Shown here: positions 1 to 64,000 of the stretch, piece after piece
Position numbering within the stretch: the first letter of the stretch is position 1
Layout: every line of letters begins with the position of its first letter
Source: Balneola sp.
GTDB lineage: Bacteria; Bacteroidota; Rhodothermia; Balneolales; Balneolaceae
NCBI GenBank assembly: GCA_002696035.1
Contig: NZQV01000016.1
Coordinates: 62,001 to 126,000 of the forward strand
Direction of reading: 5' to 3'
Length of the DNA stretch: 64,000 nt
The notes under the pieces: model-generated
The model's database searches: none
The model's input: the letters and a program-made list of their open reading frames with translations, nothing else
What the model was told of the DNA's origin: nothing
Program-made: the position numbers and the translations under genes

Positions 1-447
1 AATGTAGGCGATCAAAGCTGCGGTTCCGGAGGCATCATCATCTGCACCGTTGAAGATGAGAGAATCCCTCTTTCCAAGGTGATCATAATGAGCTGTGATC
101 ACGATCACAGAATCACTCCGGCCTGAAATTTGTCCGATCACATTTATGCCGGTCATTTCTTCACCCTCCCGACCCGTGAAAACGAATTCATGAGTAAAAG
201 ATCCCTGAAATGGTTCCGCGCCTTCCTCTTCAAAACGCTCAACCAAATACTCACGCGCAATACGATTTCCTTCCGTTCCCACTTGGCGACCCTCTGTTTC
301 ATCGGAGGAAATGAAACGGAGGTCTTCAATAAGTTGAACGGTATCAAGAGACGGAGTAACCTGTTCTTCTTGAGCAGTGCAGGAAATAAAAAGGGCAGCT
401 ATAAAAAACAGGGAGAATAATTTCTTTGCTGTGTTCATTTTGTTCAT
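1..447 (-). CDS. M28 family zinc aminopeptidase lipoprotein (C-terminal part missing)
   Basis: Only the first 149 codons are present; the gene runs off the left edge of the window. The translation has a lipoprotein signal (hydrophobic run then LFISC, Cys23), a PA-like lead-in region, and the M28 signature: HYDHLG (first zinc His) followed about 12 residues later by NGADDDASG, which supplies the bridging Asp. Family members are exported co-catalytic zinc aminopeptidases or carboxypeptidases that trim peptides in the periplasm or at the outer membrane. Two in-frame ATGs (447 and 438) are possible; neither has a convincing Shine-Dalgarno sequence, so the longer one is given. It is on the same strand as the acetamidase-like gene behind it, about 150 bp away. 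The family is secure; the substrate is unknown. Confidence 0.88.
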   Translation of the reverse strand, partial: MNKMNTAKKLFSLFFIAALFISCTAQEEQVTPSLDTVQLIEDLRFISSDETEGRQVGTEGNRIAREYLVERFEEEGAEPFQGSFTHEFVFTGREGEEMTGINVIGQISGRSDSVIVITAHYDHLGKRDSLIFNGADDDASGTAALIAYI

Positions 448-595
448 TCGTTTTATCAAAGTTCAATAAAGGCTGTTGGGTGATATGATAGAATTTTGAG
501 CAGAGAGTTGATGTTAAAAATTCAGAATATTTCTGGCTGCGTATCTTTTCTGAATCCGGCATCGTGCCTGTTCAAAGTCATCAGGAATTCACTCC

Positions 596-1597
596 TTAAT
601 CTTTAAAAATGCTCTTTGGCATGTGCATGGAAACCAGCATGTGTGGCACATCCACAACTTCAGCGATCTTGAGGTCCCCGGCCAGCGAGCAAAGTGCATA
701 CGCATCATTACGGTTCATCCCTTTTTCTTCAACCAGATAATCCACCATATAGCGCGTAGCCTTTTTCGCAGCTTCGTCAATTGTTTCTGCGAAACCGGTG
801 ACTGCATAATATTCTTCCGTTTCATATTGGGGCTCGCTCATTTCACGGCCGCCTTTAATGACTTCCACTTCATAAATGATATTCATCGGAGCTTCGATGG
901 CTGTCCCGCATACTTCTCCGTGTCCCTGGGCAGCATGTGTATCACCTATTGAAAACAATGCTCCTTCAACAAATACCGGAAAATAAATGGTAGAGCCTTC
1001 CGTCATATTCGGGTCATCCATGTTGCCGCCATTGGCTCTGGGCGGTATAGTTGAAAGGCTGTCTTCGGTATCGGGAGCAACACCCATCACTCCGGGAAAC
1101 GGCTTAAGTGGAATCTCAATATTCTCTGAAAATTTCGCGGTCTTCTTATCCTTACCAAGTTCAAAGGTTTTTAGCCAGGGCTCATCAAATTCATCGGCAA
1201 GAAATCCAAAGCCTGGGATAATAGCCGTCCAGCCCCAGCCCCCCATTTCCACCTTGTGCAGTGTTACTTTAAGTACATCACCGGGTTGGGCGCCTTCCAC
1301 AAAAACAGGTCCGGTTAGCGGATGAATGGGATCAAAACTCAAATTGGCTAAGTCTTCAATGGTCGAATTTCTATCTAATTGACTGGCGGAAGCTTCCTGT
1401 GTCGAAACTTTCACCACTGAACCTGAAGGAACCGTTAGAACCGGCTCAATGGTATTACTCCATTTTGCGTGCACTTGAGTGTCGTTGAGTTCGTAGTCGT
1501 AGGCAATCTCTTTTTCGGAAGTTTGATCTGTTTGCTGTACACATCCACTTGCCATCATTCCTGAAATAACTACTGATAGTAAAAATATCCGATTCAT
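596..1597 (-). CDS. Acetamidase/formamidase family protein, predicted lipoprotein
   Basis: A 333-residue protein with the FmdA/AmdA fold signature: HPLTGPVFVEGAQPGD, the IPPRANGGNMD segment, and the GDTHAAQGHGEVCGTAIE motif that carries the metal/active-site residues. Family enzymes hydrolyse formamide or acetamide to ammonia and the acid. Unlike the well-known cytosolic enzymes, this one begins with a signal peptide ending in MMASGC (Cys19), so it should be a lipoprotein exported to the periplasm or outer membrane. The start is supported by GGAGGA six bases upstream of the ATG. A dyad lies about 55-70 bp upstream (see 1650-1669). The substrate could be another small amide, since annotation within this family is loose. 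Confidence 0.85.
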   Translation of the reverse strand: MNRIFLLSVVISGMMASGCVQQTDQTSEKEIAYDYELNDTQVHAKWSNTIEPVLTVPSGSVVKVSTQEASASQLDRNSTIEDLANLSFDPIHPLTGPVFVEGAQPGDVLKVTLHKVEMGGWGWTAIIPGFGFLADEFDEPWLKTFELGKDKKTAKFSENIEIPLKPFPGVMGVAPDTEDSLSTIPPRANGGNMDDPNMTEGSTIYFPVFVEGALFSIGDTHAAQGHGEVCGTAIEAPMNIIYEVEVIKGGREMSEPQYETEEYYAVTGFAETIDEAAKKATRYMVDYLVEEKGMNRNDAYALCSLAGDLKIAEVVDVPHMLVSMHMPKSIFKD

Positions 1598-1649
1598 ATT
1601 TTCCTCCGGTCTATATGCTGATTGACATAATTTTGATGGCTTGAATATA

Positions 1650-1669
1650 CATTCTTTGCAGAAAGAATG
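1650..1669. promoter_or_regulatory. Perfect 8-bp dyad upstream of the acetamidase-like gene
   Basis: CATTCTTT and AAAGAATG are separated by four bases (GCAG). The dyad sits 53-72 bp before the start codon at 1597, where an operator or promoter-proximal hairpin would be expected. No U-tract follows on either strand, so a terminator is unlikely. Its role is an inference only. Confidence 0.35.
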
Positions 1670-1820
1670 GTTGAGGATTTAGGTGGGGAAAAGCCAAATG
1701 CTCAAGACCCATGAATTTGAACTACATGGATCAACCAATTCTCAATCATCCCCTTCAGAAAAAATCACAATTAAGCAGGTGCTTTGGAGTATCCTGTACG
1801 CCGCCATAATTTTTCCCATT

Positions 1821-1856
1821 AAAAAACTCCTGCCTTCTTTCGAAAACAGGAGTTTT
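1821..1856 (-). terminator. Rho-independent terminator of gap
   Basis: A 10-bp perfect stem (AAAACTCCTG 1823-1832 with CAGGAGTTTT 1847-1856) and a 14-base loop. Read on the minus strand the stem is followed by six T residues. It lies 47 bp beyond the gap stop codon. Confidence 0.85.
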
Positions 1857-1902
1857 GAATGTGTTTCTAAAATGATTCCTGATAAATCAGGAAAAAATCA
1901 CT

Positions 1903-2907
<1,005 letters not shown>

Positions 2908-3061
2908 TTAATCCTTTTTTTGATTGAGTTTAGATGCTATTTGTTACACTAACTTCAATGTATTAAGCATCTATAAAGTTCATGTGAATTTCCCTTAAGC
3001 TACCATTATAACGCCCTATTTTCAATGTTTCGGACTTTCAATCCCTCACATAGATACAACC

Positions 3062-3094
3062 TTTGAATTGGGAGCGCTTTTCTGCGTATCTTTC
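3062..3094 (+). promoter_or_regulatory. Putative pruA promoter with operator in its spacer
   Basis: TTTG (3062-3065) and TATCTTTC (3087-3094, one mismatch to TAnnTTTG) are 21 bases apart, the spacing of Bacteroidota-type sigma-A promoters. Between them lies GGAGCGCTTTTC (3071-3082), which on the minus strand reads GAAAAGCGCTCC. The same word occurs before gltB, hppD and paaA. A protein bound there would overlap RNA polymerase, consistent with repression. The leader to the ATG at 3136 would be about 35-40 bases. Confidence 0.5.
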
Positions 3095-3135
3095 GGGTGT
3101 AAAGAAATTAAATATTACATCTAAAACTAAGACCT

Positions 3136-4752
3136 ATGCCCGATCAAACTTTAGAAAAGTACAAAAATGAGACCTATCTCGATTTTTCTGACCCTACCAA
3201 CGACAAGGCTCAGAAAGATGCGCTCGAAGAAGTACGCTCAAATTTTGGAAAAGAATATGATCTATACATTAACGGTGAATTCGTAAAAGGGGATGCCGGA
3301 ACTTTTGAAAGTAAAAACCCCGGTAACCTGAAAGAGACCATCGGAACCTTTCAGATGGCCAGTAAAAAACAAGCCTTTGATGCCCTCGATAAAGCCTGGG
3401 ATGCCTTTGAAAGCTGGCAGTATGTATCAGCTGAAAAACGAGCTGAATATCTCTTTAAAGCTGCTAATGTTGTACGTCGCCGTCGACTTGAGATCAATGC
3501 GTGGATGATCAGCGAAGCTGGAAAAAGCTATCTTGAAGCCGATGCCGATACCTGCGAGGCCATTGACTTTATTGAGTACTACGCACACGAAGCACTCCGT
3601 ATTGACGACGGCATGGATGTGCTTTCCGAAACCTGGGGCGATTACAACAGATCTATTTACATGCCTATAGGTGCCGGGGTATCTATCTCTCCCTGGAACT
3701 TCCCTTTCGCTATTTTTGTGGGAATGTCCATCGCGCCCATTGCTGTTGGTAACACGGTTGTTGCCAAACCTGCACCCGATACACCTAAAATGGGACAGCT
3801 TTTTGCTGAGATCCTTGACGAAATAGATCTCCCTGCCGGAGTCTTTAATTATGTTACCGGTGGCGATATTGAAGTGGGTGAAAACCTGGCTAAACATCCA
3901 AAGACTCGCTTTATTTCCTTCACCGGATCCAAAGCGGTTGGCCTTCACCTTAACAAAATTGCAGCCGATGTTGTGGAAGGACAAAAATTCCTGAAGCGAA
4001 TGGTATGCGAGCTTGGCGGAAAGAATGCCACTGTGGTAGATGAAGATGCCGATATCGAGCTGGCAGCTACTGAGATCGTAAAAGGAGCATTTGGATTTCA
4101 GGGACAAAAATGTTCAGCTGGTTCACGGGTTGTTGCCCACCAGACTATTTATGATGAATTACTTGAAAAAGTGGCCCAGAAAACGAAAGCTCTAAGTGTT
4201 GGAAATCCAAAAGACAATCATATTTCCGGACCTGTTATCAATGAGAAAGCCGTGGATAAGATCATGAGCTACATTGATATCGGAAAAGAGGAAGGCCGAT
4301 TGGTTGCAGGTGGTAAACGCGCCGAAACCGATGACGAAGGGTACTACATAGAGCCTACTGTTTTTGCAGATATTGACGAAAATGACCGCATTGCTCAGGA
4401 AGAGATCTTTGGTCCGGTTACCGCCTTCATTAAAGCCAAAGACACTGATGATGCGCTTCGTATTGCCAACGGCGTAGATTATGCGCTTACAGGAGCTTAT
4501 TTCTCCAAAGATCCTAAGAAGATCGACAGAGCGCTGCGTGAATTCCGTGTAGGAAACTTATACATCAACCGGAAGTGTACCGGAGCCCTTGTTGGAGCTC
4601 AGCCATTTGGCGGCTTCAAACTAAGCGGAACCGATGCCAAGGCCGGCGGACGTGATTATCTCAAGTATTTCCTTGAGCCAAAATCTACTACCCTCCGCCC
4701 ACAAGATGGCGTTGACTATGAGTTGGAAGATTTTGAATTCGCCAATAAATAA
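3136..4752 (+). CDS. pruA: L-glutamate gamma-semialdehyde (1-pyrroline-5-carboxylate) dehydrogenase
   Basis: Second step of proline degradation: oxidises glutamate semialdehyde to glutamate with NAD+. The 538-residue protein is an aldehyde dehydrogenase of the RocA/PruA monofunctional group: ISPWNFPFAIF near residue 190, the general-base Glu292 in CELGGKN, catalytic Cys326 in GFQGQKCSAGSR, and NRKCTGALVGAQPFGG near the C-terminus, the last being characteristic of P5C dehydrogenases. There is no proline dehydrogenase domain fused, and no putA/prodh gene in the window. It is monocistronic, ended by a strong terminator. The AAAAGCGCT palindrome in its promoter links its control to the aromatic catabolic genes at 61-62 kb. 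Confidence 0.94.
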   Translation: MPDQTLEKYKNETYLDFSDPTNDKAQKDALEEVRSNFGKEYDLYINGEFVKGDAGTFESKNPGNLKETIGTFQMASKKQAFDALDKAWDAFESWQYVSAEKRAEYLFKAANVVRRRRLEINAWMISEAGKSYLEADADTCEAIDFIEYYAHEALRIDDGMDVLSETWGDYNRSIYMPIGAGVSISPWNFPFAIFVGMSIAPIAVGNTVVAKPAPDTPKMGQLFAEILDEIDLPAGVFNYVTGGDIEVGENLAKHPKTRFISFTGSKAVGLHLNKIAADVVEGQKFLKRMVCELGGKNATVVDEDADIELAATEIVKGAFGFQGQKCSAGSRVVAHQTIYDELLEKVAQKTKALSVGNPKDNHISGPVINEKAVDKIMSYIDIGKEEGRLVAGGKRAETDDEGYYIEPTVFADIDENDRIAQEEIFGPVTAFIKAKDTDDALRIANGVDYALTGAYFSKDPKKIDRALREFRVGNLYINRKCTGALVGAQPFGGFKLSGTDAKAGGRDYLKYFLEPKSTTLRPQDGVDYELEDFEFANK

Positions 4753-4780
4753 GCTGCGAATTTAATTTTCGAATGTTCTT

Positions 4781-4811
4781 AAAAGCCTCGCAATTTTGCG
4801 GGGCTTTTTTT
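4781..4811 (+). terminator. Rho-independent terminator of pruA
   Basis: A 13-bp stem with one T-G wobble (AAAAGCCTCGCAA 4781-4793 with TTGCGGGGCTTTT 4796-4808), a two-base TT spacing and a run of seven T residues. It starts 29 bp after the pruA stop. Confidence 0.9.
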
Positions 4812-4925
4812 GTATTGGGAATCTATTTATGATGGCTCCGTATTTTCCCAAAAAACTACTCGAAGTTAGAAACAGAGCTTTCTATATTATCCGACCCTTT
4901 TTCAATAACAAAAACAGCAGGGATT

Positions 4926-5285
4926 ATGGATCTACAAATTCAAGGGAAAGTCAGCAAAATATTAGAAGAACAATCGGGTCAGGGAAAAAATGGTCCCTGG
5001 AGAAAACGAGATTTTATTCTGGAAACCAAAGGGAAGTATCCGAAGCAGGTTTGCATCACCCAATGGGGCGATAATATCGACCAGAATAAAGTAAACGAAG
5101 GCGATGAGATCACAGCTTTTATTGATATCCAAAGCCGGGAGTACAAGGGAAATTGGTATACCGATGTGAAAGCCTGGAAGATCGAACAAGGATCTGCCGG
5201 ACAAGCAGAAGCTCCGCCAAGTGCACCAGGATTAACGATGGACGGCAATCAGGAAGTCGACCTGGATGATGACCTGCCTTTTTAG
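4926..5285 (+). CDS. DUF3127 domain protein, SSB-like small OB-fold protein
   Basis: A 119-residue protein matching DUF3127, a family of small Bacteroidota proteins predicted to have an OB fold related to single-stranded DNA-binding protein. The body (roughly residues 1-85, with GKVSKILEEQSGQGKNGPW and GNWYTDVKAWKIE) is followed by a low-complexity linker rich in Ala, Pro and Gly, and then an acidic tail ending DLDDDLPF. That tail closely copies the DDDIPF tip by which SSB recruits repair and replication proteins, so a role in DNA metabolism is plausible. It has its own unit: the pruA terminator is upstream and a convergent aldo/keto reductase downstream. The function is inferred, not known. 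Confidence 0.85.
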   Translation: MDLQIQGKVSKILEEQSGQGKNGPWRKRDFILETKGKYPKQVCITQWGDNIDQNKVNEGDEITAFIDIQSREYKGNWYTDVKAWKIEQGSAGQAEAPPSAPGLTMDGNQEVDLDDDLPF

Positions 5286-5304
5286 GGCAAGATCAATTTA
5301 AAGT

Positions 5305-5332
5305 GGATGTTCATCTATGATAATGAACATCC
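5305..5332. terminator. Hairpin between convergent genes, built of GGATGTTC words
   Basis: A perfect 10-bp stem (GGATGTTCAT 5305-5314 with ATGAACATCC 5323-5332) and an eight-base loop. It lies between the DUF3127 stop (5285) and the aldo/keto reductase stop (5352). No strong U-tract follows, so it may slow polymerase in both directions. The word GGATGTTC recurs in the repeat at 50417-50447. Confidence 0.5.
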
Positions 5333-5351
5333 GATATTCGGGTTTCAAATT

Positions 5352-6353
5352 TTAGCCTCTTCTCCAATCGGTAGGTGCGTTGGGTTTGTTATCGAGAATT
5401 TCTTCGATCTTCGCCATTGCTGCCTCATCCACTTTGTCTACAAGATCAATGGCTTTCATGTTTTGCTCTACCTGCTCAACACTGGATGCACCGGTAATCA
5501 CGGTACTTACGTTTGGATTTTTGAGGCACCAAATAAGCGCAAGCTGTGGCATAGGCACGCCAAGATCATCAGAAACAGAAGCCAGCTTTTTAACTTTTTC
5601 AAGTTTGGCTCTCCCCTCTTCAGATTCCAGTAGTTTTTTTCGAAGCCAGCTATATTTTTCGAGGTCAAGACGTGAACCTTCAGGAACTCCGTCGTTATAT
5701 TTCCCCGTAAGTAAACCACTTGCCAATGGGCTCCAGATCGTAGTTCCAAGTCCAATATCTTCATACAACGAAGTAAAATCAGATTCTACTTTATCCCGAC
5801 GAAACATATTGTATTCAGGTTGCTCCATCAAAGGCGGACGCAAGTTGTTTTCCTTGGCAAAATCATAAGCCTTTCGGATCTGATCCGCATTCCATTCACT
5901 CGTTCCCCAATACAGCGCCTTCCCTTCATTGATCATTTGGTTCATGGCCCAAACGGTTTCTTCGATAGGCGTATGCAAGTCTGGACGGTGACAAAAGATG
6001 AGATCTACATAATCAGTTTGAAGTCGTTTGAGGGCTGCTTCTGTTCCTTCTTTGATATGCTTGAAAGACAGCCCCTGATCGTTCGGCCCTTCTCCGCCCC
6101 AAAAGATCTTGGTAGAAAGAACGAGATCAGATCGTTTCCATCCTGCTTTTTGGATCACTTCTCCCATAATGGTTTCCGATTTCCCATTTTCGTAGGCCTC
6201 TGCATTGTCAAAAAAGTTGACGCCGGCATCGTAGGCGGTTTTCATTTGATTGTAGGCCAGATCGGTGTCAACCTGTTCTCCAAAGGTGACCCATGAGCCG
6301 AATGAAAGTGCTGAAACTTTTAGTCCTGATCGTCCTAAAAAACGGTATTCCAT
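5352..6353 (-). CDS. Aldo/keto reductase, Kv-beta/YghZ-like
   Basis: A 333-residue NADPH-dependent carbonyl reductase of the AKR superfamily. The catalytic tetrad is visible as Asp49 and Tyr54 in [14 protein letters not shown], Lys82 in LSTKIFWGG and His122 in DLIFCHRPD. The opening [14 protein letters not shown], the YWGTSEW segment and PTDWRRG at the end resemble the voltage-gated potassium channel beta-subunit / L-glyceraldehyde-3-phosphate reductase branch (AKR6/AKR14). Such enzymes reduce reactive aldehydes, including methylglyoxal-like sugars. It is monocistronic and convergent with the DUF3127 gene. The physiological substrate cannot be told from the sequence. Confidence 0.92.
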
Positions 6354-6495
6354 AATGTTACTTCAAGGTTTGGTATTACTTTTATTCTGTTCTAATCTAC
6401 CAACAAAGGACAAGGAGTATCCGTTCTGCAAGTATTTGTGCAGAAGTGAATTGCTGTTATTCTGAACTTTTTGAGATGCACGAAGAACATGGCAT

Positions 6496-7458
6496 TCACT
6501 CAGGGCGCAAGGTCAAAAGAGGTTTAGATAATTGTTGAGCTACTATTCCGGTTGTTGAGCCTAATAATACGCGGGCAATGCCGGTGCGACCGTGTGTACT
6601 CATCACAACCATATCTGCATTTTCCTCAGCATATTCTATGATCTCAGTATGAGCAGAGAAGCCTTTTTTGATCAGGCTCACTACTTTCACCGTTTCTGTC
6701 TTTCCATCCACTTTTCGGACCAATTGATCTTCGAAATCCGTACCAGTTGATTCGATACTGAGGTTCATATCAGGGTGATCTTCAAAATAGCTTTTTATGC
6801 TTTTCAGCAGAGAAGTGTACACCGCCTGATCGTCTTCAATGGTCATAGGCAACACTTCCATTCCCAGTGTATATGGCTCAATGATATGCATTAATGTGAT
6901 CCTGGCGTCAAACATCATAGCCAACTCGAAAGCTTCAGCCAATGGTGCAGCAGAATCGTCTGAACCATCTACGGGGATCAGAATCTCATGAATGTCCTCT
7001 TTACCGAATTCAGTATTAATACTGAGCACCGGCTTTTCTGAATAGCGGATGACTTTTTCGGTGATATTACTTCTTTCACCTTTAGATCGATGTCCTCCCT
7101 TATTACTCATTATGATTAGATCATACTGACTGCTATTGGCTTGCTCAGCTATTACCTGTGAAGGCTTCCGACCAACTAAGTTTATGATCTGACCGCGATG
7201 CTCTTTGGGAAGAAACTCTTCAGCGATCTCATGCATTTTCTCATTCGCAGATTTCAACACTTTAGGATACAAGTCCTTCTCCATATCAAAAGGAACCCCA
7301 AGATGTTCCATGCTCTCGTCGTAATAACTCATCAATGGAATAACATGGATCAGGTCTACCGTGCTATCGAATAGATCTACAAAACGGGCGGCCATCTTTA
7401 CAGCTTCATTAGATGCTTCCGAAAAATCCGTTGGGACCAGAATATGACGTGCTTTCAT
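6496..7458 (-). CDS. Universal stress protein, tandem UspA domains (copy B)
   Basis: A 320-residue protein with two Usp domains: residues about 1-148 starting MKARHILVPTDFSEAS, and about 155-320 starting EILIPVDGSDDS and ending STHGRTGIARVLLGST. The second carries the ATP-binding G(x9)GS/T-type loop. Such tandem Usps are cytoplasmic ATP-binding stress proteins induced by starvation or respiratory stress; the biochemical output is unknown. AGGAGG seven bases before the ATG gives a strong start. It follows its paralogue (7582-8562) by 123 bp on the same strand; a hairpin in that gap may attenuate read-through. Confidence 0.93.
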   Translation of the reverse strand: MKARHILVPTDFSEASNEAVKMAARFVDLFDSTVDLIHVIPLMSYYDESMEHLGVPFDMEKDLYPKVLKSANEKMHEIAEEFLPKEHRGQIINLVGRKPSQVIAEQANSSQYDLIIMSNKGGHRSKGERSNITEKVIRYSEKPVLSINTEFGKEDIHEILIPVDGSDDSAAPLAEAFELAMMFDARITLMHIIEPYTLGMEVLPMTIEDDQAVYTSLLKSIKSYFEDHPDMNLSIESTGTDFEDQLVRKVDGKTETVKVVSLIKKGFSAHTEIIEYAEENADMVVMSTHGRTGIARVLLGSTTGIVAQQLSKPLLTLRPE

Positions 7459-7525
7459 AACAACCTCCTCTTTGATTAGTTGTTAGCGGAAGATCGTGAT
7501 AATCTGTGAAGTTTGAATGAAGAAA

Positions 7526-7548
7526 GAGCAACATAAAACTTGTTGCTC
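7526..7548 (-). terminator. Weak terminator or attenuator between the two usp genes
   Basis: An 8-bp perfect stem (GAGCAACA 7526-7533 with TGTTGCTC 7541-7548) and a seven-base loop. On the minus strand it is followed by the U-rich TTTCTTC, not a clean T run. It may reduce expression of the second usp gene relative to the first. Confidence 0.5.
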
Positions 7549-7581
7549 CTTCCTAAATAAAGCTATTTACAGAGTTCCCTG

Positions 7582-8562
7582 TTACTTCTTCAAGTCCGGT
7601 TTAATGGTGATCTGTGGTATTTCAAGATGTTGTATAACCTGTTCTGCCGTAGAACCCAACAACATTCTTGATAGTCCGGTGCGGCCATGTGTACTCATAA
7701 CTAGCAAGTCGGCATGTTCATTTCCGTAATCGATGATCTCGTGGTGAGCGGCGATCGATTTTAGAACCACCGTCTTAAATGCGAGGCTACTCTCTTCCCC
7801 ATTTTCGGAATGAACCAATATATCTTCGTTTTCCGCATCTCCATCTTCTACTCTGAAATCGTATTCTTCAAAATCATCAAAAAATGATTTCAACCGGCCT
7901 TTCAAGCCTCCGTAAACAGCATCTTCATCAATACCGATAGTAGTTGGTTCCACTCCATGAATATCATGGGCATACATTTCAATCACATTCAGTATCTCAA
8001 GTTTGGCGCCAAATTTTTGGGCCAGATCAAAAGCCATTGGAATGGCCGCCAGAGAGTGATTGGAAAAATCACAAGGCACTACGATCGTGTTGATCTTCTC
8101 GGACACCATTTTTCCGCTAAGCGTTAAAACCGGTGTTTTGGAACGACGAATAACTTTATCGGTGGCGCTGCCGTGGAAGAATTCCCCAACATGAGATCCC
8201 TTCGCACTCATCATCACCAGATCATAATTTCCTTTCTCGATCTGTTTGAGAATAGAATCGGAGGGCTTGCGGTCTATGGTTACGATGTACTCGCCCCTGT
8301 TTTCTTTTTTCTGGATGTGCTTGTTCGCGAAAGCAGACAACTCCTTCCGCTGATTTTCCACAAGTTTCGGATATACATCCTTGTCCATACTCAACGGCAC
8401 GCCGATCTTATCAAAACTATCGCCGAGATATTTCGAAAGTGGAATCACATGCATCAGATCTACCGTGCAATCAAAGCTTTCAATGAATTGATCAGCAGTT
8501 TCAAGCGCAGCATTGCTTTTTTCAGATAGATCGGTGGGAATTAATATTCGATCGACTTTCAT
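7582..8562 (-). CDS. Universal stress protein, tandem UspA domains (copy A)
   Basis: A 326-residue paralogue of the gene that follows it, with the same two-domain plan: MKVDRILIPTDLSEKS at the start, then TIVVPCDFSNHS near residue 168, and STHGRTGLSRMLLGST near the end with the nucleotide-binding loop. The first domain keeps the MSAKGSH segment where the second has MSTHGRTG, so the two halves are probably not equivalent in ATP binding. GGAG lies eight bases before the ATG. The pair reads as a duplication kept as an operon. The function beyond general stress survival is not known. Confidence 0.92.
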   Translation of the reverse strand: MKVDRILIPTDLSEKSNAALETADQFIESFDCTVDLMHVIPLSKYLGDSFDKIGVPLSMDKDVYPKLVENQRKELSAFANKHIQKKENRGEYIVTIDRKPSDSILKQIEKGNYDLVMMSAKGSHVGEFFHGSATDKVIRRSKTPVLTLSGKMVSEKINTIVVPCDFSNHSLAAIPMAFDLAQKFGAKLEILNVIEMYAHDIHGVEPTTIGIDEDAVYGGLKGRLKSFFDDFEEYDFRVEDGDAENEDILVHSENGEESSLAFKTVVLKSIAAHHEIIDYGNEHADLLVMSTHGRTGLSRMLLGSTAEQVIQHLEIPQITIKPDLKK

Positions 8563-8767
8563 TGTGACTCCTTTTTTTGATTGATAACCTATTATTTAAA
8601 ATAAGTTAGCAGATGTTAAGGTTCCATCTTTCCGATAAATAAATTCTGCTTTAGAATATTGAACAGAGGAATAGTCAACATCGAAGAGGAATGGTTTTAT
8701 GCATCCTTAATTTCTTTTGATATCTGAAAGGTCAATCTTCTGGAATTTAGCAAAGGAGAAAGTCTTA

Positions 8768-9901
8768 CTACTTATCCCGGAGTTTATCCAGCCCACCTAC
8801 CATCAATATTCCTATTAAAATACCTATGATTCCACCCCAAACATTGGGATCGTCACCAGGTTTTGAGCCAAGCCAACCCGGCACATATGGTTCCGATTTG
8901 ATGAGCTTATTCTTTACCGTCTCTATCTCTACCTGCTTCATCTCGTCAAAATTGGATTCTGCATTGCTGATCTCCCCCAGGCGCTCGTACTCTGGCAGAT
9001 TCGTATTTGGGGGATTTTCCAGTAGTTCCTGCGCTTTGGGATTGGTCAAATAAACCACTTCAACATCTCTCACCTGCTCTACAAAATCCCGGTGCTGATA
9101 CGGCCATATCACATATAAAGACCCGATCAAAAACCCGATCAAAACGGCTATAGTTTGGGGGTGATATTTGGAAAGCAACCAAGATAAAAAGCGGGAAAAA
9201 GCAGCAAGTCCGACTATTGCACCCAGCATAAAAGGGAGTAATCCGATCAATCCATCCATGGTTTCTACTCCACCTATCTTGCCGATCTGGGAAAGCAGAT
9301 AATCATATTTTCGCATGATAAGCAACAGGTAGGAACCAGAAATGCCCGGCAGGATCATCGCACAGATGGCAATGCTTCCACTCAAAAATACAAAAGCGGG
9401 ATGTTCAGGAGTATCAGCCGGCACCAGTGAAACGATCCAGATCCCAAAGGCCATCCCCAAAAAAAGCATAAGCAGCTCGAGTTTCGAAAACCGCTGCAGC
9501 GCTTTGATCAGGATGTAGATTGAGCCGACGATCAAGCCAAAAAACAATCCATATACAATTTCAGGATGAGTAAACATATACACCTGCAGCGGCACTACTT
9601 TCGTAAAGAAAGCCAGTGCGGAAAAAATTCCCGTAAACAATGCGATCAGAAAGAACACATGCATTTCTTTGAACGCAGCCTTCCACTTGAAGGTGAAAAA
9701 CAGCTTCAGAAATCTGCCATTCACACTTTTAATGGCATTCAGCAGTCGTTCATAAATACCCACTATCAGCGCCATGGTTCCGCCACTCACACCAGGTACG
9801 ATATCGGCCGAGCCCATCAAAAATCCTTTAAGGACTAAGAAAGGTGATTCTTTAAATGTGGTAGTGTCTTTGGGAGAGCTTGATTGCTTTTGATCAGCCA
9901 C
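8768..9901 (-). CDS. DUF368 membrane protein, PopT-like polyprenyl-phosphate translocase
   Basis: A 377-residue multi-span membrane protein. The diagnostic DUF368 motif GSADIVPGVSGGTMALIVGIYERL is near residues 31-54 and is echoed by the internal repeat ILPGISGSYLLLIMRKYD near residue 185, as expected of the inverted-repeat fold. DUF368 proteins (PopT) recycle undecaprenyl phosphate to the inner face of the membrane for cell-wall synthesis. A hydrophilic, Glu/Asn-rich insert lies at about residues 275-345 before the last helix. The GTG start overlaps the pcm stop by one base (TAGTG), so translation is coupled to pcm. The family is certain; the transport role is taken from studied homologues. 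Confidence 0.88.
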   Translation of the reverse strand: MADQKQSSSPKDTTTFKESPFLVLKGFLMGSADIVPGVSGGTMALIVGIYERLLNAIKSVNGRFLKLFFTFKWKAAFKEMHVFFLIALFTGIFSALAFFTKVVPLQVYMFTHPEIVYGLFFGLIVGSIYILIKALQRFSKLELLMLFLGMAFGIWIVSLVPADTPEHPAFVFLSGSIAICAMILPGISGSYLLLIMRKYDYLLSQIGKIGGVETMDGLIGLLPFMLGAIVGLAAFSRFLSWLLSKYHPQTIAVLIGFLIGSLYVIWPYQHRDFVEQVRDVEVVYLTNPKAQELLENPPNTNLPEYERLGEISNAESNFDEMKQVEIETVKNKLIKSEPYVPGWLGSKPGDDPNVWGGIIGILIGILMVGGLDKLRDK

Positions 9902-10554
9902 TATGATTCTCCCCAGCCTTTTTCGCCAATAAGCGGTACAAATTTAAAATCTGCCAATTCTTCTCGTTCATATTCATTTTCTGAGACGCGTGTGATCCTC
10001 AGCATCATTTGTTTTTCATCATCTCCAACCGGGATCACTAATCGACCGCCGATACTTAATTGCTGCACCAGGTCATCCGGAACTACAGGGGCCCCGGCTG
10101 TTACCACGATGCCGTCATAGGGGGCATAGGTAGACCATCCCAGCGTTCCATCACCCACTTTCAGCATGGCACGATATCCCAGCTCGTTGAGGGCTTCCTT
10201 TGCTTTATGATATAGTTCCTTATGGCGTTCAACGCTGTAAACTTCGGCTCCCAGCTCACATAAGATCATACATTGATAGCCTGAACCGGTTCCAATTTCC
10301 AGGATCTTATCTCCCTTCTCTACGGCCAATAATTCGGTTTGAGCCGCCACAGTGAAAGGCTGCGAGATCGTTTGTCCCATTCCTATGGGGAGAGCGGTAT
10401 CGTTGTAGGCTTTGGTATGCAGAGCCGTATCAATAAGTTTGTGCCTGGGAATCTTGCCAATAGCCTGAAGCACACGTTCGTCTTCTATGCCTTTTTTGCG
10501 TAGTTGCTCTACCAGCTGCTTTCGCGGTCGTACAAATCTGCGGTCGTCCTTCAC
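9901..10554 (-). CDS. pcm: Protein-L-isoaspartate O-methyltransferase
   Basis: A 217-residue cytoplasmic SAM-dependent methyltransferase that methylates isoaspartyl and D-aspartyl residues in aged proteins to start their repair. Visible motifs are PIGMGQTISQPFTVA (substrate-contact loop, near residue 77), SAM motif I ILEIGTGSGYQC (near 106), and PYDGIVVTAGAPVVPD. The length is normal for the family. It is the first gene of a two-gene unit and shares one base with the GTG start of the DUF368 gene. It diverges from lgt across about 300 bp. Confidence 0.95.
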   Translation of the reverse strand: MKDDRRFVRPRKQLVEQLRKKGIEDERVLQAIGKIPRHKLIDTALHTKAYNDTALPIGMGQTISQPFTVAAQTELLAVEKGDKILEIGTGSGYQCMILCELGAEVYSVERHKELYHKAKEALNELGYRAMLKVGDGTLGWSTYAPYDGIVVTAGAPVVPDDLVQQLSIGGRLVIPVGDDEKQMMLRITRVSENEYEREELADFKFVPLIGEKGWGES

Positions 10555-10786
10555 CTGCGTTCGATTAATTCCCTGTTATATTGACAAAACAAGTATAGGC
10601 ATTTAGCTAAAAAAATGAGGTGTCTATTTTGGGTTCATTTGCTCCATAACCAGTATCAGTAGCGCGAATATGCTCTCAGGATATTAAATGCGTTCCGGAC
10701 TATAATAGCCGGGGACAGTAATTTTTCAGATAACTTCAAAAAAATATGTTTTAGATTGTATTTACTGAATCTTCAAGCATCCATAG

Positions 10787-10815
10787 TTGAGATTTTTTTA
10801 TCGGGGGTAGCTTTG
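10787..10815 (+). promoter_or_regulatory. Putative lgt promoter, Bacteroidota type
   Basis: TTG (10787-10789) and an exact TAnnTTTG box (TAGCTTTG 10808-10815) are 18 bases apart. The box is about 35 bases before the lgt ATG. This is the best match to the TTG/TAnnTTTG pattern in the window and supports the taxonomic reading. Confidence 0.6.
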
Positions 10816-10850
10816 TATTTTCGGAGCGACTTTTCATTCTTAATTGAATT

Positions 10851-11678
10851 ATGATTTTAGCTTTATTGGATAACCTGAGATGGGGCATCGACCCTGTGAT
10901 ATTTGAATTAGGTCCTCTTGCCCCCCGCTGGTATGGACTACTTTTTGCCGGGGCTTTTGTATCCGGTTATATGTTTGGGGTGAAGATGTGGAAAGATGCG
11001 GGACGCAAAGTGGAAGAAATGGAAAGTGTTCTCACCTGGATCTTAGTAGCCACGGTTATTGGCGCCCGGCTTGGGCATGTGATATTCTACGACCCCTCCT
11101 ATTATCTCCGAAACCTGGATGAAGTACTGGCTATCTGGAAAGGCGGGTTGGCGAGTCACGGTGCAGCCATTGCCATTGTCATTGCAATGTACTACCTGGC
11201 TAAAAAACACGCCGGGATGAGTTTCTGGTGGCTGGCAGACCGGGTTGTGATCCCAACAGCGATCGGTGGAGCTTTCATCAGAACGGGTAACTTTTTCAAC
11301 TCAGAAATATATGGTCATGAAACGGATTCCGCTTTTGGAGTCGTCTTCACCAATCTGCCAGGACCATTAGGAATGGTTCCAAGGCACCCAACCATGTTAT
11401 ATGAAGCCGTTCTATGTATCGCAGTATTTGCTGTGCTTTGGTTCATTTATAAAAAATATAAAGCCCATCCGCCGGAAGGTTCGCTATTTGGCATGTTCCT
11501 GATCCTGTTATTTTCCGGAAGATTTTTCCTTGAATACACAAAGATCCCTCAAGCCAATTTCGCCAGCGACTGGATGTTCAACATGGGGCAGCTGCTTAGC
11601 ATCCCAATGGTACTCGGAGGCTTGTATATTGTAGTCAAAATGGTGAATTGGAATAAAGTGGGGGAAGCCAAAACCTGA
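10851..11678 (+). CDS. lgt: Prolipoprotein diacylglyceryl transferase
   Basis: An inner-membrane enzyme that moves a diacylglyceryl group from phosphatidylglycerol to the lipobox cysteine of prolipoproteins, the first step of lipoprotein maturation. The 275-residue sequence has the expected seven-helix pattern and the family motifs: ARLGHVIFYDPSYY, the GGLASHG segment with its essential His, and the signature RTGNFFNSEIYG near residue 144. Several predicted lipoproteins in this window (M28 peptidase, acetamidase-like protein, serpin) would be its substrates. It is convergent with the porin, with only 9 bp between stop codons and no terminator seen. Confidence 0.96.
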   Translation: MILALLDNLRWGIDPVIFELGPLAPRWYGLLFAGAFVSGYMFGVKMWKDAGRKVEEMESVLTWILVATVIGARLGHVIFYDPSYYLRNLDEVLAIWKGGLASHGAAIAIVIAMYYLAKKHAGMSFWWLADRVVIPTAIGGAFIRTGNFFNSEIYGHETDSAFGVVFTNLPGPLGMVPRHPTMLYEAVLCIAVFAVLWFIYKKYKAHPPEGSLFGMFLILLFSGRFFLEYTKIPQANFASDWMFNMGQLLSIPMVLGGLYIVVKMVNWNKVGEAKT

Positions 11679-11687
11679 TCCTATTTC

Positions 11688-12938
11688 CTAAAATCCCAAG
11701 ATCAATCTAAGTCCGCCAACCATGGCATTATCCAAAACGGGGTTGAAACCGGGATTTAGGATATATTGGGTATTTAGCTGCAGGTCTGCATAATCATTGA
11801 GAGAAAACAGGTGCGTAAGCTCGAAATTCGTTTCTGCCTTTTCCGGCCTACCATCTCCGATGAAGGTATTGTTGATGTATTCTGTTCCCGCTGACGCCCA
11901 CGCCACTGCAAAGCCGGACTGATCTTTTGATCTTTGTTTAAAGAGTCCTTTAACCACAAACCCTGCGCCAAAAAATCCTCCAATTTCCTGAACTTCTGTG
12001 TTTGATATTCCTGCTCTGCCAAATATCTGAAGACTCTCAGGGATCTGTTCTCCCTCACTTTCCGTAAGAATTTCATATTCACCAAGAGCATAGATCCCAA
12101 ATTCTGTTTGTTGATATCCATCGGTGAAAGTGTCTCGCTTGTCTGAATAAAACCATCCACCCAATGCTATGCTGTTATCCGATGAAATACCGGGAGCCAG
12201 CAGATTCTGCCTGCGCGAAGTACGATTTCTTTGCTGAAGCTCCATTCCAGACACAGAATGATACCCAACTTCACCAATTACAAACACTCCGTTCGATTTT
12301 CTTAACTTCACCTTAGTTCCTTTGGAGTTAGCGGGATCTGATGGCACTCCATCCAGAACCGCTCCTTGTATCACCATCCCGGAAAATGGATTTATTTTAA
12401 GACGAGCAGCCAGCGAAGTGTATGGAAAAGTTGATGGTCCCATCACCCCGCTTGAGGCAATGGTAGGATCAAGCCCATGTGAACTATTCAAAAACAACAA
12501 ACTGCTGTTCAGCACATTGAACTCAGAGTTGATATCGTATAGCCCAACCAATAAGGAGCTGTTTGCAAGAAAAAACTTCTTTTGCACCCAGGCTTCAAAT
12601 ATACGCCAGGAATTCTCTGTCTCAATATTACTCACTCCTTGTATATCTCCGGTCAAAGCTGAAATGCCGCTACCTTGATTTCCAAGTCCATATACATAGA
12701 AGGTTGTCCCTCCGAGACCAAAGGGAAGTGTCTCGAAATGGGCTTCCAGGTTTACATCAAGATTGTCCATATACCTGAGCCCCGTGGCATTCCCTCCGTT
12801 AAAATTTCCAAAAATATCCACGGTATAAGTTACACTTAGGGAAAATGGATTTGAGCTTTCCTCCTGTTGCGCTATTGTCGGCTCAAAAAATCCAGCTAGA
12901 ATCACCACCGTAAATAAAAGTACATATATCCTCATCAT
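11688..12938 (-). CDS. OprB-like carbohydrate-selective porin
   Basis: A 416-residue outer-membrane beta-barrel protein with an N-terminal signal peptide (cleavage after about residue 23, TIAQ/QEES). The segment VGLYDINSEFNVLNSSLLFLNSSHG and the alternating strand pattern to a C-terminal LRLILGF (terminal Phe, typical of BAM substrates) match the OprB/CarO carbohydrate porin family. OprB porins admit glucose and other sugars in Gram-negative bacteria; some homologues have wider specificity. MM at the start gives two possible initiation codons three bases apart. It stands alone between lgt (convergent) and a ZIP transporter (divergent), so the cargo cannot be deduced from neighbours. Confidence 0.85.
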   Translation of the reverse strand: MMRIYVLLFTVVILAGFFEPTIAQQEESSNPFSLSVTYTVDIFGNFNGGNATGLRYMDNLDVNLEAHFETLPFGLGGTTFYVYGLGNQGSGISALTGDIQGVSNIETENSWRIFEAWVQKKFFLANSSLLVGLYDINSEFNVLNSSLLFLNSSHGLDPTIASSGVMGPSTFPYTSLAARLKINPFSGMVIQGAVLDGVPSDPANSKGTKVKLRKSNGVFVIGEVGYHSVSGMELQQRNRTSRRQNLLAPGISSDNSIALGGWFYSDKRDTFTDGYQQTEFGIYALGEYEILTESEGEQIPESLQIFGRAGISNTEVQEIGGFFGAGFVVKGLFKQRSKDQSGFAVAWASAGTEYINNTFIGDGRPEKAETNFELTHLFSLNDYADLQLNTQYILNPGFNPVLDNAMVGGLRLILGF

Positions 12939-13118
12939 CGAAACTTCTCTTAGATCCGTAACCTCATATGCTCACTTTTTCTCTTATCGTAGTAAAGTAA
13001 GCTTTCTTAAACCTCATTTTTCTTCCGATTATTTTGACTGAATTTAAACTACTTTGATCTCCTCTGCTGTTTAGGGAATGATTTTTTTGATCTCTATATT
13101 CATCGCCAATCAACTCCT

Positions 13119-13868
13119 ATGGATATACTAAACGAACCCATAACCCAGGTTTTCTTGTATGCACTGCTTACCGCGGTAGCAACCGGACTGGGCGCTATTC
13201 CCTTCTTTTTTATTAAAGATATATCCGACTCTTTGTTGGGGAAATCAAATGCTGCAGCTTCGGGATTGATGTTAGCAGCCAGTTTTAGCCTCATCATGGA
13301 AGGGTATAGCATTGATCAGTGGATGACGCTTGGCGGAATGCTTTCCGGAGTGATCATTGTAGTGCTTGCCAACAAGTGGATGGAAGGCCGTGCCGAGATC
13401 GAGATCACCGATATTGCCAGCGGAAAACGCATGGCTATGCTTATGTTTTTAGGAATCATGACGGTACACTCTTTTGCAGAAGGCGTAAGTGTTGGGGTTT
13501 CTTTCGCCAGTACTATGGAATTTGGGGTTTTCATTGCCATTGCCATCGCTGTTCACAATATCCCGGAAGGCCTGGCAATTAGCTTGGTGATGGTGCCACA
13601 AGGAACTTCTCCGCTAAAAGCCGTATGGTGGAGTATCTTTTCAAGTTTGCCCCAGCCATTGATGGCTATCCCCGCTTTTGTATTTGTAGAGGTTTTTCAG
13701 CAATACCTTCCACTGGGATTGGGATTAGCCGCCGGAGCAATGATCTGGATGGTATTTGCAGATCTGATACCTGAGGCACTGGAAAAGTGTGAACCTAAAA
13801 AAGTGGGGCTTTGGGTAACCCTCGCTATCTTGGCTATGAGTGCATTCCAGATCTTAATTGGGCATTAA
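13119..13868 (+). CDS. ZIP family divalent metal transporter
   Basis: A 249-residue polytopic inner-membrane protein of the ZIP family, which brings Zn2+, Fe2+ or Mn2+ into the cytoplasm. The two metal-binding helices are visible: HSFAEG at residues 117-122 and HNIPEG at 146-151, the helix IV/V signature. Eight hydrophobic segments are recognisable. The cytoplasmic loop near residues 88-104 lacks the His-rich tract seen in many zinc-specific members. It could resemble ZupT or the plant-type ZTP29 group. A terminator shared with the convergent mscS gene follows the stop. Confidence 0.92.
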   Translation: MDILNEPITQVFLYALLTAVATGLGAIPFFFIKDISDSLLGKSNAAASGLMLAASFSLIMEGYSIDQWMTLGGMLSGVIIVVLANKWMEGRAEIEITDIASGKRMAMLMFLGIMTVHSFAEGVSVGVSFASTMEFGVFIAIAIAVHNIPEGLAISLVMVPQGTSPLKAVWWSIFSSLPQPLMAIPAFVFVEVFQQYLPLGLGLAAGAMIWMVFADLIPEALEKCEPKKVGLWVTLAILAMSAFQILIGH

Positions 13869-13891
13869 AAAAACCGGACATTGCTGTCCGG
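13867..13891 (-). terminator. Bidirectional terminator between ZIP gene and mscS
   Basis: A 7-bp G+C-rich perfect stem (CCGGACA 13874-13880 with TGTCCGG 13885-13891) and a TTGC loop. Read on the minus strand it is followed by seven T residues, so it is strongest for the mscS-like gene. On the plus strand only CCTTT follows, but it lies directly after the ZIP stop. Confidence 0.85.
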
Positions 13892-13923
13892 CCTTTAAAT
13901 TGCTCTTAAAAAAGCGGCTTAAA

Positions 13924-14817
13924 TTATTTCGTTTTACCATTCTGAAGCATTGAATCCAGCTTTTCGCCACCACGAATTCCAAAATCCAGGGTTCTGATAG
14001 GATATGGGATCATAATATCGTTTTCATCAAATGCTTTTTTCAGTCTGATAATGGCTTCACTTCGGGCTCCAAGATATTGGGGAAGCACCTCGAAATCGAT
14101 CCAAAACCGGAGTTTGAAGTCGACTGAGCTCCCACCAAAAGAATCATAATATAGTTCTACATCTTTGGATTTGTCACGCGCATCCAAGCCTTCAATGGCT
14201 TCAATGGCTACTTTACGGGCTTTCTCCAAATCATCTCCATAGGAGACTCCGCATTCCAGGTCGATACGTCGCATTCCTGTTTTTGTGAAGTTAGTAAATG
14301 GGTTTTCATACACTGACTTATTTGGTACATATACAATTTGTCCCTGCGGCGTACGAATCACCGTATTTCTGAGATTCAGTTTCTGTACGGTTCCAAAATA
14401 CCCGTTCGTATCAATGATATCTCCAATACCGAAGGGATGCCGAATAGAAAGGAGCACTCCCGATATAAAGTTAGAGGCGATATCCTGAAAGGCAAAACCC
14501 AAAGCCAAACCTATGATACCGGCACCGGCAAGCAGACTGGTTACAGCGCCATCAAGATTTAAAATACTGAGAGCAAAGAACACCCCGGCTGTGAGCACCA
14601 ATACGCTGATAACCGTTTGTATCAAACCTGTGACTGTTTTGTTTTCCGTCACTTGCCCAAGCAGCTTCCCTACCGTATTTTTGATCACTTTGGCCAATGC
14701 GTAAAATATGACAACAACCAATAAAGCCATTGCCAGATTAGGAAGCATTTCGATGGCCGTGCTAAGCCACATTTCCAGTTTACCTACTACGGTATCATAA
14801 ATATTGTTCAATTCCAT
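13924..14817 (-). CDS. mscS: MscS family small-conductance mechanosensitive channel
   Basis: A 297-residue inner-membrane channel that opens on membrane tension to release solutes during osmotic downshock. There are three N-terminal hydrophobic segments (about 20-40, 63-85 and 90-110), the pore helix region GAGIIGLALGFAFQDIASNF, and the cytoplasmic beta domain with RHPFGIGDIIDTNGYFGTV and VIRTPQGQIVYVPNKSV. The C-terminal alpha-beta domain ends RTLDFGIRGGEK. The length equals the minimal E. coli MscS type, so there is no extra sensor domain. It is a single gene with a good terminator. Confidence 0.95.
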   Translation of the reverse strand: MELNNIYDTVVGKLEMWLSTAIEMLPNLAMALLVVVIFYALAKVIKNTVGKLLGQVTENKTVTGLIQTVISVLVLTAGVFFALSILNLDGAVTSLLAGAGIIGLALGFAFQDIASNFISGVLLSIRHPFGIGDIIDTNGYFGTVQKLNLRNTVIRTPQGQIVYVPNKSVYENPFTNFTKTGMRRIDLECGVSYGDDLEKARKVAIEAIEGLDARDKSKDVELYYDSFGGSSVDFKLRFWIDFEVLPQYLGARSEAIIRLKKAFDENDIMIPYPIRTLDFGIRGGEKLDSMLQNGKTK

Positions 14818-14967
14818 AACTCCTTATGTTTCAGTTGATTCATTCAGTGTAAACAAGGGTTTTGAATCTTATTTTGTTCCATACCCGCCTTAATTACTGA
14901 TTATTATTTAATTGAATGCATCAATATCTTATGGCTTAAAATTTTATCGAGAGCACTGTAATTAAAC

Positions 14968-15696
14968 ATGGCAAGACCTAAAACCTACTCTAAAGAAAAG
15001 ATCACAGTTGCGAAATTGGATGTTGACGTTCACCGGAAGAACATCAAGAATCTAAATTTACGGGTCTATCCTTCAGAGCAAAAAATTCGGTTATCGGTTC
15101 CCCGTCGCACTCCTGAAAAGACCATCATTCAATTTCTCACCGATAAGTTACCGTGGATCAAAAAGCACCTTCAGCAGAAAAGAAAGGCCCCGGTCAACAG
15201 AACACTGAATTTTGTTTCGGGTGAAAAACATTGGGTCTGGGGACAGGAGTTTGAGCTTCAGATACTTGAAAAGCGCCAGAAGCCAAGCGTTGAAACCAAT
15301 GGACAGATATTAAAAATGACGGTTCGCCCTGACAGTGAAACCGCTAAAAAAGCATCTGTCCTGAAGGAGTGGTATCGAGCTGAGTTAAAACGTGAGATCC
15401 CTAAGCTGATCGAGAAATGGGAACCCATGATGCAGGTTTCTGTTGCTGAATTTGGGGTGAAGGACATGATAACACGCTGGGGAACCTGCAACATCAGAGC
15501 GCGGCGTATCTGGCTAAATTTACAGCTCGCTCATAAAAGACCTGAACTACTCGAATATGTGGTGGTCCACGAAATGACACACTTGCACGAACGCCTCCAC
15601 AACAAACGTTTTTATGGATTGATGAGTCAATTTCTCCCCAACTGGAAGGCATTGCAGGATGAGTTAAATGGTAAAAGCTCGATGAAAAGTTGTTGA
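14968..15696 (+). CDS. YgjP-like (DUF45, SprT-related) zinc metallopeptidase
   Basis: A 242-residue protein of the YgjP/DUF45 family. The zinc site is HEMTHLHERLH: His201, Glu202 and His205 of the HExxH motif with His211 as third ligand (HExxHx5H). Upstream, MITRWGTCN matches the family's conserved SRWGSC-like motif. Such proteins are annotated as metal-dependent hydrolases; homologues are often found with type I restriction loci but also stand alone, as here. No restriction genes are nearby. The cellular role is unknown. Confidence 0.9.
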   Translation: MARPKTYSKEKITVAKLDVDVHRKNIKNLNLRVYPSEQKIRLSVPRRTPEKTIIQFLTDKLPWIKKHLQQKRKAPVNRTLNFVSGEKHWVWGQEFELQILEKRQKPSVETNGQILKMTVRPDSETAKKASVLKEWYRAELKREIPKLIEKWEPMMQVSVAEFGVKDMITRWGTCNIRARRIWLNLQLAHKRPELLEYVVVHEMTHLHERLHNKRFYGLMSQFLPNWKALQDELNGKSSMKSC

Positions 15697-15827
15697 TCTT
15701 TGGGGAAGAAATATATCCTTTAGCAACATATTACCTCTTCACCAACTAACTATTTCACCCACCCAAAAGTTTTCGTCTTCGATGGCATCTAAGCTAATGA
15801 ACACCAACTTAGATGGAGCACCATCCC

Positions 15828-16328
15828 ATGAAAACACACATTAGATCTTTAACCATTTTCATTCTGTTGGTTGCATTCACAACCAACCTGAATGCTCAGC
15901 AACGATACAACAGAGCAGATAGCCCTCGTTTCGACCGACAGGAACGCATGCAAATGATGCAGAATCAACCCGGGGCTCAGCATCTGCGCCTCATTGAAAT
16001 GCTTAACCTCGATGAAGACCAAAAAGCCGCCATTGAGAAAATTCACCTGAACGGACAAAAGGAGATGCTGACGTTTCGCACTACACTTCAGCAAAAGCAG
16101 GCCGAACTTCGCGCTCTATCTGTAGGCGATAATTATGACAAATCGAAAGTCACTACACTTGCAGATGAGATCGGTGAGTTGCGGGCCAATATGCTCAAAC
16201 AAAGAGCTGCTCATCAACAACAGATCAAACAGATCTTAAATGAAGAGCAGCGTATCAAGTTTGACAGTTTTCATCTGAATCGCGGTTGCAAAATGGGGGC
16301 TTTCCGCGGGCAGCGATGGAATCGGTAG
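15828..16328 (+). CDS. Spy/CpxP-like periplasmic chaperone
   Basis: About 166 residues with a signal peptide (MKTHIRSLTIFILLVAFTTN then LNAQ cleavage) and an all-helical, Gln/Arg-rich mature part. Two LTxxQ-type motifs are recognisable in degenerate form: LNLDEDQ and, near the end, LNEEQRIKFD. Proteins of this fold (Spy, CpxP, ZraP) are ATP-independent periplasmic chaperones or stress sensors. ATG 15828 is preferred over the in-frame ATG at 15813 because TGGAG lies at the right distance and the signal peptide then starts correctly. A strong terminator follows, so it is transcribed apart from the sigma-factor operon 65 bp away but is a natural member of its regulon. Confidence 0.8.
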   Translation: MKTHIRSLTIFILLVAFTTNLNAQQRYNRADSPRFDRQERMQMMQNQPGAQHLRLIEMLNLDEDQKAAIEKIHLNGQKEMLTFRTTLQQKQAELRALSVGDNYDKSKVTTLADEIGELRANMLKQRAAHQQQIKQILNEEQRIKFDSFHLNRGCKMGAFRGQRWNR

Positions 16329-16340
16329 TAGCTTGAACCT

Positions 16341-16374
16341 AAAATGCGGGGAGCAACATCCCTGCATTTTTTTT
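16341..16374 (+). terminator. Rho-independent terminator of the Spy-like gene
   Basis: An 11-bp stem with one G-T pair (AAAATGCGGGG 16341-16351 with CCCTGCATTTT 16360-16370), an eight-base loop and eight T residues. It lies 12 bp after the stop and 20 bp before the sigma factor ATG, so the sigma gene promoter must overlap or read through it. Confidence 0.9.
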
Positions 16375-16393
16375 AAGCGCTCAGCTGAGTATC

Positions 16394-17026
16394 ATGTCTG
16401 TATCAACCCAAATACCATCATTCCAAAACTTCAAAAAGATCAAGGAATCAGAACTTTTAATTCGACTTCAGCAAGGTGATGAAGCCGCATTCAAACATTT
16501 GGTGAATACGCACAAAGATCAGGTGTATAACACTTGCCTGGGATTTTTGCGAAATCACCACGATGCGGAAGATATTGCACAAGAGGTCTTTATGAAGGTA
16601 TATGACTCGATCGGAGATTTCAGGGAAGATGCTGCGCTTTCAACATGGATCTATCGTATTGCCGTTACAAAATCACTGGAGCAGATCCGGTATCGGAAAC
16701 GACAAAAACGATCCGGTTTTTTTAAGGCAATTAGTTCTTTTTTCGGAAATGAAGGAGCTGAGGAAGTTGATGGATCCAATTTTATGCATCCGGGGCTTGA
16801 ACTTGAGAATAAAGAGCGTGCCGGTATCTTGTTTGGGGAAATTGAAAAACTGACCGAAAAACAGCGAACGGCCTTCACTCTGCAAAAGGTGGAAGGGCTG
16901 AGTTATCAGGAGGTGGCTGATGTGATGAAAATGAGTGTTCCAGCAGTGGAATCACTTTTATACCGGGCCCGAGAAAACTTAAAAAAGCAGCTTCACGATT
17001 ATTATCAACAAAACGAAATGGATTGA
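16394..17026 (+). CDS. ECF-type RNA polymerase sigma factor
   Basis: A 210-residue sigma-70 family protein with only regions 2 and 4. Region 2 is visible as HHDAEDIAQEVFMKVYDSI and ALSTWIYRIAVTKSLEQIR; region 4 as LTEKQRTAFTLQKVEGLSYQEVADVM followed by SVPAVESLLYRARENLKK. It would direct RNA polymerase to stress-response promoters when released from its anti-sigma. It is followed at 3 bp by a membrane protein and then a membrane-anchored Spy/CnrX-like protein, an arrangement like cnrYXH of metal-resistant bacteria. A 40-residue basic and acidic linker separates the two domains. Confidence 0.93.
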   Translation: MSVSTQIPSFQNFKKIKESELLIRLQQGDEAAFKHLVNTHKDQVYNTCLGFLRNHHDAEDIAQEVFMKVYDSIGDFREDAALSTWIYRIAVTKSLEQIRYRKRQKRSGFFKAISSFFGNEGAEEVDGSNFMHPGLELENKERAGILFGEIEKLTEKQRTAFTLQKVEGLSYQEVADVMKMSVPAVESLLYRARENLKKQLHDYYQQNEMD

Positions 17027-17029
17027 ACC

Positions 17030-17365
17030 ATGGGATCAAAAAAACATATTGAGCATGAAGTTGAGAAAACTTTACATGCATTGGACAGGATAGAACGAGC
17101 CCAAACTGATGATTTTTTCTATAGCAGATTACAGGCTAAGATCGAACAGCAGAATGAGCCGGCTTTACCTCAGCAATCTCGAGAGTTTGGTTTTGCTTTC
17201 TCGGTTGCAGCAGTAGTGCTGATCCTCATCCTGAATGTAGCATCTATTTATATACACGGTAATTATACCGCAACTGAGGAGTCATCTGTTGTGAACTATG
17301 AAGAGCAACTGATGGCCGACTATCAGCTTTTTGACCTGAGCTATTACACCCAAACGGAGGAATAA
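17030..17365 (+). CDS. Single-span membrane protein, candidate anti-sigma factor
   Basis: A 111-residue protein: a hydrophilic N-terminal helix region (residues 1-55, cytoplasmic by prediction), one transmembrane segment (about 60-82, AFSVAAVVLILILNVASIYI) and a short acidic external tail. The topology and position, 3 bp behind an ECF sigma gene and 4 bp before a periplasmic sensor-like gene, suit a small anti-sigma factor such as CnrY. No zinc-binding anti-sigma HxxxCxxC motif is present. The function is inferred from context; sequence alone gives no family. Confidence 0.7.
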   Translation: MGSKKHIEHEVEKTLHALDRIERAQTDDFFYSRLQAKIEQQNEPALPQQSREFGFAFSVAAVVLILILNVASIYIHGNYTATEESSVVNYEEQLMADYQLFDLSYYTQTEE

Positions 17366-17369
17366 AAAC

Positions 17370-17879
17370 ATGGATATTGAAAAAAAATACCGTTGGTCAC
17401 TTACCGGTTTCATCATCATGGTGGTAATAAATATTGGGATCTTACTCACTTTATGGATGAACCTGCCTGACCCAAGAAACGGATTCTCAGATCGCGGAAA
17501 TAGTTTTCAGGATTCCAGGCCTATGCATGAATATTTTCAGGAAAGACTGAACCTGACCCATGCACAGCTTGATACAGTTTCATCACTACGAAGACGCCAC
17601 TACCGGGATATGAGGGAGAATAGGCGGCAACTTGACGAGAAACGAAAAGCATATATCGACTTTGTTATGAGTGAGCGAGACGATAATGAAGCATTCCGCG
17701 ACTCCTTGCTAAATGAACTCACGCATCACTACACAAAAATGGAACGGGAGATGTTCTTGCACATGCGAGAAATGCGTAGCGTTTTAGATGAAGAACAACA
17801 ACGAGCCTTTGGCGAAATGATGAAACGCTCTTTTGGCAGGAATAATGTACAACAACAAAGGTCTCATAAAAGGCGGTGA
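17370..17879 (+). CDS. Membrane-anchored Spy/CnrX-like periplasmic sensor
   Basis: A 169-residue protein with an uncleaved N-terminal membrane anchor (about residues 9-31) and a periplasmic helical domain rich in Arg, Glu, His and Met. It shows ERLNLTHAQLDTV, the long charged helices RRRHYRDMRENRRQLDEKRKA (residue run shortened), and a second LTxxQ-like site at LDEEQQRAFGEMM. This matches the heavy-metal sensor / Spy superfamily (CnrX, ZraP). In Cnr the equivalent protein controls the anti-sigma. GGAGG sits at the end of the preceding gene, nine bases from this ATG, so the two are translationally linked. What it senses (metal or unfolded protein) is unknown. Confidence 0.78.
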   Translation: MDIEKKYRWSLTGFIIMVVINIGILLTLWMNLPDPRNGFSDRGNSFQDSRPMHEYFQERLNLTHAQLDTVSSLRRRHYRDMRENRRQLDEKRKAYIDFVMSERDDNEAFRDSLLNELTHHYTKMEREMFLHMREMRSVLDEEQQRAFGEMMKRSFGRNNVQQQRSHKRR

Positions 17880-17932
17880 TCCCTTTCCGCATCCGTTCGA
17901 TGTTCATTTGGTAATTCCGTATCTTTAGAGAT

Positions 17933-19045
17933 ATGAATACAGCAGATACTCTCCAAAAAACCGACTTAAAATCCCTCACCAAAGACGAACTCGCTCACTT
18001 TTGTAGCGAACTTGGTCTCCAAAGTTTCCGCTCTGATCAGATCTTTCAATGGCTCTACCAAAAGGGCGTTTCTGATTTTGAGGATATGACCAATCTCTCT
18101 AAGGATCTTCGCGATAAACTCCGTGAAATTGCTACGATAAACCGCATTAAGCTGGTACAGCAGCAGGAGAGTAAGGATGGAACCATTAAATTCTTATTTC
18201 AGCTGAACGATCCTGAAAAGGAGTATAAAGTAGAGGCTGTTCTGATCCCTGATTTCTTTGCGGATGGTGCAGCCCGAAGACTCACCGTGTGTGTATCGTC
18301 TCAAGTAGGTTGTGTATTTGGGTGTGCGTTTTGTGCCACGGGAAAAATGGGGCTATTCCGAAACCTGACTCATGGTGAAATTGTTGATCAGGTTCAGTAT
18401 ATCAATGATCTTGCCGAAGAGAAGTATGGAAAGAAGATCACCAATATTGTATATATGGGAATGGGTGAGCCTTTGCATAATTATAAGGCCGTTACCAATT
18501 CTGCTCATATTATTTCAGACCCCTTAAGTATTGAGCTTTCTCCAAAACGTATTACGGTTTCTACCGTTGGGCTCACCAAACAGATAAAAATGCTTGCAGA
18601 TGATCAGGAGCCTTTCAATCTGGCTATTTCCCTGCACGCCCCTACCGATGAAAAGCGGGACAAGATCATGCCGATCAACAACTCCATGAACCTGGAAAGT
18701 CTGGAAGATGCCGTAAAACATTATCATAAAATGACAGATCGTTCGGTCACATACGAATATCTGCTTTTTGACAATTTCAATGACAGTCCACAGGATGCTC
18801 GGGATCTGGCGAAAATTGTAAAGTGGGTACCTAGTAAGGTGAATATCATCATGTACAACAATGTGGCTGGAGTGGAACTGAAACGAGCCCGGGAAGAACG
18901 CCTCGACAATTTTATGCGGGAGCTTATCAAAAATGATGTACGGGCAACGGTTCGCCGTAGTCGTGGAGATGATATTGACGCTGGTTGTGGTCAGCTAGCA
19001 ATTCGGGAAGGCGCGCCTAAAGGTAAAACAATGGCTAAGAATTGA
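17933..19045 (+). CDS. rlmN: Dual-specificity 23S rRNA/tRNA adenine-C2 methyltransferase
   Basis: A radical-SAM enzyme that methylates C2 of A2503 in 23S rRNA and A37 in some tRNAs. The 370-residue sequence carries the CxxxCxxC iron-sulfur site as Cys127, Cys131 and Cys134 (GCVFGCAFCATG), the GMGEPLHNY SAM segment, and the conserved methyl-carrying cysteine near residue 352 in DAGCGQL. The length is normal. It follows the sigma-factor operon by 53 bp on the same strand and is convergent with lepB. Confidence 0.96.
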   Translation: MNTADTLQKTDLKSLTKDELAHFCSELGLQSFRSDQIFQWLYQKGVSDFEDMTNLSKDLRDKLREIATINRIKLVQQQESKDGTIKFLFQLNDPEKEYKVEAVLIPDFFADGAARRLTVCVSSQVGCVFGCAFCATGKMGLFRNLTHGEIVDQVQYINDLAEEKYGKKITNIVYMGMGEPLHNYKAVTNSAHIISDPLSIELSPKRITVSTVGLTKQIKMLADDQEPFNLAISLHAPTDEKRDKIMPINNSMNLESLEDAVKHYHKMTDRSVTYEYLLFDNFNDSPQDARDLAKIVKWVPSKVNIIMYNNVAGVELKRAREERLDNFMRELIKNDVRATVRRSRGDDIDAGCGQLAIREGAPKGKTMAKN

Positions 19046-19055
19046 TTAAAGTCAT

Positions 19056-19085
19056 GCCGGGGTCATTCACAAAAATTACCCCGGC
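19056..19085. terminator. Hairpin between convergent rlmN and lepB
   Basis: GCCGGGGT (19056-19063) pairs with ACCCCGGC (19078-19085) across a 14-base loop. No T run follows directly on either strand, so it is probably a weak bidirectional terminator. Confidence 0.5.
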
Positions 19086-19105
19086 TGTACTTACTCATTT
19101 TTTAA

Positions 19106-20209
19106 CTAGTCAATCAGAGTGAACATACGTTCAAATTTGGGCACCATCCCATCTATTGAAAACCATACGATCACCGCTTTTCCAATCACATGATCTTTAG
19201 GAACAAAGCCCCAAAAACGGGAATCCTGACTGTTATCCCGATTATCTCCCATCGCAAAATAGTAATTTTGCTTAATGGTGTAGGTATTCGTCTGCTCTCC
19301 ATTTATGAAGATCTGACCATTTTCACGCCTTAACTCATTTCGTTCATAGCGCTCAATTATATCTCTGTAGACAAACCAATTTTCATCAGTTAACTGAATT
19401 TTCTGCCCTTCAAACGGCACTACGGTCTTCGGCATCTGATCCGGATTACTGAATGCTCTTGAAAAACTGCCTTCACTTTGCACATAGCCTCTTTCGGTTG
19501 ATCCCTCGGGCGTGACATTCATGTACATGGTATCGATCTCAGACCAACCAGATACTTCTGCTGCCACGTCGTCAGTCATATTCACGATGTAGGTATCCTG
19601 ATTAGTGTATCCGATCAATTCTCCACCTACAGATTCCATTTTGGCATTACTCAACCGAACGCGATTTGCCATTTTGATGACATAATGCTGCTGAACCCCT
19701 TCATGATCTACTTCCGGTTCTCCATCTATGTACAGAACTTTATCCCGAATTGAGATCGTATCTCCGGGTATAGCCACGGCCCGTTTTATATAGTTTGTTT
19801 TTTGAGAGATGGGTTTTACTTCCCATGGCACATTAAATACAAAAATATCGTTTCGCTCAACATCACGATGACCGGGAAGCCGGGTCCATGGAAGCTGAAC
19901 ACCGGGCAGGCACCAACCTTGTAGAAAAGGAACACAAACACCCATTGGAGTTCGCGGCCCATAGGTAATATTTGATACAATGAGCATGTCTCCCGTCATG
20001 AGCGTTTTTTCCATGGAGGGTGTGGGGATCTTATATGAGCCAAAAAGAAAAGCACGGAGTATAGCCGCTGCAATAAATGCAAATACGATTGCATCTAACC
20101 ACTCACGTAACCACGACTTTGCTTTCTTGTTTTCTGCTTCCTTCTTTTCCTTCCGCTTCTTCCAATAGGAGCTTAATCCTTTGTCTTCGGACTTATTGTT
20201 GTCTTCCAA
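19106..20209 (-). CDS. lepB: Signal peptidase I
   Basis: Cleaves signal peptides from exported proteins at the outer face of the inner membrane. The 367-residue protein has one membrane segment (about 38-58), the catalytic Ser65 in SYKIPTPSMEKTL, the general-base Lys142 in NYIKRAVAIPGD, and box E GDNRDNSQDSRFWGFV near the end. It is longer than the minimal enzyme because of a periplasmic beta insert (about residues 155-285), as in many Bacteroidota. It is the last gene of lepA-unknown-lepB, with 9 bp to the preceding stop. Confidence 0.95.
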   Translation of the reverse strand: MEDNNKSEDKGLSSYWKKRKEKKEAENKKAKSWLREWLDAIVFAFIAAAILRAFLFGSYKIPTPSMEKTLMTGDMLIVSNITYGPRTPMGVCVPFLQGWCLPGVQLPWTRLPGHRDVERNDIFVFNVPWEVKPISQKTNYIKRAVAIPGDTISIRDKVLYIDGEPEVDHEGVQQHYVIKMANRVRLSNAKMESVGGELIGYTNQDTYIVNMTDDVAAEVSGWSEIDTMYMNVTPEGSTERGYVQSEGSFSRAFSNPDQMPKTVVPFEGQKIQLTDENWFVYRDIIERYERNELRRENGQIFINGEQTNTYTIKQNYYFAMGDNRDNSQDSRFWGFVPKDHVIGKAVIVWFSIDGMVPKFERMFTLID

Positions 20210-20218
20210 TGTCGTTTA

Positions 20219-20809
20219 TTATTTAGTTTTGATGTGCGAAGGTTTCTTTATCTCTTCCTTCTTGTATTCGCCGGCCTCATAGGAAACCCGGTACCATTGA
20301 CCTCTTTCAGGTGAAAAGAAATAATCTACATATTCTCGGGGTGATGCTGCGCGCAAATCTTTGGTGAGTGTACGTTTAACCTCAGGCATAAGATCTATAT
20401 AGCGACTGGCGCCCACGTAGACCAACCCATCCTCAAACGGTCCTTCAAGGTCAAGTACCATCATAGGAATATAGCCGTCTATAATAAACCAATATTCAAA
20501 TTGAATGGATTTACCATCCCGCAAATAACCATCCTTTTCGATGATGTCTTCCACGGTTTGGGTCGGATCGCCATATACATCCTGCAATACAGCTCGAATC
20601 TCAATGGTTGGCATCCGATCCAGTTCATTATATCGAAATCCTTGTCCGGTCCACTTGATGTCAGTAAATTGGGCCTGAAAAGCAGCCTTTGCTTCTTTTG
20701 TGTTTTCCACTTTCTTGATCTCAGGCTCTTCGAACTGCGCTTGAGCAGCCGTAGAGATCATCACCATAAAGATGAAAAACAGTACAATTCGTTTTACTAA
20801 GTTCTGCAT
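20219..20809 (-). CDS. Secreted protein of unknown function inside the lepA-lepB operon
   Basis: A 196-residue protein I do not recognise. It has a clear signal peptide (MQNLVKRIVLFFIFMVMI, cleavage after AQAQ) and a mature part with no lipobox, no cysteines that I can see, and mixed alpha/beta character. Notable segments are DVYGDPTQTVEDIIEKDGY and FEYWFIIDGYIPMMVLDLEGPFEDG; the C-terminus is Lys-rich. It lies 15 bp after lepA and 9 bp before lepB, so it is translated from the same message. The position suggests a role around protein export, but no function can be assigned. Confidence 0.85.
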   Translation of the reverse strand: MQNLVKRIVLFFIFMVMISTAAQAQFEEPEIKKVENTKEAKAAFQAQFTDIKWTGQGFRYNELDRMPTIEIRAVLQDVYGDPTQTVEDIIEKDGYLRDGKSIQFEYWFIIDGYIPMMVLDLEGPFEDGLVYVGASRYIDLMPEVKRTLTKDLRAASPREYVDYFFSPERGQWYRVSYEAGEYKKEEIKKPSHIKTK

Positions 20810-20824
20810 AGGATAAAATTGGGT

Positions 20825-22630
20825 TTAACGATCTTCTTCGTCCATTGAAAGAATAGCCAGGAAAGCTTCTTGTGGTATTTCTACGGTACCGACCTGTTTC
20901 ATGCGTTTCTTACCTTCCTTTTGTTTTTCAAGCAGCTTTCGTTTTCGGGAAATATCCCCGCCGTAACATTTTGCAGTTACATCTTTGCGCATGGCTCGAA
21001 CCGTATCTCGTGCAATTACCCGGTTTCCGATAGCCGCCTGTACTGCTACTTCAAACTGTTGCTGAGGAATAAGTTCCTTTAATTTTGCACAAACTTTACG
21101 GCCGAGGTAATACGCCTTGTCCCGATGTGATATACTGGACAAAGCATCTACCTGATCTCCATTCAATAAAATATCCAAACGGACAAGGTCTCCTTTTCGG
21201 TATTCGATAAATTCATAATCCAGGGAGGCGTATCCCCTCGTTCCGGATTTCAAACGATCGTAGAAATCAAAAACAACTTCTGCCATCGGTAGTTCATACG
21301 TAATTTCAACCCTATTATTTTGCATGAAGAGCTGATTTATATAAATACCTCTGCGATCCTGGCACAACTTCATCACCGGACCAATATAATCTGCTGGTGT
21401 AATGATACTCGCCTTGATATAAGGTTCATAGATCGCTTCAATATCTCCATTATCAGGCATCTGGCTTGGATTATCCACTTCAATACGCTTGCCACTTTCC
21501 GTAAGCTCTACCTCATATTGTACGTTTGGCACCGTCGTGATAATATCAATATCGAATTCACGATCGAGGCGCTCTTGTACAATTTCCATATGAAGAAGCC
21601 CCAAAAATCCAGCCCTGAATCCAAATCCAAGTGCTTTAGAGGTTTCAGGTTCATAGGTCAGGGAGGCATCATTCAGCTGAAGCTTTTCGAGAGCACCACG
21701 GAGGTCTTCGAAGTCATCAGCATCGGTAGGAAAAAGCCCACTAAATACCATCGGTTTGGCTTCCTGATATCCAGGGATTGGATCAGTAGCGGGATTATCT
21801 ACCTTAGTGATCGTATCACCTACGCGAACATCCTGCAGCGACTTTACACTCCCGATTACATAGCCTACTTCACCGGCGTGGAGCTCCTTTGTAGGTTCTT
21901 TTGTCATTTTCAGATATCCTATTTCCTCGGCATTATACTCTTCTTTATTTGCCATGAATTTGAAGAGATCACCTTTGCGAAGTACTCCTTCCATCACACG
22001 CACATAAGCAATAGAACCACGATAAGTATTGAAAATTGAATCGAATATTAAAGCCCGAAGTGGTTTTTCATCTTCTCGTTTTGGCCCCGGCACTCTTTCC
22101 ACAATTACTTCAAGCAGCTTATCTACGCCTTCGCCGGTTTTACCAGATACATGTAATATATCTTCGTGATCGCACCCAATCAGGTCAACCACTTGCTGTC
22201 CCACTCCTTCAGGATCGGCGCCAGGAAGATCGATCTTATTCAAAACCGGAATGATCTCAAGATTTTGGTCAATGGCCTGATAGAGATTAGAAATAGTTTG
22301 AGCTTCAATACCTTGGGCTGCATCTACAACTAAAATGGCCCCTTCACAAGCTTTGAGTGCTCGTGATACTTCGTAGGCAAAATCCACATGACCGGGTGTG
22401 TCAATGAGATTGAATATATAGTTCTCACCATTGGGTCGTTTATAGTCCATGCGGATGGCGTGGCTTTTAATGGTGATACCCCGTTCGCGTTCCAGGTCCA
22501 TATCGTCCAGCAACTGCTCCTTCATATCCCGTTCACTAATAGAGCCGGTAAGCTGAAGCAATCTGTCCGCTAAGGTAGATTTCCCATGGTCAATATGGGC
22601 AATGATGCAAAAATTTCGAATATTATTCAT
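20825..22630 (-). CDS. lepA: Elongation factor 4 (back-translocating GTPase)
   Basis: A 601-residue translational GTPase that remodels stalled ribosomes and aids 30S biogenesis. The G domain is clear: [15 protein letters not shown] (G1), [10 protein letters not shown] (G2), [12 protein letters not shown] (G3) and [12 protein letters not shown] (G4, with LepA-type spacing). The LepA-specific C-terminal domain ends [21 protein letters not shown] and the [11 protein letters not shown] segment. The length is standard. It heads the operon with lepB, the classical order, with one unknown gene between. Confidence 0.97.
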
Positions 22631-22758
22631 GTATTGAATAGGATGTGGTGCGTCTCACTTTAAAAAAATAAAGATACAAAGAAGGCGGGAGCTGTTAAAC
22701 AAAACTTTTAAGTAAAGATTTATCCATTTAGGAGTTTTGCAGTCCTAAAATTATAGGC

Positions 22759-22792
22759 AAAAAAAAAGCCACACCGTCAAGGTGTGGCTTTT
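22759..22792 (-). terminator. Rho-independent terminator of the PorV-like gene
   Basis: A 12-bp perfect stem (AAAAGCCACACC 22764-22775 with GGTGTGGCTTTT 22781-22792) and a five-base loop; on the minus strand a run of nine T residues follows. It separates the secretion block from lepA. Confidence 0.92.
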
Positions 22793-22808
22793 GAACTATA
22801 GAGTGGAT

Positions 22809-23714
22809 TTATAGCCCATTTATGGAAAGTCCGATTCTGTGGCTTGCACCAAAGAAGTTTGGTTCTTTTGCATACGCATAATCTATGCTAAAGTTGATGG
22901 TTTCAGCACTAAAGCCAATATTTCCTCCAAAATTCAGTTCAGTGTCCTTCATTCCTGAACGAACTCCAATAGAGAATTCTTCAGTTACTTGAATGTCGTA
23001 ACCCGCACCAAAACGGAGATAGGCATTATATTGATCACTGGAAAGGTCGTCCACCTCAAGATCTACTGCAGCAGTTAGCCCGGGAATTGGCATTAATCCA
23101 AGTCCTGCCCTAAGTACGTGAGGAAGTTTATCCGGACCTAATTCACCCAATAGGTTTTGGTAAGTGGCTCCTACCATAAACTGTTCTTGAGTAAATTTAA
23201 CCCCCAGATCCATCGCATACCCTTCATCTTTAACAACATCGAGGTCCTGTGACAGATACTTACCTGTCACCCCTACCGATAGTGCCTCCGAAATAGAAAA
23301 TGCGTATGAAGCTCCAATGGCCATGTTTACATTATTAAATGTACCGGTTTGATTATTGCCTTCATCATAACCCATGATGTCGTTAACGCCGGCGTTTATA
23401 AACCCAATCCCGATTACACCGGCTTCACCTAAATTATAGGCTAATGATGCCGTGTTAAAAACTCGGTCGTAGGCAAGTCCGGCAGAGTACATTCCCGTAA
23501 AACTGTAGGAAGTGACGCCGGCTAATCCTGCAGGGTTCCAGTACGTTGCAGAAGCATCGTTTGCTAAAGCGGTATACGCACCTCCATATCCTTCACCGGA
23601 AGCTGTAGTAGCTCGGGAGAGATAAGGGGCTGCTGTGTTTTGTGCGTAAGCTTCTATGCCACCAAAAAGCAGGGCGAGCAATAGAATAGTTAGTGTTTTT
23701 TTCAGATTCTTCAT
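22809..23714 (-). CDS. PorV/PorQ family outer-membrane beta-barrel protein
   Basis: About 301 residues with a signal peptide (MKNLKKTLTILLLALLFGG, cleavage after AYAQ) and a FadL-like barrel. RATTASGEGYGGAYTALANDASATYWNPAGLAG is the PorV/UPF0164 hallmark, given here by its core ANDASATYWNPAG. PorV proteins bind type IX secretion cargo and hand it to the surface-attachment machinery. The start at 23714 is preferred over the frame's first start codon at 23762, because the earlier one would place a transcription terminator inside the coding region. It lies directly after the 3005-residue T9SS cargo gene on the same strand, so a dedicated partner role is possible. Confidence 0.85.
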   Translation of the reverse strand: MKNLKKTLTILLLALLFGGIEAYAQNTAAPYLSRATTASGEGYGGAYTALANDASATYWNPAGLAGVTSYSFTGMYSAGLAYDRVFNTASLAYNLGEAGVIGIGFINAGVNDIMGYDEGNNQTGTFNNVNMAIGASYAFSISEALSVGVTGKYLSQDLDVVKDEGYAMDLGVKFTQEQFMVGATYQNLLGELGPDKLPHVLRAGLGLMPIPGLTAAVDLEVDDLSSDQYNAYLRFGAGYDIQVTEEFSIGVRSGMKDTELNFGGNIGFSAETINFSIDYAYAKEPNFFGASHRIGLSINGL

Positions 23715-23745
23715 GACTATGTGATTTCTTTTTTTTGAATTGTTA

Positions 23746-23773
23746 AAAAGAGGGCCGGCCAAAAACCGGCCCT
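23746..23773 (-). terminator. Hairpin between the giant cargo gene and the PorV-like gene
   Basis: AGGGCCGG (23751-23758) pairs with CCGGCCCT (23766-23773) across seven bases, and on the minus strand CTTTTTAA follows. It lies 13 bp after the stop of the giant gene. It could end most transcripts while allowing some read-through into the PorV-like gene. Confidence 0.75.
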
Positions 23774-23786
23774 AATTTAAGCTGTA

Positions 23787-26700
23787 TTATCTCTTAGCTA
23801 CTACTGCTTTGAATACTTGCTCTTCTTGGTCATCGCCGTTTTTCACAACAATTCTTAAGAAGTACACACCGTTTGCCAGCTGCTGACCATCGATGGCATT
23901 ACCAGCGAAGCTCATTTGCTGTACACCAGGTGCAAACGTTTCGTCATTTGCTAATTCGATCACTTTTCTTCCGTTAAAGTCGAGTCCTTCAATAGAAACT
24001 TGCGCTTCTTTTGAAAGGATGAATTCTACCGTTGCCTCTCGTACGGTTGGATCGAACGGATTCGGGAAGATGTGGAAATCAGTTACTGACAGCTGCAGAG
24101 ACTCACTAACTGCTTCAGCTACCGCTACGTTACCGGTATTATCGGCAACTTCGATCTCAACGGTGCTTCCGAATTCAGCTACTGCGAACGTCAGTATTCC
24201 TGAGTTCTCATTATAGCTTACTTCGTCGCTGTCAATTCCGTACGTACTACTTTCACCTTCAGAGCTGATACTTGTGATGTTGATAGAAGTAGAGTCAACT
24301 CCGGAACCTTCATCCGTCAGACGGATTCTGATTCCTGTTTCAACAACTGAACTCATTACTTCAGCTTCTGGTGCAGTGTTGTCATACTTGGCACGATATT
24401 GCTGTACCGTAGAACGGTTGCCCGCGCGGTCAAGAACACCGTTAGCATTCGTATAAGAACTTGGACCAAAGTTTACATGGTCATTGGTAGCACCATTTGG
24501 GTTAGGTGAACCGTTCAGATTTTGCAGACCGGCAGAGTTCGCATCTACCATATAGAATGATAGTGATGCTACTTCACCTTCCTCTTCGTCTACATTCACA
24601 TTGAAAGTAGCCATGAGTGAATCTACACTACCAACGTAGTCGATCTGTTCCGGAGATACACGTTGCAGATAGCGCACGCGCTCTTCTTTAGCACCGGAAC
24701 TGTCTTCGGCAACTATATTGGCATAAACATCCACATAAAAGGAGTTGATGTTAAGTCCAGATCCTGAGGTGTCACCTACTGCAGCATCGTATACTGCGAA
24801 GGTCATTTCAGAATTTGGCCCAACATGAGTAGTTACCGCATCAATACCTATTGGCGAGTTATCAACAATGATTTCCTGTTGTTCTAAAACCCGGTTACCG
24901 TTGTTGTTATCTACAACGAATGTAGAGTTATGTGAACCTTCAGAAAGATTCAACTCTTGAATACCCGTTGTTGCTACAAACTGTACTGAATTTGGATTAA
25001 CTCCTGCACCAGTTGTTAATAATACCGGAGCATCATTAATGAACAACTGACCTGAACCAGCATTTACACTTGATATCTGATCAGATACCACAGAATAGAA
25101 GCTGGCATTTGCACCAGTACTTGGGATATATCCCCCACTATTTGCGGCACCATACTGCATAGTCGATACCACCATGCTTCCTGGATTAGCCTGAGCTACT
25201 CCTTTTTGAATCAATGTATACCGTGTTGCAGTTGTTGGAAGTGAACTGATCTCGAAGGTCACTGTATTATTTCCGGTATCAATCACTTTGTTCATTATTT
25301 GAACATTTCCATTGAAAGATCCACCTGCCACTGTCACTACCGAAAGCTCCAGTTCATCCTGTGCGTCGATATTACCGTCACGGTTGGAATCCATGATATC
25401 ATCATCGCTATAGGATATTGATACCGTTGCAGGATATCCTCCCTCAAGTGCACTTGAACTTGCATTCAACCAGTAAGCAGAGCTGATCTGCATCCAGTCT
25501 AATTGCTGTGCACTATTACTGCGGAAAGACGATGGATCTTCTTCAACGTAAACCCCAACGTTAGTTTGAATAAACTCAGGGATTTCAAGAGAGAATCCTC
25601 CATCACTGCTTGTTACAGTTCCGCCGCGGTTGGCTGCAACACGCTCTACACGTACTGACTGATGAACCATCTCCACCGTACCATCCGGCAGGACATTAGT
25701 TGCGAATGCAACATACTGACCTCCACTACCGATACCCGGATTGAATGAACTTCCAGTGCCAAAATGAACACCGTCAATATATTCTAGGACATTACCATTT
25801 GTTCCTGTTCTATAAGCTGGGTTTAACACAAAGTTTAATCCATTTCTATTAGAATACAGGTTTCCGTCTGTTACGGTTGAGAGACTTACCTGATCTTGAT
25901 CTGATTCCGGGAAAACTTCCAAACGCAAGTCCGTGATATCCCCTTTTTGTTTATTCATGATCAAGCCAAGATTATTGTTCTCCTCATTGGAAGGAGTCCA
26001 GGCTGTAAGTATATCCTGAGCACCAGTTAGCCCTGAAGCATCATTGGCATAATTTACATCCAGGTCAAGAACAGTTGGGGAGCTTGCAAATCTACTTTGC
26101 GCAAGATTACCTGTAGTCTGCTCGGAAGCTGTGACGCGAATACTCATGGTGCCTTCAGGAATATCATTCCCTTCCAGATTAACAGTGCCTAATCTGTAGC
26201 CATCCAGGTTATTACCACTTATGACACCGGTTAAACCTACTTCACGTTCGATATCATAACTTGATCCACCATCTGTTGATATTTCAACAATTGCGGATTG
26301 TGCATGAGGCGAAGCCTGCAGGTAAAGCGTTGAGTGTTCTGCATTATAGCCGTGTACCCATGCAAGTGGTTCTCCTACTACAAACTCGTAGGATGTACTT
26401 GAAGTACGATTCGACAGATCATCAGAAAACTGAACCTGAATTCTGTAGACCCCGTCCTGCACAAAGTCAGCAGGATCAAGCGTTACAGAAATATTTTCAG
26501 CATCATTGAACTGCTCCAAGAGTTGAGTAGATGCGTTGTTATAAGAAACACTACTACCTACTCCTTGATTAGCTAATCGAGTAACCTGAACTCGAGCATG
26601 ACTGAAATCTTCGGTTCCGCTATTTACGGTTACCGCCATTTCAGTGGCTTCTGTCAAGGCATTGAATGATGAAGTACTCTGATTATTCCATGTCAGTGTC

Positions 26701-29700
26701 TGATCATTCGTCAGCGGGCTTCCATCCAGCGTAAAGAATCCGTTTGGAGCCGTGAAATCAAATTCAACGGTGGTTGTAGCCACGTCGTCTTCGATATCTT
26801 CGTTTCCTGAGGTATTCCAACTCGGTGTATTACCCAGTATTCGCTGATACTCATAACCGGCATCGTCCTGAGCAACGGCAATGAGTTCATGAGACCCATC
26901 AAGGTTTCCAATATTACCACCGGCAACTGCATCCGCAATTTCCTGTGGAGTAATTGAGATACTGAATGATCCATCCGGATTCTTAACGGCTGTATTACCA
27001 ATTGCTGTATATCCAGAGTTATCATCTGTTTGACGTACTCGGAATTCAACAGCACCTGTATTTTCCAGTCCGTTAGCAGTTAGCGTGATATTTCCACCAC
27101 CTAATCTGGCACCGGCGTAATCTACAATGGTAGCTCGCTCGGTAGCTGGGTTGAAGGTATTATCTATCATAACAGTAAGCGTATCAGAGTAGAACTCTTC
27201 TTCGTTATCTGTAACTGCAGCTAAACGTACTTGAATCTCGCCGTCAGGATAATTATTGGTGTTTAGTGACAGATTAGTTCCGGGAGTACCTGTACTGCTT
27301 GCAAACTGGAAATCAGACTGATTTACTTCCATTACATCCAAGCGAACCTGGTTAATAATACCGAAGTGTTCGTAATCAATACCACTTACGAATCCTTGTA
27401 GTCTGAGACCGTCAACAAGATCAGTAAAGAAGATATCTGCTTGCTCGTTTCCAACAACGGTTAGGTTCCCGAAGTTACCACCAGACTGGTTCAGGGCAGA
27501 TGTCTGTGAGTTACCTAAGGTATCCCTTACATCAAATGATAGCGTACCACCATTCATGTTGATCTGCTGGTTATCAGCGTAGTCAGGTAATGGGAAGCGG
27601 AAAACGTAGTTATCGCCAACCATTTCACCTCGTACGTTGAGTGTTTGAGCACCATTATTGCTCTGTACATTCAACATCGCCTCTGCATAAGTCACCTCGT
27701 TTTCGAGCGTAGGCTTAATTTCAACAGAAACCGTGTCGGAACCCGCTTGCATTGGCGCAAGAGATTGCATGGTTTCGTCTCCATTAATAGATACGATCTC
27801 GAAGGTTGGCGACTCATTGTCAACGTAAACACTAAATGTTTGTCCAGAGTAAGTGTTTCCAGCATCATCTGTAACAGTCACAAATAAGAGTACTGAACCT
27901 TGATAGTTGTTGTAGTTCGATTGCGTATTGAAATCGAACTCAAAGTTACCCGGTGCATAATTTGGACCTTGAGTTACATCATTATTAGTAGCAGACTGAA
28001 ATGGCTGTCGTGTCACAATGCTGATACTTGCGATATCATCTGCATCACTTGTTACTTCAATTCTTGAAGCGGAGCCATTGATGGTTTCTTGTCCATCAAC
28101 CACAACAGCATCTACAAAATCAAGAGTAACTTCAGGAAGATCCGTATCGAAGATAACTTTTTGAGTATTTGTAGTGTACTCATTGAAGTTTCCATCTTCA
28201 GCTACTGCTCTTACATAGTACTCTTGTCCTGAAGTCAGTAAAGTTCTTACTTCAGAAGGAATAGTTAATGATGTAGTACCAAATATAGAAGTACCTGTAC
28301 CCAAGAGATAAACATCTCCTGAAAAATCTTCTGTCGGTGACAATTCATATTCAACGGAACTTGCGTTGAATTGATCATTTACCGTATAGTTGAAGTTTGC
28401 AGAGAAGCTAATCGAGGTATTGAACTTGCTCCCGTTAGAAGGTGAAACCAGTGTATACAATGGAGCAACATTGTCAACAACCTCAAACTGTTGTGACGAG
28501 GTCGTAGTTGAGTTATCTCGCCCATCATTAACTACGATCTGGATGTTTGGATTTGATCCGTTGTAAGGAGTCATATCCAAGGTGATGGTGAATAAGTTTC
28601 CATCTACCGCCAGTCGACCAGCAAATATGTGCTGGCTGATCGTGGTATTGGAAACAGTAGTACCATTGATCAAGACCTGTACAGTTCCTACTTGCGGATC
28701 GATATCAAACTGATCTTCAATCTGATAGGTAAAGGAGGTCTCGCCGGAAGCCATGGCTCCAACAATTTCTCCGTCATTTACCCCATCCCAGGTAGAATCG
28801 TCAATGGCAACGATCTGTACTTCAGGATCGAATATGTCGGCAAACACCGTGATATATCCATTCGCAGCAAGTGCTTCAGAATCAGTTTGGGTGTTACCAT
28901 TATTGTCAGTAAGGACAGGAATGATCTGATATTCACTACCGATCGATTGTTCTGAACTTGCACCTGCAATGTTATTACCATCAACAGAAACTTGTAGCTG
29001 GCCACCTTGTACACCGCCATCAAAGGCTAGGTTTGCCCAGTTACCTGGTTGCAATCCATTTGTTTCCGGATCGGTATCTGCGGGACGAACTCTGAACTGT
29101 ACAGAGGTAATGTCGTCGTCCACATCAATAGTAATATTCCTATTTGTATTAGCGGCAAAAACCACACTATCTTCAGGCTCTGTCCACATTGCTGTTGTTA
29201 CTACTGCATCGGCAGAATTGGTAGCGGTTAAGCTTACTTCCCCTGCGTTACCGGCGTCATCTACCGGACGAACGGCATAGCGTACAACTTCTCCGTCGGC
29301 ATATTCCGGAGAGGTATAGGTTGCACCATTAGCATAATCGATAGTTGCTACCGGCGTGTTGTAGTCAATCGTTCCGGATCCCTGATCGGAATAGATGACC
29401 CAATCACTGGTTCCAGCCACTGAACCACCAAACATATCAGTGCCAAAGTTAACTGTGTTGTTACCGCGAATTATTGTATTCGGTCCATTATTAATGGTTA
29501 ACTGAATACGGCCATCAGATTGTTGCTCTGTAAATAATTCCGGTGATTTGACAGACACGTTATCAACAGGTAAGCCACTGGTATTCTGTGAACTACTGTT
29601 CCCACCCGTGTCGAAGGCTGTTACCGTTAATGTAGTGTTACCTAAATCATTGTCTGAAGCATAAAGCATATCAGTTGCTTCCTGTACTTCTACATCCACT

Positions 29701-32700
29701 TCCCAGGTATCTCCACTGGTATTGGTCATATCTACAAAACCAGCTCCAAGATAGCGGGCATCAAGTACTACGGAATCTGCGCCAGTAACCTGAGCAGAAA
29801 TGGTCACTTCATCACCTACTGCAGCTATTCCATCACCGTTTTCATCCGTATTGGTTGAAAAGGTCATAGAAGGAGTTCCAACGATCTGCGGAGGGATAGC
29901 ATCGATGGCTTCATCAACACTTGCAGACACATACTGAGCCTGCTGATCGTTAGGATTGGTTTCATTTCCACCATTATCCGTCACATTCCGCACCTGAATA
30001 GATGCAGCACCTGCAGCGGCGTCCGGAGCGTTCGTGCCAACATTAAATGCATAGATGAAACGCTGATTGTCAGAGTCATAACCATTCCCTGTGTTACCCG
30101 GAGCAGGTGCACCTGAGGCCGCATTAATGGTAGGAGTACCTTGTCCAAATGCCTCTAAACCTAACTGAATAGACCCACCTGTTGGGTTGTCAAAATCAGG
30201 ATTGTCGCTCACATCTACCGTGATACGGACATACTCACCACTATTGATGGTTCCGTTGTTATCCCTGCTATCTCCATTATCATTATCTACATGAGTGTAG
30301 GTAATGTCATCAGATGCAACCGGGGTTGGAAGTTGCAGATCAACTACATTGAAATCTAATCGTGCAAAACCACTGGAGGTGTTTCCGTTTTCATCCGTTG
30401 CCGTTACGGGAACACGAACACCGGCCGGTCCTTCATCCTGATTTGGAATCTGTACATCCGGGGTGTCTTCTTGCTCAGTAGTTGCAAATGTGAAGCTAAA
30501 GTTTCCACCACCATTATCGGTTAATGATTGTGAAGCACTCCCCCCATAAGCAGATAGGTCCATCACAACCGTTTCAGCATCTGCTGCTGCACTATACTGT
30601 GCGGTTAAGGTTGCACCAACACCTACTGTACCAGGACCGGTTAATTGATTTAAGGCACTAGGATCTGTATCCGGTGCTACGTTATCAATATCTTCGTCCA
30701 GAGCATCTGTTGTAAATTGAGCAGAGTTCCCTGCATCATCTACTACAAAATAAGTAAGACCGGCACTGCTGTTAGTTCCTGTAAACTCAGTGCTTTGATC
30801 ATCAAACAGGGTAAAAGATGTAGAGAACGAACCACCATCTTCCATTAGTTGGAAGTGGTCAGGGCGGCCAATTCCTCCATCTACATTACCCAGATCGTTT
30901 CCGAAATAGTTGTAATTATCGAAGTCCTCTTGTCCAAGGCTTCCGAAATCTGTGGATTGTACTCTTAAATAGATCGTTTCAACATCAGACTGACTTCCAT
31001 CAGAGAAAGAAAAGCTGAGTTCATCGCCTATGTTGGCAACTCCATTCCCGTCTGCATCATCCGAAAGCGTATAGCTTTGTGTGGCCATCATCTCCGGCAC
31101 AATGTTATCCACTGGGAATGGGATGGTTGCTGTGACAGAGGTTTCATTACCAGCATCATCACGTACATAGAAAGTAATGGTTCCGGCCGAAGCATCAGCT
31201 TCGATATCAAGACCAGCAGGGTTAGAGCTGCTATTGTATGAACCACTGGTTAAGGTTGCAGAGCCCGTACCCGTAGAGGCACCGTTAATGGTTGCTACAT
31301 TACCGTCGGTATTGAAATCACCTGTAACAAGGTTTGAAGCAGAAGCCGTATAAGTATTTCGTAAAGCTGGGTTATTTACATATACACCATATGTATCATC
31401 AGCTAATCCAGAAATCGTTATATCTAAACTCTCACTTGGATTTAACAGTGAATTTGGATTCCCGAATTCATTGATTGTCATCGCAATTTCAAGAGTTCCC
31501 GGACCTTCAAGGTCAATTTCCTGTGGTCCACTAGTAATATTAGAAGCTCCTTCTACAACATTACCAGCAGAATCTGTGACTGTTACATTAAAATCATAAT
31601 CAGACAGATCTCCATCAATTCCGGAAGATTCAGCTAACGTTAACTCCGCTTGGAACTGATTGTCGGTTTCATCATATGTAGTAGCAGTTGTAGCAGATCC
31701 TCCAAACTGAGAAAGGTCAAATACGACCGACTCTACACTTTCATCTGTTCCGTCATCAGGATCATAATCGTATGCAAATTGAGTCTTGGTACCGACAATA
31801 GCTGCACTGCTTTCACCGTCGGTTGTCTGATCGGTAATTGAAAAAGCTACATCAACCGCAGTTTCAGTACCCAGATCTGTAGTTTCATTATCAATATCAC
31901 CGTCAAAGTCTGGGAAAGATCCTAACCCTGAAGAGTTACCTGCTTCATCATACAACAGATAATTTGAAAAAGTAGCAAAACCCGTTGTATCGAATAGTGT
32001 TCCTTCTAATAAAGTAGCATTAACTGAAAATACTGATCCAGATAAAGACATCCCTCTGGATAAATTATTCCCATTTACTTCAATATCTGTAAAATCATCA
32101 TTATCGACTTCACCGTTAAAAACACCCGTATTATTTAGTCTCGCGAATGCAACGGTTGGGTCAACATTTTGATCAATAGTTACAGCCCATTGAATATCAT
32201 CGCCAATATTGGCCCAAGATACACTTGCTTCATTATTAATGTATGTAACCGTATCACTTACTACATCCCCTAATTGCGGAGCGTAGTTATCAACACCATT
32301 TGTAGCATCGCTAACTTCTAATTGCACGGTATCTAAGGTGTCCTCAGTACCGAGGTTTGTATCCTCAACAATTAGATAAACAGTGATTAGTGCTGAATCT
32401 GCGTTGGATGGAATACCATTCAGAGCATCTAATCCAGTATCAGTTCCGGGTGATATTGCGTTTGGTCCGGAAGTAAATTCGACATTATCTCCTGTCGCAT
32501 TACCGTTTGTACCCGAACTATTGTTTTTATTCGCCAGAGTTTCTCCTCCAAAATACCTGGTAAGATCAATTCTTGTAATCAAATTTGAGTCGGCACTTGC
32601 ATATGTGTAAACCCCATCTACAAGTACTTGAAAACTCAGGTTGTCACCTGGATCAGCCCAACCGTTATTATCATTATCTGCGAATGTTACTGAGGCGGAA

Positions 32701-32804
32701 CCAATTTCCTGCGCCTGTGCGTCGGGTGCTATAAATAACCCCAACATTCCTATCAGGAATACAGCGATTCCCTGCGTTATGAAACGTATACTTCTGTCTA
32801 TCAT
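23787..32804 (-). CDS. 3005-residue secreted Ig-repeat protein with T9SS sorting domain
   Basis: A signal peptide (MIDRSIRFITQGIAVFLIGM, cleavage near DAQAQ) is followed by a long run of immunoglobulin-like beta-sandwich modules, each ending in a V-D-x-A-G-N type strand (VTDSAGN, VRDDAGN, VVDDAGN, VTDDAGN, LDRAGN and more, some 15 copies). Acidic loops of the form DxDxNGxxxxGDxLxF recur near residues 43-58, 582-598, 840-857 and 985-1003, and once more near 2400 (DSNRDGNIDAQDELEL); they look like calcium sites. VVFDLSQFGGS-type strands repeat too. The last ~95 residues start FPNPFDPT and end with a FlgD-like fold, a T9SS C-terminal sorting signal. It is probably a very large adhesin or surface fibre. 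No catalytic domain was recognised. Confidence 0.88.
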   Translation of the reverse strand: MIDRSIRFITQGIAVFLIGMLGLFIAPDAQAQEIGSASVTFADNDNNGWADPGDNLSFQVLVDGVYTYASADSNLITRIDLTRYFGGETLANKNNSSGTNGNATGDNVEFTSGPNAISPGTDTGLDALNGIPSNADSALITVYLIVEDTNLGTEDTLDTVQLEVSDATNGVDNYAPQLGDVVSDTVTYINNEASVSWANIGDDIQWAVTIDQNVDPTVAFARLNNTGVFNGEVDNDDFTDIEVNGNNLSRGMSLSGSVFSVNATLLEGTLFDTTGFATFSNYLLYDEAGNSSGLGSFPDFDGDIDNETTDLGTETAVDVAFSITDQTTDGESSAAIVGTKTQFAYDYDPDDGTDESVESVVFDLSQFGGSATTATTYDETDNQFQAELTLAESSGIDGDLSDYDFNVTVTDSAGNVVEGASNITSGPQEIDLEGPGTLEIAMTINEFGNPNSLLNPSESLDITISGLADDTYGVYVNNPALRNTYTASASNLVTGDFNTDGNVATINGASTGTGSATLTSGSYNSSSNPAGLDIEADASAGTITFYVRDDAGNETSVTATIPFPVDNIVPEMMATQSYTLSDDADGNGVANIGDELSFSFSDGSQSDVETIYLRVQSTDFGSLGQEDFDNYNYFGNDLGNVDGGIGRPDHFQLMEDGGSFSTSFTLFDDQSTEFTGTNSSAGLTYFVVDDAGNSAQFTTDALDEDIDNVAPDTDPSALNQLTGPGTVGVGATLTAQYSAAADAETVVMDLSAYGGSASQSLTDNGGGNFSFTFATTEQEDTPDVQIPNQDEGPAGVRVPVTATDENGNTSSGFARLDFNVVDLQLPTPVASDDITYTHVDNDNGDSRDNNGTINSGEYVRITVDVSDNPDFDNPTGGSIQLGLEAFGQGTPTINAASGAPAPGNTGNGYDSDNQRFIYAFNVGTNAPDAAAGAASIQVRNVTDNGGNETNPNDQQAQYVSASVDEAIDAIPPQIVGTPSMTFSTNTDENGDGIAAVGDEVTISAQVTGADSVVLDARYLGAGFVDMTNTSGDTWEVDVEVQEATDMLYASDNDLGNTTLTVTAFDTGGNSSSQNTSGLPVDNVSVKSPELFTEQQSDGRIQLTINNGPNTIIRGNNTVNFGTDMFGGSVAGTSDWVIYSDQGSGTIDYNTPVATIDYANGATYTSPEYADGEVVRYAVRPVDDAGNAGEVSLTATNSADAVVTTAMWTEPEDSVVFAANTNRNITIDVDDDITSVQFRVRPADTDPETNGLQPGNWANLAFDGGVQGGQLQVSVDGNNIAGASSEQSIGSEYQIIPVLTDNNGNTQTDSEALAANGYITVFADIFDPEVQIVAIDDSTWDGVNDGEIVGAMASGETSFTYQIEDQFDIDPQVGTVQVLINGTTVSNTTISQHIFAGRLAVDGNLFTITLDMTPYNGSNPNIQIVVNDGRDNSTTTSSQQFEVVDNVAPLYTLVSPSNGSKFNTSISFSANFNYTVNDQFNASSVEYELSPTEDFSGDVYLLGTGTSIFGTTSLTIPSEVRTLLTSGQEYYVRAVAEDGNFNEYTTNTQKVIFDTDLPEVTLDFVDAVVVDGQETINGSASRIEVTSDADDIASISIVTRQPFQSATNNDVTQGPNYAPGNFEFDFNTQSNYNNYQGSVLLFVTVTDDAGNTYSGQTFSVYVDNESPTFEIVSINGDETMQSLAPMQAGSDTVSVEIKPTLENEVTYAEAMLNVQSNNGAQTLNVRGEMVGDNYVFRFPLPDYADNQQINMNGGTLSFDVRDTLGNSQTSALNQSGGNFGNLTVVGNEQADIFFTDLVDGLRLQGFVSGIDYEHFGIINQVRLDVMEVNQSDFQFASSTGTPGTNLSLNTNNYPDGEIQVRLAAVTDNEEEFYSDTLTVMIDNTFNPATERATIVDYAGARLGGGNITLTANGLENTGAVEFRVRQTDDNSGYTAIGNTAVKNPDGSFSISITPQEIADAVAGGNIGNLDGSHELIAVAQDDAGYEYQRILGNTPSWNTSGNEDIEDDVATTTVEFDFTAPNGFFTLDGSPLTNDQTLTWNNQSTSSFNALTEATEMAVTVNSGTEDFSHARVQVTRLANQGVGSSVSYNNASTQLLEQFNDAENISVTLDPADFVQDGVYRIQVQFSDDLSNRTSSTSYEFVVGEPLAWVHGYNAEHSTLYLQASPHAQSAIVEISTDGGSSYDIEREVGLTGVISGNNLDGYRLGTVNLEGNDIPEGTMSIRVTASEQTTGNLAQSRFASSPTVLDLDVNYANDASGLTGAQDILTAWTPSNEENNNLGLIMNKQKGDITDLRLEVFPESDQDQVSLSTVTDGNLYSNRNGLNFVLNPAYRTGTNGNVLEYIDGVHFGTGSSFNPGIGSGGQYVAFATNVLPDGTVEMVHQSVRVERVAANRGGTVTSSDGGFSLEIPEFIQTNVGVYVEEDPSSFRSNSAQQLDWMQISSAYWLNASSSALEGGYPATVSISYSDDDIMDSNRDGNIDAQDELELSVVTVAGGSFNGNVQIMNKVIDTGNNTVTFEISSLPTTATRYTLIQKGVAQANPGSMVVSTMQYGAANSGGYIPSTGANASFYSVVSDQISSVNAGSGQLFINDAPVLLTTGAGVNPNSVQFVATTGIQELNLSEGSHNSTFVVDNNNGNRVLEQQEIIVDNSPIGIDAVTTHVGPNSEMTFAVYDAAVGDTSGSGLNINSFYVDVYANIVAEDSSGAKEERVRYLQRVSPEQIDYVGSVDSLMATFNVNVDEEEGEVASLSFYMVDANSAGLQNLNGSPNPNGATNDHVNFGPSSYTNANGVLDRAGNRSTVQQYRAKYDNTAPEAEVMSSVVETGIRIRLTDEGSGVDSTSINITSISSEGESSTYGIDSDEVSYNENSGILTFAVAEFGSTVEIEVADNTGNVAVAEAVSESLQLSVTDFHIFPNPFDPTVREATVEFILSKEAQVSIEGLDFNGRKVIELANDETFAPGVQQMSFAGNAIDGQQLANGVYFLRIVVKNGDDQEEQVFKAVVAKR

Positions 32805-33120
32805 AGTGCTACCTTATTTATGTTTGTTGTACTTCTTGGTACATCAAAGCATTACACTACTTGAAGAGATTTGCCTTTTGCTACCCCGGCATTGTATCCC
32901 AAAAATATCAGTAGAACGTTATGGTACTACTCAAAATTAAATCCATTTACTTCGGATGTACCCACGAATTTGACTTTAGTATAAAGTATTCAATCCAAAA
33001 AACAAACTGCATATTCATGCAGAAGATCCCCTATTCCCCTTTTATACGGAAAACAAAACATTCAACCCCTTTCTATCGTCTATTGTTTTGTTCGTGACCT
33101 TCGCGATCATACCACCACTA
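32805..33120. other. Intergenic region upstream of the giant cargo gene
   Basis: About 316 bp between the giant gene start and the hisE stop, both on the minus strand. It must hold the giant gene promoter. A small dyad ACTTTA-GTA-TAAAGT is at 32973-32987. No gene, RNA or clear terminator was seen. Confidence 0.5.
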
Positions 33121-33459
33121 TTATTCCCCGATATGCTTGTGGGTGCCTTTGGAATGTCGCTTCCGTAACTTCTTAATTACCTTATGCATGGGAATCTCTT
33201 TTTCGGCCAATAGCAGCATCAGGTGAAAGATCAGATCTGCCGCCTCTCCAATGGTCTCTTTGTCATTGTTGTTCTTAGATGCGATCACCGTTTCCACGGC
33301 TTCCTCTCCTACTTTCTGGGCGATCTTATCCAGTCCCTTTTTGTACATGGATGTAGTATATGAGCCATCGGGCATCTCCGCTTTGCGTTCGTAGAGTAAC
33401 TCTTCCAGCTCAATGAGGAATTCAAAATCTTTTTCTGTGATCGTTTTGATGTCTGCCAT
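33121..33459 (-). CDS. hisE: Phosphoribosyl-ATP pyrophosphatase
   Basis: Second step of histidine synthesis: hydrolyses phosphoribosyl-ATP to phosphoribosyl-AMP. The 112-residue all-helical MazG-like protein shows EELLYERKAEMPDGSYTTSMYKKG, the metal-binding EEAVETVIA and EAADLIFHLMLLLAE. It is a stand-alone HisE, not fused to HisI as in enterobacteria. hisA and hisF are 9 and 11 kb away on the other strand; the rest of the pathway is not in the window. There is a gap of about 130 bp to the attH-like gene upstream on the same strand, containing a repeat. Confidence 0.94.
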   Translation of the reverse strand: MADIKTITEKDFEFLIELEELLYERKAEMPDGSYTTSMYKKGLDKIAQKVGEEAVETVIASKNNNDKETIGEAADLIFHLMLLLAEKEIPMHKVIKKLRKRHSKGTHKHIGE

Positions 33460-33553
33460 GCTTAATTATTTTGTACAATTTTTGCGGATGTGAAGTTCTA
33501 CTTTTTATGCCTTTCAAACAATTCGAAATTCCAACTTTAAACATCCTTCTGAA

Positions 33554-33584
33554 TTCAATGTTGAATGTTCGGTGTTCGATGTTC
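33554..33584. repeat. ATGTTC-word repeat directly after the AttH-like gene
   Basis: Three to four near-copies of a 9-10 base word (TTCAATGTTGAATGTTC, then GGTGTTCGATGTTC). It ends six bases from the stop of the AttH-like gene. The same words recur at 34811-34848 and 50417-50447 in the same orientation, always at the end of a minus-strand gene. Confidence 0.6.
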
Positions 33585-33590
33585 AGAGTT

Positions 33591-34766
33591 CTACTCCTCA
33601 TACCCGGTCATCTCAATAAAACCATTACCGCCAATTTGTTCTCCCCCCATTTGACCAGAAACCGAAAGGGTTCCCTCATAATAACGGACCGAAACATCCA
33701 TTTCCTGATCGGGGAAAAGGGTAGCCAGCTCAAGTTGAATATCATATTTAGGGATACTCATTTTCCATTGTGAAGGATATAAAGCTCCACTATGGGGACT
33801 TGTCCAGCGATCCAACACCTCTAATTCTACATCTTCTGGGGTGATGGTCGTTTTATTACCTTCAGGATCTATCAGCGAACCCACTGTAAAGCGACTCACC
33901 GAGCCATCAGCATTTCTGAGCTGATAGTACATCAGATCGTACCCATTGGAGAGCTGAATCGAAAACCAATCCCAGCCTTCCTGCTCACGGTCCAGAGCAG
34001 AGGTACTCCATTCATGGTCCATCCAGCTTGAGCCTGAAACTTCAAAATTCTGATCATTTAAGGTGATGCTACCTTCCGTATCCATTCTTGTGAATGCCAG
34101 GTAGTAGGATGCATTTCCCTGCTCCTCCCCCTTTTTGTCATATCCATCTTCGCCTTGAAGCACCAATGGTTTTGCAGGGGTTACGGTCAGGTTAATGGCG
34201 GAACCATCTTCCATTTTTGCTTTAAGCTGAACGGGAAAATTCTTGTCATCAGAAGTCTCCGGATTCATGCGAATGATCTCCCAGTCTTCCAGCCAAATGC
34301 GATAGGGCTCCACTTGCGCGCCGGCGAGTCCTGCTGCACCGCGACTGTATCGTTCTTCGAATACATGTTCCTCTTCTTCCACATCCGAAATAGCAAAATG
34401 ACCCAGATATAACTGATCGGTGTTCCAATTGGAATAAAATTGCTGATCTGAGTTCAAACTATCCGGTGGATTTAACTGACTCCGAAAAATGGTGAACTGA
34501 TAGCCGAATTGTCGACCGCTTTCTGTGAATACATTCCCTGTGTAGTACCACCATTCTGTTCGAAAGCCGGGATGAGGTCCGTGATCATCGGGAAAAACAA
34601 ACTCTCGCGGGCCGGTAGCCCGCAGATAACCTTCCTCATCGCCCCCGCCCATCGCCTCAGCTACGGAAATGGATGCGGTGATCTCGTCTTCTTCATTTTC
34701 GGCCGTTATCCAGACTATTCCAGCTACTAATGTTAATGCAAATATCGTCCAGTATATTTTTTTCAT
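33591..34766 (-). CDS. AttH-like lipocalin (carotenoid 1,2-hydratase fold) export component
   Basis: A 391-residue protein with an N-terminal membrane anchor or signal (about residues 4-22) and a double lipocalin-type domain. FRTEWWYYTGNVFTESGRQFGYQFTIFR, given by its core RTEWWYYTGN, and SSWMDHEWSTS are the hallmarks of the AttH/CrtC-like family. AttH is the extracytoplasmic part of the AttEFGH transporter. Here it follows a FtsX-type permease (82 bp) which in turn overlaps an ATPase gene, so all three should form one system. The cargo is probably lipid-like (inference from the lipocalin fold and the LolCDE-like partners). It may be a true hydratase instead, but context argues against that. 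Confidence 0.85.
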   Translation of the reverse strand: MKKIYWTIFALTLVAGIVWITAENEEDEITASISVAEAMGGGDEEGYLRATGPREFVFPDDHGPHPGFRTEWWYYTGNVFTESGRQFGYQFTIFRSQLNPPDSLNSDQQFYSNWNTDQLYLGHFAISDVEEEEHVFEERYSRGAAGLAGAQVEPYRIWLEDWEIIRMNPETSDDKNFPVQLKAKMEDGSAINLTVTPAKPLVLQGEDGYDKKGEEQGNASYYLAFTRMDTEGSITLNDQNFEVSGSSWMDHEWSTSALDREQEGWDWFSIQLSNGYDLMYYQLRNADGSVSRFTVGSLIDPEGNKTTITPEDVELEVLDRWTSPHSGALYPSQWKMSIPKYDIQLELATLFPDQEMDVSVRYYEGTLSVSGQMGGEQIGGNGFIEMTGYEE

Positions 34767-34810
34767 GATCTTTGATTTTTGGGCTCAGCGAGCAGAGCTA
34801 CTTTCTTCCT

Positions 34811-34848
34811 CCAATGTTGGATGTTTTTTGTTGAATGTTCAATGTTCC
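34811..34848. repeat. ATGTTC-word repeat between permease and AttH-like gene
   Basis: Repeated words CCAATGTTGGATGTT, TTGAATGTTC and AATGTTCC. It abuts the permease stop codon (34848-34850). Same family and orientation as 33554-33584. Confidence 0.6.
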
Positions 34849-37394
34849 TATTCATTCCTCAATGCATCCGCAGGATTAGCTTCGGCCATTTTTTTTGAAG
34901 GATAAATTCCGGCCAAAAGTGCCGCTACGATCGCTAATCCAACCGCCTGGATTAACACTTCCGGAGTGATCATAAATTGTAATGTCCACCCGAAAGAGCG
35001 CAGGTTTATCACATATACCAAAATATAGGCCATCAGAATTCCAAGTGGAACCGAAAGAATACCTGCCATAATGCCCATCACACCGGTTTGGGTGATCACG
35101 TAATTCCATAGCTGTCCGGGTGTCATTCCATTAGCTCTCAAGACTGCTAATTCCCGGGCTCGCTCTAATTGAAGTGCCATCAATGCACTGAGTACGCCCA
35201 TAAAGGCAACCAAAATAGCCAGCATCCTCAAAACAACAGTCACCGTAAAGGTTCGGTCAAAGATCTCGATAGAGGCTTCACGTAATCCCCGGTTCGAACG
35301 AATGAAGACTTCCTGCATTCCCGCAGATCTTTCCCGGAGTCGTTCCACCAAAGTATCTACATCAACTCCTTCTTTTGCGTACAAAGCCAGTCCGGAAATG
35401 GCGTCATCCTGAAAATACTGATCGTAGACCTGGCGACTAATTGTGATGGTTCCAATATCTGAGGCATAATCAAAGTTAATGGCCTGGATCTCGAACCCGC
35501 GGTTGCCAGAATCGGTATCGATGAAAAGTGTATCCCCAAGGCCCGCTTCATTCCTGTAGGCGTATACTTCTGAGACCATAACGATATCCTCTTCGGTATA
35601 ACGTTGCCAGAATTTATCACCACTTTCCTTTAGCTGATAGGCCTCTTGTGCTGCCACTCCCTGATCGATGGCTACCAGATTGTCGGTGCCTTTGCTGGTT
35701 CGGACTTCCACGCTTCGGACACTGTTTGCATCGGCCACACCATCTGTTTTTTTGAGAAATTCTACGAGCATGGGTTCGAGGGTTGCATCGGCCTGGCGGG
35801 ATACGGAACTTGGCGGCTGAATGTATACATCGGCCTGTAACTGAGCTTCCAGCCAGGATACGACTGTTGTGCGGAAACTGTCTACCATCACCCCAACCCC
35901 AACAGTCGCTGCAATGGCAACTGCTAATGCCGCAATTGCTACTGAGGTTCTACTCAGCTCGGTAACCACACCACGCACCGCCATCTTCCCGATCAATCCG
36001 TTTAATGTTCCCATGATCGGTCTGAACAATTTCGCCATTCCAACTATCAGCAGCGGAGTGATAAGCGAAAAACCCACGATCATGAATAGCAGGGATGAAT
36101 ATCCGGCCACAATTCCTCCATTTGGGATGAGGAGGGTCCCAACTCCAGCCAGGCCACCTAAAACACCTAATCCCGCAAGGGGTAATATCCTTGAAGTGAT
36201 CTTCGATTCATTGGAGGAACGTTTCAGTACCGTGGATACTTCCGCCTGAGAAGCTTCGCGCGCCGGCCAGAAAGCAGCGATCAGCGTTGCGCCTACGCCA
36301 AGAACAATGCCCTTCACCAAGGGAAATATTCCAATGGAAAGTTCCTGCACGGAAAGCACAAAATAGAGATCGTTAATTGATTGCGTGACCAATTTCACAA
36401 GGCCCTGTGCGAGAATAATACCCGTTACAATCCCGATCACAGTTCCCAATACACCGATCAGTAATGCCTCTTTTAGAATGGTAAATAAGATCTCGTTTCT
36501 TGTGACGCCCAGTGCCCGAAGTCTTCCTATAAGCGGGCGACGCTGAACTACGGAAAAGGTCATGGTATTGTAGATCAGAAACATGCCAACCAAAAGCGCC
36601 AGCATACTGAGAGCTTGCAGGTTGAATTCGAAAGCGCGCGTCATTTGCTCAACGGTCTCGGTACGGGAATCGGAGCGAATGATATCTGCACCTTCCGGCA
36701 GGATAGATCTGATTCTTTGTTTCTCAGATTCTGAATTCTGGGGAAGGATAAGATCGATCTGCGTAAGTTTTCCCTGCATGTTAAAGAGTCGCTGGGCGGT
36801 GCTGATGTCAACCAATAAAATACTTTCCAGGGCTTGTTGACTGCGATCATCGCTAGCCTCGATCAACCCAATGAGTTGAATTTCAGCCGGTCTTCCGCCT
36901 ACAGAAATTTGCAGTGGATCTCCGATGCCAACTTGAAGCTCTTCAGCAACCGAGGCTGCCACCAATCCGGAGTTTTCACCGCTAATAAATTCAGAGAGCT
37001 CAATGCCCGCCTGCTGACTCGCATAATCGCGAAATGGTCCTTCAGCGATAGGATCCACCCCAAGCACCTGAAAAGTTCGGTTTACCCCATTAACACGGGC
37101 ATAGCCTTCTACCACAGGTGCTGATTTTCTGATACCGGCTTCAATCCGAAGATCCCGATACACCGATTCATCGAGATTCTCAGCTGCTCCGCGGATCTGA
37201 TGCGTGGCTTTTCCGGTCACGGCTTCTGTTGAAAGCTGAAAGGCTTTTTCAGCACTGGAGTTGGACAGGTCTATGGAGACAACCACCGCCACACCAAGGG
37301 CTACGCCCAAAATGGAAAGCACGAAATGCCATGGATGTTTTTTTAAAAACCGAAGGCTGGAGAGCCAAAGTAAATTCGAGAAGTTTGTACTCAT
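34848..37394 (-). CDS. ABC transporter permease with two FtsX domains
   Basis: An 848-residue inner-membrane protein. It has one N-terminal helix, a MacB-type periplasmic domain (about 45-230), three helices of the first FtsX domain (about 255-380), further helices around 400-480, a second periplasmic domain (about 505-700) and a second FtsX triplet (about 715-845) ending YPSKKMAEANPADALRNE. It thus carries the two permease units that LolC/LolE or AttF/AttG supply as separate chains. Its ATG overlaps the ATPase stop (TGATG), so the two are co-translated. MacB-like systems transmit force across the periplasm and do not pump through the membrane; the partner AttH-like protein points to lipid or lipoprotein handling. 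Confidence 0.9.
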   Translation of the reverse strand: MSTNFSNLLWLSSLRFLKKHPWHFVLSILGVALGVAVVVSIDLSNSSAEKAFQLSTEAVTGKATHQIRGAAENLDESVYRDLRIEAGIRKSAPVVEGYARVNGVNRTFQVLGVDPIAEGPFRDYASQQAGIELSEFISGENSGLVAASVAEELQVGIGDPLQISVGGRPAEIQLIGLIEASDDRSQQALESILLVDISTAQRLFNMQGKLTQIDLILPQNSESEKQRIRSILPEGADIIRSDSRTETVEQMTRAFEFNLQALSMLALLVGMFLIYNTMTFSVVQRRPLIGRLRALGVTRNEILFTILKEALLIGVLGTVIGIVTGIILAQGLVKLVTQSINDLYFVLSVQELSIGIFPLVKGIVLGVGATLIAAFWPAREASQAEVSTVLKRSSNESKITSRILPLAGLGVLGGLAGVGTLLIPNGGIVAGYSSLLFMIVGFSLITPLLIVGMAKLFRPIMGTLNGLIGKMAVRGVVTELSRTSVAIAALAVAIAATVGVGVMVDSFRTTVVSWLEAQLQADVYIQPPSSVSRQADATLEPMLVEFLKKTDGVADANSVRSVEVRTSKGTDNLVAIDQGVAAQEAYQLKESGDKFWQRYTEEDIVMVSEVYAYRNEAGLGDTLFIDTDSGNRGFEIQAINFDYASDIGTITISRQVYDQYFQDDAISGLALYAKEGVDVDTLVERLRERSAGMQEVFIRSNRGLREASIEIFDRTFTVTVVLRMLAILVAFMGVLSALMALQLERARELAVLRANGMTPGQLWNYVITQTGVMGIMAGILSVPLGILMAYILVYVINLRSFGWTLQFMITPEVLIQAVGLAIVAALLAGIYPSKKMAEANPADALRNE

Positions 37395-38098
37395 CAGGCT
37401 TTTAGTTCAGCTGGTTCAACATCTTCCAGTTTGCCACTGCGGAGCTCAACCACCCGGTCTGCGATCTTGCAGATATCACGGTCGTGGGTCGCAATGATTA
37501 TAGTCCGGCCATTATCCTGAACTAATTTCTGCAGCATATCCAGAATGGTTTTACCGGTTTCGTAATCGAGATTGCCTGTGGGTTCATCAGCTAAGATCAA
37601 CATCGGAGCGTGCGCCAATGCCCGGGCGATAGCCACGCGTTGTTGTTCGCCGCCTGAAAGTCGATCGGGATAGCTATCACCTCGATCACCAAGGCCTACC
37701 TCTTCCAAATATTGACTTGCTCTTTGAGTGGCGGAATCATCTGAATCTCCTTTTAATTTCAAAGGAAGTAATACGTTTTCATGTGCGGTGAGAGTTGAGA
37801 TCAGATTGAAAGACTGAAATATGAAGCCGATGTTTTTTCGTCGAAAAAGGGTTCGGTTCTTTTCATCAAGCTCGGCGAGGTTCGTCTCACCAATTATTAC
37901 TTCCCCGGAGTCGGGTTTATCGATTCCGCTCACCAGATTTAGCAAGGTGCTTTTTCCTGATCCAGACCGGCCCAGCAGCACGATCATTTCCCCTTCCTGA
38001 ACCGAAAGTTGAAGTTCATTTAGCACAGATCGGGATTTTGTTCCCTCCTGATAGCTTTTGGTAAGCTTGTTTAACTGAATATGTGAGTGCTCTTTCAT
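37394..38098 (-). CDS. ABC transporter ATP-binding protein, LolD/MacB type
   Basis: About 234 residues with Walker [10 protein letters not shown] (residues 43-51), the Q-loop FIFQSFNLI, signature [15 protein letters not shown], Walker [13 protein letters not shown] and the H-loop ATHD. These are typical of the LolD/FtsE/MacB group. Start 38098 (MKEHSHIQ) is preferred; an upstream in-frame start at 38140 would add 14 residues that do not fit the family and has no Shine-Dalgarno sequence. It energises the 848-residue permease that overlaps its stop codon. The operon is ATPase-permease-AttH. Confidence 0.93.
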
Positions 38099-38197
38099 AA
38101 AAATGTTTAGGTCGTTGTTGCTTCGACCAAACACCGCCAACCTGCTATTTGTTCCTTCCTTCTTTTTAATTTGTGAGGTTTATATAATCTCCATAAA

Positions 38198-38231
38198 ACA
38201 AAAAAGCGCCCGGCTTGTAACCGGGCGCTTT
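38198..38231 (-). terminator. Rho-independent terminator of the LamG cargo gene
   Basis: An 11-bp stem (AAAGCGCCCGG 38203-38213 with CCGGGCGCTTT 38221-38231) and a seven-base loop; on the minus strand a T-rich tract follows. It separates the cargo gene from the ABC operon. Confidence 0.9.
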
Positions 38232-38258
38232 ATACAAAATATTAGACCTGATCTTTGC

Positions 38259-41200
38259 TTATTTGACCAGCATCATTTTTTGCACTTTTTCAAATTCAGC
38301 TGCCCGCAAGCGGTAGATGTACATTCCACTTGGTAGGTTTTTGGCATCAAACACCACGTTATGAGTACCGGCAGACTGTTTGGCATTCACCAGTTTTGCT
38401 ACTTCCTGCCCCAGAGCGTTGTACACCGTTAGCTGTACCTGAGCTGCATTAGGCAGCGCATAACTGATCTGTGTAGTCGGGTTGAACGGATTCGGATAGT
38501 TTTGTTTGAGGTCAAACTCTCCAGGAATACCTGGTTCCTCAACTATGTCGGTTGATTCAACCATGTCTACTCCAACGCTGATGGAGGTTTCACCGCCATC
38601 TTCGTCTGTGACAGTGATATCAAGCGTAGCGGATCCGTCGAAATCTCCATTGGGACTCAAGGTCAGGAATTGGCCATTAAAGTCTACATTGATGCCGGAC
38701 GTATCTACATCGAAAGTGTAGGTCATTGTAGAATCATGGGATTCCACATCGCCAGTCCGCGCATACATATCAGCCGTAAAAGAACCGTCAAAAGGAACTT
38801 TGATGTCATTCTCAAATCCGGCCAGTTCGGGCAGATCATTTACGGAGATCACTTCCACAATAAAGGTTTGCTCTGCCGTAGTTGCTCCATCAGAAGCCTG
38901 AATGGTCAGCGTATCCGCCCCGAAGATGTTATCCAGCGAAGTAAACACTAAGCTGGTATCACTTTGGATCTCAGCTTCCACAATATGGCAAGGTACTTTG
39001 ATACTGTAGTTTAGTTCTGGATTGTCATCATCCTGAAAAACCGTATCCAGATCAGCCACCACAAACGTACCGAAATCTTCATCCAGCGTTATCTTTTGAA
39101 TTGGATTTACGACTACCGGCTGACTGCTGAGGGCGTTGGAATTGGAATAAGTGGCATCACCCTGAAGTTCTCCGCTCATGGCAAGAGTAGCAGAACTATA
39201 CGTTTGGGTTGAACCCTGAGCTTCGTCAAACCGGAAATAAGCTATAAGCCCTTCCTGCGAACCATTCAGCATTTTGTAGTAATTATCGGCGATCTCTGTA
39301 TCGGTTCGAGTGGTATTCCATATCCTGATCTCATCCAGCTCTCCGCTGAAAAAACTGCCATCCAGAGCATTTGGTGCTCCAATCAGAAATGGATATTCAT
39401 TGGCTCCAATATCGCGGTCTTCGGTATCGGTACCATCGAGCTCTCCATTCACATATATCTTGAGATCCGTTCCATCATAGGTAGCAGCAATATGAGTCCA
39501 CTGATTGGCCGGGATATGTGAGCCTGAATAAACCCGGGGACCAGTGTAATCGATATCGCCTATGGTAAAAGAGGCGAGCACAGAGCCTTCAGACTCCTCC
39601 AGCTGTAACTTGTATCCGCCACTGGTTGTACCTTTTTGCAAGATGATGGCATTCTCATTTATAGTTCCATCGTGATTTACCCAGGCTTCTACAGTCATTG
39701 ACCTGTCAAAGTTCTGATACAATTGCTCATAACCATCCAAAGAATTTCGGTTATCAAAGCGAACGAAATCGAGATCGCCATCCAGTTTCAGCGCATTGCC
39801 GGCCGTAAATTCTGATACTCTTGCCGGTGAAAGATAGCTTCTGTCACTTTCCTGACCACTTGCTGAAACAGCTACAGCCTCATAATAGTAGGAGTTTTCC
39901 TGCTCAACACCAGTATCGGTGTAGGAGGTACCTGAGGAGACCGTCGAAATTTCTGTTCGATCACTGAAATCCTGTGTGGTTGACCGATAGACTTTGTATT
40001 GAGCGGGATTCGCAATATCCCGATTTTCCACACTCACCTCAACATCTGATCCTGTAACCTGCGTAAATCCGTACGGTGTAACCGGAAAAACTCCGGAGGC
40101 TTCAACAGAGATATCGCCGTTCACCTGAATCAATTCCATGTCGGTATGATGGGTATCTGAACTTCGAACGATGCTATTTCCTGCATCATCAAATTTGTAA
40201 TACAGTTCCAGGCCATCTTCATTACCGGTGTATGGCTGGTTGAATTGATCTTCAATTTCCTGACGAGTCAGTGTTCGGCCCCAGATGCTCAGCTCATCGA
40301 TCTGACCACTATAAAAGTAGCTTGAAGCAGCGGCATCTGCTCCTATAAACAGATCCAGATCATTGTTACCTATACCACGATCCTCGCCTTTTGTGGCATC
40401 CAGTTTCCCATTTACATAAATCTTAAGATCGGTGCCGTCATAGGTTCCGGCAACATGCGTCCATTGATCGGCAGGAATGCTAGAATTCGAAAAAACAGTA
40501 GGGCCGCTATAATCTACATCACCAATCCCAAAGGCTACTCCCGGCGCCTGCCCTTCCCCTTCAAAGCGAAGCATATATCCATTGCCGGTAGATCCTTTTG
40601 CTATTATCACAGCATTTTCATCACTCTGCCCATCATGCTTCACCCAGGCCTGTACAGTGATATCCGTTCCCGTAATATCCAGCGAAGGACGTTCTGAAAG
40701 AGCTCCATATGCATTTTTTGATAAGTGTAAACTGGCTCCTCCCAATTGACTATATGGGGTAGCATTTACCATTCTGGAAAAGTCACTTTCATTGTCTGAA
40801 CCATCTACAGCAGATACCTGGTAGTAGTAATTGGTGCCATTATCTACATCCGTATCTGTATAGGAAGTTACGCCCGAGGCAGCCGTAGCAATACTTGTAC
40901 GATCACTGCCATCCGGTTGTGTAGATCGGTAGATCTCGAAGGAAGCCGCATCATTTTCGTCATTTGGCCCCAGCCTCTCATCCCAGCTCAGTTCAACCTG
41001 TCCATTTCCATTTTGCACATACACATCCGGTGCAATAGGTACAACTCCCGGGGCAACAATGCCCGCATCTCCTGCAAAGGAAATATCGCTTGAACCTGCA
41101 AGATCAGACACGGTATTTCCACTTGCAGAATTAAATTCATACAAGGCAACCAGGCCCGTTTCACTTCCGGTCAATTCCTCGAGATAAGTATCAGCTATTT

Positions 41201-41816
41201 CAAAAGCGGAACGAGTGGTATTCCAGATGCGAACACCATCAATTTGTCCACTTAGAAAATTTGTGGATAGCGACGCATCGGTACCCACCGTTAAATTATT
41301 ACTGTTAGACCCAATATTACGATCTTCCGTATCTGTGGCATCCAGTTCTCCATCAATATAAATTTTCAGGAACTGTCCATCATAAGTGGCTGCGATATGA
41401 GTCCATCGATTTGCTGTAATTCCACTTTCTGAAAGCACTTGTGGTCCGGTGTAGTCAATGTCCCCAATCACAAACCGAACGTAGGTTTCATCCCCTTCAC
41501 CAACCAGCTGCAAGCGATATCCATTTCCGTCGATGCCTTTATTTATCAGTAATGCATCTTCGCTGCTGTTACCATCGTGGTTTACCCAGGCCTCCAGTGT
41601 AATACTTGTTTCACTTACATCAAGCGAAGCATTGTGAGAGGCAGTAGCGTAATCCCCGTCACCGTCAAGCACCAAGGCTCCTTTTTGTGCCAACCCCTCA
41701 AATGAGGTGGTAACTATTATCAGTAAAGGAAGTACGAACCACGAAAGGTATTTTAAATGAGTACTCCAACTGCTTTTTATTCTCTTGTTCTGTTCTATTG
41801 TATCCGTTTTTTTCAT
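38259..41816 (-). CDS. Triple LamG / fibronectin III secreted protein with T9SS sorting domain
   Basis: A 1185-residue protein. After a signal region (about residues 22-43, ending GLAQ) come three concanavalin A-like LamG domains (about 45-245, 360-560 and 685-880), each with a WTHIA(A)TYDG-LKIYV(N/D)G core. Two fibronectin III-like linkers (about 260-350 and 580-670, with SYTDTGVEQ and YYYEAVAV) sit between them. A cadherin-like segment follows (about 900-1080). The last ~80 residues begin YPNPFNPTTQISYALP and form a FlgD-like T9SS sorting signal ending KMMLVK. LamG domains bind glycans, so a surface lectin or matrix-binding protein is likely. No catalytic residues were identified. It is a single gene with a strong terminator. 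Confidence 0.92.
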   Translation of the reverse strand: MKKTDTIEQNKRIKSSWSTHLKYLSWFVLPLLIIVTTSFEGLAQKGALVLDGDGDYATASHNASLDVSETSITLEAWVNHDGNSSEDALLINKGIDGNGYRLQLVGEGDETYVRFVIGDIDYTGPQVLSESGITANRWTHIAATYDGQFLKIYIDGELDATDTEDRNIGSNSNNLTVGTDASLSTNFLSGQIDGVRIWNTTRSAFEIADTYLEELTGSETGLVALYEFNSASGNTVSDLAGSSDISFAGDAGIVAPGVVPIAPDVYVQNGNGQVELSWDERLGPNDENDAASFEIYRSTQPDGSDRTSIATAASGVTSYTDTDVDNGTNYYYQVSAVDGSDNESDFSRMVNATPYSQLGGASLHLSKNAYGALSERPSLDITGTDITVQAWVKHDGQSDENAVIIAKGSTGNGYMLRFEGEGQAPGVAFGIGDVDYSGPTVFSNSSIPADQWTHVAGTYDGTDLKIYVNGKLDATKGEDRGIGNNDLDLFIGADAAASSYFYSGQIDELSIWGRTLTRQEIEDQFNQPYTGNEDGLELYYKFDDAGNSIVRSSDTHHTDMELIQVNGDISVEASGVFPVTPYGFTQVTGSDVEVSVENRDIANPAQYKVYRSTTQDFSDRTEISTVSSGTSYTDTGVEQENSYYYEAVAVSASGQESDRSYLSPARVSEFTAGNALKLDGDLDFVRFDNRNSLDGYEQLYQNFDRSMTVEAWVNHDGTINENAIILQKGTTSGGYKLQLEESEGSVLASFTIGDIDYTGPRVYSGSHIPANQWTHIAATYDGTDLKIYVNGELDGTDTEDRDIGANEYPFLIGAPNALDGSFFSGELDEIRIWNTTRTDTEIADNYYKMLNGSQEGLIAYFRFDEAQGSTQTYSSATLAMSGELQGDATYSNSNALSSQPVVVNPIQKITLDEDFGTFVVADLDTVFQDDDNPELNYSIKVPCHIVEAEIQSDTSLVFTSLDNIFGADTLTIQASDGATTAEQTFIVEVISVNDLPELAGFENDIKVPFDGSFTADMYARTGDVESHDSTMTYTFDVDTSGINVDFNGQFLTLSPNGDFDGSATLDITVTDEDGGETSISVGVDMVESTDIVEEPGIPGEFDLKQNYPNPFNPTTQISYALPNAAQVQLTVYNALGQEVAKLVNAKQSAGTHNVVFDAKNLPSGMYIYRLRAAEFEKVQKMMLVK

Positions 41817-42136
41817 TTGTACGTCTTTTTATTAATGTTGAATTGACAGACTAAACTATTCCCGAGTGTATGGTCTGTCTCTCTTTTCCTTCTTTATATG
41901 AAGGCACCCCATTATTGGGATCCTAAGAAGCTAATAAAATAAGACCTATAAACATGAATTTTTTTCTTTGGGTGGAAATTCATTCTTTGAAACCCAGAAA
42001 AGCTCCTTCAGCTTTTCCCATTTTATGACCAACTATCTGCATTTACACCGGTCAGTCAGCATCAGAATGTATTAGAGAAAAGAAGTTTACGAACCCCTAC
42101 CTTTACTATTAAAATCACTCAACCCAGAAATTACTC
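41817..42136. other. Divergent intergenic region between LamG cargo gene and hisA
   Basis: About 320 bp holding both promoters. An 8-bp hairpin (GAAAAGCT 41997-42004 with AGCTTTTC 42010-42017) has a core resembling the AAGCTCCAGCTT palindrome of the REP family at 56.3 and 61-62 kb and may be a worn solo copy. CCTTC/GAAGG forms another small dyad near 41888-41904. No gene was seen. Confidence 0.45.
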
Positions 42137-42853
42137 ATGCAAACCATTCCCGCTATCGATCTTCTGAACGGAGAAGCTGTTCGGCTCCATAAAGGATCTT
42201 ACCAAGAAGTAACAGTGTATGATAAATCACCGCTCAATCAGGCAAAAAAGTTTAAAGATGCCGGTTTCGATCACATTCATGTGGTAGATCTGAATGGAGC
42301 TAAAGAAGGTGAGTTCGTAAACCTTCCCCATATTCAGCAGATCATTGACGAACTCGATATCTCCGTTCAAACCGGAGGGGGAATTCGCAAGTTTGAAGAC
42401 GTAGAGATGCTGCTGGAAGCCGGACTTTCTAAAGTGATATGCAGCTCTATGGCTATCAAAAATGAAAAAGACTGGCTGAGATCTCTGGAAAAATATCCCG
42501 AGAACATGATCCTGGGAATGGATCTTAAAAACGGAAAAATAGCCTACTCCGGATGGCTCGAAACGGCTGAGGAATCGGTAGAATCGTTCTTGAGCCGGAT
42601 GATAGATCAAGGCCTTCAGGAGGTGTTATGTACTGATATTTCCAAAGATGGTACGCTGGCCGGCCCCAATTTTGAACTGTATAACGATCTCCATAAAAAC
42701 TTCCCCCAAATTCGCCTGATCGCTTCCGGTGGCGTTTCTTCCCTGGAAGATCTGAACATCCTCAATGAAGCTAATATTGATGCCGTGGTAATCGGAAAAG
42801 CGTATTACGAAGGTAGAATTTCTCTGGAAGAAATGGCCGCTTTTAATGGCTAG
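42137..42853 (+). CDS. hisA: ProFAR isomerase (histidine biosynthesis)
   Basis: Isomerises ProFAR to PRFAR in histidine synthesis. The 238-residue (beta-alpha)8 barrel has the catalytic Asp in TIPAIDLLNGEAVRLHKG, the phosphate-binding half-barrel repeats (TGGGIR near residue 80; ASGGVSS near 197) and the second catalytic Asp in CTDISKDGTLAGPN. The Arg/Lys pattern and start favour HisA over HisF. It is separated from hisF by a serpin gene on the opposite strand, so the usual hisA-hisF pairing is broken. A palindromic element begins one base after its stop. Confidence 0.95.
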   Translation: MQTIPAIDLLNGEAVRLHKGSYQEVTVYDKSPLNQAKKFKDAGFDHIHVVDLNGAKEGEFVNLPHIQQIIDELDISVQTGGGIRKFEDVEMLLEAGLSKVICSSMAIKNEKDWLRSLEKYPENMILGMDLKNGKIAYSGWLETAEESVESFLSRMIDQGLQEVLCTDISKDGTLAGPNFELYNDLHKNFPQIRLIASGGVSSLEDLNILNEANIDAVVIGKAYYEGRISLEEMAAFNG

Positions 42854-43083
42854 TTTAACGTAGGTCGGGCAGCTTGCCCGACCGTAAAACTTACGTAAGC
42901 TTATTAAGTCCGATATAAATCCATCTCGTAATTCAGGATCGAAGTTACAAGTATCAGACTCTGAATTGTTGGCAAGGATCAGATTCCCATCTTCACGGCA
43001 ATGACTACATATCAGCCAGTCTTTTATCTCGCTCTTACGTTAAAGTTAAAAAAGCCGAGCAAGCTGTTCGGCCTACGTTTATT
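42854..43083. mobile_element. MITE-like palindromic element after hisA
   Basis: About 230 bp bounded by ~48-bp imperfect inverted repeats. The left arm (42854-42900) reads TAACGTAGGTCGGGCAGCTT then GCCCGACC; the right arm (43031-43080), reverse-complemented, reads AAACGTAGGCCGAACAGCTT then GCTCGGC. Each arm also holds its own palindrome and a distal CTTACGTAAG / AACGTAAGAGC segment. The interior has no reading frame. It starts one base after the hisA stop and ends 18 bases before the serpin stop. No target duplication was recognised. Confidence 0.65.
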
Positions 43084-43101
43084 TACATAGTTGAGATGAT
43101 C

Positions 43102-44340
43102 TCAGGCGTTGGGATTCATCACTTTCCCCATAAAAAGAATGGCACCGCTGTTTTGCTCGCGGATCATGAATATAAAAGGTCGGTTTACATTAAAACTCTG
43201 AGGCACTGATGTCACGCCGATCCCAACAGAGGTAACTGCTGCTGCCTCGGTTCCTTCCTCATTTACTTCTACAAAGGTTTTGTGCTTCACTTCGCTTATA
43301 AATAGTGGCGCATCCGGATTAATTCCAGACAGATCCGCCTTTCTGGTGAAAGCATCTTCCATACCCATAGAGTATAAAATATCTTTCATCTCGATCTCAA
43401 ACTCTAAAGTAAATTTGGGCAATCCAAGCGGGATTTTTCGGTATTCGAGTTCATCATACCAGATAGCTACCTGTTGGCGGCTGAATTTATTCTGAATGAA
43501 ATCATCAATAGTCATATCCCGGTCACCGGGCATCAGTACAGTCATCGTAAAAAGACTGTCGCCGTATGGAAGGTCTATCATGTGGACATCATCGTTCATC
43601 AGCACATTGAATTTATTCTCCTGATTCATCATCTCCACAGTCACCTGCTCATCGTTTTCTAAGGCGAAGTAACTCTCGCGTGTTCTTTCAGGATCAAACT
43701 GATAGGTCCAGTCTCCTTTAAAGTAAATTGCGTTGATCAAATACATTACCATTTCGGGTGGAATCTCATCCTCAATGATCTTCTCTATCAACCCATTGGT
43801 ATTCTCTTTTACCCAGGTATTTATGACATCCTTGGCTTCCGGATCTCTGAAATCAAGCTCGGTAGCTTCGGCGTTAAAGTATTCCGCCAAAGTCTGTTTG
43901 AATTCTTCCTGAACGGCAAAACCTTTATTGCTCCAAACGGAATTGGCGACCTCCATTGAAACCTTGGGATCTACCTCCTTCAATAATGTAATTAGTGATT
44001 CATAGCCTTCATTAATTTCCTGCTGAGTAAGTCCGCTGAAAGCAAGTGTTTGGCGCATCTGCTCAAAAGTTTCCCCCTCAGCCCCGTTCATCGTCATCCC
44101 CAAAGCAATGGAAATACTGAGGGGAGAAATGAACACATTCTCATCATCAGCCTGTTCTACCGTTTGTTTGAAAAGATTGAAGCTAAATGACTCACTGGTT
44201 TCAACCAGTTTCTTTTCAGATTGAGTGAGCTCCCGGGAAAGCTCTCCCTTCTCATTTGGCCCGGTCACATTCTCTGTACAACTCCACAAAATGAATCCTG
44301 CCGTTACAACTATTAGCGAAAGTAAGTATCTGTATCTCAT
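43102..44340 (-). CDS. Serpin, predicted surface or periplasmic lipoprotein
   Basis: A 412-residue serine protease inhibitor of the serpin superfamily. The lipobox FILWSC (Cys21) indicates a lipid anchor. Core motifs are NVFISPLSISIALGMTMNGAEG (core SPLSISIALGM), NAIYFKGDW, and VNRPFIFMIRE near the end. The hinge of the reactive-centre loop, EEGTEAAAVT (residues 361-370), has the small residues at P15-P9 needed for inhibitory serpins, so this should be an active suicide inhibitor. The bond is predicted near GVT-SVP, which suggests an elastase- or chymotrypsin-like target. Bacterial serpins are patchily distributed. It sits alone between hisA and hisF. Confidence 0.94.
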   Translation of the reverse strand: MRYRYLLSLIVVTAGFILWSCTENVTGPNEKGELSRELTQSEKKLVETSESFSFNLFKQTVEQADDENVFISPLSISIALGMTMNGAEGETFEQMRQTLAFSGLTQQEINEGYESLITLLKEVDPKVSMEVANSVWSNKGFAVQEEFKQTLAEYFNAEATELDFRDPEAKDVINTWVKENTNGLIEKIIEDEIPPEMVMYLINAIYFKGDWTYQFDPERTRESYFALENDEQVTVEMMNQENKFNVLMNDDVHMIDLPYGDSLFTMTVLMPGDRDMTIDDFIQNKFSRQQVAIWYDELEYRKIPLGLPKFTLEFEIEMKDILYSMGMEDAFTRKADLSGINPDAPLFISEVKHKTFVEVNEEGTEAAAVTSVGIGVTSVPQSFNVNRPFIFMIREQNSGAILFMGKVMNPNA

Positions 44341-44538
44341 GGTCTTGACATTTTTTGATATACTATATTTTAATAAAGAATCTACTTAAATAAAATTGTG
44401 CAACTGCTCAAGATATATTCATAGAACAAACTCTTAGTAAAACAGAACACTACCTATTATTTTATTTATCTTAACGCTGTGACAATTATTTTTTCTGAAG
44501 CAGTTTTAACTTATTTATTTGTAGAATTTTAATTTCGC

Positions 44539-45297
44539 ATGCTCACAACACGCATCATTCCCTGCCTCGATATTAAAGACGGACGCACCGTTAAAGGTGT
44601 AAATTTTGAAGGACTTCGTGATGCCGGAGATCCGGTTGAGCTGGCTCGTCGTTATAGCGATGAAGGAGCCGATGAGCTGGTTTTTCTAGATATCACCGCT
44701 ACGCTTGAAAAGCGAAAGACCCTGGCGGAACTCGTAAAGAGAATCGCAGCCGAGATCAATATTCCGTTTACCGTGGGCGGTGGAATCAAAACCGTGGATG
44801 AAATTGAGGAACTGCTTAAAGGCGGGGCTGATAAAGTTTCACTGAATTCCAGCATTGTAAAAAATCCCGACCTTATCAATGAGGCTTCAGAAGCCTTCGG
44901 AGCACAAGCCATCGTTGCTGCCGTGGATGCCAAAAAGAACGGAGATTCCTGGAACGTATACATAAAAGGAGGAACCGAAGATACCGGACTCGATGCGCTG
45001 CAATGGATGCAGGAAGTGGAAGATCGTGGTGCCGGTGAAATACTGCTTACCAGCATGGACCGCGATGGCACTAAAGCCGGCTTCGATACCGAGCTCCTTA
45101 AAAAAGTAAACGAACTGGTCCGAATTCCTGTAATCGCCAGTGGAGGTGCCGGCACTGTTCAGCATTGTATTGACGCCGTCAAAATCTCAAATGCCGATGC
45201 CGTTCTTGCAGCCAGTATCTTTCATTTTAAAGAGATCGAGATCCATCACCTGAAACAAAAAATGAAAGAAGCCGGAATCGAAGTTCGCACAATCTGA
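44539..45297 (+). CDS. hisF: Imidazole glycerol phosphate synthase, cyclase subunit
   Basis: With HisH, converts PRFAR and ammonia to IGP and AICAR in histidine synthesis. The 252-residue barrel has the opening [22 protein letters not shown] (core [11 protein letters not shown] with catalytic Asp11), [11 protein letters not shown], the second catalytic Asp in [13 protein letters not shown], and ASGGAGT. hisH and hisI are not next to it. It is about 300 bp from gltB, which supplies glutamate, but no shared transcription is visible. Confidence 0.96.
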
Positions 45298-45604
45298 TGC
45301 CTTTTCCCTGAACTACATTTCTTTTCCCCTCTCTTTTTACACCCCTTTTTCGAACATAATTAAATTATTTTTGTTTCCACCTAATTATTTTAAGTGAAAT
45401 TATATTTCTGATTGTAAGCGCTTTTCTATATGCTCAAGATAGATTCAGCTGTTTTCTGTTGATACCTCCCGTCGATAGAAGTTCCAAAATATGCACTAAA
45501 CAGCTTTAAATAAGGATTATTTAGATCCAGGCATTTGACAAATACAAAATTTTTGTGGTTTTTGAGTGTACTCATCTCGCCTAACCATCGAAGTAGAAAA
45601 TATT
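45298..45604. other. Intergenic region upstream of gltB
   Basis: About 307 bp holding the putative gltB control region. It contains the AAAAGCGCT-type palindrome (45413-45426). An in-frame upstream ATG at 45566 could extend gltB by 13 codons but has no Shine-Dalgarno sequence. No other gene or RNA was seen. Confidence 0.5.
45413..45426. promoter_or_regulatory. AAAAGCGCT palindrome upstream of gltB
   Basis: TGTAAGCGCTTTTC here reads GAAAAGCGCTTACA on the other strand. It shares the core with sites before pruA, hppD and paaA. It lies about 180 bp before the preferred gltB start. The central CG with AA/TT flanks is the form of LacI-family operators. Confidence 0.5.
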
Positions 45605-48600
45605 ATGGACCGAAATAATTTAAGTTATACCGGTGAGGAAAGTTCTGCCTGCGGGGTAGGATTTATCGCCAGCCGAAAAGGAGTATTTGCAAACGAACAT
45701 TTGCTAAGTGGGCTTCATGCCCTTAAGTGTGTAGAACACCGGGGAGCTTGTGGAGCTGACGGCGTAACCGGGGACGGTGCCGGCATTATGACCGACATCC
45801 CATTCAATATGTTCGGCTATGAGCAGGATACAGTTGCCATTGCTACCCTGTTTGTTACCAACGACCCTGTGAAACAGCGCCAAAGCCTGAAGATCTTTGA
45901 GGATACTTTTGAATTCATGGGGCTTCCCATTCTTGAATATCGGGATGTACCTGTAAATACCAAAGTTTTGGGAGAAGAAGCACTTGCTACACTTCCTGCC
46001 ATCAAACATGTGGTCATCGAACGACCTGCAAAAAGCAGAACAAATCTTGCCTTTGATAAGCTTCTGTATATGGCCAAACAGCTTACAATGAGGAAGCTCT
46101 ACTCTACGGAATTGGTTGGAAATTTATTTTTCACTTCTCTGTCTGCACAGACCATAGTATATAAAGGACTCTGCAAGGCTGATGCGCTTCAGGATCTGTA
46201 TCCTGATCTGCAAAACCCAGAGTACAAAACCCGGTTTACCTTATTCCATCGCCGGTTTAGTACAAACACCAGAACATCATGGGATAAGGTGCAGCCTTTC
46301 CGACTGATCGGTCATAATGGAGAGATCAATACCATTGCCGGAAATCGCTCCTGGGCAAAATCGCGGGAGAAGATGATAGGTGCAGAGAAATATGAACTGC
46401 TGACCCGAAAAGGTATTAGTGACTCCGGTAGTTTCAATGAAATGGTGGAAGCCATGCGCTACCGCAGTGGAGTTCCGAATGTGGAAGATATTCTTGCCCT
46501 AATGGTTCCTCCCGCAAGCGTTGATAATGAATTTTACACCTTCTGGAGCCGCGCTATGGAACCCTGGGATGGTCCGGCTTTCATCTCCTATGCCAACGGC
46601 TACACCATTGGTGCCCGACTAGACCGTAACGGATTTCGACCCGCACGATGGGCCCGAACGGAAGATCATTTTTACCTTTCATCGGAAGCCGGCACTTTTC
46701 AAGTAGATGAATCTAAAATTAATGCAAAAGGAACCTTATTCGCCGGCCGGGGCGTAACTCTTGATCTAGATACTGGTGAAGTACATTTCCGTGATCCAAG
46801 TCACTCCAAGGAAAATGAAGATGCTAAATTTGATGCACGGCTCACTCCGATACCGGAAGAAGTAGGAGATCCCAAAAAATCTTATCTCGAGAAACTTCCG
46901 CTTTTCAGTTACACCGATGAGGAGCTAAAAAAAGTCATCTACCCGATGGCAACGGATGGTAAGGAACCAGTGGGTTCCATGGGAGATACTGCCCGACTTG
47001 CGGTGCTTTCAACAGAGCCACGATCGTTTTTTGATCATTTCTACCAGAATTTTTCACAGGTTACCAATCCCCCGCTCGATTATATCCGTGAGCAAGTGGT
47101 AACCGATCTCAGGACGCATCTTGGAAAAAAACCCAACATTTTTGAACCTAAAGAACTCATTCCCCCGGCACCGGCTTTCTTGCTAAAGACCCCGTTTTTA
47201 AGTTTATCGCAAATGGACTACCTGCATTCTATTGTGGGCGGAGATCTTTCTGAAGAACAGATCGTACCGGTCCGGCTTTCCATGACCTTCAAGCGAACGC
47301 ATGGTGTGGTTGGCTTCAAAGCCAAGCTCCGGGAACTGGCTGATTCTGCTATTGAAGCGGCTCAAAAAGGCCATTCCATCATTATTTTAAGTGACCGGGA
47401 TGCTTCATACGAGTATCCTGCCATACCCTCTCTGCTGGCACTACGCTCTGTGGTAAATAATTTGAATGAACAGGGATTGCGATTGAATGCTTCGGTTGTG
47501 ATCGATTCAGGTGAAATTAAGAACACCCATCACGCTGCCGCTATGATCGGCTTTGGTGCTTATGCCGTTTGTCCATATATGGCGCTGGATATTGCCCGAA
47601 ATGATGACAATCGTGCCCTCAAAAAACTGGATGCCGATACCAAAGAACGGAACTATTTACATGCATTGGAGCAGGGGCTGCTCAAGATCATGGCGAAATG
47701 TGGAATTTCCGTGGTTAGAAGTTATCAAAGCGCCAAGCTGTTTTCGGCAGTGGGATTAGATAAACAGGTAATCCGGGATTTCTTCCCCGGTATTCAAAGT
47801 CCGATCGGTGGAATTACACTAGATCAGATAGGCGAGCAGGTGCTTGAGCGAACGCAACATTTGCGGGATGAAGACCTCAGCGAAATGAAACCGCTGAAAA
47901 CCTATCAATACAAAGAACATGCACGCGGTAAAACGGGTGAAAAACACTCTATGACGAGTTCCCGCTCCAAAGCCATTCACGAATTGGTGCGCGATAAGGA
48001 ACTGGATCTCACCGACATGGAATTGTTCGATGAGTACCTGAAAGCCGGCCACGATGATGAACCGGTCACACTTAGACATCTTCTTGACACAAAGAAATCC
48101 GATAAACCGCTAGATGTGGAAGATGTCAAATCTATTGATCACATCTTGCCGAAATTTGGTTCAGGAGCGATGTCTTTTGGAGCTATCAGTGCTGAATCTC
48201 AGCGTGATATTTTCCGTGCCATGAAGGAAATTGGCGGCCGCTGTAACAGTGGCGAGGGTGGCGAAAATCCCTATTATTTTACAGAAGGAATATCAGCTTC
48301 AGTCAAGCAAATTGCCTCGGGACGTTTTGGCGTAACAGGCGAGTACCTGGTGGCCGGAGATGAAATTCAGATCAAAGTTTGTCAGGGAGCAAAGCCTGGC
48401 GAAGGTGGTCAGCTGATGGGCATCAAAGTTACTGAGGATATCGCCCGGGCTAGATTTGCCAATCCCGGCTTCGACCTGATATCTCCTCCTCCCCTGCACG
48501 ATATTTACAGCATCGAAGATCTGGCGCAGCTTATTCATGATCTCAAACAACTTCACCCCGGAGGAAAAGTAAGTGTGAAATTAGTATCCGGTGTAAACAT

Positions 48601-50038
48601 CGGAACTATTGCCGTGGGTGTAGCTAAAGCCGGAGCGGATGTCATTCAGGTTTCCGGTGGCGAGGGAGGAACCGGAGCCGCATCACTGAGCTCGATGAAG
48701 CATGCTGGACTTCCCTGGGAAATTGGGCTTCCTGAAGTTCATCAGGCATTGGTAGAAAATGACCTGCGCGATCATGTGATCTTGAGAACCGATGGTGGAC
48801 TTTCCCGAGGAAAAGATATTGTCCTCGCTTCTATATTAGGGGCTGAGGAATTCGATTTCGGTAAATTGCTGTTGATCGCTGAAGGTTGCATCATGGCTCG
48901 TATTTGTGAGAAAAACACCTGTCCAACCGGTATCGCCACGCATGATCCTAAATTCAAAGCCAAGTACAAAGGCCATAAAGACCATGTGGTGGATACCCTG
49001 AAATATCTGGCGCAGGATGTCCGTCGCGAACTCGCAAAAATGGGTGCAAGCTCTCTAGAAGAGGTATTTGGGCAAACCCAATATCTTCAAATGCATCCCG
49101 GTCGGGAAGAACTCATCAAGGAAAAGAATTTTGACCTGAGTTATTTCCTGAATGCTCCTTCCTATAAAAAGGAGAAAAACCTGCCCGGACTTTCAGATCC
49201 TATCAGCCCGCTAAATCAGCAAATTGTGAATGACCTGGCGGAAGCTATCGACAAGAATGAAGACATCAGCAAGGAATATGAGATCTATAATACAGATCGT
49301 TCTGCCCTGGCTACTTTGTTTGGAGAACTTTCCCGTAAAATGAGCAAGCAGCGGCTGAAGGAGATCAAGGAAGGCAAGGATTTTAAGAATCCGTACAGCA
49401 AAACCATTTCACTGACCTTCACCGGAAGCGCCGGTCAAAGTTTTGGCGTGTTCCAAAATGGAAATGTGAATGTGCGCCTGATCGGGGAAGCCAACGACTC
49501 GGTATGTAAATCCATGTCGGGTGGAAAAACGGTTATTGTGCCTCCGAACGAAGCTACTTACGAACCCAGCGAAAATGCCCTCATCGGAAATTGTGCACTG
49601 TATGGAGCCACCGGCGGAACGTTTTATGTAAATGGCCAGGCCGGCGACCGTTTCGCCGTTCGCAACAGTGGTTGTACTGCTGTTGTGGAAGGAACCGGAT
49701 TGCATGCCTGCGAATACATGACCAACGGCACAGTGGTTATCCTTGGCGGAACCTCCAACAACATCGGTGCCGGAATGACAGGAGGAGAATTGTTCTTGTT
49801 CGAAGATCCCGGCAGTAAAGTTAACAGAGATTATATCGACACTGTTAAACTGTCCGGAAAAGATGAGCAAAAGCTGAAATCGATCTTAAAAGATTATCAA
49901 GAAGAAACCGGTTCAACCAAAGCCGAATATATTCTTTCAGATTGGGAAAACGTAAAATCACAATTCAAGAAATATATTCCTGTTTCAATGATCGATCAGG
50001 AAACGCAAACTGAAAAAGCTTCTGTGGAGAAAGAATAA
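45605..50038 (+). CDS. gltB: Glutamate synthase, large subunit
   Basis: Makes glutamate from glutamine and 2-oxoglutarate. From the preferred start the protein has about 1477 residues. It has a short 15-residue propeptide then the Ntn catalytic cysteine in SACGVGF (Cys16), a class II glutaminase domain with FHRRFSTNT and HNGEINTI, the central domain, the FMN/synthase domain with GGEGGTGAASLSS, the 3Fe-4S cluster ligands in CIMARICEKNTC (C-x5-C-x4-C), and the C-terminal GXGXG beta-helix. No gltD follows; the next genes are a DtxR regulator and a phosphatase on the other strand. It may use a GltD encoded elsewhere or ferredoxin. Both ATG 45605 and 45566 are possible. Confidence 0.95.
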   Translation: MDRNNLSYTGEESSACGVGFIASRKGVFANEHLLSGLHALKCVEHRGACGADGVTGDGAGIMTDIPFNMFGYEQDTVAIATLFVTNDPVKQRQSLKIFEDTFEFMGLPILEYRDVPVNTKVLGEEALATLPAIKHVVIERPAKSRTNLAFDKLLYMAKQLTMRKLYSTELVGNLFFTSLSAQTIVYKGLCKADALQDLYPDLQNPEYKTRFTLFHRRFSTNTRTSWDKVQPFRLIGHNGEINTIAGNRSWAKSREKMIGAEKYELLTRKGISDSGSFNEMVEAMRYRSGVPNVEDILALMVPPASVDNEFYTFWSRAMEPWDGPAFISYANGYTIGARLDRNGFRPARWARTEDHFYLSSEAGTFQVDESKINAKGTLFAGRGVTLDLDTGEVHFRDPSHSKENEDAKFDARLTPIPEEVGDPKKSYLEKLPLFSYTDEELKKVIYPMATDGKEPVGSMGDTARLAVLSTEPRSFFDHFYQNFSQVTNPPLDYIREQVVTDLRTHLGKKPNIFEPKELIPPAPAFLLKTPFLSLSQMDYLHSIVGGDLSEEQIVPVRLSMTFKRTHGVVGFKAKLRELADSAIEAAQKGHSIIILSDRDASYEYPAIPSLLALRSVVNNLNEQGLRLNASVVIDSGEIKNTHHAAAMIGFGAYAVCPYMALDIARNDDNRALKKLDADTKERNYLHALEQGLLKIMAKCGISVVRSYQSAKLFSAVGLDKQVIRDFFPGIQSPIGGITLDQIGEQVLERTQHLRDEDLSEMKPLKTYQYKEHARGKTGEKHSMTSSRSKAIHELVRDKELDLTDMELFDEYLKAGHDDEPVTLRHLLDTKKSDKPLDVEDVKSIDHILPKFGSGAMSFGAISAESQRDIFRAMKEIGGRCNSGEGGENPYYFTEGISASVKQIASGRFGVTGEYLVAGDEIQIKVCQGAKPGEGGQLMGIKVTEDIARARFANPGFDLISPPPLHDIYSIEDLAQLIHDLKQLHPGGKVSVKLVSGVNIGTIAVGVAKAGADVIQVSGGEGGTGAASLSSMKHAGLPWEIGLPEVHQALVENDLRDHVILRTDGGLSRGKDIVLASILGAEEFDFGKLLLIAEGCIMARICEKNTCPTGIATHDPKFKAKYKGHKDHVVDTLKYLAQDVRRELAKMGASSLEEVFGQTQYLQMHPGREELIKEKNFDLSYFLNAPSYKKEKNLPGLSDPISPLNQQIVNDLAEAIDKNEDISKEYEIYNTDRSALATLFGELSRKMSKQRLKEIKEGKDFKNPYSKTISLTFTGSAGQSFGVFQNGNVNVRLIGEANDSVCKSMSGGKTVIVPPNEATYEPSENALIGNCALYGATGGTFYVNGQAGDRFAVRNSGCTAVVEGTGLHACEYMTNGTVVILGGTSNNIGAGMTGGELFLFEDPGSKVNRDYIDTVKLSGKDEQKLKSILKDYQEETGSTKAEYILSDWENVKSQFKKYIPVSMIDQETQTEKASVEKE

Positions 50039-50085
50039 ACAAGAGTCTCACTCACTCATCGATTCTTTTAAAGCATCGGTAGCTT

Positions 50086-50117
50086 CCCCGTTCATTGTGT
50101 AGTGTGCGGGGTTTTTT
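50086..50117 (+). terminator. Probable terminator of gltB
   Basis: CCCCG (50086-50090) pairs with CGGGG (50107-50111) across a 16-base loop, followed by six T residues. The stem is short but the T-tract is good. Confidence 0.6.
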
Positions 50118-50199
50118 GTTATGGGGTGGTCTAATTTATTCCCTAATAGTTTATTCTTCTTTGGTAAGAAAACCTGCTCGCCTTGGCTGCATCTTACAA

Positions 50200-50250
50200 C
50201 CTCCGCCAGACTTCGCATTCGCTCAGTCCGGCACCTCCCTCAAGGGGAGA
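50200..50250. repeat. Candidate dispersed repeat with imperfect hairpin
   Basis: CCGCCAGACT pairs imperfectly with AGTCCGG around a TTCGCATTCGCTC loop, followed by CACCTCCCTCAAGGGGAG, itself a small palindrome (CTCCC/GGGGAG). The sequence has no reading frame and looks like a low-complexity intergenic repeat of the kind common in this phylum. It is a single copy in the window, so its repeat nature is a guess. Confidence 0.35.
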
Positions 50251-50416
50251 CCAATTCAAAAAAGCTGTTCCTATTTTGAATTTCGTGGGGTGTAGTTGCT
50301 AAGGGTATAAGATGGGATGAAGGCAACTCCACTTCTAATAATTGATTTCAATTCGTGCATCCCAAACATGAACAACAAAAACGACTCATCGAGTCATTCT
50401 ACATCAACTTCAACCC

Positions 50417-50447
50417 TGGATGTTCTTTGTTGAGGGTTGGATGTTCC
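50417..50447. repeat. ATGTTC-word repeat at the dtxR-like stop codon
   Basis: TGGATGTTC and TTGGATGTTCC are separated by TTTGTTGAGGG. It overlaps the first base of the dtxR-like stop codon. Same orientation as 33554-33584 and 34811-34848. Confidence 0.55.
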
Positions 50448-51106
50448 TAAGCTTCCACCAGATACACTTCGCTGGCTACGGCGTTGCCAATAGTTTGCTC
50501 CTGTTCTTCTTCCAGGGTGACGGTGATGGGGCCGTTGAAAGGAGCTTTTTCCACAACTTTGAGCTTTACGCCGGGCAACACGCCGATCTTCTCCAGGTAC
50601 CGAAGAAGCTCCGGGTCCTGATCTTTAACACGGCCAACAATATAGGGCGTGTCGATTTCTGCTTCGGCGATGGAAAGATTTGCCATAACCGGCATCACCC
50701 CGTCTTTGGTGGGAATGGGATCGCCATGGGGATCGTGAGTAGGATGATTCAGCAGTTCTGCAATACGATCTTCAAATTGTTCGGAAATATGATGTTCTAG
50801 CTTTTCGGCCTCGTCATGTACTTGATCCCAGGAATAGCCCATTACTTCTTTCAGGTATAATTCCAGAAGGCGATGATGTCTTAAGATCTCAAGCGCGATC
50901 TTTTTCCCCGAATTGGTAAGTTTAGCGCCTTTGTAAGATTCATGATCCAGTAAATTCATCTTGGCCAGCTTCTTCAGCATGTTGGTTACCGAGGCCGAAG
51001 AGACTTCCAGTGCGTTGGCAATATTGGTAGTGGTTGCCTTTTCGCCCTCAGACTGAAGCACATAAATGACTTTCAGGTAATCTTCGATGGACTGACTAAG
51101 CCCCAT
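50447..51106 (-). CDS. DtxR/MntR family metal-dependent transcriptional regulator
   Basis: About 219 residues. There is a winged-helix DNA-binding domain (SQSIEDYLKVIYVLQSEGEKATTTNIANALEVSSASVTNML, core given), then a dimerisation and metal-binding domain with EILRHHRLLELYL, the His/Glu-rich HDEAEKLEHHISEQFEDRI and HPTHDPHGDPIP, and an SH3-like FeoA-type C-terminal domain (about 150-219). DtxR proteins repress iron- or manganese-uptake genes when loaded with metal. Start 51106 (MGLSQSIEDYLK) fits the family; the TTG at 51130 is less likely. No transporter of its likely regulon is adjacent. It lies 50-75 bp downstream of the SpoIIE-type gene on the same strand... the order on the minus strand is phosphatase after regulator start, so the two are head-to-tail but may have separate promoters. 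Confidence 0.92.
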   Translation of the reverse strand: MGLSQSIEDYLKVIYVLQSEGEKATTTNIANALEVSSASVTNMLKKLAKMNLLDHESYKGAKLTNSGKKIALEILRHHRLLELYLKEVMGYSWDQVHDEAEKLEHHISEQFEDRIAELLNHPTHDPHGDPIPTKDGVMPVMANLSIAEAEIDTPYIVGRVKDQDPELLRYLEKIGVLPGVKLKVVEKAPFNGPITVTLEEEQEQTIGNAVASEVYLVEA

Positions 51107-51180
51107 TTTACTTTTGATGGATTCCTTCAAAATAAATTATTGGATCAAGATGTTTCAGTTTTGAACGTAAAATACAAAAA

Positions 51181-53790
51181 TTACTGATTCACGGAGGCAT
51201 CCGCTTTGATAATTACGAGGGTCATATCATCGTGTTGTTTGGCAATACCCTTGAATTCTTTCACATCGTCCACAATGATACTCATGATCTCTTCAGAGGA
51301 AGCCGCGCGGCCCCCTTTCACCAATTTCTCCAGCTTTTCCTCTCCATAAAATTGATTGCCGGGATTCAGCATTTCTGTGATTCCATCTGTGTAAAGAATT
51401 ATCACATCTCCTTCATTCAATTTCAGCGTAGCCTCTTTGGTCCATTTGATGAAATTATCCCCTTTGGCAACGCCAATTCCAAGTCCATCGGGTTGTAACC
51501 ATTCAGAGTCCCCATTCGCTCTAATGACCAGCATAGGATTGTGCCCAGCCCTGGCAAAGGTAAACTGGCGTTTATCGGCTTCAAGAATTCCATATATCAT
51601 TGAGATAAAGGTACCTCTGGTGGCATTTTCATTAAAGAGCCGATTGAGCTGATTCAGTAATTCCACCGGCGATAAAATGAGTGCACTCAAACTATGCAGA
51701 ACACCTTTAGTGAAGGTCATATAGAATGAAGCCTTGATACCTTTCCCGCTCACATCGCCAATAGCAATAGCGGTGCGTTGTTTACCAATCGGAATCATGT
51801 CATAATAATCACCACCGGTTTCTTGTGCAGGAATACAAACTCCGGCAATATCAATACCGGGCAGGTGATGGATCTTGGAAGGTAAAAAGGTTTGCTGTAC
51901 CGCTCGGGCAATTGCAAGCTCCTGCTTCACCCGTTGCTCTTTGGCCTGGTCTTCGATGTAGGATGGAACGTACTCGGGAAGTTCGTTACGCTCGGTTCCC
52001 TTCACTATAAAATATATGCCTATCATACATAGTGAGGTCATGAAAAGAACAAACATCCAGAAGGTGTTGGCATCGGGAGAACCTTCCAAGACCCATCCTT
52101 TGGAGGTTGTAAGCAGATTCATGAACAAGAAAAACCCGAATACAACAGGTAAAATATCGTATCGCAGATAGAAGTAGCCAAGAGCGAAGCCGATCACCGC
52201 TTTGGTGACTCTGTCAATGATGGCTGGCTCCATAGCAAAAGGCAACACATCGATCACCCCAAAAATAACAGCCGCTAAAACAGGGATGATCCATTTCTTT
52301 TCGGTCAGGCCTTTGATCTGATTCCCGACGATCAGAAAAACAGGAACCATGATCAGCAGCACCATCATGGAAGAGACCATAAGGTTGGCAATGGAAGGCA
52401 GCACAAATTCGTTGGCAATAAAGCCGTTACCGGACGGTATATAACTTCCCGGAATAAAATAAATGGAGATACCAAGTATACCTGCCAGTATACCTCCGAC
52501 TCCTATAGATTGAATGAGTCCCCAGCCCACCGGTTTATTTTTAAACAATCCACGACGTACAAGATCCCAGGTTTTTAATTTCTCGGGCCAGTACTGCCGG
52601 GTGATGGAATCACTGACAGCGGTTAACACAAAAAATCCAACCGCACTTATGGCTCCCATCACCGCAATAAACATGGCGCCGTTCATCAACTGACTAGTCT
52701 CGATGTTGGAGTAGTCAAGGCCGAAATCATTTGCAAACTGCAGTATCCAAAATCCCGGTACAATAAAACCGGCGATCACGGCTATGATCATGGCAGGCCG
52801 CGTATCGATGGCATGGGCTTTTATACGCAGGTAGAATACAAATAACAGCCACAGGGAAAACAATACAATAACGAATAGCGAGATGGTTGAAATTATATCC
52901 TCAATACCTGTCACTGATTCCGTACTCTCCGGAGCCAATGTGTATTCCAGGGCTTTCAGCGAGCCGGCGGGGAGGACATCAACCGTAATTTCAACAGAAG
53001 TTTCCGTATCAGGATCTTCCACATTCCACCATGTGCGGGCAAAACGAATACCTCCTTCATCCATAATGCTAATGGAATCCTGGCGGAGGTCAAAGTCTCT
53101 CCACAGCGTTCGGTCCAGGTAAAACCGGGCCAGATTGTGGATGTTATCCATAGAGTAATATCGCGCATCGTTCTCACCCCGTAAGTTTCGTAAGCGATTC
53201 AGGATACTTTGCTCTCGTCCACGGTCCTGCACCCCATCCGATAAATGCTGATAATCGGTCAATCCACTTATGAGGGAATCTTCCAAACCGCGGTTATAGC
53301 TGCCAAAGTTAGCTTCAAAGATTGAACGAACAGCTACTCGGTTAGAAGGACGCTGTTGGTTTAAGAATTCTGCATTTGCTGAAAACCCCGCTACCTCCCC
53401 CTCCTGATCAAACTGAATGAGAACCCGGGCAGACTCTTCCCAATCGGGACTGTTTGTGCTCGTCACTTCCCAGCGGAGCAATGGCAAGTCTGATAAAAAT
53501 TTCTTCTGCTCAATCTGTTTCTGAAATTTCTTTGCTCCCCATTTTCTTTGAAGTGAATCTGAAAAAGAATGTGCCGGTTCTAAATTCACCCCGCCCATCA
53601 GATCTACCGATTCGAACTGCCAGCTTTGAAGGACTGAATCTGCTTTTTGGACCACTTCATCTTCTGTTAAGTTATTTTGCTGAACAGAAAAGGGATGAAA
53701 CGTTAAAAACGAGACAAAAAACCACCCGAGCCCTATCAGCCCCAGCAGTATGATCAGTAATTCCCTAAAGAGTTGTTTTCTATGTTGCAT
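51181..53790 (-). CDS. Membrane SpoIIE-type PP2C phosphatase with periplasmic sensor region
   Basis: An 869-residue protein. It has an N-terminal helix (about residues 10-28), a large periplasmic region (about 30-290), a block of eight or so transmembrane helices (about 295-600), and a cytoplasmic PP2C/SpoIIE phosphatase domain (about 625-869). The metal-binding residues are in TGGDYYDMI and GDVSGKG; DVIILYTDGITE and KQHDDMTLVII complete the fold. RsbU-like phosphatases dephosphorylate anti-anti-sigma proteins to switch on stress sigma factors. The integral membrane sensor makes this a likely envelope or environmental stress input. No anti-sigma partner is adjacent. It is followed on the minus strand by nothing closer than the DtxR gene, 50 bp past its stop. 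Confidence 0.9.
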   Translation of the reverse strand: MQHRKQLFRELLIILLGLIGLGWFFVSFLTFHPFSVQQNNLTEDEVVQKADSVLQSWQFESVDLMGGVNLEPAHSFSDSLQRKWGAKKFQKQIEQKKFLSDLPLLRWEVTSTNSPDWEESARVLIQFDQEGEVAGFSANAEFLNQQRPSNRVAVRSIFEANFGSYNRGLEDSLISGLTDYQHLSDGVQDRGREQSILNRLRNLRGENDARYYSMDNIHNLARFYLDRTLWRDFDLRQDSISIMDEGGIRFARTWWNVEDPDTETSVEITVDVLPAGSLKALEYTLAPESTESVTGIEDIISTISLFVIVLFSLWLLFVFYLRIKAHAIDTRPAMIIAVIAGFIVPGFWILQFANDFGLDYSNIETSQLMNGAMFIAVMGAISAVGFFVLTAVSDSITRQYWPEKLKTWDLVRRGLFKNKPVGWGLIQSIGVGGILAGILGISIYFIPGSYIPSGNGFIANEFVLPSIANLMVSSMMVLLIMVPVFLIVGNQIKGLTEKKWIIPVLAAVIFGVIDVLPFAMEPAIIDRVTKAVIGFALGYFYLRYDILPVVFGFFLFMNLLTTSKGWVLEGSPDANTFWMFVLFMTSLCMIGIYFIVKGTERNELPEYVPSYIEDQAKEQRVKQELAIARAVQQTFLPSKIHHLPGIDIAGVCIPAQETGGDYYDMIPIGKQRTAIAIGDVSGKGIKASFYMTFTKGVLHSLSALILSPVELLNQLNRLFNENATRGTFISMIYGILEADKRQFTFARAGHNPMLVIRANGDSEWLQPDGLGIGVAKGDNFIKWTKEATLKLNEGDVIILYTDGITEMLNPGNQFYGEEKLEKLVKGGRAASSEEIMSIIVDDVKEFKGIAKQHDDMTLVIIKADASVNQ

Positions 53791-53873
53791 GAGTAGTAGT
53801 ACGAAAAATATCCGTTAGGTTTCATGAATATGCTTAGTTTCTTGGAAACATCGAAATTGAATAATCTGAATTT

Positions 53874-54644
53874 ATGTGCCTGATCACCTTTGCCTACAAA
53901 GTTCATCCCCGTTACGACCTCATCTTAGCCGGAAACCGGGATGAATTCTATGCCCGCCCGACACAGAAAGCACAATTCTGGACCGAAGAAGGTCAACCGG
54001 AAATTTTAGCGGGAAAAGACCTGACCGGTGAAGGAAACTGGCTGGGTGTTCATAAAGATGGCCGCTGGGGAGCTTTGACCAACTACCGGGATATGGAGGC
54101 CGTTAAGGAAGATCCGCCCACACGGGGTGAGTTGGTGATGAATTACCTGAAATCAGACCAAACCGCATTGCAGTATCTCAATTCAATCAAACCTGATGCC
54201 CAAAAATATAACGGTTTCAATCTGCTTTTGGGAGATGCTGAAGGCCTCTATCACATGCTGAATGAAGAGGGCACCATCAACCCGGTTGAACCCGGCATTC
54301 ACGGACTAAGTAATGCTTCGCTGGATACTCCCTGGATGAAACTCACTAAAGCAAAAAAAGAACTGGGTGAGATCATATCAGATAAAGATCTCAACAAAGA
54401 GGCGCTCTTCGATCTACTGCTTGATGAACAAAAAGCTCCGGAACAGGAACTGCCTTCAACCGGACTTGAGCCTGAAATGGAAAAAGCGGTGTCTTCCATC
54501 TTCATCAAAACCGAAAATTATGGTTCCCGCTGCTCCACCCTACTTCTAATTGATAAGGCCGGAAACATTGACTTCACTGAACGCCGGTTTATCCCCGGAA
54601 CTACCAACATTAAAGGCGAACAACATTTTAACTTCTCCACTTAA
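53874..54644 (+). CDS. NRDE family protein (TANGO2 homologue)
   Basis: A 256-residue protein with the invariant N-terminus MCLITFAYK and the family motif AGNRDEFYARPT (NRDE). GKDLTGEGNWLGVHKDGRWGALTNYR, given by its core GNWLGV, and ETENYGSRCSTL-like KTENYGSRCST near residue 217 complete the pattern. TANGO2 and bacterial NRDE proteins have been linked to haem trafficking and to acyl-CoA metabolism; the fold resembles Ntn hydrolases, with Cys2 as the possible nucleophile after Met removal. The function is not settled. It diverges from the phosphatase gene and precedes nhaC by 82 bp. Confidence 0.92.
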   Translation: MCLITFAYKVHPRYDLILAGNRDEFYARPTQKAQFWTEEGQPEILAGKDLTGEGNWLGVHKDGRWGALTNYRDMEAVKEDPPTRGELVMNYLKSDQTALQYLNSIKPDAQKYNGFNLLLGDAEGLYHMLNEEGTINPVEPGIHGLSNASLDTPWMKLTKAKKELGEIISDKDLNKEALFDLLLDEQKAPEQELPSTGLEPEMEKAVSSIFIKTENYGSRCSTLLLIDKAGNIDFTERRFIPGTTNIKGEQHFNFST

Positions 54645-54726
54645 TTTTTATCGAATATTTCGTTAAATAGGCGCCCAATAAGTTTATCACTATCTTAACC
54701 GCCGTTTAGTTCAATTAAAGGCATAT

Positions 54727-56208
54727 ATGACGTACCAACATACCAAACCTTCGCTCTTTCAGGCTTTTGTTCCCATTATATTTTTGATCATTGCATTGTT
54801 CATAAACGTGCGCATTTTTGGCGATGCCTCCCTCGCCGGCTCTAACCAGATCATCCTGATGTTATCAGCCGGAGTTGCCAGTTTGGTAGCTCTTCAACTT
54901 GGGTTTAACTGGAAAACGATCCGAAATGGTATCGTGAAAAGTATCGGCTCGGCTATGTCTTCCATTATCATTTTATTGCTGATCGGTTCGCTCGCAGGAA
55001 CCTGGCTGCTCAGTGGAATTGTTCCCGCTATGATCTATTACGGACTGATGGTTCTAAACCCCACCATTTTCCTCTTCGCTGCCTGTATAGTTTGTGCCAT
55101 TGTAGCCGTAGCTACCGGTTCTTCGTGGACTACAGCTGCAACTGTTGGTATTGCACTCGTGGGTATTGGAACGGCGCTGGGACTGAATCCTGGCATGGTA
55201 GCCGGAGCCATTATTTCAGGCGCTTATTTCGGGGATAAGATGTCGCCATTGTCCGACACCACCAACCTGGCCCCGGCCATGGTAGGCACCGACCTTTTCA
55301 CACACATTCGATATATGGCCTACACCACCGTTCCTTCCATCTCCATCTCGCTGGTGCTCTTTTTGATCCTTGGATTTATGTACGGCGGCGATGCTCAACC
55401 CATGGATACCGATCAGATCCTGGCAGCCATTGACGGAGCTTTCAACATCAACGGGTGGTTATTTATCGTCCCGGTACTGGTCGTAGTTTTGATCGTAAAA
55501 AAGATACCTGCTATACCTTCTATCCTGGCAGGCGCATTACTTGGAGGCCTGTTTGCTCTCATCTTTCAACCCGACGTAGTTCACGGTGTTTCAGGATATG
55601 AGGAAGCTTCGTGGGAGTCCATGTATGTTGGGGTGATGATGTCTTTGTATGGTGATATCAGCATCGTTACCGGCAACACCATCGTTGATGACTTGCTTAG
55701 TGCCAGCGGCATGTATGGAATGCTGGGCACTGTTTGGCTCATTATCTCAGCTATGATCTTTGGCGGGGTAATGGAAGCAAGTGGCATGCTCAAACGCATT
55801 GCCGAAGCAGTGATCTCTATGGTGAACTCCACCGGTTCCCTGATCGCCTCTACGGTAGGAACTTGTGTATTCTTCAACGTAACTGCCTCTGATCAGTATT
55901 TAGCAATTGTGGTGCCGGGACGAATGTACACCGACACCTATGCGGAGAAAGACCTCGCACCTGAAAACCTAAGTCGTACACTCGAAGATTCCGGTACCGT
56001 AACTTCCGTACTCGTTCCCTGGAACACCTGCGGAGCTTATCATGCCAGCGTATTGGGAGTGGCTACATTTGCTTATCTCCCCTTTGCCTTCTTCAACCTG
56101 ATCAGTCCGTTCATGACGATCTTCTACGCCTATGCCGGTATCAAGATCCGAAGCCTGGCTGAAGCCGGTGGAGAACCGATCAGTGAAGATGACTTTGATA
56201 ATCCATAG
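54727..56208 (+). CDS. nhaC: Na+/H+ antiporter of the NhaC family
   Basis: A 493-residue polytopic inner-membrane protein with 11-12 hydrophobic segments. ATGSSWTTAATVGIALVGIG, SGAYFGDKMSPLSDTTNLAPAM (core GDKMSPLSDTTN) and VPWNTCGAYHASVLGV are the conserved ion-binding motifs of NhaC. It exchanges cytoplasmic Na+ for external H+, and some relatives move malate/lactate or amino acids. Its presence suits a marine or salt-adapted organism. It stands 82 bp after the NRDE gene on the same strand and may share its transcript. A REP doublet follows before the convergent M61 gene. Confidence 0.93.
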   Translation: MTYQHTKPSLFQAFVPIIFLIIALFINVRIFGDASLAGSNQIILMLSAGVASLVALQLGFNWKTIRNGIVKSIGSAMSSIIILLLIGSLAGTWLLSGIVPAMIYYGLMVLNPTIFLFAACIVCAIVAVATGSSWTTAATVGIALVGIGTALGLNPGMVAGAIISGAYFGDKMSPLSDTTNLAPAMVGTDLFTHIRYMAYTTVPSISISLVLFLILGFMYGGDAQPMDTDQILAAIDGAFNINGWLFIVPVLVVVLIVKKIPAIPSILAGALLGGLFALIFQPDVVHGVSGYEEASWESMYVGVMMSLYGDISIVTGNTIVDDLLSASGMYGMLGTVWLIISAMIFGGVMEASGMLKRIAEAVISMVNSTGSLIASTVGTCVFFNVTASDQYLAIVVPGRMYTDTYAEKDLAPENLSRTLEDSGTVTSVLVPWNTCGAYHASVLGVATFAYLPFAFFNLISPFMTIFYAYAGIKIRSLAEAGGEPISEDDFDNP

Positions 56209-56300
56209 AGGTAGTAGCTCTCAGCTTACAGACTTCAGCTGTCAGGTTTTGAACTGGTGCCGATTGCTCTGCGTCGTCACCACGTTATTTCGAGTACGTT

Positions 56301-56352
56301 ACTCGTTCCCAAGCTCCAGCTTGGGAACGCCCGAGTGGAAGCTCCTGCTTCC
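56301..56352. repeat. REP-type palindrome doublet between nhaC and M61 gene
   Basis: A perfect 12-bp palindrome with two-base spacer (CGTTCCCAAGCT 56304-56315 with AGCTTGGGAACG 56318-56329) is followed by a second one (GGAAGC 56337-56342 with GCTTCC 56347-56352). Outer ACTCG/CGAGT pair as well. The second stem ends on the M61 stop codon. It has the same plan as the units at 61221-61270 and 61873-62009 around the RAYT transposase. It may act as a bidirectional terminator. Confidence 0.8.
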
Positions 56353-58139
56353 TAATTCAACCAGGCACTTCTTTTTTCTCGCTGAGCATCATCAGCCCCA
56401 CTGTTCATGTCTGTCTTGAAGGACGGATCCTCGGCCAATGTCACCCGAACCGTTTTCTCTTCATTCCACCGGTGGAAAGTGATCTCAATTTCCTCACCCG
56501 GTTCATAATCACGCAAGATATCTTCTACCTCAGATATTGAACTGAGCTTAGTTCCAGCAACGGAAATGATCTCATCGGTAGACTCAATTCCAGCCTCATA
56601 AATAGGTGAGCCTTTGATGGCATTCGATCTCAAAACCCCAACTCCGTCTTCGATTCGAATATTAGTCCCCAGTACTGCTTTGCCGGGATTGGCTTTCCCA
56701 AAATTCACCCCAACACTGGCAAGCAAAGTTACATAATCCGGCATTTGGCTATCGTAGATATACTTGTTGAAAAAATCGGAGGCGAATTCTTTTCCGGCAT
56801 ATTCACCTAAAGTAGTTTCAATATCTCGGTTGGTATAAGGTACTTCCGGTTTCCCGAATTCCTGCCACATCAATTTCATGAAGTCATCCAGATTTTTATC
56901 TCCATCCAGATTTCGGAGAGAAAGATCAAGGGCCAGGCCCAAAACGCTTCCATAGCTGTAGTAGGATATGAAAGTGTTTTCTTTGTTTTGAGGATCTACT
57001 GAAGTGGCCGCATCCACAAAAGGCGCCTGATAGCTCATTTCAACCGGACTAAAAAACTGTCGCCCGGGGTGATTGAAAACATAATTGAGTCCGCCCGCCA
57101 AGCCTTCAATATACTCCTGCTCGGTGCGGACTCCGGCTCTTGCCAAGATCAATCCGGTATAGTAACTCGTAAATCCCTCTGCAAACCAAAGCTCGCCACT
57201 CATGTTGGCTTCCTCAAAATTGAATGGCTCAAGACTTGCCGGACGGATTCGCTCTACATTCCAGGTATGTACGAATTCATGTGAAATGGTCCCTATACTT
57301 GTTTCAGCAAGTGGCTCATCCAAGGGTTTGGAGTTGGTTACGATGGTAGAATTTCGATGCTCCATTCCATCGCCACTGGCATTGGGCATGAAACAATTCA
57401 GAAATACATACTCGCCATAATCCAGCTCCGGTAACTCCCCGAAGACTTCAACCTGCGCATTCACAATGGCCATCACTTTTTCAAAATATTCATCAACTTC
57501 ATCATCTGTGGCAGATGTATGCAGAGCCATATTTATGGTTTGATCTCCCACCTTCTCGGATCGTTCAAAGAAGTCTGCAATTTCAACCGGACTATCCAAG
57601 AAATAATAGAGATCCGGAGCATAAAATGTATTTCCATCTAAAGGTTTGAGCTGCGTCGCTACTTTCCAGTTCAGGTCTTCCCGAACATTAAAAGTGATCT
57701 CGATAGGTCGGTGCTCATAATCGCGCGCCCAGGCAAACGTAGCCGGCATGTTGAGGTGAGCATGAGTTTCATCTACCTGAGAGTACGTTCCATCACCGCG
57801 ATTGGCAAACAGCGTGTATTCAAATTTCACCGTGCCATCGTGTCCGCTCACATTCCACTGGTGTGTATTGGGCCGGGTGACTTCCAGCTCATTACCCTCC
57901 CCATCGGTCGCTTTCACACCATACACATTCTTGGCAAACTCATGCAGCGCATATCTTCCTGGGGAAGTCCGGCTCATTCGAACTTCCAGCACCTTATCAT
58001 CTAGATTGGTATAGGTTACGCTGATCTCTGCTTCGTGATGAACGGCATTTTCGAAGGAGATCTCGTATTTGGTAGTAGTCTGTGCGGTCAGTGATAAAGT
58101 GAGGAGTGATAAAGTAAGCGTGAACAGAATTATTCTCAT
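56352..58139 (-). CDS. M61 family metallopeptidase with PDZ domain
   Basis: A 595-residue secreted peptidase (signal peptide MRIILFTLTLSLLTLSLTAQ). The N-terminal beta domain (about 20-190) is followed by a thermolysin-like catalytic domain with the zinc motif HEFVHTWN (near residue 287) and the downstream Glu in ELWFAEGFTSYYTG. A C-terminal PDZ domain (about 490-570) has GSPIYEAGIESTDEIISVAG (core GIESTDEII). M61 enzymes are glycyl aminopeptidases in the type example; most bacterial members are uncharacterised exported peptidases. It is monocistronic, with a REP doublet at its stop and a four-helix-bundle gene unit upstream. Confidence 0.93.
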   Translation of the reverse strand: MRIILFTLTLSLLTLSLTAQTTTKYEISFENAVHHEAEISVTYTNLDDKVLEVRMSRTSPGRYALHEFAKNVYGVKATDGEGNELEVTRPNTHQWNVSGHDGTVKFEYTLFANRGDGTYSQVDETHAHLNMPATFAWARDYEHRPIEITFNVREDLNWKVATQLKPLDGNTFYAPDLYYFLDSPVEIADFFERSEKVGDQTINMALHTSATDDEVDEYFEKVMAIVNAQVEVFGELPELDYGEYVFLNCFMPNASGDGMEHRNSTIVTNSKPLDEPLAETSIGTISHEFVHTWNVERIRPASLEPFNFEEANMSGELWFAEGFTSYYTGLILARAGVRTEQEYIEGLAGGLNYVFNHPGRQFFSPVEMSYQAPFVDAATSVDPQNKENTFISYYSYGSVLGLALDLSLRNLDGDKNLDDFMKLMWQEFGKPEVPYTNRDIETTLGEYAGKEFASDFFNKYIYDSQMPDYVTLLASVGVNFGKANPGKAVLGTNIRIEDGVGVLRSNAIKGSPIYEAGIESTDEIISVAGTKLSSISEVEDILRDYEPGEEIEITFHRWNEEKTVRVTLAEDPSFKTDMNSGADDAQREKRSAWLN

Positions 58140-58200
58140 GACGGAGATTTGAGATTAGAATTGGATGGCGGAATATGGATAGGAATGGGATAAGGTTCAA

Positions 58201-58229
58201 GGTGTTAGGTGTTAGAGGCGAGGTTTTAG
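58201..58229 (+). repeat. Left inverted repeat of the four-helix-bundle unit
   Basis: GGTGTTAGGTGTTAGAGGCG then AGGTTTTAG. It matches the reverse complement of 58687-58718 at 26 of 29 positions. Together they frame the four-helix-bundle gene over about 518 bp. Confidence 0.75.
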
Positions 58230-58243
58230 TTTTACAAAGTCAG

Positions 58244-58285
58244 AAGCGATAATTTTTTCTGTAAGGAGTAGGGTTTTAATCGCTC
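58244..58285 (+). promoter_or_regulatory. Hairpin in the leader of the four-helix-bundle gene
   Basis: AGCGATAA near 58245-58252 can pair with TTAATCGCT near 58276-58284 across about 25 bases, 40-80 bases before the start codon. As the protein family binds structured RNA in other settings, this could be a target or control element; that is speculation. Confidence 0.35.
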
Positions 58286-58322
58286 TTACAATTAGAATGT
58301 AATCCTAACTCAATCCCATAAA

Positions 58323-58667
58323 ATGAAGAATTTCAAAAAACTGATTGTATGGCAACGGAGTATGGAACTTGTTTCTGAGACTCATAATGTTGTTGCAAAA
58401 CTTCCTAAAGTAGAACGATTTACATACAGAGATCAGATGGTAAGGGCTTCAATATCTATTCCTTCGAATATAGCTGAAGGTAGCAGCAGGGATAGCCGAA
58501 AAGACTTTATGCGCTTTTTAAGAATTTCATTAGGCTCACGCTTTGAACTTGAAACTCAACTATTGATGCTGGAACAGAATAAAATCATAGAAGCAAAATT
58601 TCTAACAGCAGCCATAAGCTTTAATGATGAAGTCCAGAAAATGCTCCACACCTTACTCAAAAAGTAA
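58323..58667 (+). CDS. Four-helix-bundle protein (23S rRNA intervening-sequence protein family)
   Basis: A 114-residue protein of the TIGR02436/S23 family. It shows the typical pattern: a Trp near the start (LIVWQRSMELV), an RDQMVRASISIPSNIAEGSSR core and FLRISLGSRFELETQLLML. The fold is a four-helix bundle that forms pentameric rings and binds nucleic acid; relatives are encoded in rRNA intervening sequences, and the Avd protein of diversity-generating retroelements belongs to the same superfamily. Here it is neither inside an rRNA gene nor near a reverse transcriptase. It is alone between ~29-bp inverted repeats, which suggests a small mobile unit. The function is unknown. Confidence 0.9.
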   Translation: MKNFKKLIVWQRSMELVSETHNVVAKLPKVERFTYRDQMVRASISIPSNIAEGSSRDSRKDFMRFLRISLGSRFELETQLLMLEQNKIIEAKFLTAAISFNDEVQKMLHTLLKK

Positions 58668-58686
58668 ACTACCCTCCACTATACCC

Positions 58687-58718
58687 CTAAAACCTCGCAC
58701 CTAAAACCTAACACCTAC
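58687..58718 (-). repeat. Right inverted repeat of the four-helix-bundle unit
   Basis: CTAAAACCTCGCACCTAAAA then CCTAACACCTAC, the inverted partner of 58201-58229. It ends five bases before the hmgA stop codon. Confidence 0.75.
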
Positions 58719-58723
58719 TATTC

Positions 58724-59878
58724 TTAATCCTCCAGCCAGGAAAATGGATAACTCGGATCATCCAACCGCATCGCTTCTTCGGTGACGTACATCGGGTGGA
58801 AGGTGTCGATCATGACGGCATATTCATCCGTTTCTTCGGCGCCGATACTCGCTTCGGCTTTGCCGGGTTGAGGTCCGTGGGGAATGCCGCCGGGATGGAG
58901 CGTGATATCCGCATAGCCAATTCCTTTTCGGCTCATAAAATCCCCTTCCACATAATAGATCATCTCATCGGAATCTACATTCGAATGATTATAGGGCGCT
59001 GGAATGGATTCGGGGTGATAATCGAACTTACGCGGACAGAAACTGCACACCACGTAATTATGTCCCCGGAACGTTTGATGCACCGGTGGCGGCTGATGAA
59101 TACGTCCGGTGATGGGCTCAAAATCCCGAATGTTGAAGATCCACGGATACAGATATCCATCCCAACCAACCACATCGCAGGGATGATGATCGAAAGTGTA
59201 ATGGTGGAACCGACCTCCCTTTTTTATTCTCACTTCAAAATCTCCTTCCTCAGGATGGAAAAGCTGCTCGGAAGGCAAACGAAAATCCCGTTCACAAAAC
59301 GGCGAGTTCTCCATGAACTGTCCCATTTCAGACAGGTAGCGTTTCGGGAATTCTATGGGACCGGTTGATTCCGCGATCAGAAACCGGTTTTCATCCGTTT
59401 CAAAATTCATCTGATACGTTGTACCTCGTGGAAGGAAAATATAGTCGCCCCAGCCAAAATCGAGTCGACCAAATACGGATTGAATGTGTCCTTCCCCCTC
59501 ATGGATAAAAAGCAGCTCATCGTGCTCGCCATTTCGGTAGAAATAATCCATGTTGCCGGTTGGCCGGGCTACTCCGATCTGAATGTCATTATTGAACATC
59601 AGCACTTTGCGCCCGGTGATGGGATCTCCACCTGCCGGTATATCTTTGGTTTTCAGCAATCGATGTCGCAGTGTTTTTTCATCTGCTTTCTTGATGTTGA
59701 TCTGTGCCCCTTCCTCGATCTTCTTTACCCGCGTGGGCATATGATGATGATACAACAGGGAGCTATTCCCGTGAAATCCCTCTGCTCCGAACAATTCCTC
59801 AGTATATAATTCACCATCCGGCCGACGAAATATAGTATGACGTTTATGCGGAATCTTCCCTAATGCGTGGTAATACAT
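58724..59878 (-). CDS. hmgA: Homogentisate 1,2-dioxygenase
   Basis: Opens the aromatic ring of homogentisate to maleylacetoacetate in tyrosine degradation. The 384-residue protein is slightly shorter than the ~430-residue eukaryotic enzyme and starts MYYHALGKIPHKRHTIFRRP. The cupin iron site is recognisable in HQTFRGHNYVVCSFCPRKFDYHPESIPAPYNHSNVDSDEMIYYVEG (core HNYVVCSFCPR and NVDSDEMIYYV) and GIPHGPQPGKAE. It follows hppD by 75 bp on the same strand, so one transcript should make both enzymes. The inverted-repeat element in that gap covers its leader. Confidence 0.95.
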   Translation of the reverse strand: MYYHALGKIPHKRHTIFRRPDGELYTEELFGAEGFHGNSSLLYHHHMPTRVKKIEEGAQINIKKADEKTLRHRLLKTKDIPAGGDPITGRKVLMFNNDIQIGVARPTGNMDYFYRNGEHDELLFIHEGEGHIQSVFGRLDFGWGDYIFLPRGTTYQMNFETDENRFLIAESTGPIEFPKRYLSEMGQFMENSPFCERDFRLPSEQLFHPEEGDFEVRIKKGGRFHHYTFDHHPCDVVGWDGYLYPWIFNIRDFEPITGRIHQPPPVHQTFRGHNYVVCSFCPRKFDYHPESIPAPYNHSNVDSDEMIYYVEGDFMSRKGIGYADITLHPGGIPHGPQPGKAEASIGAEETDEYAVMIDTFHPMYVTEEAMRLDDPSYPFSWLED

Positions 59879-59955
59879 AATGTTAAATTTTGAATTCTTA
59901 AATGTTAAATGGCTCGTTCCTCATTTAACATTTAAACATTGAGCATTTAAAATTT
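59879..59955. repeat. A/T-rich inverted-repeat element between hppD and hmgA
   Basis: The left arm (59879-59911: TTAAATTTTGAATTC then TTAAATGTTAAATGG) and the right arm (about 59921-59955) are inverted copies around a ten-base spacer. The right arm overlaps the hppD stop codon and the left arm ends at the hmgA start, so the whole intercistronic gap is this element. A long hairpin in the mRNA is expected. Confidence 0.6.
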
Positions 59956-61090
59956 ACAAATTTCCCCGAGCGTCTTGTTCGCGTTCGATGGCTTCGAAAA
60001 GGGCTTTGAAATTTCCTTTCCCAAAACCGCGGGCACCTTTGCGCTGAATGATCTCATAAAATAACGTCGGGCGATCTACTACAGGCTTGGTGAAGATCTG
60101 CAACAGATATCCTTCATCATCACGATCTACCAAAATCCCCAGTTCCGACAGCTTGTCGATGGGTTCGTCGATCTTTCCGACCCGGTCTTCCAGTTCCTCG
60201 TAATAAGTGGTAGGAACTTTCAGGAACTCAACACCACGATCTCGCAGCTTCGTTACCGTATCGATGATATCGCCGGTCAACATGGCTACATGTTGTACGC
60301 CGGGACCTTCAAAGAAATCAAGATATTCTTCAATTTGGGATTTTTTCTTTCCATCGGCCGGCTCGTTGATCGGGAATTTGATCATCCCGCGTCCACCAGC
60401 CATCACCCGGCTCATTAAAGCAGAATATTCCGTGGAAATGTCTTTGTCGTCAAAGCTGATGTATTGGGTGAAACCGAGCACATCACGGTAGAAATCCACC
60501 CAGTCGTTCATTCGACCGAGTTCCACATTTCCCACACAGTGATCCACAAACTGAAGTCCAACATCTTCTGTTTTGATCAGACTTTCTTTGGCTTTAAATC
60601 CCGGCATGAACAACCCGTTATACCTGGAGCGGTCGATGAAAGAGTGAATGACATCTCCATATGTTTTGATGGCGGCTTTGCGGATAGTGCCGTTTTCATC
60701 TTTCAGGTCATGTGGTTCCAGCACCGGTTCAGCTCCTCGCTTTACCGATTCGTTATAGGCACGGTCCACATCTTCCACATGCATAGCAATGTCTTTCACC
60801 CCGTCCCCGTGTTTGTGAATAAACTTTGCGATAGGAGAATCACTGTTCAACGGAGCTGAAAGTACAAACCGAATATTTCCTTGTTCTAAATAATAAGAAG
60901 TCCGATCACGAATGCCGGTTTCCAGTCCGGAGTATCCTTTCAATTCAAACCCAAAAGCCGTGATGTAGAAATGCGCTGCCTGCTTGGCGTTGTTCACATA
61001 ATGTTCTACATAATCTACATCCTGAAGGCCAAGATGATCATCAAATTTTTCTTCTACGGGTCGCTCGAGGGTTTCCTGTTGATTAGCCAT
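59954..61090 (-). CDS. hppD: 4-hydroxyphenylpyruvate dioxygenase
   Basis: Converts 4-hydroxyphenylpyruvate to homogentisate, the second step of tyrosine degradation. About 378 residues with two vicinal-oxygen-chelate domains. The iron ligands are in VDHCVGNV (His, second domain start), [12 protein letters not shown] (His) and [15 protein letters not shown] (Glu), and the C-terminal helix [19 protein letters not shown] (core [10 protein letters not shown]) is characteristic. ATG 61090 is preferred to the GTG at 61096. It is the first gene of hppD-hmgA. An AAAAGCGCT palindrome lies about 50 bp upstream. Confidence 0.96.
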
Positions 61091-61127
61091 ATCCACACTT
61101 GTTTATTTTGAATGATTCACTCTTGAA

Positions 61128-61170
61128 AATACAAAATAAAAAAGCGCTTCCATAGTGTAAACATCTGAGG
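61128..61170 (-). promoter_or_regulatory. Putative hppD promoter with AAAAGCGCT operator
   Basis: On the plus strand AAAAAAGCGCTTCCA is at 61138-61152. On the minus strand it lies between TTTAC (about 61160) and TATTTTG (61133-61139), a possible -33/-7 pair spaced by 19 bases. The palindrome core AAGCGCTTCC is identical to the paaA site. Binding there would block polymerase. Confidence 0.5.
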
Positions 61171-61220
61171 TTCAATGCTTTTAGAAAACACGCACCCTGG
61201 GATTTGTCTTCGTTGTTTAA

Positions 61221-61270
61221 CTCGTTACGAAGCTCCAGCTTCGTAATGCAGTCCTAGAAGCTCTAGCTTC
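61221..61270. repeat. REP-type palindrome doublet downstream of the RAYT gene
   Basis: CGTTACGAAGCT (61223-61234) pairs with AGCTTCGTAATG (61237-61248), and GAAGCT (61257-61262) with AGCTTC (61265-61270). It ends three bases before the transposase stop codon. Same plan as 56301-56352. Confidence 0.8.
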
Positions 61271-61273
61271 CCC

Positions 61274-61807
61274 TCAAATAATTCTATGGATATCTATTAA
61301 CCCACTTCCTCCCAAATAATCCCGCGCTGATGAATATCGCCAATCTTCCGGTTTATCCACATATCCTCGTTTAACCAGATTAAAGTGAACGTAATTGACC
61401 TTCTGATACAACATCTTTTCCTTAGAAATTTGCTTGGGATGATAGCCCTCCTGCCACACTTGATAAACAGACTCTTTCTTGCCTCTTTTTCGTGAAAATG
61501 CCAACTGTTTTAAATAAAACAGATTATTCTTTGATTTCAGAAGATCCAGAATTTGTCTGGCCGTATATGATTTAATGCTTTGCATACATGTCTTTAGATC
61601 TTCGTGCTCAGCAATCAGATGAAAGTGATTTTCCACGATGCACCAGGCATATACTTTAAGTCCGCTTTGAGACTGATGATACTTTATTGCTTCAATAACG
61701 TATCGTGCTATTTCCGGTTTTGAAAATAGCGGCAATCCATGAACAAAACTGCTGGTAAGCAAATAAGGATACCATGTTTCGTGTTGTTTGTAACGGCTTC
61801 TTCCCAT
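61274..61807 (-). CDS. REP-associated tyrosine transposase (RAYT, IS200-like Y1 family)
   Basis: A 177-residue single-domain HUH transposase. The HUH motif is His61-Phe-His63 in IVENHFHLIAE, and the catalytic Tyr is probably Tyr81 in QSIKSYTARQIL. The Trp-rich C-terminal part has YQVWQEGYHPKQI and KPEDWRYSSARDYLGGSGL, typical of the RAYT/TnpA-REP group and unlike IS200 proper. RAYTs are immobile-looking single genes that act on flanking REP palindromes. Here palindromes are found on both sides, and a related doublet is 5 kb away. The gene sits between the hppD and paaA promoters and has no internal break, so it may be active. Confidence 0.88.
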   Translation of the reverse strand: MGRSRYKQHETWYPYLLTSSFVHGLPLFSKPEIARYVIEAIKYHQSQSGLKVYAWCIVENHFHLIAEHEDLKTCMQSIKSYTARQILDLLKSKNNLFYLKQLAFSRKRGKKESVYQVWQEGYHPKQISKEKMLYQKVNYVHFNLVKRGYVDKPEDWRYSSARDYLGGSGLIDIHRII

Positions 61808-61872
61808 TGTCTTTTTTATAGTAAGAGCGATGACAATGGGATTCCTTACAAATTTTTTGGAAAAGTCATCAT

Positions 61873-62009
61873 GGTTATGCAGCTCTGGCTGCGTAACCCT
61901 CTCCCGGAAGCTCCAGCTTCTAGTGAAACAGTATTCGGGGTGGCAGACTCATTACATGCCACGGGAAACTGGAGTTTCCTGACTGCATTGCGAAGATGGA
62001 CCTTCGCAA
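61873..62009. repeat. Two opposed REP doublets upstream of the RAYT gene
   Basis: First doublet: GGTTATGCAGC (61873-61883) with GCTGCGTAACC (61888-61898), then GAAGCT/AGCTTC (61907-61920). A GTGGCA/TGCCAC dyad (61940-61962) follows. Second doublet, in opposite orientation: GGAAACT/AGTTTCC (61964-61979) and TTGCGAAG/CTTCGCAA (61988-62009). The second, reverse-complemented, aligns with 61221-61270 over about 50 bases (shared CTCGTT, CGAAG, GCAGTC, TTTCCC or TTCCC segments). The units are therefore inverted around the transposase. Confidence 0.8.
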
Positions 62010-62118
62010 CGAGGTCGAAAAGTGATTGTGGGAGATCATTAAATATGGGATACTACCTTCAAATAACTTTATATTTCAATTCCCGAACTACTCTTTTTAA
62101 ATTCCTGTTAAAGAGACT

Positions 62119-62131
62119 GAAAAGCGCTTCC
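62119..62131. promoter_or_regulatory. AAAAGCGCT operator-like palindrome before paaA
   Basis: GAAAAGCGCTTCC, 22 bp upstream of the paaA ATG. The core equals the hppD site and, apart from one or two bases, the pruA and gltB sites. TATATTCA (62141-62148) could be the -7 box; if so the transcript would be almost leaderless. Confidence 0.55.
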
Positions 62132-62153
62132 AAAAAACCGTATATTCATCACC

Positions 62154-63098
62154 ATGGAAAACCAAGAAAAGCTAGACGAATTTCAAGCTCGCATTGATGC
62201 GGGAGAAAAGATCGAACCCAAAGACTGGATGCCCGAACGGTATCGGCAGCAACTCATTCGGATGATGAGTCAGCATGCCCATTCCGAGATCGTGGGAATG
62301 CTACCAGAAGGCAACTGGATCGAACGGGCTCCATCCCTGAAAAGAAAATTAGTGCTCCTGGCCAAAGTTCAGGATGAAGCCGGACACGGACTTTATTTAT
62401 ACAGCGCCACCGAAACGCTGGGCATTGACCGTAGCGAACTGGTAGACCAATATCTGTACGGAAGCGCCAAGTATTCCAGCATTTTCAATTATCCAACTAT
62501 GACCTATGCTGATATTTGTGCAATTGGCTGGCTGGTGGATGGAGCCGCTATTGTAAATCAAACCATGCTGGCCCGTTCTTCCTATGGACCATATTCACGA
62601 GCAAATGTCCGAATCTGTAAAGAAGAAAGCTTCCACAAAAAACAGGGATATGAGATGCTCGCTAAGATGGCTGACGGAACACCCGAGCAGCAAAAGATGG
62701 CGCAGGATTCTGTCAATCGATGGTGGTGGCCAAGCCTGATGATGTTCGGTCCGCACGATTCCGATTCTCCAAACAGCGCCGAGCTCATCAAATGGCAAGT
62801 GAAATTGAAAACCAACGACGAACTTCGTCAGCATTTTGTGGATCGTATGGTGATGGAAGCCGAAGCAATTGGCATGGAACTCCCAGATCCTGATCTGGAA
62901 TATAATGAGGAAACAGGTCATTGGGACTTCGGTGATATTCCATGGGACGAATTCTGGAACGTAGTAAAAGGCAATGGAGTGATGAACCGCAAACGGATAA
63001 AAGACCGACGTGCTGCTCATGAAAATGGCGAGTGGGTTCGCGAAGCGGCAAACGCTTATGCCCGGAAGAAGAAATTACAGCAGGAAAAAGCATCGTAG
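62154..63098 (+). CDS. paaA: Phenylacetyl-CoA 1,2-epoxidase, catalytic subunit A
   Basis: The oxygenase subunit of the PaaABCE complex, which epoxidises the ring of phenylacetyl-CoA as the second step of phenylacetate catabolism. The 314-residue protein is a ferritin-like diiron enzyme: [12 protein letters not shown] (Glu45), [17 protein letters not shown] (Glu75, His78) and [14 protein letters not shown] supply the iron ligands. The length is normal. It is the first gene of paaABC; paaB follows after 218 bp, an unusual gap for this operon that is filled by a palindromic element. Confidence 0.96.
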
Positions 63099-63285
63099 TG
63101 CTGACTGTCCTCCCCGAAAGTAACGACAAGCCGTTCTTTCTGTCCCTCCAGAGGGACACAGGTTCTTGCCAATTTTTAAATTTTTTCCTGGTCAAAGACC
63201 TTAACATGAGCAAGAACCTATCACTCTTTGGAGAGAGACAGGATTCAGTTCCACTGAAATCCAGAGAGAGGACAGTGTTGGACTC
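63099..63285. mobile_element. MITE-like palindromic element between paaA and paaB
   Basis: A ~180-bp imperfect palindrome. The left part holds ACTGTCCTCCCC and CTGTCCCTCCAGAGGG then AGGTTCTTGC; the right part, reverse-complemented, holds ACTGTCCTCTCTC and CTGTCTCTCTCC then AGGTTCTTGC. The centre is A/T-rich (about 63171-63208). It begins one base after the paaA stop. No open frame of its own. The element must be in the paa mRNA and would fold into a long hairpin, which may set different levels of PaaA and PaaB. Confidence 0.7.
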
Positions 63286-63316
63286 GAAATCAAATTCATA
63301 AATCGACAAAACATTC

Positions 63317-63616
63317 ATGACTGACAATAACAACGACAACTGGCCTCTCTGGGAGGTTTTCACACAACCGAAATCAGGAAAACCTCACGAACATGCCGGA
63401 AGCGTCCACGCTGCGGATAAAGAGATGGCGCTCCAAAATGCGAGAGACACTTACGCTCGTAGAAATGAAGGCGTGAGCATTTGGGTGGTAAAATCAAAAC
63501 ACATTACCGCTTCTACTCCCGAAGATATGGGACCATTTTTTGATCCCGCCAACGACAAGCCCTACCGACATCCCCAATTTTACAGCGTTCCACGGGCCGT
63601 TAAGAAGAGGTCTTAG
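63317..63616 (+). CDS. paaB: Phenylacetyl-CoA epoxidase, subunit B
   Basis: A 99-residue small subunit of the PaaABCE complex, needed for assembly and activity but not catalytic. WPLWEVFTQPKSGKPHEHAGSVHA (core WEVFTQPKSGKPH) and ALQNARDTYARRNEGVSIWVV are the family signature. The length matches known PaaB. It is followed by paaC after 87 bp, again with an inverted-repeat element in the gap. Confidence 0.96.
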   Translation: MTDNNNDNWPLWEVFTQPKSGKPHEHAGSVHAADKEMALQNARDTYARRNEGVSIWVVKSKHITASTPEDMGPFFDPANDKPYRHPQFYSVPRAVKKRS

Positions 63617-63683
63617 TTATTGGTTAATGGTTATTCCTGATTGGGATCAACCCAAATAACCATTTCACAAATAACGATTAACT
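63615..63683. repeat. Inverted-repeat element between paaB and paaC
   Basis: The left arm AGTTATTGGTTAATGGTTATT, split here as AGTTATTGGTTA and ATGGTTATT (63615-63635), pairs with the right arm at about 63655-63683 (AATAACCATTT ... ATAACGATTAACT). A TTGGG/AACCC dyad in the middle extends the stem. It overlaps the paaB stop codon. Confidence 0.65.
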
Positions 63684-63703
63684 AAAAGTAATTACTTACA
63701 AGA

Positions 63704-64000
63704 ATGACTACTGAAACCAAAGAATTGACGAAACAAGAAGCCTTCCTGGCCTATCTGCTCAGATTGGCTGATGATCGCCTCATCCTCGGACAGCGAATGT
63801 CAGAATGGTGTGGGCACGGACCTCAGCTTGAAGAAGATCTTGCCATGGCTAATATGGCCTTGGATCTTATCGGTCATGCCACAGCGCTGTATGAATATGC
63901 TGCCGAGATCGAAGATGAAGGCCACGATGAAGACTATTTCGCGTACTTTCGGGATGACCGCGAGTTCACCAACCTTCAGCTTTGCGAACTTCCCAAAGGT
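63704..64000 (+). CDS. paaC: Phenylacetyl-CoA epoxidase, subunit C (5' part)
   Basis: The first 99 codons of the structural diiron-like subunit that pairs with PaaA; the gene is cut by the window end. I translated it directly: MTTETKELTKQEAFLAYLLR at the start, then LADDRLILGQRMSEWCGHGP and LEEDLAMANMALDLIGHA, which is the PaaC pattern (LGDDALILGQRLSEWCGHAP type). ACAAGA precedes the ATG. paaD, paaE and further genes are expected beyond the edge. Confidence 0.92.
   Translation, partial: MTTETKELTKQEAFLAYLLRLADDRLILGQRMSEWCGHGPQLEEDLAMANMALDLIGHATALYEYAAEIEDEGHDEDYFAYFRDDREFTNLQLCELPKG

Follow-up and report, generated by a model that had tools for sequence, protein, structure and literature searches.

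Four-helix-bundle (IVP/S23) genes framed by inverted heptanucleotide arrays: candidate small mobile units in Balneola and other bacteria

In Balneola sp. and many other bacteria, most genes of the IVP/S23 family lie in the loop of a hairpin formed by inverted arrays of heptanucleotides (heptads). The distribution of these genes and their arms suggests a spread in the form of small mobile units. We think it fairly probable that the IVP protein mediates the spread of these units, which are bounded by (TNAGNNN)n hairpin arms, and that in this genus their expression is of the competence type.

The IVP unit of the window

The window, a stretch of 64,000 nt from contig NZQV01000016.1 (assembly GCA_002696035.1), encodes an IVP/S23 four-helix-bundle protein of 114 amino acids (58323..58667, + strand). 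Its gene is the only one between those of a peptidase M61 (56352..58139, − strand), which lies outside the unit, and homogentisate 1,2-dioxygenase (HGD; 58724..59878, − strand). Both flanks serve as the context of the site. HPPD is also among the neighbours, which are ordinary metabolic-type genes. A sequence-only reading of this DNA had described a lone IVP/S23 gene, framed by inverted repeats of 29 bp matching at 26 of 29 positions and encoding no transposase. The repeats were confirmed and, in an extended register, were complementary at 27 of 30 positions (58200-58229 and 58687-58716). The IVP open reading frame was alone between them, and no transposase was found in the unit. Both arms are tandem heptads with the degenerate unit GGTNTTA. 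The left array (58194..58229, + strand; GGTTCAA GGTGTTA GGTGTTA GAGGCGA GGTTTTA G) begins one heptad before the arm proper, and the right array (58687..58716, − strand) is inverted relative to it. Within the arms, a promoter-like motif (GTAAGG-N16-CTCTTAC; 58261..58289, + strand) is located 33 nt upstream of the ATG.

The window arms are not a chance pairing. Their arm score was 45, and a score of at least 28 was reached by 1% of 299 pseudo-positions in the window and by 0.8% of 260 control positions inside other IVP loci. We surveyed 864 kb of the genome, comprising the window and most of contig C14 (approximately 800 kb, read as stretches). Only three inverted pairs of such strength in it enclosed an identified small gene: two surrounded IVP genes (arm units of 7 and 8 bp) and one a Y1 transposase with its own REPs. 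Long-loop arms of the heptad type were found around IVP genes only. No target-site duplication was apparent at the junctions compared between genomes, which were blurred by divergence. An Rfam scan of nine IVP loci gave no relevant match.

IVP genes, often annotated as 'four helix bundle protein', rank with the most frequent small genes whose role is unknown. The assignment of the window protein was clear from PF05635 (112.8 bits, cut-off 33.8; E = 1.2e-32) and TIGR02436 (110, cut-off 24), whereas the Avd profile NF033474 scored 26.2, below its cut-off of 80. An AF2 model showed a four-helix bundle (pLDDT 94.8), which matched the solved homologues 2gsc (TM 0.84-0.88) and 2rld, and more weakly the Avd structure 4DWL (TM 0.77-0.81). 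A profile search detected no Y1 domain in the protein, and we know of no catalytic residue in the IVP/S23 family. The protein is under purifying selection, with dN/dS of 0.04-0.26 where measurable. A search of a phage collection for IVP gave no match.

Inverted heptad arms across bacteria

The IVP gene in the loop of a heptad hairpin is a very widespread class. In an early test of 58 IVP loci the majority of genes had arms. In a set of 100 loci from relatives and Bacteroidota, 68 had inverted arms with a score of at least 28, compared with 1% for window pseudo-positions, 2.3% for mispaired flanks and 7% for direct orientation. Autocorrelation of the arms of these 100 loci peaked at lags of 7, 14, 21 and 28. 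In an independent GTDB set, arms occurred at 64% of 45 Bacteroidota loci and at 81% of 31 loci outside this phylum (Clostridia, Treponema, CPR, KSB1, Thiohalocapsa and others); control positions within these loci reached 0.8%. IVP genes on plasmids were nearly all cyanobacterial; arms were present in 11 of 12 plasmid loci, all 12 from cyanobacteria. At three loci on cyanobacterial plasmids (L434, L439, L445), heptad-framed IVP genes were situated within CRISPR operons (cas6/cas4; cmr2/cmr3).

A 7-position model of 98 arms gave the consensus TNAGNNN, a better fit than column-permuted controls. The version of the heptad differs from locus to locus, and its 'AG' is not universal: the family of L144, L146 and L147 has GAC. 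Units of 8 bp replace heptads at L006 and L008, and about one third of IVP loci fall under the arm-score threshold of 28. Because the heptads are degenerate, a strict tandem-array scan missed most of them; they were detected with a hairpin scan.

Gene and heptad family travel together

The sequence-only reading expected of a mobile unit that different four-helix-bundle proteins would be found between the same ends, and different IVP proteins did lie between inverted heptad arms at many sites. Related IVP proteins at unrelated sites had the same heptads. Among non-orthologous IVP pairs, defined as loci with unrelated outer flanks, the heptad family was shared in 0-2% of pairs below 60% protein identity, in 21% at 60-70% and in 67% at 70-80% (n = 6 pairs). 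Where a family was shared, its orientation relative to the gene was always the same. The tendency of non-orthologous IVPs more than 70% identical to share a heptad family indicates that gene and arms travel together. Heptad family correlates with protein clade at unrelated sites, across genera and phyla. The window subfamily (GGTNTTA) occupies three sites: HGD-M61 here, one on C14 that this genome has in common with its sisters, and one in G001 and G007.

The ends also occur as bare hairpins. In the window, one of these (AATGTTAAATTTTGAATTC...; 59879..59954) lies in the gap between the HGD and HPPD genes. The genome contains 11 bare GGTKTTA loci outside IVP units, none with an IVP gene, and other heptad families are also bare on contig C14. 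GGTKTTA pairs were present in all 10 genomes of the genus (1-47 matches), with 0-2 matches outside it. Bare hairpins were frequently located at gene ends. Many were present in G001, some with a second hairpin nested in the loop; at L416, L418, L424 and L426 of this genome the nested hairpin family is of the TGAGCGGAAGCGAAAGATC type. The earlier proposal of a minimal mobile unit was largely supported in that the block of gene plus ends behaves as a unit, but these ends are not exclusive to gene-bearing copies. That reading had regarded freely occurring repeats unconnected with such genes as evidence against it; the ends do occur without a gene, yet they remain tied to IVP families.

Gain and loss at individual sites

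Precisely empty or gene-less versions of IVP sites, as anticipated for a mobile unit, exist in relatives. The IVP gene was missing from the window site between the M61 and HGD genes in all seven comparable sister genomes. In G006 a bare heptad hairpin was found in the same context, in G001, G005 and G007 the left array was present but ran on into other sequence, and in G015 the heptads were absent. Given the flanking-gene tree, in which two deep nodes were weakly supported, the simplest history is a gain of the IVP gene on the branch leading to this genome. The HGD/HPPD gap contains an IVP gene in G022. The site near 157.13 kb of C14 is virgin in this genome, with the upstream stop about 20 bp from the downstream start, and carries heptads, an IVP gene and inverted heptads in G001, G005 and G007.

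A fixed syntenic place in all relatives had been named as the outcome that would speak against mobility. It was not seen at the window site, but some copies occupy sites that are fixed across the genus. Upstream of recN, an IVP gene was present in 9 of 10 genus members and in none of the genomes outside. Upstream of smc, it was likewise present in 9 of 10 members, while most other genera were virgin and G003 had a bare hairpin. The copies at recN and smc look vertically maintained. The occurrence of virgin, bare and gene-bearing states across relatives shows that units come and go and that some persist for long.

A promoter-like motif shared with DNA-uptake genes

The motif GTAAGG-N16-CTCTWAC had 32 matches in the genome, one with altered spacing. 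Exact copies numbered 12-31 per genome in the 10 genomes of the genus and 0-3 elsewhere, and reversed-pattern controls gave 0-2. At the 30 loci of this genome that were read, the genes behind the motif were seven IVP genes, several Y1 transposases, ComEC, ComM/YifB, SSB, RadC, RecQ, two integron integrases, GxxExxY, DUF559, GIY-YIG and DUF1508. In sister genomes the motif preceded the same gene classes. ComEC, ComM, SSB and RadC together are typical of competence regulons, and the window motif is common to comEC, comM, ssb and radC. From this gene set, GTAAGG-N16-CTCTWAC is a candidate competence promoter.

Among 100 IVP loci the motif was upstream in sense at 34 and antisense at none. It was missing from about two thirds of the IVP loci sampled and lay outside the arms at some (recN, L003, L286); it is therefore no constant component of the unit. 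We rejected its interpretation as an RNA hairpin or unit component, since it has a fixed spacing, precedes many genes other than IVP and is sometimes located outside the arms. In other genera (L353, L354), recN lacks the IVP gene but has a related sequence of the GTAAGG type in front of it; at recN the motif may thus predate the IVP unit.

Other genes behind the motif were observed in settings of their own. Two integron-type integrases (TIGR02249) of one genome (L285, L294) were each situated behind a competence-type motif. The GxxExxY and GIY-YIG genes at L290 (G000:C3 near 88 kb) and L312 (G000:C21 near 125 kb) were each framed by their own characteristic inverted repeat (41 nt; CCCTGCCTTCGCAGGGATGAC type), and may be additional small units of gene plus repeat within the same putative regulon.

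Relation to known systems

The nearest relatives of the window unit are the intervening sequences (IVSs) of 23S rRNA that carry S23 genes, as in Coxiella and Leptospira. The two have in common the S23/IVP protein, a stem of terminal inverted repeats roughly 28-30 bp long, and a sporadic distribution. In Coxiella the terminal stem of the IVS measures 28 bp, and IVSs have been suggested to be mobile (PMC4990558). The window unit differs in being intergenic between metabolic genes rather than in helix 9, 25 or 45 of 23S rRNA, and in having heptad-array arms, many bare relatives in the genome and its own promoter-like motif. Excision of 23S rRNA IVSs is performed by RNase III.

A second likeness is to REP/RAYT systems, which also combine a single gene within inverted repeats, scattered gene-less hairpins and co-specificity of gene and repeat. 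However, the IVP protein has no Y1/HUH nuclease, and its arms are 7-bp tandem arrays instead of REP palindromes. The window itself contains a Y1_Tnp (RAYT-type) gene (61274..61807, − strand), which also has the promoter-like motif in front of it (61821-61849) and is assigned to the same putative regulon as the IVP gene. A role of this RAYT as mover of the heptads was unsupported, since it lies within its own REP-type inverted pair (61221-62013; GAAGCTCCAGCTTC), which is unlike the heptads. IVP units resemble IS elements and MITEs in their terminal inverted repeats and differ from IS elements in the absence of a transposase. An integron cassette was also considered, as the arm sequence GTTAGGT fits the attC core GTTRRRY. 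It was rejected by inspection: GTTRRRY comes first and RYYYAAC second, opposite to the order in attC.

Repeats with 7-nt units, like the IVP arms, are known as cyanobacterial STRR, as the repeats of the trnL intron P6b and as the TAACTGA repeats of Beggiatoaceae. In Nostoc, the P6b repeats make up both sides of a stem and include the Class II motif NNTGAGT (PMC4476775); the Beggiatoaceae repeat has a 7-nt unit (PMC4679880). Both NNTGAGT and TAACTGA (complement TCAGTTA) fit TNAGNNN, and cyanobacterial IVP genes are framed by 7-nt units of this kind. The similarity in sequence is a lead that may connect these repeats with IVP units. To our knowledge, the origin of heptanucleotide repeats, which have been reported from separate lineages, has not been explained. 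In the open-licence literature we found no description of IVP genes with heptad ends or heptamers, or of their mobility.

Proposed mechanism and alternatives

The window unit is probably an IVS-like and REP/RAYT-like mobile unit outside rRNA that acts on folded single-stranded DNA in competent cells. We propose that the pentameric IVP protein attaches to its heptad hairpin in folded form, which would most likely be single-stranded DNA in the course of natural transformation. Through the single-strand recombination machinery of the host, the unit would then be inserted, copied or lost, both at intergenic sites and in hairpin loops. In this genus the unit would be expressed from the promoter common to the DNA-uptake genes. 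Hairpins of folded single-stranded DNA are known substrates of integron integrases and of Y1 transposases, and IVP proteins with their hairpins would form a third such pair beside them. The analysis establishes the arms and their heptads, their distribution, the joint travel of gene and arms, the gain and loss of gene and hairpin, the selection on the protein and the common motif; hairpin binding by the pentamer, the single-stranded substrate, reliance on host recombination, an active part of the protein in movement and the competence-promoter role of the motif belong to the proposal.

The IVP gene might instead be cargo, with intergenic heptad hairpins that were already in place serving as hot spots into which it inserts or which capture it. 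The hairpins would arise and spread by themselves, for instance through slippage during replication and through template switching, with no role for the protein. Such a history accommodates the heptad arrays that several gene-less relatives have at the window site, where gain on this genome's own branch is simplest, and also the bare heptad hairpins of G001 that hold another hairpin in their loop. We nevertheless regard it as unlikely, as cargo would not explain the correlation of heptad family with protein clade at unrelated sites in different genera and phyla, the joint absence of gene and heptads from virgin sites, or the restriction of long-loop heptad-type arms to IVP genes in the 864 kb. 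An even less likely explanation is that the heptad hairpins are ordinary host terminators or mRNA stabilisers beside which IVP genes are frequent passengers. The frequent position of bare hairpins at gene ends would be expected of such elements, but matched arms flank the gene on both sides, in constant orientation and with clade-specific heptads. They occur at only 0.8-1% of control positions and around no other small genes in the 864 kb, which leaves this explanation a very small chance of being correct.

The sequence-only reading had also raised an RNA-guided element in partnership with a reverse transcriptase. A unit working at the RNA level, like the rRNA IVSs or the Avd of diversity-generating retroelements, would have its folded transcript processed or reverse-transcribed with an IVP/Avd-type protein as RNA-binding partner and then reinserted. 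The protein family and the arm length, comparable to the 28-bp stem of the Coxiella IVS (PMC4990558), recall the rRNA elements, and the fold is shared with Avd 4DWL. Yet the whole genome, including the window neighbourhood, gave no RVT_1 match, on which ground the retroelement route was rejected, and the Avd profile score of 26 is far under the cut-off of 80. Arm mismatches read on the sense strand were A.C in 287 cases and G.U in 199 (per-locus p = 0.036; orthologues not removed). This is the reverse of the bias towards wobble pairs that maintenance of a sense RNA hairpin would produce, and such maintenance was not supported. We consider an RNA-level unit improbable. A folded bottom strand is possible, as the arm sequences faintly hint.

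Implications

More broadly, IVP/S23 proteins may mark out a class of small mobile units that lack any recognised nuclease, with each protein binding specifically to its own (TNAGNNN)n hairpin as folded single-stranded DNA. Gene-bearing and bare copies would spread during natural transformation and so explain the heptanucleotide repeats of Cyanobacteria, Beggiatoaceae and Bacteroidota as well as the rRNA intervening sequences. We offer this generalization tentatively and think it somewhat doubtful in its full breadth. The pairing of gene and repeat across phyla joins rRNA intervening sequences, STRR-type repeats and Avd-like proteins as one testable system, of which the IVP genes that in one genus sit in number behind the promoter-like motif of DNA-uptake genes are a part. 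Since this motif is common to integron integrases and Y1 transposases, with their folded single-stranded hairpins as substrates, it provides a concrete biochemical prediction for the IVP protein.
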